This document shows, one piece after another, positions 1 through 64,000 of a DNA stretch of 64,000 nucleotides. Every line of letters begins with the position of its first letter. Position 1 is the first letter of the stretch. A program made the translations under genes and the position numbers. The DNA is from Sipunculus nudus (Eukaryota; Annelida; Sipuncula; Golfingiida; Sipunculidae): NCBI GenBank assembly GCA_026874595.1, contig CM049307.1, positions 74,254,643-74,318,642 on the forward strand, given 5' to 3'. The notes below the pieces were generated by a model. That model made no database searches. It saw only the letters and a program-made list of their open reading frames with translations, and had not been told where the DNA came from.

Positions 1-632
1 TCTGCCTTGGCCAAAATAATGTAATACATGTTCCTGCTTGCTGAAACAACGCGCGTTGCGGCTCATGATGAGACGGGGTTGTTTTGGTAAACAAACAAAC
101 GTGGACTGTGATTACCAACACGCAGAACCATTACAGGGTGCGAAACCGCCGTATGCGAGGTACTGAGACTGTGTGCTGGTAAACTTTTGTGTAAGGAAAA
201 ACTGAACTGGCAGTGTTGAGTAGGCATAATGATGCTCCTGATTATGTCTCTTTAAATAATGTAGGATCTTGAAGATATATAATTAATACCAACACTTCAT
301 TTTCATACGTTTTATTCATATTTAATCTTGTAGTGATCGACATTTTAATAACAATATTAATGTAATCTAAAGACGCATGCATTTTATGTCGCATTCTCGT
401 AATGAGATCCATATTTTACTTATTTAGCATATCTAATCTTTTCTTTTATTTTAAACTAATCATCATGATAATTCCAAGATTCATGACAATTTGAATTACA
501 GCTCTCAGTATTATATCTATAATATCAAGCAATGAATATCCGTTATCAAAAAGTTCTCCATGAGGCGTAATTAATTTTACCAAGTTCGACATCATGTTGA
601 CGACCAAGGATTACTGCAGGTTAACAACCTTT
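1..632. other. AT-rich non-coding stretch
   Basis: No coding signal, RNA gene or recognisable repeat is visible. The stretch ends where the 39-bp minisatellite begins. Confidence 0.5.
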
Positions 633-2060
633 GCCCATTGCAACTACTTTACCATCTCCAACTATTTTCCGCTGTAGTTTAACTACTTTACCAACTAAGA
701 CATTTGTCTGCTCCAATTTAACTTCTTTACCATCTCCGACATAAGTCTGCTGTAGGTTAACTGTTTTACCATCTAAGGCATTTGTCTGCTGTAGTTTAAC
801 TACTTAACCATCTCCGACATTTGTCTGCTGTAGTTTAACTACTTAACCATCTCCAACATTTGTCTGCTGTAGGTTAACTGTTTTACCATCTAAGGCATTT
901 GTCTGCTGTAGTTTAACTACTTAACCATCTCCGACATTTGTCTGCTGTAGTTTAACTGCTTAACCATCTCCAACATTTGTCTGCTGTAGTTTAACTACTT
1001 AACCATCTCCGACATTTGTCTGCTGTAGTTTAACTACTTACCATCTCCGACATTTGTCTGCTGTAGTTAAACTACTTAACCATCTCCGACATTTGTCTGC
1101 TGTAGTTAAACTACTTTACCATCTCCGACATTTGTCTGCTGTAGTTAAACTACTTAACCATCTCCGACATTTGTCTTCTGAAGTTAAACTAATTAACCAT
1201 CTCCGACATTTGTCTGCTGTAGTTAAACTACTTAACCATCTCCGACATTTGTCTGCTGGAGTTAAACTACTTAACCATCTCCGACATTTGCCTGCTGTAG
1301 TTTAACTACTTAACCATCTCCGACATTTTTGTCTGCTGTAGTTAAACTACTTAACCATCTCCGACATTTGTCTTCTGTAGTTAAACTAATTAACCATCTC
1401 CGACATTTGTCTTCTGTAGTTTAACTACTTTACCATCTAAGGCTTTTTTCTCCGACATTTGATGTTGGAGTTTAACTACTTTACCATCTCAGGCTTTTTT
1501 CTTCTGGAGTTTAACTGCTTAACCATCTCCGACATTTGCCTGCTGTAGTTAAACTATTTTACCATCTCCGACATTTGTCTTCTGTAGTTTAACTACTTAA
1601 CCATCTCCGACATTTGCCTGCTGTAGTTTAACTACTTAACCATCTCCGACATTTGTCTTCTGTAGTTTAACTACTTAACCATCTCCGACATTTGTCTGCT
1701 GTAGTTTAACTACTTAACCATCTCCGACATTTGTCTGCTGTAGTTAAACTACTTAACCATCTCCGACATTTGTCTTCTGTAGTTTAACTATTTTATCATC
1801 TCCGACATTTGTCTGCTCTATTTTAATTACTTTACCATCCCCAACATTTATCTGCTGTAGTTTAACTTCTTTACCATCTAAGGCTTTTGTCTCCGACATT
1901 TGCTGTTGTAGTTTAACTACTTTACCATCTCAGGCTTTTGTCTGCTGTAGTTTAACTACTTTACCATATCCGACATTTTCCAATTATAGTATTACTACTT
2001 TATCATCTCCGACTTTTGTCCGCTGCAGTTGATTTACTGTGCCATCTCTGACCGTTAATT
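633..2060. repeat. 39-bp minisatellite array
   Basis: About 36 imperfect tandem copies of a 39-bp unit built around CATCTCCGACATTTGTCTGC followed by TGTAGTTTAACTACTTAAC. Copies near 750-890 show a higher-order pattern: the variant TAGGTTAACTGTTTTACC recurs at 753 and 870, exactly three units apart, followed both times by CATCTAAGGC instead of CATCTCCGAC. Copies from about 1440 and 1870 carry small internal rearrangements. Both edges decay gradually. Because 39 is a multiple of three, a periodic open frame arises at 1054-1305; it is an artefact, not a gene. Confidence 0.95.
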
Positions 2061-3130
2061 GTTTGTCATTTCGCTTGTGTGTTTAGTAATATTTTTTCCC
2101 GGTTTGGTTTCTGTTCTTTTACATTGTAAACTTTAATTTGCCGTCTTCATTAATGATCCGCTGATTATGTTTCAGATATATAAAATCTATCGGTCTAACA
2201 GGCATAGAATAACTCAAAAAACAAAATGACTTTGAAAATGAAATAATACTTGTGTGTGTTTCTGTTTTTAACAGTTATTGAGTCAACTTTAGCCTCCTCA
2301 TCAAGAACCTGTTAATAGTATTTCAGATAGGATGCAAGCTGGCTTTGAAAATCGAATTGAGTCTTTTTTTTCAATATTTTTCCCAGTGTAATGTATAATT
2401 TATTTCTTCCCCTATGTTTTGCCTATTATATTTTAGATAATTGGTATTTGCTTGTCGTGGAGGTGTATATGGTAAAATTATAATGCAAAGTGGATTTGGA
2501 ATTGAATTTTATGCCGTTGATTCATAGATGTATTATATTATCTGATACAAAAAGACTGGGCAGTATATCAACGTTATTACAAATATGCCAAATATAAAAT
2601 GACTGACGAGTTATAATGCAAGGAAGATCTGATTCCTTTGTTGTCAGAAGTAATGATTGAATCACCGATTTTCTTTTGCGAATCGGTCTTCTAACTCTTC
2701 ATATCTCAATTCCGACATTGTCTAGTGTGTCAAATCCACGTGATATTTATATCATATTTCATTTTCTTATATAAATTAGTCTCTCTGTTTTCCGATGATT
2801 AAATATCATTTTCAATCCACGGATATCCCTCTTAGGGAATAACGATTTAACATCCGCTGTGGCAGTCAATATGGAATATTCCTTTTGGGTGGTACCAGGA
2901 GTGAAGTCTGGAGGAGTCACAAGGGGCCACGCACCCTCTCCTCTGTTCAGCTTTGCTTGCAACAATGAAGAAATGTTTTTTTATTTCTAGACATAATGAT
3001 TCCAAGAAATTATCGTGTGAGAGTAGATTTAAAATAGTTATAAGGGGATGATGTTTTCCTCAAGTTTCATTAAATGTTTTCATTAATATGTTTGAATCTA
3101 CCATGTGATAAAGAAGCAACTAGAATTATG
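2061..3130. other. AT-rich non-coding stretch
   Basis: Follows the minisatellite. No coding potential or recognisable repeat is seen. A short open frame on the minus strand at 2759-2965 has no family features. Confidence 0.4.
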
Positions 3131-3420
3131 AATTTTTTTTAGGATAGGTCTATGGCCTGTTGGTGGCACTGTCTATTGAATGAGGATGAAAATATAAATA
3201 CGATAAAAATATCTTGTGTTATGATTAAGCCTTTTAGATTTAAGGTTTTATATGTATGGGGTTAGGAATAATCCAGAAGTCACAAACCATCGTTAAGACA
3301 TTCCAGCGAATCTTTGGAATGAGGTTCAACGAGATTTCACCGACATGCCATTGAGGCACCGGCGGGGTTTAAACCCGAGACCTTCAGCTTCGAGTCCAAA
3401 GCCTTAACCACAAAGATTTA
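3131..3420 (-). repeat. tRNA-derived SINE, family A
   Basis: On the minus strand a tRNA-like head lies at about 3340-3420: TGGTTAAGGC resembles an A box and GGGTTTAAACCC a B box. A unique body follows, ending in the shared 3' module complementary to GGCCTGTTGGTGGCACTG (about 3154-3171) and an A-rich tail (poly-T at 3133-3140 on the plus strand). The 3' module and part of the head recur at 34606-34755, supporting a dispersed family. SINEs depend on LINE machinery; a partner LINE cannot be assigned here. Confidence 0.7.
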
Positions 3421-3808
3421 GGAATCATGCATTCCACACAAATAATAATTGGGTTAAACAGTTTGAAATATATACATATACATATAGAGGGAGAGAGAGA
3501 GCTGTATAAATAGCCATGTTGGTAGTTCACATATACAGCAGTGACGTCATAGTACTGCCCCCTGTGTAAACACCGCGAAGAGGCTTACATTTCGCTTTCA
3601 GCATATATTCATATAATGACACGATTTCTAATCATATATAATGATATGATGATTACATAAAAACAAAAAAAAAACTTCAATTTTTCATAACCCTTCAAAA
3701 CTGCACACATATACCATGTCCCCTTCGGACGCTCTACACTCAGATGGAACTCCCCAAATGTTTTGCCTAAGCGTCCCGGACTCTTCAAACTTTCTTCCTA
3801 TTGAAAGC

Positions 3809-3852
<44 letters not shown>

Positions 3853-6040
3853 CATAGGACCTTGCTACACCCCTATAGACCCGGGGCGGTATGTTTCTCA
3901 AATGACTCTTATTATTTTTCTAAGGGATCAAGGCCGTGGACCAATCCAATATTATTACACTAGAAGGGCCAGAAATTAATTTTCCCTCGGGCTTAGTTCA
4001 AGTGCACGTGACCTCAGCCACACTCATTCATCGGAGGCTTTAATCTCATAAATCGTATAGATTATAGCCGCGGGAACTGTTGTTAATGGTAATTATTGTC
4101 CCCTGGATTAAAGCCATTGCATTATCTGCTTCATTATAGATTCCTTCTCCGGAAACCTTCAATTACGTCTCGATTTTCCTATAATAATGTCAAAATGCCA
4201 CATTTGACATGACGCTCCTTATGATTTGAAATGAAAGCGGAGCTGCAATACTAAATTGTAATTGTGCTGCGGAGCTGGGGAGCGTCACTGGGATTACGGG
4301 GGCTGTTTCTTCTCCCAATCAACAGAAGAAGTTTTATTAGCTTATCGCTTTAAACAACAGATTGAAAATCGTCTTTATATTTTTAAGATATGCATTATTC
4401 CGTGGAAACGTTAAAAAATAAAAAAGATAAATGGATCCTGAAAAACGTCAAAGGATCCCTTAGTTAGATATTCGTATTTGGTTTTAGTAGTAGCCGAGGC
4501 TGCATGCCGTTAAGGATGCCTCACCATCGTCGCTGAGTATGCAAGTCGAGCTCGTCAAATATAGGCCTATATCTACCGTTATCTCTATTCCCTCTTCGTT
4601 TTAAATATTATTATAATCGTGTAAATGATGAAAACGGAGCTGGCCCTTAATAAAGGTCCAACAAAGGTTAAAAAAATGCAAGCAATTCCATTCTGTATTG
4701 AAGCAATGGGAACAGGACTGGGGAGCAATTATCCTCCAGTCTTCATTGGCAGACGGAAAGAAAACCAGGTTTAATGCCAGGTCGCGGCCTGGCGCTTATG
4801 GACTGAAGAATATCTATTTATATGAAGATACCTGGTTAAAAATTAGGAATATCATATTAAGATTCGCTCAAAAGCTTAGATAAACGCTTTTTGCTGTTCA
4901 CTGCTGTTCAATTAATTTAGAATATATTCAGTTTAGAATCTTGTTTACAAAAGAATATGCGTTCACATTGACCTGTACAAAACCTTCAGTTTATTTTCTT
5001 ATGTGAAAGTTAAAGCGGCCGTTCGTGTCCTGTTCTCCTTTAACCTTATTTAATTCACCAACAGATAGACGTCTAGTCGTTTCCATAATGAAAATTACAC
5101 CAGAACGTCTTACCAGTTACCTCACGAAATATTAAACAGAACTTCTCTTCAATAGCATACGTAAAATCTAAATTAAGGCCTTTCCGTTTACATGGTGAAA
5201 TTGTTCTTTGACAAACGGACAAAGCAATTGCATGGTAAGGTAAGGTATTTGATAACGTTCTCTTGGGTATTTAAGACGTACTAAATACGTCACATTACGT
5301 ATAATAAACCCGTTTTAATTAATGCATTTGTCTTTCTCCTAAGGTGTCTATTTGTTCTTCAAGTAAATATATATGCTGATGTGATTTCTCCTATACTAAG
5401 TCTCTCTGCGTTACCTGTTCTCTTGGCCGGTTCCGTTAGAGGAAAGCAGCTTTCACACCTGTGGCGTAAATGATTTTCAACAACCTGACAGGAACGTGTG
5501 CATCAGAATGCCTTTGGGTAAGGGAATGTACACCCTAAGGATGCCAGACCTAATTGATTTAGAACACAGAGGGAATTTAATGAGTTTTCGCAAGCGTAAG
5601 GCGACTGAAAAGGGCGGCCAAATCAGATCATGTTCCAAGTTTATCACCGGCCCTGCGTAGCCATGCGTCACACGTGGTACCGTAATGTCCTCTGCCTTAA
5701 TTATGGATCCGCGGGAGGATATTAGGCGCCAAAATGAGGTGTTATAAGATGATGTAATGTTATTCGTGGGAGAAGTATGCTGATGGACTTGGTCATAAAT
5801 ATTCATTGAGTTACCAAGGCTGCGCGAGCCTGCCCCTTCAAGGTAAAATCGCCCATGGCCTAATCTCCGGAGTGCTTTGTGTGGCGCTTTAACGGTATTT
5901 AGGTGGTGGGCTGAGTGGAGGATCTTGTATTGGAGGTTTTGGGGAGGGTCTCGGGACTTAATTTCTCATATATTCTTGCAACGAGGAATGGACTGATACC
6001 TGCACCTCTATAGTTATGAACTATTTATTACTTTGTGATG

Positions 6041-6041
<1 letters not shown>
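3421..6041. other. Non-coding stretch with candidate conserved element
   Basis: Holds a short GA-rich run near 3487-3501, a TGACGTCA palindrome near 3542, a (TA)n tract and otherwise unique AT-rich DNA. The 4010-4310 interval is denser in homeodomain-type motifs and less repetitive. A 109-codon open frame on the minus strand (5477-5806) shows no domain and is not called as a gene. Confidence 0.35.
3812..3850. repeat. (TA)n microsatellite
   Basis: Pure alternating TA of about 39 bp. Confidence 0.95.

Positions 6042-6111
<70 letters not shown>
6042..6111. repeat. (TA)n microsatellite
   Basis: Pure alternating TA of about 70 bp. Confidence 0.95.
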
Positions 6112-6113
<2 letters not shown>

Positions 6114-6713
6114 CCCGCATTGTTTATTCCGCTGGAGAGACGCGTGCGCCGATCAAAAGACACGATAATTGCGACCTGGTTCCGAAAATAAGACGTTTTA
6201 CTTATTCAAGGAGGCCAGCACTTAATACATGTCTGACTGCACGTTGGTTGCGCTCCCAAGAACAGTCCTGAGCTGTCGGTGGTAACAGATATATCCCTTA
6301 AGGAGTCGTATCGTTTCTATAATCGCACTTAGTAGTCTGTACTGTGGCCGTGCCTTTTATTCTGGTACACAAGGGACAAAGCAGTTATACAAGTGCCATT
6401 TGTAAAGACACAAACGTTTGTGGCATTAGCAATGCTACACGTATATCTTATTCAAAAGGGCATATTAAATTGTAATGTATCGTGCCCCTTTTTTTCTCCT
6501 CTTTGTACAAAGAATATGTTGACCGCATGTAGGTGGCACTGTATACTGGATGAAGATGATGGTAATGAAATGATGAGAATGATTTGTATTTATTAGGGTT
6601 CATGCTCTCTGCTAACAGCAATAACCTCAAAAGGTACAAGCCTTCTAAATAATACAACAATATTATCCTATACATATTAGTTTAAAAGTACCCCATAATC
6701 ATGCCCTCAACCA
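6112..6713. other. Non-coding stretch
   Basis: Nothing coding. GTAGGTGGCACTGTATACTG near 6530 resembles the 3' module of SINE family A and may be a degraded fragment. Confidence 0.35.
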
Positions 6714-7135
6714 CACATACCGTACCACACTGCGCAGAATCGTATTCGATGGGAGTAAGACTCTGCTGGTTAGGGTTGTCTGCAACCCACCATGCACCGG
6801 GCTTCTACATGCAAAGATGGCGTTAGAACAATTGGTGAAGATGGTAATGTAGTCCGTTCTAATAAGTTGGAAAGGAATGTTTCAAGGCAATTAACATAGA
6901 AATGATTGTGTTTGTGGTAAAGACTTCAATAAAAAAGGTAGTATTTTATATAACAGAAGGTGTTTCCATGAAATGTAACAAAATTTAATGATAAATTTTG
7001 ACAGTTGAGACAAGTAGTCCCGGTCGTCCAACAATGCCTAACCGAAAGAGGTTCGTTTTGAGTAGAAACGACTACTGGCGGGAGGGAGATTCCGTACCAG
7101 TTCACCTTTACCCCGAGCATGCGTACCACGCTTCA
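6714..7135 (+). repeat. Dispersed repeat D, copy 1
   Basis: About 420 bp that aligns by eye, in the same order, to 57128-57600 (+) and 42213-42600 (-), and over its last quarter to 12046-12152 (-). Shared blocks run from the start motif CACTGCGCAG, through TTTGTGGTAAAGACTTCA and GACAGTTGAGA, to TTCGTTTTGAGTAGAAACGA near the end. No terminal inverted repeat, tRNA head or open frame was recognised, so the class is unknown. Confidence 0.75.
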
Positions 7136-7309
7136 TGATCGTCTGAAGTCTTCAGAAAAATAAGCCAGCTTTGCGGTATTTTGTTCAGTGATCCGGATAC
7201 GAGCCACGAATAACCTCCCAGTTGAATATAAAATACCATCTGTCCCGATATCTTGTTATAGGTGATAGGAATGGGTTTCATTGAAAAATATTAAAAACGA
7301 TCGAAGATC

Positions 7310-8061
7310 GCGGCACTCGTGTCTGGCCGCGTATTACATTCTATGTTTAATCCGTACTGGTTGAACTCTCGTTGTCATGTTTGGCCTTGGGTTTTCACGC
7401 TTGGTCGTGGGTCATGTGATGAGCTTGGTATGTGGAGATACACAGCGCTGTTTTTCTGGAGAATTCCTGAAACGCATGTAGACTGTGTTGTGCAAGATCT
7501 TATAGACTGTTCGAGAAGTGGAAGATACTCGGCTTGAGGTGTGAAGGTATATAAAGGGGTGTGTTTTAGAACGAGAGGGCAGAGAGCAGAGAAGATTTCA
7601 GCGGACGCAGAAGCGTGTCAGATTCTAGGACCTTATCCGACTAATGCGGCAATTATAGACTTTCTCCTGGATTTTATACATTTGGACTTCAGTTTACATT
7701 CTGGGTTATTGCAAGAACTTTCCACTGGACTGTCATTCTCCGAGAGTTTACATTTAAAGGACTTACCGTGGTGACGGTGTTGGTATCCAGGTACTGTGCA
7801 CGTTATTTTTCTATGTGATTGTATTGACTTGTTGCTATACCGCTGTTTTACTGTATAATTGTATTGATTTAGTGTATTGTATTGTTAGGGTTGTTTTAAG
7901 AATAAATTATAGTTATTTGTTAACAAAAACCACTGACTTCTTTATTCATTCCTCTAGACATTTCACGCTGCCTAGTGTTACAGAATCTGATTTTTTAATC
8001 TCCGTTACAGAATTTGTGTTCATCACGCATACGTGATCTGTTTGTATTAGGTTCCGTAACA
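7310..8061 (+). mobile_element. Gmr1-like LTR, 5'-truncated (first of tandem pair)
   Basis: Homologous to the LTRs at 27641-28439 and 33727-34550. Landmarks in order: a degraded tRNA-like block ending TTTAATCCGTACTGGTTGAA, a TATA box (TATATAAAGGGG at 7548), an R/U5 region with AATAAATTATAGTTATTTGT, and the terminus GGTTCCGTAACA. The first roughly 100 bp of the LTR are missing. It abuts a second LTR in the same orientation with no internal retroelement sequence between. Confidence 0.85.
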
Positions 8062-8847
8062 TTGTGTGACACGGGCGTAACTCGTGTTGTAACGCTCTTG
8101 CCTGGCCACGTGTTGCACTCTCGGTTTAATCCGTACTGGTTGAACTCTCGTTGTCATGCTAGCTTTCTCGCCTGGTCGAGCCGGAGCGAGCTCACGTGTG
8201 CACCCTTGTATGTAGAGACACAGCGATGTTTTTCTAGATGATTCCTGTAACGCGTGTTTACTGTGTATTATGTTAGATTGTTCTAGAAATAGAAGCTTCT
8301 CGGCTTGAGGTGAAAAGTAATATAAAGGGGCTGTGTTTTAGAGCCGAGAGGGAGGTGAGAGAATATTCCAGCGGACACAGACGTGTGGGACCTATCCGAT
8401 TATCATGTAATTTCAGGGATTCTACTAACACTTTACAATTTAGTGCTGCCTGCCTCAAGTTACTTTCTGGATTGTTACAAGAGCTTTATATTGGACTGTT
8501 GTTCTCTGAGAGAATTAGTGTGAACTGTTCGCCGGATTATACATTTTAAAGGACATATCGTTGTGAAAGTGGTGGTATCCAGGTACTGTTTCTTTTTTTA
8601 TATTTAACTGTGTGGTTGTATTAATTATGTGTGATACTGTGTCATTGTATTGATTTAGTGCATTGTAATGTTAGGGTTGTTTTAAGAATAAACTATAGTT
8701 ATTTGTTAACAAAATAACACTGACTTCTTTATTCATTCCCCTAGACATTTCACCCTGCCTAGTGGTACAAAATCTGATTTTTTTATCTCCTCGGCAAGGT
8801 TTGTGTTCATCACGCATATGTGATCTGTTGATATTAGGTTCCGTAAC
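8062..8847 (+). mobile_element. Gmr1-like LTR, 5'-truncated (second of tandem pair)
   Basis: Begins at the point of the LTR just before the tRNA-like block (GTAACTCGTGTTGTAACGC, then CGGTTTAATCC) and continues through the TATA box (TATAAAGGGG at 8321) to the end GGTTCCGTAAC. It lacks the first roughly 95 bp, including TGTTAC. Sequence around CCGTACTGGTTGAACTCTCG is shared with the preceding copy but not with the 27-34 kb element, so the two form their own subfamily. Confidence 0.85.
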
Positions 8848-9806
8848 GACATGCATATATCGGTATTCATAATGAAACCTACAATCCACCTGCATCCATG
8901 GTCGACTTGCCGTCCGAAGATTGTTGGCTGCGCAAGGTTCTGTTTTGATGCTGTTCGTTACTTTGTGTTCGTATATCTCTGACAAGATTAGATTTTTTTG
9001 CATGTGCATACATAATTGTGTTTAATCAATTACGAAATAATGCAATCGATTCAATCGATTTTGAAAGAAAATGACCAATCATCGATTTAATCGATCAATC
9101 GGCACACCATTACTTTTTAAAAGACAAATTATGATTTTTCTTTGTCTATAAACCACACCAGAATACTCAGTGTTAGCATTTGGTGATAGGTGTCTCATGT
9201 TAAAAATGGATTTCTATTAAGTAGTTAAAATATGTCTGTTAACTGAATTATAAAAGCATTTTTGCTCTATAAGCTGCCTATTTTATTCCTTAAAAACGGA
9301 TGGTTATTGATATGATTCGTTTTGATCAAAGTAATAATTACAAAACTAAACTTTTCCTTGCATGTTGCTCAAATCCTTGCTGAAACCTCCGGAAATTATG
9401 CTTCATATGACACCGGAAAAGGAAACAGTGGAGAGCAGACGAGTGGTTTGAATAAATGGCAGGCAATACCGCGACGCTTTAAGTATCTTGGATTAGTCTT
9501 GGCTGTCTGTGCCGATCTTCAGTATCCGCTCGATATTTCTATCCCGGAAGCTGATTAAGTTCAAAGAGGTAGCTGAGAGTTACATAAATATTTTCATAAG
9601 GCTTATAGAGAAATCGACTCCAGCCTTGCCCCTTTCAACGTTTCATCCGGCAGGCGATCTTTACAAGAAGAATATATATAACTATATATGGCAGCATAAA
9701 CCTCGCGCAATTTAAAACACAGAATGATATAAATACACATTATCTTAACTTGGTATAAGTGAATAAATATACATTATAGCATATTATCTTTATCTTGTTG
9801 ATTGTT
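8848..9806. other. Non-coding stretch with ATCGAT-rich patch
   Basis: Unique AT-rich DNA. At about 9041-9102 it contains repeated, partly palindromic CAATCGAT/ATCGATTTAATCGAT motifs. No gene is supported. Confidence 0.4.
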
Positions 9807-9842
9807 CAGTGGCGTCAATTTTTCTTCAAGGGGGGGGGGGGG
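9807..9842 (+). repeat. Possible orphan hAT-type transposon end
   Basis: CAGTGGCGTCAATT followed by a G-run. The first 14 bases equal the inverted right end of the MITE at 13930-14063. No matching partner end was found near it, so it may be a solitary or degraded copy. Confidence 0.45.
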
Positions 9843-10341
9843 CGACGACTTATTGGGGTAAGCTGGGTGTTGTTCTAAGCCTTTACGGATTTGAAATATT
9901 TCACTTTGTTATAAATGTATTCTTACGAAACAGAGCTGTCGAACACAAGTAAGTGTATTTAAGTCCTAAACTGTATATATTACGTACACGTCCTTTCATT
10001 AGTTGAGCACTTTAAAACCCCATGCCTTTTCACAATCAATATTTATATATTAATAGATAATAATATGGTATGACAACAAGAAATGTAACAAAAGCCTCTT
10101 ATCCAAGTAGAAGCCGGAGGATTGCTTAGGGATGACCGCGCCCTCATCCACATACTACAGTAGTAGTACCTAAGTTCAGTTTGTACGGTATGTTTCCTGT
10201 GCCGTAGTACAGCGAACTTTACTGAAGTTTCAAAAGTTCTTACTGAAGTTCTTGAAACCTTTGTGCCATGCTATTAATAGAAATATCCCCGGGCTTTTCC
10301 ATTAAGTCTTAGCATTTTAAGATTGATCACTCGTCTTGATA

Positions 10342-10344
<3 letters not shown>

Positions 10345-10399
<55 letters not shown>

Positions 10400-10412
10400 A
10401 TACACACACACA
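10345..10412. repeat. (TA)n/(TG,CA) compound microsatellite
   Basis: Alternating TA to about 10391, then TGTATG and a CA run. Confidence 0.9.
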
Positions 10413-10805
10413 ATGTCTCTTTTATTCCTTTGTTGTTTGGGGGCCTCTGCGAGAACGCTGCAGGACATATTATTTCAAAGCTGTCGTTCCCGGTTCAACC
10501 CGCTGAACCCCATTTTTAGCATCTTTGAAGATTAAACTTAACCAAACCTCAAACACAAACAAGGAAATCTAATGAGCCCTACAAAGGATTTCTTTGGAAG
10601 AAAATAAAGGAAAACCTGCATGTACCTTAATACAATTTACGCAACATATGACAAATACAGATTGTTTCCTAATGTACCAGTGGGGGTCGGTATATTTATA
10701 AGTATAGATCAATACCTTTCAGTGTAAAATCTTGCAATGTACTCATTTGCGATCACTTTTGATACACATCTTGTTTTGTTGTTGAAGGTTTATTGACATT
10801 GAGTC

Positions 10806-10808
<3 letters not shown>

Positions 10809-10868
<60 letters not shown>
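10809..10868. repeat. (TA)n microsatellite
   Basis: Alternating TA with one AAA interruption. Confidence 0.9.
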
Positions 10869-10871
<3 letters not shown>

Positions 10872-12045
10872 AAAACTAAATACCGAACTCTTATGTTTCT
10901 ACATGACCCATAAAATTTGAATGCAGTTTATGTTGAGATTTTAAATCCATCAACCCGATGCAATGATTGTCATCTACATTATGTAAATACATGCACATGA
11001 CCAAATGTACAAAATAAACTTAAGAGACCGAAATTGAGCTCATGCACAAATGTATATCATTATATATGTATGGAATACAAATGTATATCATTTATCTAGT
11101 TAAAGGGTTTAGACACAGAGAGACGTTTGGTACCTCCCTATAGCCCTCGTGTATATAGATCCGCCGTCAGAACATTTTATTTGCTCCACATATATATTCA
11201 ACCTTTCTTCATATTGAGGATATTGTCAACGCTCTGCATAAACAAAAGGTTAGGGATTATATTCGCCGCAAAAAGAAATAAACTACTTTGACATCAGAGA
11301 TCGCTGTACTGATATAAATCAGTATTAACTGAACAGAGTCAAATTCAGTCAATCCTATCCAACCAAAACCCGTTCACCTAATATACAGCGTCTCCTAAAC
11401 AACGATATCTACAGACATCTGTTTGACCATTTATGCCACAAGATTTGAGGTCTCTTTGTGACGTCAGATATGACCTCTCATGCAAAGGAATTTATGGATA
11501 CGCACACTGAATTAATGAATGTTTAATAACATATTCTCTGCTTCATACTGTTGTTTTATATAAGAATAGGATTTTAATGCAATATCTGTATCTTAATTGA
11601 TAGCGATAGAATTTAATCGTTGTCCTACAGTTCATCTGAGGTCAATTCGAAGAAGCGTTTTTATATAAAGACATGTCGCAGCTCTTTTAACAGAAATTAC
11701 GCCAAATGTGTATCTCTAATTGCTGAACTGATTCTGTTGAACTTTCCATTACCGTTCAAACTCGAGAATGTGTAAAAGGAGTTAATAAAAAGACACGGAA
11801 AACCTTACACAACCATTCATACTTATGGAACAAAACGATCCCTTCACTTTTATCTCAGGAATGTTTAGTGGAACAATGTATTTTTTATTAAAAAAAAGAA
11901 TTGTTTAATACCTGTTATTTGACTGTAATTGCCATACAATATTTGCAGACCAGCCGAGGGTAGGGTGCTGAAGGTTGATTGGATGTACAGTTACCCCGTT
12001 TCTATAAGGGCTGTTGAGTTTATTTCTATATCGATTTTTGAACCC

Positions 12046-12152
12046 AGATTTCACCCTTCCTCCAGAGATCATTTCTACTCAAAACGAACCCTTTTCCGGT
12101 TTAGCGCAATGGACGTCATGCACTACTTATCTCAACTGTCAAACTTTTAAAT
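12046..12152 (-). repeat. Dispersed repeat D, 3' fragment
   Basis: The reverse complement contains GACAGTTGAGATAAGTAGT and TTCGTTTTGAGTAGAAA at the same spacing as in the copy at 6714-7135. It ends CTGGAGGAAGGGTG, as in the copy at 42213-42600. Only the terminal quarter of the repeat is present. Confidence 0.7.
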
Positions 12153-13164
12153 CTTTTTTTTTACAATGCTAGGAAACACACTCTGTTTTCATTTCAAATG
12201 CGCATGCTTACATTATATTTTTTGTTTTTCTCTAAAGTCTAAGGGCATCCATGTCTGCGCTAGAATCTTATTTTTTGTTTTATCTAAGCTTAAGTCAGAG
12301 GAAAAGTCGTAGGTGACAGATTTGCACTATAGATAGCTTGTCTCCTAATTACACCATATAGCACAATGCACCCAGAATCCAAGGTTGTACATACTTAGGA
12401 AGTTTAACTGTTTGGATGGAGTTGAGGGCGAGGGGGAAGCCTTATTTATGCCATACCGTGGCGATCCTTCGTCGTCCGGGAAACTAAAACCTTCCGTAAC
12501 GTCGTCTACGGTCTTGGTTCAACGAACTCGTACGTTTTCCCTTTTTTATCGTCGTGTATTCCTCGTCATCTGTCATACAAACATGCATCCGTACCTATTC
12601 ATTGGAGCTCCCTGGCCGTACATCGCTGACACTAGAACAGGTGTTGGGGATGCGCTTCGGCTGTGTACGACGACGTTACGGTTTTCCGTTGTTGGCCGTT
12701 ATTCCGCCGCCGTCTGATTGATTGGCGATGACATAATCACGGTCACATGACGAGGGTTTGTCTCATCACACTCGTATATGGAAGTTCCGTGGCTGGTTCC
12801 TCTATGATTAGAAGCTACTACACAGATGTACTGGTCACAGACGATATAGATAATTATCTTAACCACAGCAGAAGTCTGTCACTTACTTTTAACGATAAAT
12901 AAAAAAATTAAAAGACTTTCTGCTCCAAATAACCTGCCCTCTGCAATGTTTGTAAAATACACAAACATGGCATGGTAACAAGTTTATCAAAACACTTCCT
13001 ACAATTAATTTACTGTAAATCTCACTGACTGTAATAGACATTGTGTTTAGTTATATTCATGTAAGGAAATAGGCCAAAACATAAAAGAATAACACTTGGA
13101 TAATTTTATTTATTTTACATGGTCGTACAACTTACAGTAACTACTGCAAGGGACTATTCTTTGC
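12153..13164. other. Non-coding stretch
   Basis: A more GC-rich patch at 12410-12720 gives a 110-codon open frame with no recognisable domain. I see no gene. Confidence 0.35.
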
Positions 13165-13300
13165 TTGGATGGTGGCGTCCGGTAGTCTCTTGACTTGGAG
13201 GAAAGCCCAGGAAAACCACCAACTTGGACTGGTCACTACAACATACTTGCGGAGAGATTCGAGCGTTTTACCATGCACTCGACCGTCTAGGCCCCTTTCT
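13165..13300 (-). repeat. SINE-like fragment
   Basis: On the minus strand, GTGGTTTTCCTGGGCTTTCC followed by TCCAAGTC resembles the widespread GGTTTTCCCCGGG/TTTCCTCC central domain of metazoan SINEs. The upstream sequence GTCGAGTGCATGGTAAAACG is compatible with a degraded head. No clear tRNA boxes are seen. Confidence 0.4.
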
Positions 13301-13929
13301 GTATTTCTTCAAATATTCTAAAAAGGAATTGGGTATGGATAAAAACAGTTGAAAAAGTTGAAAGACCGCGAATCACTACCATTTATCAAGCAACAGTTCA
13401 AGGATGTGAATCGCTGCAACGTATCAAAGATGAACCGGAGGTAATCTCCATATTTGGTTGTTGTACTAGAGATTCAGCACCCTTAGTTACCCTTACTTAA
13501 TGGTGCCAATGTCGCTGAATTCGCATTTACACTGCCTCATATCGGTTGCGTTTCTTCTTAATCTTAATATAAGGGGTTCATATCGCCTCGGCCGCGGAGC
13601 GAGTCAGAAGGGTAAAGGAGAGGAATGATAGGTTTGTAAAATATAGTATTTCTGAAACTGTTTGCTTACTTCTGTACTCCAGTGGAAATAAACTTGTCGC
13701 GGACACGATCGGTGGTGCAAACATAAACATGGTGCACGCCACCTGGTTCTCTTATCGCGAAACTTTACAATAAAGATTGTTCGAGCCGTATCTTCTGTGT
13801 TTATTCTTTCACTTTTTTTTTGGGGGGGGGGAGCTGTCGCGTGAGCAAGATAAGACCTCTTATTATGCAGTCTTGTTATGGTAAACAGAAAATTTAAACC
13901 ATGTTTACTCCTACGCAAAATTTTAAAAT
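13301..13929. other. Non-coding stretch
   Basis: No gene is supported. The long open frame on the minus strand (13604-13993) runs into the MITE and a G/C run and has no domain. Confidence 0.4.
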
Positions 13930-14063
13930 CAGGGGCATCTATATAGGGGGATGGGGGTATATATCCCCACACACACACACTTTTCAGAGACAAAATTTAT
14001 ATATTGCAAATTAAATATAAATAATAAATAACCCCCACTCTGAAAGATCAATTGACGCCACTG
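13930..14063 (+). mobile_element. Short hAT-type MITE with G-rich ends
   Basis: A 134-bp element. The left end CAGGGGCATCTATATAGGGG and the inverted right end CAGTGGCGTCAATTGATC form an imperfect terminal repeat starting CAG, as in many hAT elements. Flanking octamers TTTAAAAT and TATAACAT match at 6 of 8 positions, consistent with a decayed 8-bp target duplication. The internal GGGGGATGGGGGTATATATC also occurs at 48654 onward. Confidence 0.55.
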
Positions 14064-16375
14064 TATAACATATAAAACAGGTGAACTGGAGACAGAAAGT
14101 CTTTGTGTTTGGATGGTTTTGTGTGTAAACTGATGTATTCAGCCAAAATTACCTGATAGCGTCGGATCGCTATTACAAATGTTTATGTAGTTATAAGCCT
14201 GCATTGTTCTATTTACCAGATTTTTTGTTTGAAAAGGGGCCCCTTAATGCGACCGTGGTCGCTGTCATTTGACGGAATCGGCCAACCAAACGTTAATTAA
14301 ATCAATTGAGGCACATTGTCAACAATCCTGTTGGGAAAGACCAACTTTGCTCTATGAATTATAGAAACAGTATACCAATAAAAATGTGGAACTATCAAGC
14401 CTTAGTACAGTTACTCATACGTGTAATTCCTTATTATAGTCATGTACCAATGCAATTAACGCATCCTAGCGAAATGATTAAAGTAGATGCATCATTAGTA
14501 ATGTCCAAATAAAAACCTAAGGCCGCCAGGAATTAGAATTGACTGGGTATGCATGTAATTTGAGATAAGATAATTGTGTTTACGAAACACACGATCATGT
14601 AAAACAATGAAATGGAATATCATGAGTTTTGATCCAAAAAAAATATAGAGCTATTAACCATTATTTTGTAATTCGGCGGTTGTGCGGATAATGCGAGATT
14701 AGATCGGTGCCAATGATACCAGCGCAGTCCAATAAAGGCAATTGAGATAGGAAGCAGAAATCTCCCAGTCATTAAATAAAACTGCTAACGAAACCAGCAG
14801 CATCTAAATTGACTGAGGCCATTAAGCATCATGAAAATATAGCAGAGCTTTATCTACTTATAAGTGTATATTTTCTTCCGTGGTATTTCCCCAAAATTAC
14901 TTTCGGGTAATTCTATGAAATTATTCAAATACTGTAGTGACATGAGCAGACGACGATGAACTATAGCATCATTATTAATATTTTAGTGAGTTTTGTATGA
15001 GAAAAAAAACTCCTTACGAATCATGTCCATGTAAGGTTTTGTAATTAAAACAGGTTAATATACTAAGGAAGGTCCCTCATGTGGATTACTCCCTAACCCG
15101 TTTTTGAATTCCTTTGCTCGGCCCATATTCCGCAATCTCTATACAGTACCGAACGCCAGTAGAATGCATGTAGATTTTACAGTATCAGTTATAATAACTA
15201 TTTGTACAATCCATGTAAATTAAGTAAAGTCTAAACTGAGAAAAAAACTCCTTTAATTGGTAATTCTAAATTACTTGCTTGGAAGCCACGCATTTTCATA
15301 AGACAACTTTGCTTGTGAAAAAAATTCGTAGGTGAACATTTAATTAAATGTCGAGTATAGCAATAGAAGAGGTGTACAGTATACGTCACAGGGGTTATTA
15401 ATTTTAACAAGCACAGGTATTATATTCAAGAAAATCTGCAAAAATACAAATTAACAGGATATGGATATACACTTCATTGTGTTGGTTTACGTTTAGCCTA
15501 GAATTATGACGCTTTTATATGTATATATATGTGTAATCTACCCAGCCAGAGGAAACAGATATATTTTTAGAAATAAATCAGAGAGCTTAGTTGGTGTATA
15601 AAACCGCCCTAATCTAATCCTAATCTCGAACTGATCCATGCAACAGGTGGCGCGATTCTGTAATTACAAAAATTTCATTTCTTTTTGTATTTGAGTAGTT
15701 CTCTGGCTCTTAATGCAATCAGCGCGTGCATATACTATAACAGTAGAAACTTAGCAACAGTCTTTTTACTTTTACCAGCAGGACGGTCCTTAGTCATGCC
15801 TCAAGAAAATATACCGTACATGACGGCAACCCCAGGTATTTATTTCACGGACATTAATGTCCATCATTATGACAACGAGCACGCTGCCCGGTAATTTTCT
15901 CTCACTTGAACACCAGTTTCATTTCAAATACGATAAATGACGCTGCAAGGGCACCCGTTGGATCAACGTGCGCAGTTTCTGACAGATGGCGCTGTGATAG
16001 ACCCTGCTCGAAGTAATATCACATTTCTCTGAATATATTGGGGAAATGTGGAAAATAGTCCCCATTAAGACATAACCCGGTATCGTTCCGGGCACTTCAA
16101 AACCAAACATGAAGAGTGATGTTTTTTTTGTTACAACGCTTGCGTTCAAATACTCTAATACAGGTAATATATATTTATATATGCGGTTGCGGAATACCAG
16201 TAGTGTAGTTAGGTAAAAAAAAGGTGCGGGTTTATATTCAACGACGATAACAATCTCATCCGACTTTACAATTTGCATTCCTGATTTGTTAGCCTGTTCA
16301 TTCTTATAACTTTTCTCGGCTTCCCTGGGAGCATACAACCTTTCAGCCAAATAAGGCGCTAGAGTGTATTTTTTC
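14064..16375. other. AT-rich non-coding stretch
   Basis: No gene or repeat recognised. The 14690-14830 interval is a possible conserved regulatory element. The 143-codon minus-strand frame at 15919-16350 has no domain signature. Confidence 0.35.
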
Positions 16376-16553
16376 TACTATTGCCTGCCGCCTATGACCA
16401 GTACCCATTCACTTGAGAGAGAGCGCACCCTTGTGTTAAAGACTTTGGCTAGGAGTCTTAGCGCAGACGGCGGTCAGAACCGGAAGCGAACCAATAAATT
16501 TGCAGTCACAAGTCCAGCCCCCTATCCATAACGCCACCACGCTCCACGTTTTC
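16376..16553 (-). repeat. tRNA-derived SINE, family D'
   Basis: On the minus strand a head with TGGCGTTATGGATAGGGG (A-box position), an anticodon-like GGACTTGTGACTG and GGTTCGCTTCC (B box) is followed by a body ending near GGGTACTGGTCATAGGCGG. Box order and spacing fit a tRNA-derived SINE. No second copy was noticed in the window. Confidence 0.6.
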
Positions 16554-17089
16554 ATGTTTAACCATGTGTTTTAACGCTAATATCGGATTTTCATGCAAAT
16601 GTACAATATAAACGGGGATATAACTGGAGAGCCATACATTCATGTAGCAGTCGTGCCAAAACCTTGTTGGAAATCAATCGTGGGTGGTACCGTCATTATA
16701 TGGGAGGAAGATGACAATCTGTGTGAGTAGCACGTCTGGCCTCTCCGTGAATAACCGGTGGTGTACCAGTATGTCAGACCTGGCTGGACGAGGCTGACAT
16801 CCCGGACACTTGCAATCTGCAAATATGAAAGGAAGGTGACCCACTGGCACATCGCGCAAGGACCATATGTAAGGTTAACCTCTCATTTCCGTCTATGGCT
16901 GCTCCGGTCATCCAGCACATAACGGTCAGTAGATAGTCGAGTAAATTCCATATTTGCAAGTATGTCGGCGACTCTGACTTGGAGGTATTTAAGGACAAAA
17001 TCCTTGATACAAGATCACATGGCCATGGTTTTACAACGTATTTGACTCACTGCGACACATGAGCGATCCCATTTTCTTCGTAACTATGG

Positions 17090-17136
<47 letters not shown>

Positions 17137-20100
17137 AGCATAATAAGATTCATTTAAAAACTAGGTAGTCGATAGACATCCTGGTATTTGTCTTGAAGGT
17201 TGACCGGCTGATTACAAATGATAAAGCAGCTGAATTGAGATACGTCAGTAATGTCAGCGGGCACCTTGCCAACCTATACCACATAGACATTCGGTTTTTG
17301 TTGTAAAAAACTCTGGGAAGGCCAAGTAACACGAAATGGATATTATAATATTCCCATATGGCGGTTTGAACATTCTTTTAAGATTAGTTATAATTTTTGC
17401 TGACCTCCATAAGAAATGGACGGTTACATGCATTTCTGGCACATGCACATTGGGTCGGGTTAACTAATCCCCACAAAACCAATGTTTTTGCGTTAAACCT
17501 ATACATTAACCGGGAATACCATCAAACTTTTTTACAAGAGTTTAATTAATTAATTCTTTTGCAATTAAGAAGGATCATTAATTGTCTCTAACTGTGAGGG
17601 AGGGTTTATATCAGGTGTCAATTTTACCACCCACAGATTGTTGACTGACTGGAAGCTATAACAGCTGTTTACGAAATAGAATATTTGATCAATTGTCTAG
17701 AACGTGTTTCTGGCTCAATAAACATTGAGAAGTGACGTAACGTGAGCCAGGAAGTGGAAGAGGTAAACACGGGTGTTTATCAAAACATTCCTTGGTGTTG
17801 TTTGGTAAAAGTAGGAGTAGTTGCCAACGAGAGAGTATTTAATAAATTAAACCAAAGTGCAGCCCGTTCAAGCCAGAAAACGTCAGCCGGAAAGCAAACC
17901 GTAATAGTTCACATGGTAAAGCTGTTTTCGCTTGCATCTATAGACACCATACCGTTATCTATATTGCAGTAAACATGTTTTTGTCATTATATTATTGACG
18001 TGCTATGCCATGTACCTGATAAAATGTCTGACTAGAAATCTGCATTCTAAAGAATGCAAGCCTCCGCCATGTGGGGGTCCCTATTGTGAGTGCTCCCCAA
18101 TAACATGTTTGCATCGACATATTCGGTCCATATTCCCAAGTTCCTTCGTACATATGTGACTGTCCGTTTGTCATTGACCCATTCTCGAAATGCAATGCAA
18201 ATTTCATATGATTTACGAGAACATTGCGAGCACTTGGAAAAACGGGGCCTACCAACGTTCTTCTGCAGCAAGCCACGTTAAAGCGTAGAAGAACGTGGTA
18301 ATAACCGTTTCAATGCCGTAACAGCAACGTCAATACCATGGGATGAACGTGCCACGAACGTCACGAGAACGCGGGCTTCAATTTCATCACGTTCATTCCC
18401 GACAATGCCACGTAGAAGGACGCGGTAAATGACACCTAAGCTTTTACCTGAAATTTAAGGTTGTGACTACAGGGGCTTCCCGGGCGATCTCTTAGCAGTT
18501 GTAGACCTGTAGTTATGAACGTCTTTTTCAATAAGATTTCATGTATAGACGGTCACTTTAAGGGGTTATTTGGTTTAATATATATACAGTGTATCTATGG
18601 CAACCACCTGTCCTGTGTACGTATGTCAATGTTTGTAAAGGTCAAATTTCCAGTGAATCAGCAGACAGACATTCTTTTATTAGAGTGTGTAAAGGAAAGA
18701 AACATGTAAACAACAGAACAGAGAAGAGATATAACGAAAATGACTAGAGAGTAGAGTACATCTTTAAAAAAACAATATTCAGTGCATACCATTGTAAGTT
18801 GTCCGTCAGGAGAAAAATCATTTGTGTAAGAATCTTCAGTAACAGCAGTATGTACAGTGTATCTGCCTTCTATTTTGTTCCCCCATAAGAAAGGTGCATT
18901 AACTCTCTTCTGGCTAGAATACAGCTAGGTATACGGCTTTTTCTAATGCCACATTTACGGATATGGCAACCTTAAAATTTGTATACTGTTGGGGGACTGA
19001 TTTCTCCAGTATCTCAAATATATCATGATGTCTAAAGCGGGAATCCCTAACGACAGCGTCAATAGAAACGGAAGAAACACAAAATAAAAACTATTGTTCG
19101 TATGTCATGTTGGTAACAATTTGCAATTAATAAAAATTACGTATGTTTAGACTGGCCCAGTCGGTAAGCTTATATATTGTATGATCTCCCATCTCGTGGA
19201 AAATAGATGATTAATCCTCGATCGTCATGCTCATCCACTTGGTACCGGTCAGCACAGAAGTTTCAGAATCAGTTACGTCTTTTATAGGATATGCGTTCGA
19301 TAGTTCCATGCACAAAGTAGGTTGCTGACATAAGAGCCCTGTTTTCAAACGTGTGATAACTAATCTATATGTGCAGATCATGTAATCTTTTTCATCTTAG
19401 TTGATGGAGCATTTTATTTCTGAGGGCTTCACACTTTCGATTATTTCCCATTCACGGATGTCGTGAAATTATTCGCTAACAAAAGAAAATCACGGTATAG
19501 CCACGATATTTTTACATAAAGGTGTTTTTCGTAGTTGAGAATAATGTGTCAAATTTTATAATAAGGCAGTAAAATTATACATTGATTCCGCTTTCACAAC
19601 CTATCAGATTTAAATTTTACATATTTTTTCTATGAATGGCCTTGTTTACAAAGGCAAACAGCTGTTCTCTATCACGAGTAAGACAGTGTTTTTGTTATAA
19701 ATAGCAAAGGGTTTTGTTGTTGAAAATCCAGTTATGCTATTTCCCGAACACAACTGGCAGTCATTGCACGAAATCTACACGTAAAAACTGCACGAAGTCT
19801 GGATAGCCGCTGAAATATTTACTCCACAAGTCACTGCTGGACATTTTTACTCGACATTAGTGCTTTCAGACAGCACTAAAACGAGCTCACTTAGCAAGCC
19901 GCAGTTTCGTAAGCAGATTGCAAAGCAGTTTCTTTCAGACATCTGTCATAAAACGAGAATCAGGGGTGTTCTTCAGAGCCATGTCGCTATGGAGGCGTCA
20001 GTGCCTCTTTAAAGTTAGATGAAGGTTGTTTAGGACAGATAAATGCGATCTAATGTTACCAATGGTTCTTCGAGTCATTTTTTATCACGATTATGTTCTC

Positions 20101-20279
20101 CATAGTATCTGTTCGTACCTTTTGCAGTGTTGGTGCGCTAAGGTCAATTCACTTATTTCAAACTTCGTGTCTTAATTGGCAGTCGATGTTCTTTTAAAAT
20201 TTGACTGAATACGTGTTGTTAAGTTATATGGTCTCACCGCCCAGTTGTTTGAGTCGGCCGACTCTACGATACTTCTCTA
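16554..20279. other. Non-coding stretch
   Basis: AT-rich and largely unique. It contains one (TA)n tract at 17093-17134 and a 10-bp inverted repeat at about 18254-18295. Overlapping open frames at 17992-18281 and 16640-16998 show no recognisable family, and none is called. Confidence 0.35.
17093..17134. repeat. (TA)n microsatellite
   Basis: Pure alternating TA. Confidence 0.9.
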
Positions 20280-20600
20280 TTGAATTTCGGACTGTGTGAA
20301 ATCAAATTTCGGTGAATCGGTTCCCACGAAGTTCTTACCCCCAAAATTGAAGAGTCTGATATGTCAAACTTCGCTGAATTTCTGAGGGTCCGTCGAGTTG
20401 AATATCGGGTAACCTGACAGCGGGACCGTAGGTCACGGATTTCAGGAGCCAGGAACTTTGACTCGTTGGCTGGAGGGAAGTATGACCACAAAATCGGAAC
20501 TGACTTAGTACCAAATCTAAAAAGTCGAATTTCGGGGAAAAAATTATACCGCTTCCCCGAATACCGGGCAGAAGGATCACGGTACAAGTGGAAAAGGCTG
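20280..20600 (+). repeat. Diverged direct duplication, unit 1
   Basis: Landmarks recur about 745-770 bp downstream in the same order: TTTCGGTGAATCGGTTCC matches TTTGGTGAACTGGTTCC, TGAATTTCTGAGG occurs in both, and CCCCGAATACCGGGC matches CCCCGAATATTGGC. The repeat is old and heavily diverged, with no coding content. Confidence 0.55.
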
Positions 20601-21044
20601 GTGGGATATTTTCAGTAGGCTTGTAGGATATTTTAAATTCTCTTTATAGATATCCCCCCCCCCTACACTATAAAAGGAATCACCCATTAATTCCGGTTAA
20701 ATACGGGCAGTTGGTCAGAGAGGGGGAATTATAACTTGTCTAGAAAGCAGGACTAGGTTGTAGACCTCACCCTATGGCTTAGTGAGTAGCTAAGGTCTCC
20801 GCGTATAAAGAGCTGGAGGAAGTTAAGCATCGGCGAAGTTGAGTAGCCCACAACCCTCCATAACTTTAGTATAGCCTACACCCCATGCACTGACAAGCAG
20901 TATACTTTTTTGGCATATAACTGATTCACAGATCCAAATTCAGATTGACCATTAGGCCATTCGGTGATGTTAAACTTAAATTCCTGTGTTGTTTTATTTT
21001 ATCCGTAGTAGGAAACCTAAACGCTGTCTATTCTGTACCGATCT

Positions 21045-21350
21045 CCTATATTTCGGTCGGTGGGAACTCAGACTTTGGTGAACTGGTTCCTACTAAACTC
21101 GGAACAACAAAAATAAGAATTTATGACATTGTCAGACAATGCCTGAATTTCTGAGGCCCCATTTAAAACACCTAACTTGGGGTTGCAAGGCGTATTGGTC
21201 GCTTGTACTAAAACCGTGGTGTGATCACCAAATAGGCACGTTCGAACGTGGTTCTAAACCGGGCCGACCCGCCGGACTTCTGAAAATGCTGCCGATTCCC
21301 CGAATATTGGCATGAGAGTAAGACAGGTACAAAACAGAACACACTAGCTT
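21045..21350 (+). repeat. Diverged direct duplication, unit 2
   Basis: Partner of the unit at 20280-20600. The roughly 445 bp between them does not match either unit and includes the short sequence GAAGTTAAGCATCGGCGAAG, which faintly recalls 5S rRNA. Confidence 0.55.
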
Positions 21351-23821
21351 TAGCTCTATAGATATTTACAAGGAAATCCCGCCTGATACTACCCTTCTCC
21401 GATATATATTTTTTCACAGTCCCCACTCTAACAGAGATAATAAAGAGAGACACATGTGTGACAGTTTGACCTCTGTGGAGCTTTACTGCCAGTAATAATT
21501 AAAAATGAACGGTAAAATGGTTTAAATAATAACAAATCTTTCGTATATTGCATTTGTGCAAAGGCCAAGTTACGAAACATAAATTCAGTCCAGGAAAATT
21601 ACATAAGCAAGTACGTTCAGTGCTTGAGAAACGAATTATACCTCATTTGGTCAATATCTGCAGTCGTCTAAAACAGCCATTCCAGCAAATAAAACAAGAA
21701 CAGATTTTCCTAACGACCACTTCTATATGTTTATAAAACCATTATCGTGACAGATTGGAAAATAACCAAGACAACAGCCAATAATATTGCATGGGTAGTT
21801 TTGAAATGAAATAATAAAAATACAATGTGATAGGATCTGGTAAAAGCATATTGTTCCATTGTCCATGAACCTTTAAAATAAACGCTGCCCAAGTTTGTTG
21901 TCATAGATATGAAAGACAGATTATAAAAAAAAGTAAAGGACAAACATATTGTCACAAAAGTTGAGTGGGGTAGTGTAAAGAGATCAGGCTTTCCCCAGGA
22001 ACCCCCCCCCCCCCCAGCAATGGTAATCTTAAATCGATTTAACCTTACCCCGCATAGTTTAGATAACCCCCTGGAGAACTGATACATGCTTAATGCTTTT
22101 ATGTCATAGTGTATTAATTAAAAAACACATTGATATTTCAGAACGTGAAAGATATGAGATTTCAAGCTGGAATCAAAATATGATTATTTATAGAAAGAAT
22201 CGCAAAATTTTAACTAAGTTGTTAATTATTGATTCTTACTCTTCCATGACGTCCAACCTTTTTAATTCCAGAAATAATATGCAATACTTTGTAAAAATAA
22301 GGGAATAGCCATGAAAAATAAATGTTTTGAGAAGGAAATTGTAGAAATCTTAAATTGATTTATAGTTACCCCCCCCCCCCTCGGATAATCTATAGAGGGG
22401 GTAATCTGAAATCACTACACCTTGGTATGTCGGCTTTATTGGTTTCATCCCTGGTTTTTCTATGACCCGGCTTTGTGTAGCTCTGAGACAGAATCGGAAA
22501 TATAATAACCGCCGTATTATCGGAGCTCCATGCTGCGTTTTCCTTACGGCCAACTAGATCACCCTATTACAGTGATAGACATTTAAAAAGGATCTCGTCC
22601 GGGCTTTTTCCTGCATTCCGGCAAGGCATTATTAGTATTTATAAGGTGGCGCTGGTCCAAATATTGAATTTTCCATTACCTTTATTGTTGACGGCCTGGT
22701 GAGGTTTAGAGGATTCTGCTTGATTTTGAATACCGTCAAGCTTCCAAAAGAGAAAGTCTGGCACATGGTAACTAGGGGCATCATTGCCGACCAGCCACGC
22801 GGGGAGACCCCTCTTCCGGTCGCGGTAACGGAGACTTCTGCCCTGGGGCATCTGCTGGTAGTCAAATAGAACCGCTGCCTTTTATGATTGTGTCTTCCGA
22901 CCATGTTAAATATTTTACAACGTCTCCTGTCAGTTTAACCAGTTTCCTGGAAAACCAAAATCTCTTTTTGGTTTCTGGATAGAGATACAAAATAAACAGG
23001 CAAACAGACACAAACCCAAAGAGACTTGACTTATACATGTAGTAAATTTATGACTGTGTTGTGAAAAAGCGCTTTGTTCCATCATTCTTCCATGCATGAC
23101 GAGATATGAAATTCTCCGTCTAGAACTTATTAATTGTTTTAATTCAGTAAGTTATGACGGAGCTTCATTGAACATCTTGGAGCCTCTCACTTAATTGCTT
23201 AATTACATGAAATAATGTGGGTACGTGCCTGTCTTCGTGTCGGTATGTTTTATTCCAGAGCCTGTAAAACATAATATGTATACGAAAGAGAAATTTGCGA
23301 TTCTCTCATTTTACACTCTCTGAAAAAATACTTTAAAAATATATACCGGTATCTGACCTTTTTTTACAGAAGTTTTTATCAGTTTTAATAAATGATGCCA
23401 CAGCTCTGTTATTCGTCAATCTGGATCTTCATCATGATCCATGTCTACATTATATCTGTGTGGTTTCTTCCCGGTAGACGGAAACATATCTAGGCTATTT
23501 ATACCATTTTAGGTAATTAAAAGTTCGAACATCTAGAGTGTTCTCATACTGATGTAACTAGGTCCTCATATTGTGATGGGGACATGTCTTTGCTGCCATA
23601 ACAACTGCTTGTTGGATTTAAATTATTGAGTGGTAACCATAAATGTAACAAAAAGAAAACGAATTAAAGCAACATTCAATGTGAACTTCGTTCATGTTTA
23701 AAAAAAATATCTTTTTAGTGTGCCCTTTTTATATTTTATTATCTCAGTTGCTAAAAATGTTTAAGCAAAATATTTCCTCCGAGAACGGAAAACTAACTAT
23801 AGATCCAGGTTGAGTGTGTCC

Positions 23822-23873
<52 letters not shown>

Positions 23874-24972
23874 ACGAACAAATATCACAATACAAAATGT
23901 CAGTCAGAAATAAGAGTATTCCTTTGCGTTCCTAGCAAACTTAATTTTAAGAATAAAATATAATAATGTCAGCTGACCATATTAATTGTTTCTTGAGCCG
24001 AGAAAGAGGAGTTTCCATTCAAAACATATAAAATAGGATGATGTCTTGTGTTAACGAAACACCATTATACTTAATAGTCGTATGTAGGCCAGGAATCAAT
24101 GAATGTATTTACTGAGTGTTGTGTTACGTTGGCTGACCCGGATTTTTTATCAGGATGGTGTCACTCGACGTGACGGTGGTTTTACCATATCCTTTAAGTC
24201 AATGTAAGGAACCATTCTCTCAATGAAATCAAAACACGGGATGAAATCAGATATATTTATACAATTTTTCCAGATATGCAGTCTTGTCCACATGGATTCA
24301 TTTGGTGAAACTCTATATGGTACATGGGGTGTTGCAAATTTATATCTTTGAACGTATATTATACTGAATATCTTGGTTTATTCTCTGTACTCAACACGAA
24401 AAAACTAGGACAAACTGCAATATGTAAACAAAAAAACACGGAAATTGATACACGTATAATCGACATATATCAATTATAAATATATCAAGTTCGATAACCT
24501 CTGCCAGCTGCATGTGGTGTGACTGTTAGTCTGTCTCTATGTTTGTCTCCGCCCTTCAAACATTTTCTGGACTCGGCTGGATGAAAAATTAGGTTTCATA
24601 GATGACTAAGATGTACATGTAGATTCACGATTTTTTGTCTTGTCTGTCTGTCTTGTTGTCAGCAATTATGACCTGTTACTGGTAGTGATATCCGGTGAAG
24701 GAAACTGGTAAGATAAGGACATTTCCTGGAAATAAGAAAAAGCTGGTTACCTTTGTGAAATCAAGAGGTATGTGTTTTATTAATTATATCTGTATTTAAA
24801 ACTTGAGCATATAAAAATGACAAGCATCATATAAAAATTTGAATATTACTTTATACAACACAATCTACATTTATATATTTTTCATTAGATGTGTATATTG
24901 ATGTTATATTGAATCGAGTTGTGTATACTTTATATGGAATGGAATTGATTTTCTTATCCTCATTGCGCATTT

Positions 24973-24975
<3 letters not shown>
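21351..24975. other. AT-rich non-coding stretch
   Basis: Contains C-runs near 22005-22017 and 22370-22380, a (TA)n tract at 23824-23871 and a homeodomain-motif-rich interval at 23090-23215. Open frames on the minus strand at 22632-22904 show no domain. Confidence 0.35.
23824..23871. repeat. (TA)n microsatellite
   Basis: Pure alternating TA. Confidence 0.9.
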
Positions 24976-25014
<39 letters not shown>

Positions 25015-26610
25015 TAAATAACAATAATTACAATAATAATTTATTATTTATATTGCGCTCATACCAGGTACACCTGCTCATAACGTTACTGTTGTACTCT
25101 AATAGATAATGATAGACTAAATATCACAAGTTAAAATACTAAATAACATGTATATACCAAGTTACCACTGTGAAACAAGTTAAGAAGTTGATGCTTAAAA
25201 GCTAAGGAATATCCAGCTACAATTGACAAGTTAACTTTAACAGAATGCTACTCTAAAAGGTTAGTTTAAGGTCTTTTTAAATGTTGAGATGTTGCTAGCG
25301 GAATGAATATCTTCAGGAATAGAATTCCATAGTTTTGGAGTAGCAACTGCAAAAGCCCGATCACCACAGGTCACCAGCCTTGATCGTGGCATAAATTATC
25401 TTGTGGCAGATGATGATCTAATTGATCGTACAGGCGTTTTTATATTAAACAGTTCAGACAGATAACGTGGAGTCAAACCATGCAATGACTTATAAGTGAG
25501 CAGCAAAAGCTTAAACATTGCTCTATACTACCAATGTAGCCTAACAAGTACAGGTGTAGTGTGTTCATACTTCTTCATCTCAAGTACAAGCCTAGCAGCA
25601 ACGTTCTGGACACGCTGAAGTTTTTGAATATGAATAGCAAGTAACCCATGAGGTAGGCTGTTACAGTATTCTATCCTTGACAATTTGTATGCGTGAACTA
25701 TAGCCTCTGTGGCGCTATTAGTAAGGTATTTTCGAATATCATAAATGTTCATCAATTGGAAGAAGGCTGATCGACAAATACTGCTGATATGAGGTGTCAT
25801 ATTCGTGTTGTTATAAAATATTACACGCAAGTTCTTGGCGGTAATAGCATGATTTACTGCAGTTTCCCCAATTTGAGTTTAGTAAGTCGCTGTTTAGTTC
25901 GAATGACAAAAAATTCAGTTTCATCATCATTGAATTTAATTTGCCGATCAAACAGAACAAAGGATTTGAACTGAAGATAAAGCTGCGTATCATCAGCATA
26001 TAGAGGCATTTATGTTTACGAATGATCCCACCAATAGGATATGTATAGAGTGTAAATAGAATCGGGCCCAACATACTCCCCTTTGGCACCACATTAATCA
26101 AAGGTTTGGGTTGTGAGTTTGTTCCTAGAACGGTAACACGTTGTGATCGACCTGTTAGATAGGTACGATACCAATTTTATACGGATCCACAAATTCCGAA
26201 GCTCTTTGACAGTCGATTAAGCATAATCTGATGATCAATTGTATCGAACGCTAATGAGAGATCAAAAAGCAGGAAAAGGACAAGCTGTAGGTTATCCATG
26301 CTGGTTAATATGTCATTTTGTACTCTCAGCAGCGCTGTTTCAGTGCTATGAAATGTTTTGTGTGCTGACTTATATTCTGTGCAGAGTTTATTTGCAGCTA
26401 GATACTCAAGGAGCTGTTTACCCACCACCTTCTCAATGAGTTTCGATACAAAGGCAAGGTTGGATACAGGTCAGAAATTTTTGCATGAAATTGTCCGGAA
26501 ATCAACCATTTATTTGCCAAGGATGAATTCACAATTTTGCAGATTGAAGGCAGCGGCACGTCTAGACATTCTTTCAAAATACAGGTAGGAATTGGATCAA
26601 TCAAACAAGA
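24976..26610 (-). pseudogene. 5'-truncated CR1/L2-like LINE (reverse transcriptase)
   Basis: Minus-strand remnant of a non-LTR retrotransposon. Reading 5' to 3' on that strand: an RT fragment with DPIPTCILKECLD (near 26590), GKQLLEYLA, AFDTIDHQIML, the motif PKGSMLGPILFTLY, the catalytic YADDTQLYLQF (YADD codons at 25989-26000), and the C-terminal SRIEYCNSLPHGL and RVQNVAARLV blocks (25530-25700). A conserved tail reading GDRAFAVATPKLWNSIP follows near 25350, then a 3' end in (TTA)n at about 24979-25045. At least two frameshifts, one just before YADD, and scattered stops separate these pieces. The 5' end, including any endonuclease, is absent, so this is a dead truncated copy. Confidence 0.9.
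24979..25045. repeat. (AAT)n tract, LINE 3' tail
   Basis: AAT repeats with interruptions at the 3' terminus of the minus-strand LINE, as expected for CR1/L2-type elements that end in short tandem repeats. Confidence 0.85.
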
Positions 26611-27624
26611 TTTAGTGGGTGACTGTTAAATGAGTTTTTCACTATCAGAATCTGGAATGTGTAGAAAAGATATATATATATTGTTCACATCATATACATT
26701 TATATAATTTAAGTTTTGAATTTGTAGATTTAAAATATTGAATATATAAATATACGACATACTGGTGCTGCTATTATGAAGTGTCTGCTGAAGCTTTATT
26801 TCTGTTTTTGCTCGGTATCAGCAACTCGTTATCAAAGTTTTTTGGACTGTTTTTAAATAGCCAAATATTTTCTAACAAGGTGTTTAAATATTCCGTTTCA
26901 GATTTATTGCCTTTTATAAGCCAAGGAAATTTACGACGATTCATTTCTTGATTTTTTTTCACCATAATTGTCTGAAAGGCTGATTTTTTTAAACTTCACA
27001 GTCAAATACACATCAGAGTGACAATCTAACACGGCGTGAAACCATTTATTATAAAAATGTGAAGTTATTTTTACGACCTGTCATGGCGTGTTTCTGTGAT
27101 CTGACATGTGCAACGACCTCGATCATGAACAGTCAACTTTATTTTTGCCAATTAATATTTTTATAGTGTTAACACGATAGCGTCCAATGTGTTTGTTTTT
27201 ATTTTTGATCAATGGCGATGACTGCATGCATTAAGCTACAAAATGTTGTTAAACTGACATTAAAGTAACTGCATCACTGTTGTTAATTTGGTTTGTCTCA
27301 TTCCCGAAATCCCCTGAAAATTTAATGAGACTCCTTTCATGATTTTGTCAGTTATGTTGTGAACAAACACTAGTGTGAGTGGAGGCAAGGATATCCACAA
27401 AGCATGGAAATGGAGTCTTGAAACGGTGTATATTGGTTATGAGAATGTTTATAATAATTGTATAACTTGTATAAATTGTACAACTAATTGTATTATTAAT
27501 TGTGTTTTGTAACAAATATGCGACGTACATATATATCTTTAGTATATATTTGTATCAAGCTTTAACTGATATTACTCAATCGATGTTGAAAATCATTTCT
27601 AATGGAATTAGGCTTTCAAAAACA
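26611..27624. other. AT-rich non-coding stretch
   Basis: Lies between the LINE and the LTR retrotransposon. No gene recognised. Confidence 0.4.
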
Positions 27625-27640
27625 TATATATATATATATA

Positions 27641-28439
27641 CCTATTGTTTGTAGCGGTCTTATAGATGATTGTTTTATTGTGCACACGGATGTTCTATGT
27701 GTTGTTGGCATTTTGTTTGTGTGCCACGCGTAGCTCGTGTTATAACGGCCTCGCCTGGCCGGATGTTGCAGACTCGGTTTAATTCACATTTGTTGAACCC
27801 TAGATTCAAAGCGTTCTTTGTTCTAGTATGTTCTTTTAACGTGTGTACTGCGTTAGATTCTTTAGATTGTTCGAGAAGTAGAAAATTCTCGGCTTGGGGC
27901 GAGAGGTTATAAATAGGGAGCTGCGTTTTAGAGCCGAGAGAATATTCCTGCGGACACAGAAGCGTGTATGTCAGTTTGTGGGACCTATTCCGATAAGTGC
28001 GGCAATTATAGATTTTCTTCTGGCTTTGTGACGAATCTTATTTGGTCTTCAGTTTACTTTCGGGATTGTTACAACAGCTTTACATTGGACTGTTATTCTC
28101 CGAGAGAATACATTTTTAAGGACTTGTCGCTGTGACGGTGGTGGTATCCGGATACTGTGCACTTTTTTTTTTTTTTTTTTTTTTTTTGCTGTGTGATTGT
28201 ATTGATTTGCTGTTATACTGCTGTTATGCTGTGTCATTGTATTGATTTGGTGTATTGTAGTGTATGGGTTGTTTTAAGAATAAGTTATGGTCATTTACTA
28301 ACAAAGAGCCACTGACTTCTTTATTCGTTGTCCTAGACATCTCACGCTGCCTAGTGTTAGAGAATCTGATTTTTTTTCTCGTTTACAAAATTTATGTTCA
28401 TCACGCATACGTGATTTGTTGATGTTAGGTTCCGTGACA
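27641..28439 (+). mobile_element. 5' LTR of the Gmr1-like element
   Basis: Begins abruptly after (TA)n at 27625-27640, missing the terminal TGTTACAGGTGTCC found in the 3' LTR. It contains a tRNA-like block (27731-27790), a TATA box (TATAAATAGG at 27908), a poly-T run at about 28165-28187, and AATAAG where the 3' LTR has AATAAA. It ends GGTTCCGTGACA. Confidence 0.9.
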
Positions 28440-28445
28440 TAAAAT

Positions 28446-28463
28446 TGAGGGCTCGTCCGGGAG
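28446..28463 (+). other. Primer-binding site (tRNA-Pro type)
   Basis: TGAGGGCTCGTCCGGGAG lies 6 bp after the 5' LTR. It differs at two positions from the standard proline-tRNA primer site of many retroelements (TGGGGGCTCGTCCGGGAT). Minus-strand DNA synthesis would start here. Confidence 0.85.
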
Positions 28464-28606
28464 GCTTAATAGTTTTGAAAATTTATCAGGCCTTGACCTG
28501 CACACATTGTTTTATCATACATTGTTTACAAGATTACATATTGTTTACAGTACATTGTTTACAGGATTTATCTCAGTGTTTTTTGTTATTGTTTTAACAT
28601 CTTAAC

Positions 28607-30045
28607 ATGGCAGATTTCAAACCTGAGACATTTGTTGACGATCCCGACCAGTGATGAACTTGAACAGTTGACAAAGGAACCGTTGTTGCGTTTGGGACAA
28701 CACTTAGGGCTAAGTAAAGCTTTGAGAAAGCCTGATATCATTGCTAAACTCATGCAGGATCTAGTGTCTAAAGGTTTAATAGAAACATAAAAAAATGACA
28801 GCCTTGCCATGCAATTAGAATTTAAAAAGTTGGAAATGCAACATGAGCTAGCATTAAAAGAGAGGAAAGAGAGGAAAGAAGGTTAGAAAGAGAAAGACTA
28901 TAAAAAGAAATAGAAAGAGACAGATTAGAAATAGAAGAAGAAATGGAGTTAAAACGACTGGAGTTGGAAAGACTTAAACTAGAACATACTCTAAGTGCTG
29001 CCCCAACTCACAGTTTTGAACAGTTACTAAACACATTAGACTTGTCCCACCTTTTCAAGAAAAAGAAGATAATAAATATTTCTTACACTTTGAGAAGGTA
29101 GCTGAAAATTTAAAATGGCCCAAGGAAAATTTGAATATGCTGTTATAAAGTGTGTTTACTGGCAAGGCCAGAGAAATTTATACAGAGCTTTCAGTAGAAG
29201 CTGCTGTTGACTATAACCTGTTAAAACGGTTAATCCTGAAAGGTTATGAGTTAGTTCCAGAGGCTTACCGCCAGAAATTCAGAAATTGGGAAAAGCGCAA
29301 AGAACAGACCTACGTCGAATTTGCTAGGACAAAAGAGCAGTTGTTTGATCGCTGGTGTAGTTCTAAAAATGTAATGAAAGATTAAGACAATTTGCGCCAG
29401 TTGATTTTGCTTGAAGAATTTAAGCGCTGCATTAACGCAGATCTTAAAACTTTTCTTGATGAGAAAAGTCGACAAACACTTGACATTGCTGCTCAATTAG
29501 CTGATGATTATTCATTTAGACACAAAATGTCCTTTACTAGCAAGTCAAACCAGTCATTCACAAACAAGAATGTAAATCAGTATGGTCAAAAGAAGTTTAA
29601 AGCGCAGTCATCCAGTACTAGTAGTCCTGATAGTTCAACAAAGTCCATTGCTACACCTCAGTCCATGTCCACTGTGTCTAAGTCCAACAAAGACCAGTCA
29701 TTTTCGAAGAAAATCTGTAATTACTGCAAGAAAGAAGGTCATCTAATATCTGACTGCTGGAAACTTGCGAATAAACCAAATAACAAACCTTCTGGTTTTG
29801 TTTCAAAAGCTATGCATAGCATAGTACAAGAGCCAGGCTCTTTTCATGTAAGTAAGGGGTACAACTCCGTTATTAGCTCTAATAAAGAGTTCGATGCCAT
29901 AAAGGCCCAAGTGCCGTCTGAACCCAAAGAAGAATCCGTAGCATGCGGGGTAAAAACCTCAGTTGATTCCTACGAGGAATTTGATAAGGCTAGGTCCTTT
30001 CAAGACTCCTGTGTGGAGTATTCTTTAAATAAAGTCCTTTTATGA
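28607..30045 (+). pseudogene. gag: gag (capsid/nucleocapsid) of the Gmr1-like element, broken
   Basis: Encodes the structural protein that packages the element's RNA. The ATG at 28607 opens MADFKPETF; a frameshift near 28652 moves into a leucine-rich helical segment, then a lysine/glutamate-rich coiled-coil region (28800-29000). A SCAN-like capsid segment follows (AYELVPEAYRQKF at about 29247; LILLEEFKRC near 29402). A CCHC zinc knuckle sits at 29716-29757 (C-x2-C-x4-H-x4-C). In-frame stops at 29146 (TAA) and 29383 (TAA) interrupt the same frame on both sides. The 3' part is an acidic, serine-rich linker without clear homology. Confidence 0.88.
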
Positions 30046-31690
30046 CTCTTGTTTTAAGAGTCTTGAGTATTTCAAATGAGACCAGGTCCTCTTATGACAA
30101 ACAGAAGTTTGTTTCTGCTGAGGAAAATTCCTCTGTTGACTCCCATGAGGAGTTTGATTTTAAAAAGGATGAAGATTCCTATAAGGACTCTGAAAAAAAA
30201 GAGTTTATGACTGACACTGTCAATGTCAGTTCTTTGTTTGATGAAACTGAGGCAGTAGATTCCTCTCCTTACTCTGAAATGGAGTTATTTGAGCCATTCA
30301 TACATGATGGTCTTGTATCACTTTCAAGTGATTTTTCAGATTCTACCCCTATTAGAAATATGAGGGACACTGGTTCAGGCCAAACTCTCATGTTAGCAAA
30401 CACTTTGCCATTTTCTTATAGGTCCTTTACTGGTGCACATGCACTTGTCAATGGTGTGTTTTCAGACAAACACACTTCAGTTTCGCATCACAGTATACAT
30501 TTAAAGTCAAATTTGATTTCTGGGAATATTACTGTGGGCATAAGAACTACTTTACCCTTTAAGGGAATTCAGTTGCTACTAGGCAATGATTTTGGGGGTG
30601 ATAAAGTACAGCCGGTACCAATAGTGACAGAAAAGCCGTCACTTGGTCAGGACACTGATCCTGAAAGTCAGGAAATTCCTGGTTTGTATCCTTCATGTGC
30701 TGTAACTACATCTATGGCCAAGAAAAACACACATGAGGAGAATGGTCCAGATAATAACTCTCTGGGAGTCACTAGTGACTAGTCTAACGACTCGCCCGTA
30801 CAGGATGTAGCATTTTCAAGGTCAGAACTTATCGCGGAACTGCATAAGGACCATGAAATTTCATGTTTGTTTCCCAGGGCAGTTCCTAAATATGAACAGT
30901 CACAGAACCCAGTTTGTTTCTATGTTAAAAATGGAGTGCTTATGCGTAAATGGCGACCACCTGATGTATGTGCTGATGATGAGTGGGCCATCAAACATCA
31001 AATAGTAATGCCCAAAAGCTTTCGCAATGAAATTCTAAGCATGGCACATGAGGCTCCTTTGTCTGGCCACTTAGGTATAAATAAAACTTATCAGAAAATT
31101 AGTACACGCTTTTATTCGCCTGACCTCAGGAAAGATATTGTACAATATTGTAAATCATGCCATACATGTCAGATGGCAGGCAAGCCCAATCAGAATCCTC
31201 CTAAGACCCCACTTAGGACTATTCCTGCTTTCGAGGAACCATTCAGTACGATTATTGTTGACTGTATTGGACCACTGCCCAAAACAAAATCTGGACATGA
31301 ATACTTGCTGACAATTTTGTGCGCATCTATCAGGTTCCCTGAGGCAATACCATTGCGCAAAATTAATACCAAACGTGTTATCAAAGCTCTGACCAATTTT
31401 TTTACAACTTTTGGATTACCAAAATCCGTCCAGTCTGACCAAGGGTTTAATTTTATGTCTGGCTTATTCCAGCAAGTTATGCTTGAGCTAGGTATAAAAC
31501 AGTACAGCTCTTCGCCATACTATCCTGAAAGTCAGGGCGCCCTCGACGAGCGTTTTCACCAGACATTAAAAATAAGATTAAGATCTACTGCTATGACACA
31601 GGGAAAGACTGGGATGAAGGAATCTACCTATTACTGTTTGCTGTCAGATAATCCTTTCAGGAGTCCTTGGGTTTCAGTTCCTTTGAACTA
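30042..31690 (+). pseudogene. pol: Protease-integrase part of pol, broken
   Basis: One frame interrupted by a TAG at 30780. The N-terminal part holds a retropepsin: D-T-G-S at residues 109-112, and the hydrophobic IQLLLGNDFGG block near 176-186. After the stop comes the integrase: zinc-binding H-x6-H and C-x2-C (about 31047-31170), then the catalytic core with Asp in IIVDCIGPL (31260) and Asp in SDQGFNF (31437), and Glu in the ALDERF block (about 31548). One extra Asp codon precedes the Glu, making the spacing D-36-E instead of the usual D-35-E. The frame is lost near 31640. Confidence 0.9.
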
Positions 31691-32077
31691 GTTTTCGGAC
31701 ATTGACCGCGAACTGAACTTCCGCTGAAACTGCTTAAAGAAAAACTCTTGTGTGAAAAACCTGATTCTCTTGGTTTACTGCAGTATGTTTCAGACTTTCG
31801 CACTAAACTACACAATGCTTGTGAGATTGCAAAGTCAAATCTAAAATCTGCACAAAGTAAAATGAAAACAAAGTATGACAAGCACACCGTAAGTAGGACA
31901 TTTAAGCCTGGTGAAAAGGCCCTTTCCATACTTCCCATCCATGGCAGACTTCTACAAGCTAGGTATTTTGGTCCTTACATTGTTGACAAGAAAGTCAGTG
32001 ATTTAAATTACATACTGTTGACACCAGTTCGGCGTAAGAAGAAACAACTGTGCCTTGTTAACATGTTGAAACCATGA
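31690..32077 (+). pseudogene. Integrase C-terminal (GPY/F) module
   Basis: Continues the integrase in another frame after a frameshift near 31640, with one more stop near 31706. Contains the conserved helical segment FRTKLHNACEIAKSNL, then RTFKPGEKALSILP and the RYFGPYIV module, ending VNMLKP. This GPY/F domain is typical of Gypsy integrases and binds DNA non-specifically. Confidence 0.88.
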
Positions 32078-32122
32078 CAGAAATAGCACATCAGATGCTG
32101 TACAAAATGTTACTGCTGTCAG

Positions 32123-33097
32123 TTGTTTAAAACTGACCCAGTTAAAGTAGATACTGATTGTAAGTGTGATGTAGACATTCAGTGTGGTACAGTACCATTA
32201 AAAAACTCAGACGTGCATCTGGATGCCAAACTGTCATACCTTACCGCACAACAACAACAAGACCTCAAGAACCTGCTGTGGGATTATGAGCATTTCTTTA
32301 GTGACATTCCAACGCGAACTTATATATTGTGCCATGACGTCGATGTTGGCGAGGCAAGCGCAGTCAAGCAGCATCCTTATAGACTGAATCCAGAAAAGCA
32401 AAAGTGTCTACAGGATGAGATTCAATATTTGCTGGACAATGCTTTTATTGAACCTAGTAACAGTTACTGGAGTTCACCATGTATTCTTGTGCCAAAACCT
32501 GATAGAAGTTACCGTTTGTGCACAGATTATCGAAAACTGAACTTTGTCACCAAGACTGACACGTTCCCAATTCCGAGGATCCATAATTGTATTGAAAGAT
32601 TCGGTAGCTCTAGATGTGTACCCAAGTTTGACTTGCTAAAAGAATTCTGGCAAGATCCGCTGACAGAACGAGCGAAAGAAGTGTCCGCATTTGTGATGCG
32701 CAAGGACTGTACCAGTATAAAGTTTGGCATGAAGAACTCGCGAGCCACGTTCAAGCGCCTCATCTATATGGTTGCCAAGGACATTCAGGGCTGCGACGCA
32801 TATATTGATAACCTCATCGTGTACAGCGACACCTGGGAGAAACATCTGCAAATTCTTCGCGACCTCTTCGAAAGACTCAGTGAAGCACGTCTGACCGTCA
32901 ACTTAGTAAAATCTGAGTTTTGTCATGCACCAGTAACATTTTTGGGTCATATCGTAGGGCAGGGTCAGGTAAAACCTGTTGATGCTAAGATAAGTGCTAT
33001 TTCTGCAATTCCTAGACCAGAAAACAAAAAGCAAATAATGCGTTTTCTTGGTATGGATGGATACTACAGGAAGTTTTGTCCTGAACTTTGTAGCTGA
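32123..33097 (+). pseudogene. Reverse transcriptase domain, catalytically altered
   Basis: A 324-codon open stretch carrying the Gypsy RT motifs in order: WSSPCILVPKPDRSYRLCTD (about 32469), the first catalytic Asp in KFDL (residue 170), NSRATFKRLI (205-214), the YIDN box at 227-230 and FLGH at 273-276. The second Asp of the YxDD catalytic box is Asn (codon AAC), which should abolish polymerase activity. The RT lies 3' of the integrase, as in Gmr1-type elements. The frame breaks at 33097. Confidence 0.93.
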
Positions 33098-33590
33098 ACC
33101 TTTGACTAATTTGTTACAAACAAAAGTTTGCATGGAATGTTCAGTGTGAAAATGCATTTCAGAATTTGAAAGCAATTCTTCAAAATCCACCAGTTTTGGT
33201 AGCTCCAGACTTTTCTGTACCTTTTAAGTTAGCTGTAGATGCTAGTGATACTGCTGCTGGTGTTGTGTTGTTGCAAGAAGGCAATGTTGGCATAGATCAT
33301 CCAATTTGTTATTTCTCAAGAAAAGTTTAATGCAAACCAGAAAAACTACTCCACTATTGAAAAGGAATGTTTGGCTTTGATTTTTGCATTGCAAAATTTT
33401 GAAGTTTATGTTAGTTCATCAGTCAAGCCTATTATTTTCTTCAGTGATCACACTCCTCTCACGTTCATGAACAAGTTGAAGCGTAAAAATCAAAGATTGT
33501 TGAGATTGAGTTTGTTCTTACAAGATTACAACCTTGAAATCTAACACATTAAAGGGAAAGACAACGTACTTGCTGATTGCTTATCGAGAT
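33098..33590 (+). pseudogene. RNase H domain, frameshifted
   Basis: RNase H pieces in shifting frames: VAPDFSVPFKLAVDASDTAA (around 33200-33255), VLLQEG, ICYFSRKV, and the C-terminal VLADCLSR block (about 33568). Several stops and frameshifts show it is non-functional. This domain would remove the RNA strand during reverse transcription. Confidence 0.85.
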
Positions 33591-33715
33591 GTTTATTAAA
33601 TGTTGTAACGAGATGTTTATGTAATGTTGTAAATAAGATGGTTTGAAAAGTTGTAATAAATTAGTGATTGTGATCGCAAAAAAGAAAGTTTTGAGAAAAC
33701 TTTCTTTTTTCTTAC

Positions 33716-33726
33716 AGGAGGGGGAG
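33716..33726 (+). other. Polypurine tract
   Basis: AGGAGGGGGAG immediately precedes the TGTTAC start of the 3' LTR and would prime plus-strand synthesis. The junction GGGGGAGTGTTAC (13 bp) is identical in the TRIM at 35674-35686. Confidence 0.85.
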
Positions 33727-34550
33727 TGTTACAGGTGTCCTTTTTATTGTGTGCAGCGGTTTTAAAGATGATTGTTTTATTGTGCACACGGATGTTCCAT
33801 GTGTTGTTGGCATTTTGTTTGTGGGCCACGCGTAGCTCGTGTTGTAGCGGCCTCGCCTGGCCGGATGTTGCAGGCTCGGTTTAATCCACATTGGTTGAAC
33901 CCTAGATACACAGCGTTCTTTGTTCTAGTATGTTCTTTGAACGTGTGTACTGTTTTAGATTCTTTAGATTGTTCGGGAAGTGGAAAATTCTCGGCTTGGG
34001 GCGAGAGGTAATGATAAGGGGGCTGTGTTTTAGAGCCGAGAGAGAGGTGAGAGAATATTCCTGCGGACAAAGAAGCGTGTATGTCAGTTTGTGGGACCTA
34101 TTCCGATAAGTGCGGCAATTATAGATTTTCCTCAGATTTTCTTCTGGCTTTGTGACGAATCTTATTTGGTCTTCAGTTTACTTTCGGGATTGTTTCAAGA
34201 GCTATACATTGGACTGTTATTTTCCGAGAGAATACATTTTTAAGGACTTGTCGCTGTGACGGTGGTGGTGTCCGGGTACTGTGTACTTTGTTTTTTTTTT
34301 TTTTACTGTGTGATTGTATTGATTTGCTGTTATACTGCTGTTATACTGTGTCATTGTATTGATTTGGTGTATTGTAGTGTTGGTATTGTTGTAAGAATAA
34401 ATTATGGTTATTTGTTAACAAAAAGCCACTGACTTCTTTATTCGTTCCCCTAGACATTTCACGCTGTTACAGAATATGATTTTTTTTTTCTCCATTACAA
34501 ATTTATGTTCATCACGCATACGTGATCTGTTGATATTAGGTTCCGTGACA
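33727..34550 (+). mobile_element. 3' LTR of the Gmr1-like element
   Basis: 824 bp from TGTTACAGG to GGTTCCGTGACA. A tRNA-like block occupies 33829-33890. The TATA region is degraded here (GGTAATGATAAGGGG near 34006). The polyadenylation signal AATAAA is at 34396-34401. It is followed directly by CTATATATAATA. Confidence 0.92.
33829..33890 (+). other. tRNA-like segment inside the Gmr1-like LTR
   Basis: TAGCTCGTGTTG (33833-33844) resembles a tRNA A box and GGTTTAATCC (33878-33887) a B box. The starts are 45 bp apart, close to tRNA spacing. Between them CCTCGCCTGGCC resembles the anticodon arm of a tRNA. The block is conserved in the LTRs at 27731, 54907 and 8075. Whether it promotes Pol III transcription is inference. 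Confidence 0.6.
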
Positions 34551-34605
34551 CTATATATAATACACTAGTGATATTCTAATTCTCTTGGTTTACGTTTGGT
34601 CTTTT

Positions 34606-34755
34606 CTTCTTTTTTAAGATAGGTCCACGGCCTGTTGGTGGCACTGTCTATTGAAGATATCTATAGCAATAAGATTGATATGTAACAATGTTAAGACACC
34701 TAGATTTCAGGCTCCGTGTGCTCGGCCTTAGAAATGACCACGAAGCCATAAGGCC
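34606..34755 (-). repeat. tRNA-derived SINE family A, internally deleted
   Basis: Shares GGCCTGTTGGTGGCACTG plus TCTATTGAA (34629-34655) with the copy at 3131-3420, and a degraded head around 34705-34745 reading, on the plus strand, TTTCAGGCTCCG then GGCCTTAGAAATGACCACGA. It is about half the length of the first copy, so the body is deleted. Confidence 0.65.
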
Positions 34756-35168
34756 ATACAAAAAAATAACTATTCTACAGATTCGCGACTCTCATTATTG
34801 CTGATTAATTTTATTTGGCAAATTAATACTAATCGACTTAACTATCTGTTACACATTTACACTTTTTCAATATTTGGAGCAAAAATTTAGTGTTTGCTTG
34901 GCATACTTGCAAAATTCTACGTACTTTTTCTCGACTGATAAAGAAATAAAATTGGAACCATATATTTTGTTGCGAGAGTGATTAGAACAATAATTTTTTG
35001 AGTAACCTATCCTGTCGTTACGACATGTGAGCGAATCTCTGAGGTTCTATCAAGATTTAACCATTACAAACCGAAGGAATGGAACCTTCCGCACAAAAGG
35101 ACCTTCTTTTTGGAAGTCCAACATCTTGTACGTTCAGTTAAGCCTCCGTTTCACCGGGTTTAAATGGG
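34756..35168. other. AT-rich non-coding stretch
   Basis: Nothing recognised. Confidence 0.4.
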
Positions 35169-35202
35169 CCTAAACACAGTTAACATTTTTAACTGTGTTA
35201 GG
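35169..35202. repeat. Strong hairpin
   Basis: CCTAAACACAGTTAA and TTAACTGTGTTAGG are near-perfect inverted arms (one-base bulge) around a 5-base loop. It lies about 10 bp upstream of a SINE family B 3' segment. Confidence 0.75.
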
Positions 35203-35212
35203 TCTTAAAAAA

Positions 35213-35290
35213 GTGTATTCACTGCCGGTGGGAACCGACTTTTCCGTGTATATCAGTTCCATCCCAATACAATGAACCAGCATGGCTATT
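35213..35290 (+). repeat. SINE family B, 3' part
   Basis: GAACCGACTTTTCCGTGTAT followed by CAGTTCCATC and AATGAACCAGCATGGCTATT matches the reverse complement of 47272-47345. The tRNA-like head is missing or unrecognisable. A (CT)n then (TA)n tract follows. Confidence 0.7.
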
Positions 35291-35300
35291 CATACATTTC

Positions 35301-35309
35301 TCTCTCTCC

Positions 35310-35397
<88 letters not shown>

Positions 35398-35398
35398 T
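35301..35398. repeat. (CT)n-(TA)n compound microsatellite
   Basis: A CT run of about 45 bp passes directly into a TA run. The TRIM element begins 7 bp further on. Confidence 0.9.
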
Positions 35399-35404
35399 GT
35401 ATAT

Positions 35405-35818
35405 TGTTAAGGGGTGACATAAAAGCGGACCGAACTGTCTCGCTAGTGAAGCTTGCTTTTCTAGCGAAGCGGTTGGTACGCCGGACTTGTGCGCCACCGT
35501 TATGGGTTCGAATCCCTGATCGGCCCAGTGTTCTCCCTTAAAATTTGTCTTTCGTAACAAAATGGGGGCTCGTCTAACGTGACGGTTAACTTTGTGGCCC
35601 AGAGAATAAGCTCACCAAAGTCAGACTCCTCGGATAATCAGTCTTGTTCTGATAGCAGAACGCTCTTAAGAGGGGGAGTGTTACGGGGTGACATAAAAGC
35701 GGACCGAACTGTCTCGCTAGTGAAGCTTGCTTTTCTAGCGAAGCGGGTGGGACGCCGTACTTGTGCGCCACCGACATGGGTTCGAATCCAGGATTTCCCC
35801 TGAGCAATTTGCCTTCGT

Positions 35819-35822
<4 letters not shown>
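35405..35822 (+). mobile_element. TRIM (miniature LTR retrotransposon)
   Basis: 418 bp: LTR1 35405-35559 (155 bp, TGTTAAGGGG to CGTAACA), primer site TGGGGGCTCGTC at 35563-35574 (tRNA-Pro type), a 119-bp internal region, polypurine tract AGAGGGGGAG at 35669-35678, and LTR2 35679-35822 (144 bp, TGTTACGGGG to CGTAACA). The LTRs are highly similar over GACATAAAAGCGGACCGAAC and beyond. No coding capacity, so movement would need proteins in trans. It is flanked by ATAT on both sides within (TA)n. Primer site, purine tract and termini match the Gmr1-like element next door. Confidence 0.88.
35462..35515 (+). other. tRNA-like segment in TRIM LTR1
   Basis: TAGCGAAGCGGTTGGT (A-box-like, 35462) and GGTTCGAATCC (perfect B-box consensus, 35505) are 43 bp apart, with GCCGGACTTGTG between them as in tRNA-Thr(UGU) anticodon arms. 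LTR2 repeats the arrangement (TAGCG at 35736, GGTTCGAATCC at 35779). The 3' anticodon stem and acceptor arms do not pair well, so it is not a functional tRNA gene. Confidence 0.7.
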
Positions 35823-35864
<42 letters not shown>

Positions 35865-35868
35865 GTAT
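35823..35868. repeat. (TA)n microsatellite between TRIM and solo LTR
   Basis: Alternating TA with one TTT interruption, ending ATGTATAT at the LTR boundary. Confidence 0.9.
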
Positions 35869-35870
35869 AT

Positions 35871-36703
35871 TGTTACGGAACCTAATAATTGTAAAGAATC
35901 ACGATATCGTGACGAGCACAAACCCTTGTTACTAAGACAAAAAAAAAATAAATTCCCCAACACTAGGCAGCGTGAAATGTCCAGGGGAATATTAAAGAAA
36001 TCAGTGGTTTTTTGTTAACAAATAATTATAATTTATTCGTAGAACAATCCTAACATTGCAATACACTAAATCAATACAATTACACAGTATTTAAGACATA
36101 ACAATAATAAAAATGTACATCACCTGCGTCCGGATCCTAGGCTTTGATTCCTGGATACCACAACTGTCACAGTCCAACAAGTCTTTTAGCACAAATAATC
36201 CACGTGAACAGTTCAAGTAAATCTTCCAGGTGAATAGTCCAATAAAATTTCGAAGACAATCTGTTGTAATTCAGAAGTGAAGATCAGGTAAAATCCCAAA
36301 GGCAAACTGAAGACAATCAATATAAAATCTGTATAAAGTCCACAAAATATCTGTAACTATGAAATTATCGGAGTAGTTCCCAAGACTGACGAGAAAGTCG
36401 CACAATTAAGTGCCCGCTGGTATTTTCCTTTCTTCGGCTCCAAACACTGCCCCTTTTTATAGCTTTACCCCCCCCCCCCCCCCCGAAGTCCAGCAGCTTC
36501 TAGTCCGGAATATTCCAAAGAACAAACTCGAATCTTTTAGACTACAACGAACACGGTATTTTTACACTCTGTGGGTAAGCCAGAGTTCAACAAATGCGGT
36601 TCCCAAAGCAACACACAGTGCTTGCGCCTAAAACGAATCAGAACGCCAGGCACATGTCAAGCCATGCAAATACCTGCGCATAATAAACAGATACATGTAA
36701 CAA
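35871..36703 (-). mobile_element. Gmr1-like solo LTR, inverted
   Basis: Begins TGTTACGGAACCTAAT, the reverse complement of the LTR 3' end, and ends ACATGTAACA. It carries the R/U5 region in reverse (ATAATTATAATTTATTCG near 36022), then diverged U3 sequence and a C-run at about 36469-36484. No internal retroelement region is attached, so it arose by LTR-LTR recombination or truncation. Both edges abut (TA)n. Confidence 0.85.
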
Positions 36704-36731
36704 TATATATAAATTTATATATATATATATA

Positions 36732-36776
<45 letters not shown>
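36704..36776. repeat. (TA)n microsatellite
   Basis: TA repeats with AAATT and TTATTT interruptions flanking the solo LTR. Confidence 0.9.
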
Positions 36777-36779
<3 letters not shown>

Positions 36780-39700
36780 CGTCTCCGATCGCACAAATAG
36801 TGTTTATAAATATTTCTCCATTAAAGAAGTACTATTAATATATTTAAAAAAACACGAGAGCACCGTGCCGTATAAGGCTCCGGGCGGGGAACCGTACAGG
36901 CGTATGGCAAGTATCCGTGTCCCGTACAAGTGGAAACACTCCTTATATTATAGTACATTTAAGTTCCAACCCTATCCGTAGCCCTGTCCGGACAAGTGAA
37001 AACATGCTAAATGATCCGTAACTAGATCCGTTATCGGAAAGCTTAATTGGGAATGCAGCTTTAACCACTAACTTTAAGCTTACTTTTCTCAAACTTTGGC
37101 TTTGCTAAGACATCAGGTGAGTTAAATAACACGCCGTGTTTATATTTTGCCATGTTGGAGTATTCAACGCAAGGGCTCTGTGATGAATGTTACTCTTATC
37201 ACTATACGTCACACGTGTCTCTTTGTATTGTTCGTCTGTGAAACCACAAATATATGGTCACAGAAAACATGAGGATACAGTCCTGGTAAATGTTATACAC
37301 GTCAATACCGTAATTGCCGATTAGCGCCACCTGGTTTTCGTATTTGTTTGCAAAAAAACTGTATATGAATATACAAAGGAAATATACAATGCAAACTTAT
37401 TTTCTTAATATTTCATAGAACGGAAAATTGCTGGCGCTGACGATGATTTGACGCAGTCTCGCATATTCCATTGTTAAGTCAGCAGTCCATACATAAGCTA
37501 TTTTATGTTCACGACAGTTGATGGACCAGGCGGCTTTTACCTTACTTAAAGAAAGAATAAGACACCCACAAAATTTTAAGATATTTTATACACGGAGGAA
37601 CAAAGAATGTGCTGGAAAAGAGAAAAATAACCAGTCAAGCTGCATTGGAAGATTTCAGGTAGCATTCCTGGACCCCCCCCCCCCCACACACACACAATTT
37701 AAATCCATCCAAAAGTTGTGAAAATTGCATGTTAGACCCTATAAAACTATATATCATCATAAACGTTGTACAGGGTTCATTCTGATATAAAGATCATTTT
37801 TATATGCTCTTTAATATTTTTGAAATTTCAATTTCTGAAAGGTACTTTATCTTAAGCAACCAGAAACACATAAATGTAGTCGTCGAATGTCAAACTACAT
37901 GGCATTATCTTAAAAGTCGTGTTTGTTTTAACTCATGTTTCTTTTCAAATTGAAACTGAATTTTTAAATAAAAAAAAATTATTTTATTTTAAACAAAAAG
38001 CATTAAATTATCAATTAAAAATAAATGTGAATTTCATAAATATATAAGCAATCAGAAAAAAAAAACACTACGTCACGGTTTAAATGGTGTATACTTTTTA
38101 TGTTTTATATAAATATTAAATGACTTTTGCATTGAGTTTGACTGTAGAGTTTTTTCTATGGGTTCTTCCTTAACAAACCAATGAATAAGGTTTATTGACA
38201 TTCCTGCTGCGGAAATATAACCACCCGCACCTGTTTCCATGACATCTTGCTAAGGAAAGTTCAAACTAGAGTGAGGAGAGTGTCCAATGCGTGACCCCAT
38301 CCGTCTGGCAGGTTACAGAGGCAATCGATTACTGAAATCATACGGAGTGCTTCTGAACTTTTTGTGATGTAACCCTAGCGTATAAAGAGGGGCCATATCA
38401 TGCAGAGGCTCCGCACTGATTGAAATTGTTGTGTTTTCTTTTTGTTGTCAATCAAACTTTGTTGTTTGAGTCATGTGAGACCTTTTCCCCACGAACGCCA
38501 GGCCGCTACTTTCCTTTAAAAAGTTAATTGTGGAGAAGATCAAATCTATTTGAGCGTTTTAATTTGACAGGATCGGAAACAAATGTTTAATTTTCATATT
38601 TTTTCCAACATATTCGGTGTTCTCAGCCAACTCTCAGATAATTGTAAAAGAAACATCGGATTGCCATTGAAAGATACGTTATAGCCATGATCATCTAGCT
38701 TAACATGATATTCTGTGTTTTAATCACCTGCCAAATGATTACAAAAATACAAAATAATTAGAGATATGATCTGAACCAATGTGATTGCTACAGTAATTGC
38801 ACCCTGATCAGGACACCGCAGTTATCTCCGACAAGACAGAAGATTCATTATATGGGCATGTGAGTAAAACCGTTAATGAAATCCCACTATTGAAATTCTG
38901 GCAATGCAAGCTGGAACTCCTGGTAATTTTTATTGCTTCATTTAGCTTGGTTTCAGTAGTGAGTATTGACTGATAATACATAGAGAAGATCGCCTCCCCC
39001 CCCCCCCCCCCTTGAGATCAGCTCTTAATTTTTTTTCATCATATGTTAAAGTCATAACACAATTCATTTATACTCTTGATGTGCGTGATATACGAATATA
39101 TCGCATGCCTCAAAGTGAAACCTGTCCTGTGGAAATGGAAGTCCTTGAATAACGTATACATCGCATGCCTCAGGGTTAAACCTGTGGAAATTGACAGATT
39201 TTAGAGGGAGGAAATAAATGTTTACCGTGTTATACCTTACGTCACAGAGCTAATTCTGCAGGATCCCATCACCGACTAACAATAGTTTAATAACTACTGT
39301 CATACTATGATTCATAATGTTAATCAACTAACACCATATATACCCCCCCCCCCCCCCCCAAACGAGAAGCTTTAGAAATAGAAATAATAAATGGCTGTCC
39401 TCTCTCAGTAATTTTCTATTGGCTTCACGTCTTTTACCATGGAATGGCGGGGAGAACACCTCATGAAAAATATCAAGTCATATTGAATTTACACAGATTA
39501 TCTAAGGAGTCATTTATTAATAGGAACTTTGACAGTAATACAAGTCCACATGACAAAACAGACAAAATTACCTCGTGTCTTAAATGCCAAGTATCATATT
39601 TCCAGCAGATTTCTTAATTTCATTTACCTTTGCTTTACATATAGAATGATTGAAATAAAATATCATTGTAATACGTGGGCGCTTTATTTAAAAAAAAAAG

Positions 39701-42212
39701 TCTGGGAACTAGACCAATACTGAATAACGAAAACAGTTTTCGAAAACGTTGCTATACCATTGAAGGGGAGGGGGCTCCTGTGAGATATCTATAAGATCCC
39801 CATTCCCCTCTTATTCAAAACCCTCTGTCCGGCGTTAGGGTTGGTTCGGTGTTTTTTTGTTGTCTTCCTAATAGTTGGCCCTTCGACTAGTCAACAGTTG
39901 CGTTTTATCGGCAGACACGGTAGCCAAAGGGAAAAGAAAATCATCACCTAAACATTTTTAGACATCTGAGCAAACGTCATGACCGTAATCTATAGATTCA
40001 TTTTATGAGTGACATTCACTGATCATTTGAAATGACTACCATGAAAGGACTATGGTGCATGTCATCTGTTCCAGCGGGGCCTTCTACGGCTTAGAAGAAT
40101 TGATCCAGCGAGGGAACAAAGCTGCAGTTTGATGATATATCACTTTCATAACCGCGGTATATATAAATACCAAGCACTCTGATGACGTCAGAATTCACAT
40201 TCATCGAATAGGAACAAACGCGCCTGCTATGCATGCGATCTGTTGAGTAACTTTCTGATCCTTCTCCATTACATAAAGAAATCAAAGTAAACCCTATCTC
40301 TTTAAACCAGAATGTTAAGAGCGAGGACAGCGGGTCGCTTTGGGTCTTCAGACAGGGTTAGGGCGAGGAGCAGCGTTTTCTTCACGATAGATGTCACGCA
40401 GCTGGCTTTTTACAAAGCTTCTTATACGATGCCGGGGTCACGATACAACATTTCATTTTTAATTTGCGACAGTGATTCATCATGGCCATTTCAAGATTGT
40501 ATCTTGTTCTTTTGACATATGGTTTGGGAAAAACGGCATTCTGGTTGAAAGATTAACCCTGGATTACGTATCCGTATATGTTATTTAAGCGTTTTCATCT
40601 AAAAATAACATAACCTTTCGGAATAAATGTAACTATTTCTGACTTCGTGTATGTAATATTGATATTAAACTTTCAAGATGCTGAATTTCTGATAGATTTT
40701 ATTGTATGAAAGTAATTTATAAACCATTTAAATATCAGTCATGTTTATATTACTGTACACTTTGATCTACAGCAAGTTATAGACAGAAAGAGATCTCAGA
40801 AACCAAACAAATTATTACTAGGTTAAAACGATTGTGAAAATTGACACTTTTTATCTCATTCCTTATTTTCATTTACTATTTCAACTGTTACTCCTTTTTA
40901 TATAAAAAAATTTACAAGAATCTTAAAATTCTGAACTGATTTCGGGGTATATTTACTTTTACTGCCTCAGTGATAACTTACCAGGGATTTATCTGGGTTT
41001 TTTTTCACGAAACTCAATAATAATTATTTACTTATATATTAGATTCTAAATCTACTCAAAATGAATTATGTCAGATGCTTACAGGCTTCTCTATGGTGTC
41101 AACGCGATCACCTACCAGAAATATGGCGGACTTTCATAAACCTCAACAGAAATATAAACCAATATAAAATATTTCCTTATTTCGATTCTGGGCTTAATTC
41201 ACGCATATTTAATGAGGTCAAAGGTCACCAGACATTTGAGTTGTCGCGATGAATTACCATAAATTTTGAAGGATTTTCATGAAACTCACTATAATAAATA
41301 TATGAAATCAATTCTAGACAGAATTTGCGCTTATCAGGCAGAGATGAGTCACACTTACAGTGTGTTCTTGATCTATTTCTTTGTTAATGTTCCGGGTGTC
41401 TCTAAATAACGTGAATAAAGTGATTAGAAAGTTATAAGTTATAGATGACTCTGATCAAATCAACCCATGCGCTATCAAGTTTATTTTAATCACATTAAAA
41501 ATGTTTGCATTGCATTAAATTTTCAGGAATTTTAATGAGGGGTTATTACTTGATGATCCTTAAGACCATGGTTGTATGGAGAATTGTTATAAAACCGTGC
41601 ATTTGGGAGTCAAGAGAGGTCCCAATGGAGTATCGCGTGCAAGTAAGAGTATATTAGTGGCATTATAGTTCCTAGAGCAGTGATGGATGAATTAGAAGCA
41701 ATATTTATATATTGTTCACCCTGAATAATGACCTACCATAATTGCTGCTTTAACAAGAAGACACGGCTCCAGAACATTTTTGAAGGATAAAGGTTTAAAA
41801 AAAGAAATAGATATGGAATTAACATTAATTAGTCTCTGTATACAATACTACAGGAAATGTCCCCGTTGAACTTGTCTAGCACTCCCTCGGTTCTGGACCT
41901 GTTCGTCCACTCTAGCCCTCTACACAGGAAGTCTCTCATATAGCCTGCATTTATACAATGGGATGACGTAGGTTACAGCTTGTTTTCTGTTCTACATAGT
42001 TATCTGTTTATGACATGGAAGTTTCCGCACTGTCCACCCACAATACAAAGAGACGACAGGTCTGTTCTGGAAGAGGCTTCGCGTAATGTGCCATAATGTT
42101 AGCTAGAACCTTGAAATGTGAAAAGAGCCTTTCATTTGGTTTTCGGTATATCACACACATCTGCAAGCCTACGACAGGACTTATCTCCCTCCAACAAGGA
42201 AGTCTCATGTCT
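36777..42212. other. Long AT-rich non-coding stretch
   Basis: No gene recognised in 5.4 kb. Contains C-runs at about 37673-37685, 38995-39012 and 39344-39359. A TATA-like CGTATAAAGAGGGG at 38380 lies in a less repetitive interval (38200-38430), and another TATA-like TATATATAAATACC near 40157 is followed by TGACGTCA near 40184. None is tied to a supported coding exon. Confidence 0.35.
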
Positions 42213-42600
42213 GTGGAGCACCCTTCCTCCAGAGTTTGTTTTTTCAAAAATAATCCTGTGAGCACTGTGGGACGGCCTGAACTGTTTATCTCAACTGTTA
42301 AAACTTCAAAAACAAAATTTGTTACGTTTCAAGGAAACAGTTCCTGTTTACATTTCACATGCTTATTCCATGAAGTCTTTACCACAAAAATAACCATGTT
42401 TATGTTATTTGTCTTCCTTGAAACAAATCTTATCTAACATACTTGAACGCACCCCATTACCCTCTTCACTGCATTTATACCTACGCCACCTGTGTATGAA
42501 GCAGCCGCGATGCATTGTTGGAGGTCAGATTGTGGCGCCCACAAACCTTAATCAGTCGAGTCCTACTCTCTTGAGACCGATTCTGCGCAGTGTAGTCTGA
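42213..42600 (-). repeat. Dispersed repeat D, copy 3
   Basis: The reverse complement starts ACACTGCGCAGAATCGG and carries TTTGTGGTAAAGACTTCA, GACC/CCAACAATGC and ACAGTTGAGA in the same order as the copy at 6714-7135, ending CTGGAGGAAGGGTGC. An open frame through it (42096-42437) is fortuitous. Confidence 0.75.
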
Positions 42601-43197
42601 GGGACAGCGATTTTAGTACCTCTGACCTTTAGCGTCATTGTTCAAAACCATGGATCAGAAAACACGAGTGACGTCACACAATGATAACCTTCTTTACACA
42701 TCGACTTATTCATTCACCCAGAAACTGATCAAACAAACCGTGCGCACACAAGCATGCTCAGTGTAATGTTAGTTAATGAGTGCACTGCTTTGAGAATGAG
42801 AAAACAGCACAGTCCTATTTTTGTATGTGCATGATATGTTAAAATGATAAATCGATCCCTTGCTATTTAGTTAAGACTAGATCATCGATCAATATTAAAG
42901 TACAGGAAACCCTCGGACATCCGAGTGCCTCTGAAATGTATTCGGATAAAAAAGAACCCGGGGTTCTAAAAATTGACCTTGATCTAAAGTATTTACCTTT
43001 TTTTTTTTTTTTTTTACTTAATCTAAATGTGTACATCAGCAGAGTTCAATTTAGGTTTGGGACTACGTGACAGGGCGGCACCACTCGCTTCCTTTCATGT
43101 TATTATCGTATCCTGTTGCCATCCAACCCCGGTGTTTACAGCACCTGCGGGTCTTGGGTGTTTAATCATCCCTATTGCTACGTCATAAATCCGAAGA
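42601..43197. other. Non-coding stretch
   Basis: Contains a TGACGTCA site near 42671 and a poly-T run near 42998-43016. No gene. Confidence 0.4.
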
Positions 43198-43388
43198 ACC
43201 CCCATAGACGCACTCGTTTGGGGGTGATACACGGCTGTCCAGGCCTTCCCATTAAGCCTGCTGAGCGCTCACCCTGAGTGGGGGCCGACCGAGGAAACCT
43301 TACCGCCTCGGCTGAGATTTGAACTCATGACCTCCCGGCTGTAGCCTCTGCATGTGCTTTACCCTCAGAGCCACAGAAGCCGGTTGCA
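43198..43388 (-). repeat. tRNA-derived SINE, family C
   Basis: On the minus strand the head runs from about 43388: TGGCTCTGAGGGTAAAGCAC (A-box region), then GAGTTCAAATCTC (B box). The body ends near 43198 in an ACCCCCA/TGGGGGT inverted pair. Box spacing fits a tRNA origin. A poly-A tract at 43460-43481 (poly-T on plus) lies beyond the head and is not its tail. Confidence 0.7.
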
Positions 43389-46075
<2,687 letters not shown>

Positions 46076-46079
46076 TTAA

Positions 46080-46948
46080 GGGGGAACATGACACTTTACT
46101 GGCGCCCCCTACTGATGACACTGCAAATTAAAAATATCTGGTTTAATTATATTATCAAGAGGCTACATATTTTGTTGTCATGAACAACGTCATTGCTTCA
46201 GGGCATCATTTGAGAAAAGTAACTACGATGAACAATAATTGTAGGAATGCTCAGTGTAACAGCTTAATTTAATTATTTTTTAAATAGAACTAAAGTTTTA
46301 CAAAGAAATTTTCACCAGAGGAGGCTCAAGTAAAGGAATATACCAACGGCTATGTTGTCAACTGTCAGTTTTGGCATTTGCAAGTAGATATCACAATATG
46401 ATTGTAAGTGACACTAATGGTGTAATTCTGAAGAGATAATTAGTATATACCTATAGTTTTTTTAGTGCTGATATTTTTATTTCTTTTTATATGGGCATTT
46501 TTAAAGCTGATCATATATTGTTGACGCCAGAAGCCGTTTATGTGTAGTCTTGCTCTCTGTCTCACAACTACCAGCGCCACCTTTTGGGTTTTTTCTAAAC
46601 TATAATGTCCAAAATTTTCATATATTTGCATAATATTTTAAAATATAACCCATTGACATACACATTTTTGTCTATAAATAAGATTGATATTTAATTCTGC
46701 ATGTTAACTTAGAATATTATGAAAAATACATTGGTCAGTTTTCTAAAATATGTAACTTTTGTTTCCCCCTTAGTTATAATATCATATAAAAACCCACCAC
46801 AAGTGTCAATTTTCAGCTTCATATACTGCAAAAATAAGCACATTGACCCCTAAATTTCATTTCATAATTTTACAAAGTATGTCTTGTAAATATCATGTGC
46901 AAACTATCTAAGAAATTCCATTGGTAGTTTAAAGTGTCATGTTCCCCC
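46080..46948. mobile_element. 869-bp non-autonomous DNA transposon with TTAA target sites
   Basis: Left end GGGGGAACATGACACTTTA (46080-46098) and right end TAAAGTGTCATGTTCCCCC (46930-46948) are perfect 19-bp inverted repeats. Each is flanked outside by TTAA (46076-46079 and 46949-46952). A TTAA duplication is the hallmark of piggyBac-type transposition (established knowledge), but these ends do not clearly match the CCY-type piggyBac termini, so the family is inferred. The interior is AT-rich without a coding frame. The identical ends suggest relatively recent activity. Confidence 0.8.
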
Positions 46949-46952
46949 TTAA

Positions 46953-47271
46953 GGAAAGTTTCACTGGTTATGACATTTTCTTGACAATAGGCAGGGAGTA
47001 CATCATCGTGAGGACTGGAAAATGCCCTTTTATTAGTGCGGTCTAGTAGACTGGGTCTATGTTGTAAGTATCATCCTGGTAACAATATATTCATTGACAT
47101 AATTCGTGATTCGCCAATATATGTTCAAAATGAAACCATCCAGATTAGTAATTCATATTATAAGAAAGGATTATCTGTCATTGTAGACAGGAACGGAAGA
47201 TATATTTTAGCTAAATGATCAGAATTTATTTAACCGATGCACTGAGAACAAGACGGCAGTCTCGTACGGTA
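46953..47271. other. Non-coding stretch
   Basis: Nothing recognised between the TTAA element and SINE family B. Confidence 0.4.
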
Positions 47272-47440
47272 GGTATGAATATCCATGCTGGTTCATTGTA
47301 TATAGAGATGGAACTATAGGGCACAGAAAAGTCGGTTCACCGCCGATGGGAATCGAACCCATGATCTTCCGATTTCCGGTCGGCTGCTTTCACCTCATAG
47401 CTACCACAGATCTCTTATCCCTGTGTGTATTTGCACACTT
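47272..47440 (-). repeat. tRNA-derived SINE family B, inverted copy
   Basis: On the minus strand: upstream CAAATACACACAGGG, a head with GATCTGTGGTAGCTATGAGG (A-box region) and GGGTTCGATTCCC (perfect B box), then GTGAACCGACTTTTCTGTG and a 3' end AATGAACCAGCATGGATATT. The best preserved of three family B copies in the window. Confidence 0.8.
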
Positions 47441-47459
47441 TTTATAGGATCCTGCGAAG

Positions 47460-47481
47460 TGACGTCACGGTAGTGACGTCA
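47460..47481. promoter_or_regulatory. Twin CRE palindromes
   Basis: TGACGTCA occurs at 47460-47467 and again at 47474-47481. These match the CREB/ATF consensus. No transcript is known to start here; function is speculative. Confidence 0.35.
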
Positions 47482-47593
47482 GAGTACTATCCACTACCGG
47501 CGTCTTCACAACGACTTTGCATGTAGCAGATAAAACTGGTGGCCTTATATGGTGTTCGGCATATTTAATATAGAGAGATGTATGAAAAATAAG

Positions 47594-47708
47594 TGTACAA
47601 ATACACAGAAGGGTTGGGGATCTGTCGTAGCTTGGTGGTTTAAGCAGTCGACCGCAAATTGGAAGATCATGGGAATCGGCGTTGAACCGACTTTTGTGTA
47701 TTGTAGTT

Positions 47709-47709
<1 letters not shown>
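47594..47709 (+). repeat. tRNA-derived SINE family B, direct copy
   Basis: CAAATACACAGAAGGG, GGATCTGTCGTAGCTTGGTG and GGAAGATCATGGGAATCGGC match the inverted copy 150 bp upstream. The B box is damaged: TTCG is lost after CATGGG. The 3' module ends GTAGTTCC and runs directly into (TA)n. Confidence 0.78.

Positions 47710-47710
<1 letters not shown>

Positions 47711-47773
<63 letters not shown>
47711..47773. repeat. (TA)n microsatellite
   Basis: Pure TA abutting the SINE B 3' end. Confidence 0.95.
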
Positions 47774-47775
<2 letters not shown>

Positions 47776-48653
47776 CTGAAGAGATATGGATATAAGCCCC
47801 GTCCATAAATAAAGATCAGAAACCTACATTTCATGGGAACTGGCTTTATATCACGGCAATAAAAGAGTGCTTTCACAGAATGGGATAAACACCTGCCGTG
47901 TTCGAGGCTATACAAATAATAGAAATTTACAGCTCTTTTGTCTTGGATTCAAGTCGATTAGCGGCAACATCAAAGCCACTCGGCTGAGCTGGTCTCTCAT
48001 GAGAGCTAATGGAACTAGCTTGAAAGGAAACGATCCTTTGTGGCGGTTATTGACGTGAAATGTGATGACTCGTGTAAATATGGCCGTGACACATCACATC
48101 ATGGCTAAGCTTCAAAAGGAACATCGACCGAGGGCTGTTAACAATTATAACTGAGGAGACTGAATATTCATTTCATCCAGGTAAGGGATTTAAAAAAACA
48201 GAGCAGTTTTAAATTATGCTTCATTCTTCAATATTTACTGCTTACTGAAGAAAATAAACCTTTCCAACTAGCAAGCACACGGCTCCGTTTAGGCTCTTTA
48301 GGAAAGCATAACGGGTTTTCTGAAAGGTACCAAAACCTTTTTTAATTATATGTACATTATCTCAAGTTTTGTTAAGTTTGAAGGAATATAGAAGTTTTCC
48401 ATTAACATCATCAGGCACATGGACTGACTATCTCCAGTTTATCTGTTTGTACGTTGTTATAGCTTTGTGTGTGAGTAAACGGTCCATGTATATCGGTTTA
48501 CCCAAGCAGGACTGCTTGATCAATGTCTGATTTTGCGCATGCATTACTCAGGCCAAACAAGAAGAAGAAAGATGAAAGAAGAAATACAGAAAAACACCTG
48601 CTGGAAACTTGAAAAACCCTGATATGAGAAGTTGCGAGGTACGGTTACCAGCA
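47774..48653. other. Non-coding stretch
   Basis: No gene recognised. The interval 48040-48130 contains paired TGTGATG/CATCACA motifs and a GTAAATA forkhead-like site. Confidence 0.35.
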
Positions 48654-48775
48654 TGGGCGTCGATCCTGGGGGGGATGGGGGGTATATATCCCCCCCCCCC
48701 ACTTTTTGAGGTGGGGGGATGACCTATAAAATCATCCCCCCCCCCCACATTTTTAGAAATTTTTAAAGAAAAAAA
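48654..48775 (+). repeat. G/C-run MITE-like element
   Basis: ATGGGCGTCGATCCTGGGGG, GGATGGGGGGTATATATCCC, then a run of C, ACTTTTTGAGG and a second G/C inverted pair, ending ACATTTTTAGAAATTTTT. The first 60 bp match the MITE at 13930 in order (G-run, GATGGGGG, TATATATCCCC, ACTTTT). No clear right end was found. Confidence 0.5.
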
Positions 48776-50334
48776 AGTGTGCATTAGCAAAAGCGTTAGA
48801 CAATGCTGGAGCAAAAGATATCAACTGATGTCATCCACATGCCACTTGCTCTACGTTAAACGCTAGTCTATTAAGAGAAATCCAACTTCACTTGTCCAGC
48901 CGGAAGGCTATTACATATAAACAATGTACGTGCGTATGGGGTTCTCATCGCGTCCAGGTCCAGACCGCAACTTCATCGATGTAGATTTCACAATTCAAAT
49001 AGACCCCAGAGTTAATACACACATACATATCAGTGGAGATTATACAGGAATACAGGATTACATTTTGAGAAAATATATTGCATTAGACATTAGCTCCTTT
49101 TTAAGATTTAACATAGTACACACATATATATATATATACATTATTTTGTGAAAAATGTACTTATCCTCCAGGATCTTCTCGTTACACAAGTAAATATGTA
49201 CAAAAGATTTGAAAAGAAAAATATGCAAAGCGACAATACATCATAAAAACACTACCCAGATATTTCTTATTGAGGGCGCATAATTTTTTTGTATACTACT
49301 TTCATTTTGTCTTTCCTTTCTGATCCTGAAAACTTATTTTTCCTTTCCCCTTTTTCATGCTAATTGCACCAAGAGCCGTGTATCGATCATTATTGAATCA
49401 ATCACTTTATCAAAGTCACAAAGTGCTCCTTTAAATTCGTTTTTATTTCTGTATGCAAACTTATGTCGGAACCTGTATCCTTTCTTATTCCCTATACTTT
49501 ATAATATATTCTCTAGCTATGTGCTTTTTGTCCTCCCCAAGTCCGCCCCCCTCCCCCCCCCCCCCCCCCGCTTTATGCGCCTTTTTATAGACTCTATTAT
49601 GGTAAACTGTCGAGATTTATATTTAAAATATTCCAATCAATTTCTTATGTGCTCATCTTGATTTTCTTAGTACCATTCTTGTCTCAATTTATTAGTTCTC
49701 TTTCTTAAAGAATCAATATAAACACGGCCAGCTAACAGCGAACACTTTAAACGCCAAAACAAGGACCTCGCTGAGAATCGGTAAGAAGATTTACTGATTT
49801 AAACTTAACTGCGGAGTGGTTAGTTGCAACTGTCGGTAAAATGTCAGTTTCCGATAAATTATATAGACTTGGCATGATTCAATATTAAAATCTACCGTCA
49901 GAATTCTTACTTTATTGCTAAACAGCACATTGTATTTTTTCCTGTTAATACAATCACACCAGCAGTATATCGCCTCTCCACTGATTACTCTACAATAGTT
50001 CCATGCCGGGCGTACAGTGGACTTCTTGTATGAATCACTTGAGTTTTGGTCCCCATGCTTTGTTCAGCAATTGTATACGACGTTATCTACACTTCCAGAC
50101 CCTTGCATTCAGCAGTGAAAACGGTGAATTCATACACATTTGTTAAGGCATTGATAATTCATACCTTTACAGTATAACCTGTAATCTGTTAAATGCTCAA
50201 AGCATATGTTAATGAAGAAGCCCGTAGCTCACCGAGAGCACCGTACCAACCAACGTTTTGAAGATTGAAAATAGTTAATTCAGTTGTCAATTACTGTCAA
50301 CGTTGTACGCCTACATCAGTTCGAGAAGGCAAAT
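48776..50334. other. Non-coding stretch upstream of the hAT-type gene
   Basis: AT-rich, with a C-run at about 49543-49570. It would contain any promoter or 5' terminal repeat of the downstream transposase-like gene, but neither was recognised. Confidence 0.35.
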
Positions 50335-51630
50335 ATGGAGGAAAAGCGGAGGAAATACTCCAAGATTACACAATTTTTTACAACCGCCAGCAAAGAAAAG
50401 AACAATGAGAAGACAAATGAAGATATCGCTAGATCATCCAGAGATGACAAAGGTGATACTAGTGACAAGGAAAGTTCTTCACGTTCGTGCATTGATGAAA
50501 TTCCGAGTGAGGGAAATCAGCAGAGACCAGAATGCTCTGTAATACCGACAACAAGCTCTACCGTAGAAGGCCATGATCTTGTCTTTTGAGATGTACCAAA
50601 CCATCCCTCAGACTGCTCCCTCATTCCTCCTAAAGAAACAAAGACCCAAAGGGTCTACTTTCAGAGAAAGTGGTTCAGTCAATTTCCATGGCTTGATTAC
50701 CAACATGACAGCAAAAAAGTCCTTTGTTTTTATTGCAGGCGAGCTGACGCCATGGGGTTGTTAGACCTTAGCAAGTGCAAAGAGCCAGCCTTCATAAAGG
50801 ACGGGTTTAATAACTTGAAAAAAGGCACAGAAAAGTTCGATGGACATCAAGGCTCGGAATCTCATCGGTTTGCTATTCTCCAGCTACAAGCCCATGCAAA
50901 GCCATCAGTGTCCAACCAAATTAGTACTCAGCATGCCAGGAACCAAGAGGCCTCACGCAAAGCACTCGTCAAAGTCTTTCAAGCCTTGGGATACTTGCTG
51001 CGTCAGGGCTTGTCTTTCCGTGGGAAAACACCAGGTGGTGGGAATTTTGATCAGCTTCTGAAACTAATAGGTAGCGAAGACAGTGGTCTGCGCTCCTACT
51101 TAACGAGAACAACCAAGTTCACATCACCATCTTCACAAGAGGAGATGATAAACATGATCGGGCACAGTGTATGTAGGGAGCTGGCAAATAGCATTCGACA
51201 AAGTGGCTTTTTTGCCATCATGGTAGACGGAACCCAGGACGTTTCCGGATTGGAGCAAGAGTCGATTTGCTTCCGTCACGTTGACTCTGACATGGAGGTT
51301 CACGAACATTTCGTTGGCCTTTATCACCTACCTGACACAAGTAGTGAAACCATTGCCAAGATGATTTTTGACGTGATGACACGTCTTGAATTAAACCCAG
51401 ACAATTTGCGTGCACAAACGTACGATGGTGCTGCTAACATGAAAGGAAAGCATAACGGCTGCCAAGCAAAAGTCAAAGCCAAACATCCCTTGGCCCTTCA
51501 TTTCCATTGTGCCTCACATCTTGCGAACCTCGCCCTTGAACATTCTGTGACGGAATGTACACTGATCCGAGATGCTGTCCAATGGGTTCATGAGCTAGGG
51601 GTACTCTTCAAACGGTCTTCAAAGTATAAG

Positions 51631-51844
51631 GTAGGATTTATTACCAATATTCTGTAACTTTATACCACATTTTCTCATGCAATTGAAGCAATGACTGCTA
51701 TAAAGTTAATCTCTATACTACCTCCATAAAACCCCTAATATATCTGAGAGTTTGAGTCTTAAATAAACCCTCTGTTATAAAAGTTTCAAACATTAGTAAA
51801 ACAGTTAAAATGCGCTTATTTATTAATTTCATCTTGAATTTCAG
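51631..51844 (+). other. Intron 1 of the hAT-type gene
   Basis: 214 bp, phase 0, donor AAG|GTAGGA and acceptor TTTCAG|GC. AT-rich, with stops in all useful frames. Its removal joins SSKYK to AIFQDI within the transposase core. Confidence 0.85.
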
Positions 51845-52178
51845 GCAATATTTCAAGACATTGCATCTAGGTCATCAGAGTCCAGTGATACAGATCACCT
51901 TCCGTCGAACAGAAAGAGCATCAGACCTCTTTGCCCAACTAGATGGTTGTGTCGGCTTCCGGCCATCACTTCAGTCCTTGAAAACTACCCGGCGGTTTTG
52001 AAGAGCTTGCAGGAAATGGCAGCATTAAGTGTGTCAGAAAGTTCGGCAAAGGCAAATGGACTGCTTGATAGGTTTGAGAAGGGATCTACTCTCTTGGCAT
52101 TGGTGATGGCAGCAGGTCCAATTGCAATACTCGAGCAGTTGAACAGTTCCTGTCAAGCCCAGTCAGCAAATATCTCAG

Positions 52179-52585
52179 GTAAGATGCTTTTTTAAAATAT
52201 TATGCCCACACAATTTTTGAAGTAAATCAGTTTAAAGTAGAATAGAAAACCAAGTTGAATTTGCAATAACGCAAGCATAATGTGATCACTCAGGGTTATG
52301 CAATGTGCATTATACCCATGTATTATCGAGATTTTTATTATTATCATTTTGCTTAATGCGATACGACCATTTGAAAACTGAATGCAACCGATTTTTTAGC
52401 CATTTCGGAGTACGGAAATATGTTATTTTTAGAACTAGCTCCTTTGAGTGATAAGGGTGTATTGGATTTCCTTTTTAGATGATAATAACAATCATAATAC
52501 TGATAAGTACTATTATTATCATTTTTATTATTATTATTCTGCTGCTGCTCTGTTTGTTAATGTCACTTAAATGCTCTTCTTCAAG
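52179..52585 (+). other. Intron 2 of the hAT-type gene
   Basis: 407 bp, phase 1, donor TCAG|GTAAGA and acceptor TTCAAG|GA. It splits a glycine codon. Contains ATT/ATA-rich low-complexity sequence. Confidence 0.85.
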
Positions 52586-53491
52586 GACTGATAGAGGCAA
52601 CAAATGTGTGCACAGCACAGCTGCAGTCTTTGAGGAGTGAAGAGAATTTCAAGGATATATTTTCCCAAGCATCTGCCAAAGTGGAACTATACGAACTGGA
52701 TCCCTTGTGCCTCCCTAGAAGGAGAAAATGTCCTAAACGAGCAGGCGGGTCAGACAGTCAATTCCACCATGACAGCCCAGAGCAACACTTCAGACAACAG
52801 TACTTCCTCTTCCTGGATCGCATGGTGACAGAGCTACAGGAACGGTTCGGCAGCTCAAACCAAGGCCTGCAGACATACAACCAGCCTGAACAGATTTTGA
52901 TCAAAGGCAAAATCGACTCAGATCAGATGTCTCTGGTCGAGAGGTATCCTGAATTCAAGAAGGAATCACTATCCGTCCAGCTGAGCATGTTCCGGCAAAA
53001 AACAGATGCACAAACATTGCATGAAGCTAAGATTGCATTCCAGGGTATGCATCCAGAGGTGCGTGCGTTATTTTCGCAAGTGGAGATTCTTCTGAAAGTC
53101 TTGCCTGTGTGTCAAGTGACATCCACATCCTGTGAGCGGAGCTTTTCAGCACTCCGACGGCTGAAGACTTGGTTACGCAGCACGATGAGTCAACAGCGTC
53201 TTAACTCCGTCGCCTTGTGCCATGTACACCCCACAGTCCTTGAGGATCTAAACATGCACTCCCTGGCCAAGGAATTTGCTTGTAGATCAAACACCCGTCG
53301 AAATATTTTCGGCAACTTCGAGTAAGAGAGTTTGGTGTAAATCCATGATTCCGTAATTGTGACTTTTTTGTAATTACTTTTTGCCTTGGACTCATTTGTG
53401 TAAAGTGTACACATTTCTTTTGGGCAAACTTGTTTAATACTAATTTTAATACTAATTTTTTTTTACATTTCCAGTCCAACATTTTGTAATT

Positions 53492-53497
53492 AATAAA
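53492..53497 (+). terminator. Polyadenylation signal of the hAT-type gene
   Basis: AATAAA 167 bp after the stop codon, followed by GT/T-rich sequence (GTTGTTTATGTTTG), as expected for a cleavage site. Confidence 0.55.
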
Positions 53498-53611
53498 GTT
53501 GTTTATGTTTGATGCAGGCACATCAATTTAATATATAATAAATGTATTAATTTTTTATCCAAGTTTTGTTTTAAAATATATATAATAGAAAAACGTGTGA
53601 AAGGGAGACCC

Positions 53612-53642
<31 letters not shown>

Positions 53643-54802
53643 CCTCTCTCGTGTTTCTTTCCCCAGCTCAGACGCCCTATCATCCTCTCCACTTTTTGCA
53701 ACAAATCGACGCCTTTGGTTACCAGGTGGAATGAACGCTGTGTTTATATGTGTGTCGCACTGATCCCTCCCGGGGCTAGCTTTATTGTCACTCGTGTATA
53801 GCTGTAAGCAAACGTTTCAGCACGAAATATTGCAGGTACGATATTATTTCAATGAGACAATATCTACCGTCATGTATAGAGCCTACGTTTATATAGTAAG
53901 AACATTAAAGAAGTATGATTAAATGTTTTTTAATTGATTAGACTAAATACATATTCGTCATAGCAATCTTTCGAGGCTTCTTCTACAATCAGTTTCTTTT
54001 GCTTCCTATTCCTACTTTCATTACAATAAGTTTTGGTCAGGTTTTGTCACCTTTATTGGATGCACGCATGATGAAATTATTTATTGGATTGACAGCCGAA
54101 ACAAGTGACTTTTATTAGCAAAATTAAAACCAATATGAGATACCAAGTATAAGATGTAGTTTACGCAAAACGTTATAATTAAGAATTTTAGATATCTTTT
54201 ATTTGGAACATCAAATGAATCATAATTTGGTGGCAGAAATCTGTAGAAGGCTACTTTAATATTGTCGTCTCCTTGTGGTTATGTCAATCTTTTTTCTCCT
54301 TTAATCATTAGGCCACACACACACAGACACACAAAGTCCTACAGACCAGGGAACAAAATAAATATGGTGCGAGCGAGGGACTAGTTTTTCTATCCAGTCA
54401 GTGGAATTTTAGCCAGCTTGCCTAGGAAATATCGAAATTTGCACCCGTTCTTGAAATGGTGTATATGATCATCACAAAATGTAATACATTTTTATACCTT
54501 TATAAGAAGTCCTTCACGAAACTGGGACATCACCACGGCCTGGTCTTCATTTGCAAAAAAATGTTCATCTACGAAAAATGGGAGGGAAAAATCCATACAT
54601 CTATATTTTTTATGGCCTTATGAAATTTAAAAACGTTTGTTTGCATTGTGTTTTAAAACAGACAACTCAATACTTAATTAATACGGAGAGCTGACATATG
54701 ATTATTGATACCCAAAGGGAAGTATGTCTATTTTCTCTATTGTATGTTCTTCATACTGTTTTTCTCAAATATAGGATGACGAATAACACAGATAATGCAG
54801 AT
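53498..54802. other. Non-coding stretch
   Basis: Contains a C-run and (CT)n at 53610-53650 and an AC-rich patch near 54313-54332. No gene. Confidence 0.4.
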
Positions 54803-55582
54803 TGTTACAGGTGCCCCTTTTATTGTGTGCAGCGGTCATACAGATGATTGTTTTATTGTGCACACTGATGTTCCATGTGTTGTGGGCATCTTGTTTGTGT
54901 GCCCCGCGTAGCTCGTGTTGTAGCGGCCTCGACTGGCCGGATGTTGCAAGCTCGGTTTAATCCGCATTGTTTGAACCCTAGATACACAGCGTTCACGTTC
55001 TAGTATGTTCTTTGAGCGTGTGTACTGTGTTAGATTCTTTAGATTGTTCGAGAAATGGAATATTCTCGGCTTGAGGTGAAAAATTATATAAAGAGCCTGT
55101 GTTTTAGAGCCGAGAGAGAGGTGAGAGAATATTCCAGCGGACACAGATGTCAGTTTGTGGGACCTATTCCGATAAGGGCGGCAATAATAGATTTTCTTCA
55201 GATTTTCTTCTGCATTTGTGACGTATCTTATTTGGTCTTCGGTTTACTTTCGGGATTGTTACAAGAGCTTTACATTGGACTGTTATTCTCCGAGAGAATT
55301 TGTGTGAACTGTTCGTCCGGCTTATACATTTTAAAGGACTTATCGCTGTGACAGTGGTGGTATCCAGGTACTGTTCACTTTGTTTATTTTACTGTGTGAT
55401 TGTATTGATTTGTTGTTATACTGCTGTTATACTGTGAAATTGTATTGATTTAGTGTATTGTAATGTAAGGGTTGTTTTAAGAATAATCTATAGTTATTTG
55501 TTAACAAAAAACCACTGACTTCTTTATTCATTCACCTAGACATTTCACGCTGCCTAGTGTTACAGAATCTGTTTCCGTAACA
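54803..55582 (+). mobile_element. Gmr1-like solo LTR
   Basis: 780 bp from TGTTACAGGTG to TTTCCGTAACA. Contains the tRNA-like block (GTAGCTCGTGTTGTAGCGGC at about 54906; GGTTTAATCC near 54954), a TATA box (TATATAAAGAG at 55085) and AATAATCTATAG at the polyadenylation position. No internal retroelement sequence on either side. Flanks show no obvious target duplication and no (TA)n. An open frame inside it (55055-55351) is fortuitous. Confidence 0.9.
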
Positions 55583-57127
55583 AGAAACAGTGTTCAGCAA
55601 AAACTAGGTTCCGCAAATGGATAATAAAGGTCCATGGTAATGTTACTTATATATGCTAATATGTCTCGGTTCCTTAAAATAACTTTTAAAGGTATTGAAA
55701 AGTGAGTAAATGTTGTGTTGATCATAAACATCATTTAAAGAATGGAAACAAATTTTGGGAATTTTCATATCTATATTACACAATCCACATATTGAAAAAT
55801 ATTTTTTGAATCAAATTGTTCGCTCCATCATATTTTTGGTTCTCAGAGCCTGAAGAAGATTTATTTCTGTGTGGGGCGTGTAGGTGCCCATGTGCGTGTG
55901 GTCTAACGTTCAAGTTACTATCAGGGGAAATTATACCAATTTGGTCTTTATATGTTCCTACACCATGTAATATTTAACACACAGAGTACTCAGTCCTGAT
56001 GGGATTGCCTCATTCTTTTTATTAATTATTCATATAGATGATAGCAGCATGTGGGGAAATCTTCCACATTAGTTGCATGCACGGAAAAGGACGCTTATCC
56101 AACACTGCGCAATTGCATGATTCCATCACTTTCGGCACCAATTATGCGATAATCATGTAAAATTCGTCCCTACAGATTGTAACACTGGTTTTCATTCTTG
56201 TAAGGTGACAGTGTGGAAGTAACAAAAATAACCGTTCTGTTTGTCAATGTCATAATGTCTAGGATTAACAATTTCTACTTTTCTGAGTGTGCTATTAAAA
56301 ACAAAGTAAAACTAATTAAAATATTAGGTTATACCTCTTTTTCATACGAATATTTATTCATATTTTATTTCTTATTGAATAGAGATATTGTTCAAGGAAT
56401 AAAGTCTGTTATTTCAGGGCGGTCATTGGAACTAATAAATGGACATTTTGTTTGATAAAATTATTCCATTACGTCACAAAAAATGTGTGATGATGTCCAA
56501 GAGCATGTCAACACCGAAATAATCTTGATTGGTAAACTAAAAATATGAGTATTTTATAATCAATAAAAATGTAATGTAATAAAAATATAATGGTTGTACA
56601 ATCTTACACGACAGATGTACTTGTAAGGAAATAAAAATATTCCTGCATTCCAATTACAATTGGATACGTATAATCTCCAAATATAATCAATTTAAATCAG
56701 CCTGAACACTATATTTTTATGCATTGAGATCGAATTATTTTGGAACACACAGAGGAAAAAAAGTACTCATGCACTCATAAGGTGTCACACATAATAAAGA
56801 ACAATAATAAAGTACTGTACGCTATAGTAGCCTATGGTCCAAATATGGGTATTTTACCTTTTTCTGGACAACATTTTGCCAGGAGAACAATGTTCATAAG
56901 TCTTCACGAATGTTCCTCTCCTTTGTCTGGCGTTGACAAAATCTTACTTCTGGTAAATTAACAAGACGAAATAATTCGGTTGCATACGGAATGAGAAATC
57001 GAAAATGGTGGCCCTAGCCGAAATTAGGTCACTTTTTTCCATGATTCAAATCGATTTTCGTAAAAGGGTTGCTGAGTATGCAGTTTTCTGTTCAGCTGAC
57101 AAAAGTTAAATGTTACAACATGTTGAG
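55583..57127. other. AT-rich non-coding stretch
   Basis: No gene or repeat recognised. Confidence 0.4.
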
Positions 57128-57600
57128 GTCATTCCACACTGCGCAGTTTCGGACTCACAAGACTTCGACTATAATAATAATAATAATAATTTATTCAACA
57201 CAAAAGGCCTCTTTCGAGGTATACCGAGTATTCTACTGGTTAGGGTTTGTGGGCTTCAAAATCCGCCACCCACAATGCACCAGGGCTTCTAAAAGCTGTA
57301 GGTATAATTGTAGTGAAGAGGGTTATGTAGTCCGTCCAAATATGTTGGATAAGAAATGTCTCAAGCCAAATTATATAAACACGGGTGATTTGTGGTAAGG
57401 ACTGCAGGGAATAAGTAATACTCTGTAAGCATACTCACGTGTTAACAGTGTTAATGTTAACAGAACGTGTTTCCTTGAAAGGAAACATATTTTTATTTTT
57501 AGGTTGGAAAGTTGAGTCTTCCCGGCGTCCAACAGTGCCTAACGTTCGTTGGGAGCAGAAACGAAATCTGGCGGGAGTTTGACAATATTCTGCTTTTTGA
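57128..57600 (+). repeat. Dispersed repeat D, copy 4
   Basis: Starts CCACACTGCGCAGTTTCGG and carries CTGGTTAGGGTTTGTGGGC, ACCCACAATGCACCAGGGCT, TTTGTGGTAAGGACT and CGTCCAACAGTGCCTAAC in the same order as the copy at 6714-7135, ending CTGGCGGGAG. An (ATA)n insertion lies at 57171-57190. Confidence 0.78.
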
Positions 57601-58984
57601 ATAATTTAACAGATTTGTCAACCCAATCTATTACAGAGCGGTAGAATGATTTGCCCGTGACGTGACTTTTTTATGGTTAAGATCAAAATATTGGGCATAT
57701 CATTACAATATCAAAAATGTTTTATCTATGTTATGAAAGGTATGAAGATGTTCTCTACATATAATTTTAGCTTGATAACAAAAAAAACTGAAAATTCGCA
57801 TTTTCGATAATCTAATATATATTATGGAAATGACACAGGCCGAAAATAATTGTAAATTATCTTAAGACAACAAAGGTTACATAAAAGTTACATTTCTTCT
57901 GAAAACAAAATAACGATATTATTATTTTAATATTTAGCATTTATAGAAAAAAAGTTGAATGGAATGGTTTATTGCATTGTATATCGTTACTGTTTGTTTA
58001 CATATCTTTAAACGTGGTCAGACACGTCACCAAGATGAAATATATATAATATATATCTGGGTTTAGGTTGGGGGTGTACACGACAAATCAGCATCTAAGT
58101 TATGCGAATCCCGATAACAACTTTATACCTCGCCAAATACCTCTTTAGGAACGATGATTTAGGTGCCCCGTCCCATAGCCCAATGTAGCGTACAGAGTGT
58201 TAAAATGGCTGGGGCGCGCTAATCGCCATGTTAGGGGATCGTCCCTTTTAGTCAGTCTAGACACCGCGCCCATGGTTACTTGTCTTGCTAATCTAGTACT
58301 CCCGTGTCTGGACTACAAGAATAAATGTTCATTTTTCGGCATCATTGTCACTTATTTTCCTTTGGCCAAGATTTGCTTGGCTGTAAATTAGGCCTGCCCT
58401 GGCGTACTGGGTCAGTTCACGCTGACATGTCAGACTACACGACAATAAGGCGGGAACACGACACAAACGATGTTCTAATCTCTATTTATCGTCTGGTTAA
58501 ATATCTATTTGAAAAGGCCAGGCGAGGAGTTTTTCAATCTGAAAAAATAGTTATTTTAAAATCATCCCTAGCACCCTGATTATTAATTTAATCTTTTGTT
58601 TAGTAAAAGTGTTTACAAATATGACGTTTAAATTTGAAGCCCCTCGGTAGAGCGCATACTCCTGCCTAAGCAAAAAGAAAATCCTACAGGATTCGATCCT
58701 TATACGAAATTAATGCAGTCTTCCTTTGCCCCTTTGCCATTTCGTGGAAATCGGAACGGTAGTTTGCTTACTTGTCCTTAATGAAAACGAACAAAAAAGC
58801 ATAAACATACAGGTGAAAACGTCACCTGTTTTATGGGAAACAAGGCCTACAGGCTTAATGCGAACCTGTGCATTGGGAAATATACCAGGTATAATTCTTC
58901 AATACTGGACCATTAATTTTCATGTATATTAACAATGCAAGTACTAAACATTTTGAATAAGAAACAATTACACAAACATCACTG
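57601..58984. other. Non-coding stretch
   Basis: No gene. CCTCGGTAGAGCGC near 58640 and GGATTCGATCC near 58689 faintly resemble tRNA A and B boxes but do not fold into a tRNA. Confidence 0.35.
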
Positions 58985-59345
58985 CTGAAATTCTTGTATG
59001 GGTGCACACAATACAAAATTGATTGTAGCTGGCACCACCAGTTTTGTATACAACAAAGCTATCAGAGATATATACATATGTCCAATTTCAGACTGATATA
59101 TCAAACCCCTCCTGAGAAATAAGCTGGGAAACACTGTGCAAAAATTATTGTAGGTGGCACCACCAGTCATGTATATGACAAAGCTATTCGATATGTATAA
59201 ATATGCCAAATTTCAGGCTGATTATATCAAGTTCCTCTGTAGAAATAAGGAGGCACATACATTGTGCAAAAGTCATTGTAGGTGGCGACACCTGTCTTGT
59301 GAACAAGAAAGCCATCACAGACAGGCAAATATATCAGGCCAATAC
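58985..59345 (+). repeat. About 127-bp tandem repeat, three units
   Basis: Anchor GGCACCACCAG occurs at 59031, 59156 and (as GGCGACACCTG) 59284. Each is preceded by a CAAAA...ATTGTAG block and followed by CAAAGCTAT and ATATCA motifs. Units are about 75-85% alike by eye. The same GGTGGC anchor appears at about 60532 and 61203, linking this array to the repeats downstream. Confidence 0.75.
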
Positions 59346-59439
59346 ATCAGACTTACCTTGAGTCTGATGCATGGGGCTGACCAGGCTTAAGTGAGAAAGG
59401 CAGTTGCCCTGAGTGAACTGTGACAAATTGCTAGCTCAG

Positions 59440-59995
59440 GCTACTGCACTAAGTGAACTCACGACCTGCACCTGGCTAGACTGAGTGAACTTTTGACCTG
59501 TACCTGGCTGCACTGAGTGAACTCTTGACCTGTTGCATAATCTGACACAGTGAGCAGTCTGCCAACGCTATAAATAGAATGCAACTACTGCACTGAGTGA
59601 ACTAGCTAGACTGAGTGAACTTTTGACCTGTACCTAGCTGCACTGAGTGAACTCTTGACCTGTTACCTAATCTGATACAGTTGGCAGTCTGCCGAAGGTA
59701 TAAATAGATCAAGACTGACCTTTGGCCTGTTGCCAAATCTGAAATAGTAGCCATATCTTTGCATAAGCTCACAGATTGGCTCCACATGCAGCCCTGAGGG
59801 GCATGACACCCAAGAGGTGATCACATGATACTCATGAGATGATCACATGCTACCCATGAGGTGATCACATGCTGGCCATGAGGTGTTCACATGACACCTA
59901 TAAAGTGATCACATGCCTTGTGCTTGGCTGCACTGACTGAACTCTTGACCTATATTTGGCTGCACTGAATGAACTCTTGATCTGTTACAAAACCT
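59440..59995 (+). repeat. Nested tandem repeats (32-bp, 22-bp and longer units)
   Basis: A 32-bp unit CTGCACTGAGTGAACTCTTG followed by ACCTGTACCTGG recurs about eight times between 59446 and 59980. A longer unit adds CTGATACAGTTGGCAGTCTG and a TATAAATAGA motif. At 59800-59915 there are five to six 22-bp units of the form GATCACATGCTACCCATGAG plus GT. Confidence 0.8.
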
Positions 59996-60189
59996 GAAAC
60001 AGTTGGCAGTTTTTCAACCTATTTAATGATACAGACACAATCTTTGCCTGTTGGTAAATCTGTTTACACATACTGAAAGACTTTGGCTAAAATGCTTTTT
60101 TTCAAGCTGACATATTCATAAATGTTTTACCAAAAATATCTATAATAATAAAAGATGCAGTTCTTTCATTGCTAAAGGTCCAATAATTC

Positions 60190-61690
60190 TGCCAAAAATC
60201 ATTCAAGTAAACTTGAACAAAGGCCACCTAAGAATAATTTTTGTGCAATGTCACAGAAGTTATAATTGAAACAACAATTTTTTAGAAGAACACTATTGCA
60301 GTCCTCAGTTTGAAATAGACATAATAATGGCCATAAGACCAACTTAAGCTTTTCACGACTCAACCAAAATCAACAAACCTAATCTATTCTTATATGATTG
60401 AAAGAACCATGTCCTAGGATAATTATTTTGAAAACTGAACGATTCAACTTGACAGTTTCATCAAAAACATTATCAGCTGAAAGAGGTCAAAATTATGAGG
60501 GTTTTGCAAATAAAAAACCAGGTCAATGTAGGTGGCAACACGAAATCTGCAACTTCAAGTATGAGTCATGTGACCAACATTTGCACAATACTTGGTAATG
60601 CTAGGTTCTGTCATTTCTGAGATTACTATGTCAGTATGCTTACTTGGCCAAATAACTAAGTTCGAATTTGTGTAATTCCGCTAAAATTCATCAAATGCAA
60701 ACCATTTGAACAAACTTGAGAAGGCTTGCCTCTGGGATCATTTCTGTAAAATATTGAACAAATTAGCCTCAGTTGTGTCCTTCAAAAATGTTTTGCAAGT
60801 TTATAACTCTTATAGGAAAATACAGAAAAATGGCTAAGTTAAGCTTCTCATAACTCGGCCAAAAATCACTGAACCAAAACCATTTGAACAAACTTGAATT
60901 ATCAACATCTAAGGATAATTAATGTGTGAGATTTAAGAATTTGGCCTAGGGGTTTTTGAGAAGAAGATCTTTTTAGTCACTGAGCTAAAATGGGCTGCCA
61001 TGGCATATGGCTAAATTCAGCTTCCCATAACTCAGCCAAAACTCTCTGAACTGAGACCATTTGAACAAAATTCAGAAAGCAGTACCCTAAGATCATTTCT
61101 GTGCGATATTAAACAATTTGGCCATATGGTTTCAGAGAGGAAGTTTTTTGTAGCCCTCAGTATGATAAGGGCACTGATGACCCCCGTACAAAAAAGGCTG
61201 ATGCAGGTGGCGCCACCAATACCTCAATTTCAGATATGACTCATGTGAAAAACATTCCCATAAAATTTGGTGATGATAGCTCCGGCAGTTTTCTGTAATT
61301 TTAGTATGCTTTTTTGGACAGATGACTAAGTTTAACTCGTTGTAACTCGGCCAAAAATCACCAAACTTAAACCATTTGAACAAACTTGAAAGAGATTGTT
61401 CCAGGAATCATTTCTGTGAAATATTGGACAATTTGGCTGAACAGTTTCAGAGAAGAAGATTTTTAAAGGTTTTAAAGCTTTTTCCATATAAAATCTAAGA
61501 AAATGCAGTTAGCCAAAAAATAAGCAAAATCCGATGGAGTTTTTTAGATGACTAATTTTTTGCATAAAATTTTGTAATGCTTACTCTTGCCGTTTTCAAG
61601 ATAGTATGGGTTAACGTACAAACGACGGACGACGGACGCCGGACGAAGCCACACCATCGCACAAGCTCACAGGTTCGCTAAAAAGCACTA
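60190..61690 (+). repeat. Diverged repeat units ending in GGAC-rich tail
   Basis: The anchor ACCATTTGAACAAACTTGA occurs at 60701, 60879, 61056 (variant) and 61371, each followed by an ATCATTTCTGTG-like block and a CAATTTGGCC-like block. A weaker copy lies near 60205. The stretch ends with ACGGACGACGGACGCCGGAC at about 61624 and ATCGCACAAGCTCAC. From memory, similar GGAC-rich tails are common in bivalve interspersed repeats; this was not checked. Confidence 0.7.
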
Positions 61691-63576
61691 ACCTATTGCT
61701 TGTTTTAGGCGTCATCACATCCAGCATTGTTATATATGTAATTGATTGAAGACTCTTTGTTTTAGCCTGACATAGTATGACAACTATGACTATTTCGTTT
61801 CTGACAAACACCTTTACCATCACAGTTGCGACATCTGTCAGCAATGTTTGACACTGAGTGTTCGAGTCGTCAAGCAAGACCATATTTTGTTATATCTAGG
61901 ATGATTAATAGTAGAAATCGTACCTTATATTTGATGGTGATGTTCCTGCCGGAGATCCTGATTTGTATTGGATTTCACTTTACAGAATCTATGATAAAGG
62001 TCTACCTGAGGAAGAGCTTCACTTGACCCCCCCCCCCCAAACACACTCCTTTTAACGCAATGGTCACGTAACCTTGATGCTCATATTTTCTGCTGTCCAT
62101 TCCTTGCGAAGGCTGCCTTTGAATTAGATATATCCCGTCGTAGTCCCGCGCTCATGATTGGTTGAAAGGTTATTTGCTATTGTTAGCGCCGTATACGTCC
62201 AAAGCGTCTTTACAATCAGTCGAGTAACTAAATGGTCGGAACGAATGTAACACGACCAATGCTTAAGGAATTGCGGGTAAATTAACCTTAATTATTCTCT
62301 CCCCACTAAAAAGGGTTATGTGTTTGATGTTGAGTCGTTTGTTTCCTTAATCCTTTGAATACAACACTGTTCAAAACTATGCCGAAAATCAGTGTGATGC
62401 GACATTTCTCCATCAGGAAAAACCAGTGTATATTTCCTTGGCCTTGATGTGAAATTTCGGACATTTTTCAATTTAATTCGCGTCTACTTTCCCTTATTAT
62501 CGCTCAATACCCATCAACACAGATATGTTTATATAAAATATATAATATTTTTATATTTCCATAAAGCAAAAGTAAAAAAAAGATAGAGAGGAGGACCTGA
62601 TACGTGATTCATATATATTCTGATCATAACCGCGTAATTATTTACATCCTAACCGATGAATGTGTTTTTTAATAATATTTTTAAATATCAATAAAAAGAC
62701 CTAACGTGTCTCTGTCTACACTCCTGTTTGATTATAAAAGTCTGTAACCACTAAAGAAACCTATACGATGTGTAATCTCACATAGATCATAAATATAAAA
62801 AAAGTGTCGTACGCACCGGCGATATTGAAGGAAAAGTTCCTATTTTTATTCTACTACCAAGCCAGTGGGCCTTATTTACGAGAGTATTGATTGAGCAGTA
62901 ACAATAAGATAATTAACGTGTTACTGCAGTGTCCTTTATTGGAGACAATGTGAGCCCTTCCCTATTAAATCTAAAATAAATTATATTTTAACGGAGTCAT
63001 ATCCATGAGCTGACTGCTTGCTCAATATTCGTAATCATACGTCAACTACTGTAAGTTCATTAATCGTTCTTCAGACCCCAGTAAGGACACAGTCCACAGA
63101 CAAATACGGAAATTAGACCCAATAGCCAACTCGCCGCTAAGATGGCCTAATGATAAACTTCCTGCGCTTATCATAATTGAGATAATGTAACCTAATTACG
63201 TAGGTCCGTGGTTTGCTAGATTCATATATCACTTTTGATGACGATGTAACACATTAATACAAAAATCAATGCTTCTGGAATAGCTGCCCACAATGCTGCA
63301 AAATACATTTTGAGCAATATATGGTTATTTCTCCCATTTATTCAGATAAGTGATAATTGTTATTGTAATCAGTACATAAAGTTTATGAATGAGGTAAGTC
63401 TGATGAGTACGCATACATGTTGCACGAAGTACGTAGTAGTCAAAATGTCTGACAAAATTTGATTCCTCTATATTTATATAATTGTAAAGCTCTGGTCCAA
63501 TGCCATAGAGTTCTCTACCAGCTGTTTTAATACATATATATATTTATATATATATATATATTGTGTCCATCTTTTT
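61691..63576. other. Non-coding stretch
   Basis: AT-rich, with a short C-run near 62027 and a (TA)n patch at 63533-63561. The 62890-63230 interval looks less repetitive and motif-rich. No gene recognised. Confidence 0.35.
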
Positions 63577-64000
63577 AGGGACTCGGACTTGGACTCGAGG
63601 GTACTCGACTCAAACTCTGAGGTAAGGACTCGAGAAATAAAGCCGAGTCCACCTCAAGTCCAGAAGAAAACAATTATCTCACATACTATAAAGATTTTGT
63701 ACATATTGTACATGGGCGACCTACTATCGCTTTATTACAACATGATTACACCATATATACCAAGATTTGGTTAGCATTTGGAGCTATTAATGTAATTAAC
63801 CATTATAGTAAAGCATGTGTGAACTAACTTAAAGGTGTACATGTAAAACTGAAATATCCATTTTAAATTGCATTTAACCGTTATTTGAATAGAACGTGGA
63901 CTCCGAATCCTAACGAGTGAGACTCAAAGAAGGTGGACTTGGACTCGACTCTCAAGGACAAGGGCTTTGACTCGAGTGATCTGGACTCGGACTTGCGCTC
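63577..64000. repeat. GGACTCG-rich repeat cluster
   Basis: Two patches built from GGACTCGGACTTGGACTCGA-like motifs (63577-63655 and 63895-64000) flank about 240 bp of AT-rich DNA. The second patch runs off the window end. No coding interpretation. Confidence 0.7.

Follow-up and report, generated by a model that had tools for sequence, protein, structure and literature searches.

A 418-bp element in the window, by which we mean the whole 64,000-nt stretch of Sipunculus nudus DNA that was analysed, is in all likelihood a Helenus-type TRIM that carries a Pol III-type module in each LTR, was copied from a tRNA-Pro primer by Gypsy-encoded proteins, and was integrated with 4-bp target-site duplications (TSDs). 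As a class (Helenus) the TRIM is ordinary; it is unusual for the genomic traces of its priming and of its mover. The assembly itself documents the anatomy of LTRs, primer-binding site (PBS) and polypurine tract (PPT), the 4-bp TSDs, many copies, arrays, copies of tRNA-Pro fused to LTRs and two Gypsy–TRIM chimeras. We infer that TRIM RNA was co-packaged with the proteins of a Gypsy family whose integrase lies before its reverse transcriptase (RT), that those proteins copied it, and that Pol III may have been the polymerase. In the proposed mechanism, the TRIM is a non-autonomous LTR retrotransposon in which boxes A and B would give each LTR a tRNA-like promoter module of the Pol III type, host tRNA-Pro would prime reverse transcription, and the integrase would put the TRIM DNA in, duplicating 4-bp targets that are often TA repeats. 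Fossil reverse-transcription errors here name a candidate helper and a primer tRNA for an animal Helenus. What is new is this fossil evidence for the copying of a TRIM; for the primer-copy junctions we make no claim of a first report in print. The features of the TRIM are as follows.

35405–35822, plus strand: the whole TRIM, Helenus-type, 418 bp, with a TA microsatellite on either side
35405–35559, plus strand: 5' LTR, TGTTAAGG...CGTAACA
35418–35425, plus strand: TATA-like CATAAAAG in the 5' LTR, found in 66 of 87 LTRs
35462–35476, plus strand: box A-like TAGCGAAGCGGTTGG of the 5' LTR
35505–35515, plus strand: box B GGTTCGAATCC of the 5' LTR, exact
35563–35574, plus strand: PBS TGGGGGCTCGTC, complementary to the CCA end of host tRNA-Pro
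35670–35678, plus strand: PPT GAGGGGGAG, directly before the 3' LTR
35679–35822, plus strand: 3' LTR, about 12 bp shorter than the 5' LTR
35736–35750, plus strand: box A-like TAGCGAAGCGGGTGG of the 3' LTR, one change relative to TAGCGAAGCGGTTGG
35779–35789, plus strand: box B GGTTCGAATCC of the 3' LTR, exact

Re-reading of the letters bore out the coordinates, the two LTRs, the PBS and the PPT given in the first-pass annotation, as well as its description of an A-box-like motif and a perfect box B in each LTR. The LTR pair is 94.6% identical across the first 111 bp, and the length deficit of the 3' LTR falls in its 3' part. Directly after the 5' LTR come AAA and then TGGGGGCTCGTC, whose 12 nt can base-pair with the 3' terminus of host tRNA-Pro(TGG), CCA included (gene in locus L129). 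The TATA-like CATAAAAG is separated from the downstream box A by 36 bp. ATAT is present at each flank of the TRIM and, lying within the TA repeat, is uninformative as a TSD. When up to one mismatch was allowed, box B GGTTCGAATCC had four matches in the window against 0.55 expected, two of which are homologous (the two LTRs) and hence not independent. The element had also been described as without coding capacity, and this appears to hold; one mechanically called ORF of at least 100 aa overlaps it (35586–35963, minus strand) and runs through the TA repeat.

The 1.43-Gb assembly (153 contigs) was searched with the 418-bp TRIM, yielding at least 58 matches (40 scored of 2,231 first-look candidates). 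The 39 stretches that were fetched are the listed matches except the window's own, and represent the copies most like it; together with the window they provided 87 near-complete LTRs, 56 internal regions and 60 LTR-internal-LTR units. Among these LTRs, which were collected by similarity to the window copy, box A is exact in 51 of 87 and has at most two changes in 83, while the corresponding numbers for box B are 37 and 82. The module is thus a trait of the family and not a later SINE insertion in some copies, in line with the reading of the first-pass annotation. A perfect 4-bp TSD was found at 22 of 34 loci, and at 16 of the 26 loci without TA-repeat flanks as opposed to 1.1 by shuffling; six of the 40 loci were left out of this count because an end was not recognised. 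TA-repeat flanks like those of the window copy occur at eight of the 34 loci, and L028 and L045 have identical flanks and are perhaps one duplicated locus. That the TRIM is a SINE-like element or a chance direct repeat with a mere resemblance to a TRIM could be argued from the box A and B motifs that SINEs also have and from the frequency of tRNA-like sequences in the genome (100,426 first-look tRNA candidates, one at 47338–47410); however, the 4-bp TSDs, the TG...CA ends, the PBS, the PPT and the 60 LTR-internal-LTR units make this reading exceedingly improbable.

Several of the TRIM loci are tandem arrays of up to five LTRs each. The LTR pairs of the same element were hardly closer to each other (0.919 identity, n = 22) than LTRs between loci (0.888), and the mate LTR was the best match in only three of the 22 elements (L009–L047 examined). 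Several two-LTR elements carry LTRs of different subfamilies, and a few of these have perfect TSDs (e.g. L045 and L047). A simple canonical insertion does not predict mates that are hardly more alike than strangers; gene conversion or recombination in the arrays, before or after insertion, could explain the mismatch within elements. Diverged TRIM copies of the same plan, with other internal middle parts, were seen at L083, L085, L091, L101 and L104, and among such copies some PBSs (L085, L101) match the tRNA-Pro complement for longer. L092 was considered as an autonomous element with a tRNA-like LTR and was rejected, consisting of just an LTR and PBS joined to DNA without long open frames.

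The comparison, made in the first-pass annotation, with the plant Cassandra TRIMs is sound, in that Cassandra is also a TRIM with a module derived from a Pol III gene in each LTR; its module is 5S rRNA and its hosts are plants, whereas the TRIM described here is tRNA-like and animal, and Pol III transcription, plausible for our TRIM, has been reported for Cassandra (PMC10886601). The accompanying suggestion of an undescribed LTR/SINE-like hybrid class has to be given up. TRIMs with tRNA-like LTRs have already been named Helenus (Kojima, 2024; PMC10886601), and in mechanism the element is an LTR retrotransposon copied from a tRNA primer rather than a hybrid. Kojima recorded Helenus from six animal phyla as well as from fungi and a plant, counted 51 families among the pteriomorph bivalves, and united it with Cassandra and Ajax as 'TRIMp3'; animal Helenus have 4-bp TSDs, the primers in bivalves include tRNA-Pro, and a tRNA prediction in the LTR is obtained for some families only and is not a requirement (PMC10886601). 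The size range of molluscan Helenus, 311–1263 bp, takes in our 418-bp TRIM, and a GGTTC box B module in the LTRs, a PBS, a PPT, a 4-bp TSD, Gypsy-type primer usage, many copies and tRNA-Pro priming are features common to both (PMC10886601). With the published box A consensus TRGCY, the box A of the TRIM agrees at four of five bases, the last base being off (Kojima, 2024; PMC10886601). We assign the TRIM to the Helenus class by its structure, on the published description. In the library searched, we found no primary paper on TRIMp3 or Helenus beside Kojima (2024), and one meeting report in which it is mentioned. Tandem arrays are shared with biv-TRIM of bivalves, which differs in its TDRs of 202–218 bp, its internal domain of 77–80 bp and a canonical PBS that was not identified; unlike our TRIM, it shows no tRNA-like LTR module in the parts of its description drawn on here (PMC6934838).

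The label tRNA-like, as applied to the LTR segment, refers to the boxes and the T arm only. No tRNA was detected by cmscan in the window TRIM, even at E ≤ 5, nor, at the gathering score, in those 20 of the 39 fetched loci that were scanned, and ARAGORN reported a tRNA in 0 of 87 LTRs; a cmscan of nine loci at E ≤ 10 gave one LTR (L113) matching tRNA-Sec with an E of 1.1. In some copies the 3' part of the module resembles tRNA-Pro, with a score of 32 and agreement at 22 of 26 nt for the highest-scoring of the 87 LTRs; in the window LTRs the resemblance is weak, with scores of 24 and 22 against 25 for the best shuffle, the shuffles having been scored on 20 LTRs only. Conservation was measured across 12 diverged LTRs, namely the window's and 11 hand-picked from 30 PBS-site sequences. 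The mean was 0.72, with box A (0.63) among the least conserved parts and box B at 0.81, a value not significant alone (P 0.06 versus random columns). The best 11-column windows of this alignment (up to 0.88) cover the approach to box B and box B itself, and the LTR end is also highly conserved (0.91). These values fit a Pol III-type module that may be under some constraint, in its 3' half only. The SINE at 47.3 kb was considered as a source of the module, and the comparison is not decisive: the SINE scored 30 against the 5' LTR (shuffled maximum 25) and 25 against the 3' LTR (shuffled 28), and the likeness consists of box B and a few bases. The tRNA-derived head of this SINE-like sequence (RF00005, 43 bits) occupies 47338–47410 on the minus strand, and a tail like that of the same SINE, ATGAACCAGCATGG..., is found at about 35218–35300, just upstream of the TRIM.

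Pol III transcription of the TRIM is plausible, and we place Pol III and Pol II at about even odds as the maker of its genomic RNA. In 74 of 87 LTRs, though in neither LTR of the window, box B is followed by TTTT, and Pol III is therefore expected to stop inside the 5' LTR unless there is readthrough; such a terminator poses a problem for Pol III transcription over the full length. TTTT is also found upstream of box A in 56 of 87 LTRs, the window's included. A Cassandra-like short R region ending at this upstream TTTT fits the window copy but was dropped, given the 74 LTRs with TTTT after box B and only 56 with TTTT upstream of box A. Pol II might instead transcribe the genomic RNA of a Helenus-type TRIM, using the TATA-like CATAAAAG of U3; the module would then be a relic or a TFIIIC or strand-transfer site and not a promoter. 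The occurrence of CATAAAAG in 66 of 87 LTRs, the TTTT that would halt Pol III in the 5' LTR, and the poor conservation of box A across the diverged LTRs all favor this possibility, yet the best conserved columns reach into and over box B, and Pol III genes too can have a TATA-like element. On balance, we consider this Pol II scenario a serious contender that falls a little short of an even chance.

The host tRNA-Pro(TGG) gene was found by ARAGORN in L129, with CCA not encoded after the gene; 17 places in the genome, L125 and L130 among them, contain a 33-nt stretch of it. In the Gypsy copy L110, all 18 nt of the PBS, TGGGGGCTCGTCCGGGAT, are complementary to the 3' terminus of this tRNA with CCA added, compared with 12 matching nt in the PBS of the window TRIM. 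When the 18-mer PBS was extended by a short tail and searched against the genome, 67 matches were listed, partly overlapping, among which the 18-mer continues as GATTCGAA at 18 sites and as GATTTGAA at seven (hand count). A total of 17 junction sites were read (L111–L126 and L130), 13 of the GATTCGAA type and four of the GATTTGAA type; these were picked by pattern, and the counts do not give the share of such junctions among all copies. At all 13 sites of the former type and two of the four of the latter, the 18-mer runs into an inverted TRIM LTR from LTR position 115 (in L115 with an internal deletion), and the junction is alike at these 15 sites on nine contigs. The sequence before the 18-mer is a TRIM LTR at nine of them and a Gypsy LTR at two (L116 and L123); at the other four (L111, L118, L121 and L122) it is not an aligned LTR and consists of a short LTR-like end or rearranged pieces. 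At the last two of the 17 sites, L125, after a TRIM LTR, and L130, after a Gypsy LTR, there stand TGG and a copy of tRNA-Pro, 38 nt altogether. Five derivatives had both ends recognised, with a perfect 4-bp TSD in L113, L115 and L124, one mismatch in L120 and three mismatches in L114.

The modified A58 of the primer tRNA is the stop for plus-strand strong-stop DNA. By our reading, the plus-strand strong-stop DNA of the TRIM would end in an 18-nt primer copy, the last 8 nt of which, TCCGGGAT, could anneal to the T arm within the LTR module; after pairing, synthesis would go backwards through the LTR and give rise to the inverted-LTR derivative. In L125 and L130, the A58 stop would have been passed and copying would have ended near tRNA position 38–39, beside position 37, which we take to be m1G37 of tRNA-Pro (the numbering is our own). 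Genomic rearrangements or assembly errors might also produce fused structures, since TCCGGGAT amounts to an 8-nt microhomology at the junction, and the arrays and rearranged clusters of the TRIM family could mis-assemble. Against this, one junction is shared by 15 sites on nine contigs, and the outer ends carry perfect 4-bp TSDs in three derivatives and one chimera. Moreover, the bases CGGGAT (38 nt in two sites) fit the primer tRNA and not the post-PBS sequence of the window TRIM, an argument that is qualified by the longer PBS existing in some diverged copies (L085, L101). Rearrangement or mis-assembly is therefore improbable in our estimation, and products of reverse transcription are the preferred reading.

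One could go further and propose that the tRNA-like segment of the LTR imitates the T arm of tRNA-Pro, the element's own primer, and serves as an alternative landing site for plus-strand strong-stop DNA from which a second, inverted-repeat DNA product would arise, to be inserted by the helper integrase; we offer this as speculation that is rather unlikely to be correct. If true, the module would serve replication and the joining of helper and TRIM genomes, beyond a role as Pol III promoter. Kojima (2024; PMC10886601) reported no complementarity between the tRNA-like sequence of the LTR and the PBS; unlike in the published Helenus, about 8 nt of the LTR T arm here pair with a full-length copy of tRNA-Pro. 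The junction search (18-nt primer copy plus inverted LTR) is transferable to Cassandra and other TRIMs. L080 holds a TRIM LTR whose 18-nt PBS is joined, without inversion, to the 3' portion of the module, an arrangement seen twice running and 60 bp apart. At C14:19086927–19119778 and C9:40605435–40699894, tRNA arrays were seen: pieces of the tRNA-Pro gene form a regular array with a period of about 3.65 kb, and another tRNA array, on C9, has a period of about 1.67 kb.

A degenerate full-length Gypsy copy lies 0.85 kb upstream of the TRIM in the window, with the following features.

27646–34550, plus strand: degenerate full-length Gypsy, the probable helper, with its 5' LTR at 27646–28439 and its 3' LTR at 33727–34550
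27642–27645 and 34551–34554: Gypsy TSD CTAT (4 bp)
28446–28463, plus strand: Gypsy PBS TGAGGGCTCGTCCGGGAG, 16 of 18 nt of the tRNA-Pro complement
30867–31691, plus strand: Gypsy integrase (Pfam Integrase_H2C2 and rve), upstream of the RT
32123–33097, plus strand: Gypsy RT (Pfam RVT_1)
35871–36702, minus strand: solo LTR from a relative of the window Gypsy, sharing the TA microsatellite of the TRIM at a distance of 48 bp

Two ORFs ahead of the Gypsy integrase and RT gave no match in the Pfam search; we take the one with a CCHC motif to be gag-like and the one with a DTG motif to be protease-like. Over 855 bp, L110 and the window Gypsy share 90% identity. More LTR fragments of this group were seen in the window at about 7790–8062, 8490–8847 and 55274–55574. 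The tRNA-Pro PBS is common to the TRIM and the Gypsy family (18/18 in L110), and the PPT/LTR junction GAGGGGGAGTGTTAC, 15 nt in length, is identical in the TRIM and the window Gypsy. The LTR ends TGTTAC...CGTAACA are likewise shared with the Gypsy family, the window Gypsy copy ending in CGTGACA, and the TSD is 4 bp long in both the TRIM and the window Gypsy. A 34-nt pattern that spans the junction of Gypsy LTR, 18-mer and inverted LTR occurs at two places in the genome (L116 and L123), as opposed to 0 for the control. The chimera in L123/L127 is composed of GGTA, a whole TRIM LTR, a Gypsy LTR from about one-third of its length through to its end, TAAAAT, the 18-mer, an inverted TRIM LTR and GGTA. 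In the L116/L128 chimera the Gypsy LTR is present from its start; the flanks are TA-rich, and a clear TSD was not seen. L089, with a Gypsy-like LTR followed by TRIM internal sequence and a 3' LTR, was not scored as a chimera, being possibly a deletion. We conclude that TRIM and Gypsy templates appear to have met in one reverse-transcription complex. Because of the two chimeras together with the shared primer, PPT/LTR junction, LTR ends and TSD length, the Gypsy family of the window is the probable helper of the TRIM.

Weighing against this assignment, there are just two chimeras, the Gypsy copy in the window is a degenerate one, and a tRNA-Pro PBS is also present in other elements (L097 and L109). 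Conceivably the helper was another tRNA-Pro-primed element, for example of the L097 or L109 family, and the chimeras are occasional accidents of co-packaging; several families, these two among them, have the full 18-nt PBS. However, both of the chimeras found involve the Gypsy family of the window, and it is in this family that the PPT/LTR junction and LTR ends of the TRIM occur. The LTRs of L097 and L109 end in GTGACA, a contrast of limited value given that window copies of the favored Gypsy also end in GTGACA while L110 ends in GTAACA. When L097 and L109 were considered as helpers, the primer was the same, but a shared LTR start or leader was not seen. Such a substitute helper seems to us an outside chance, and the Gypsy family of the window is retained as the candidate.

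In the published account, a Gypsy helper for animal Helenus was inferred from PBS similarity, that of fungal Helenus also from internal sequence shared with a Copia, and for Cassandra there was no indication of a helper (Kojima, 2024; PMC10886601). The chimeras described here differ from what is published on Helenus in pointing to a particular Gypsy family (PMC10886601). Integrase before RT is a feature that the candidate helper has in common with Gypsy elements of the Gmr1 clade (PMC6238403; PMC8220671, citing Goodwin and Poulter, 2002), a likeness by domain order alone. Regarding other features of the genome, a C1q domain had at least 141 matches (150 scored of 203 candidates), and a search of the genome for the hemocyanin beta-sandwich, conducted without a positive control, returned no match; such a profile would suit a bivalve, a group in which C1q is expanded. 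The window also contains the remains of a hAT-type transposase (DUF4371 and the hAT dimerisation region) at 50752–53325.
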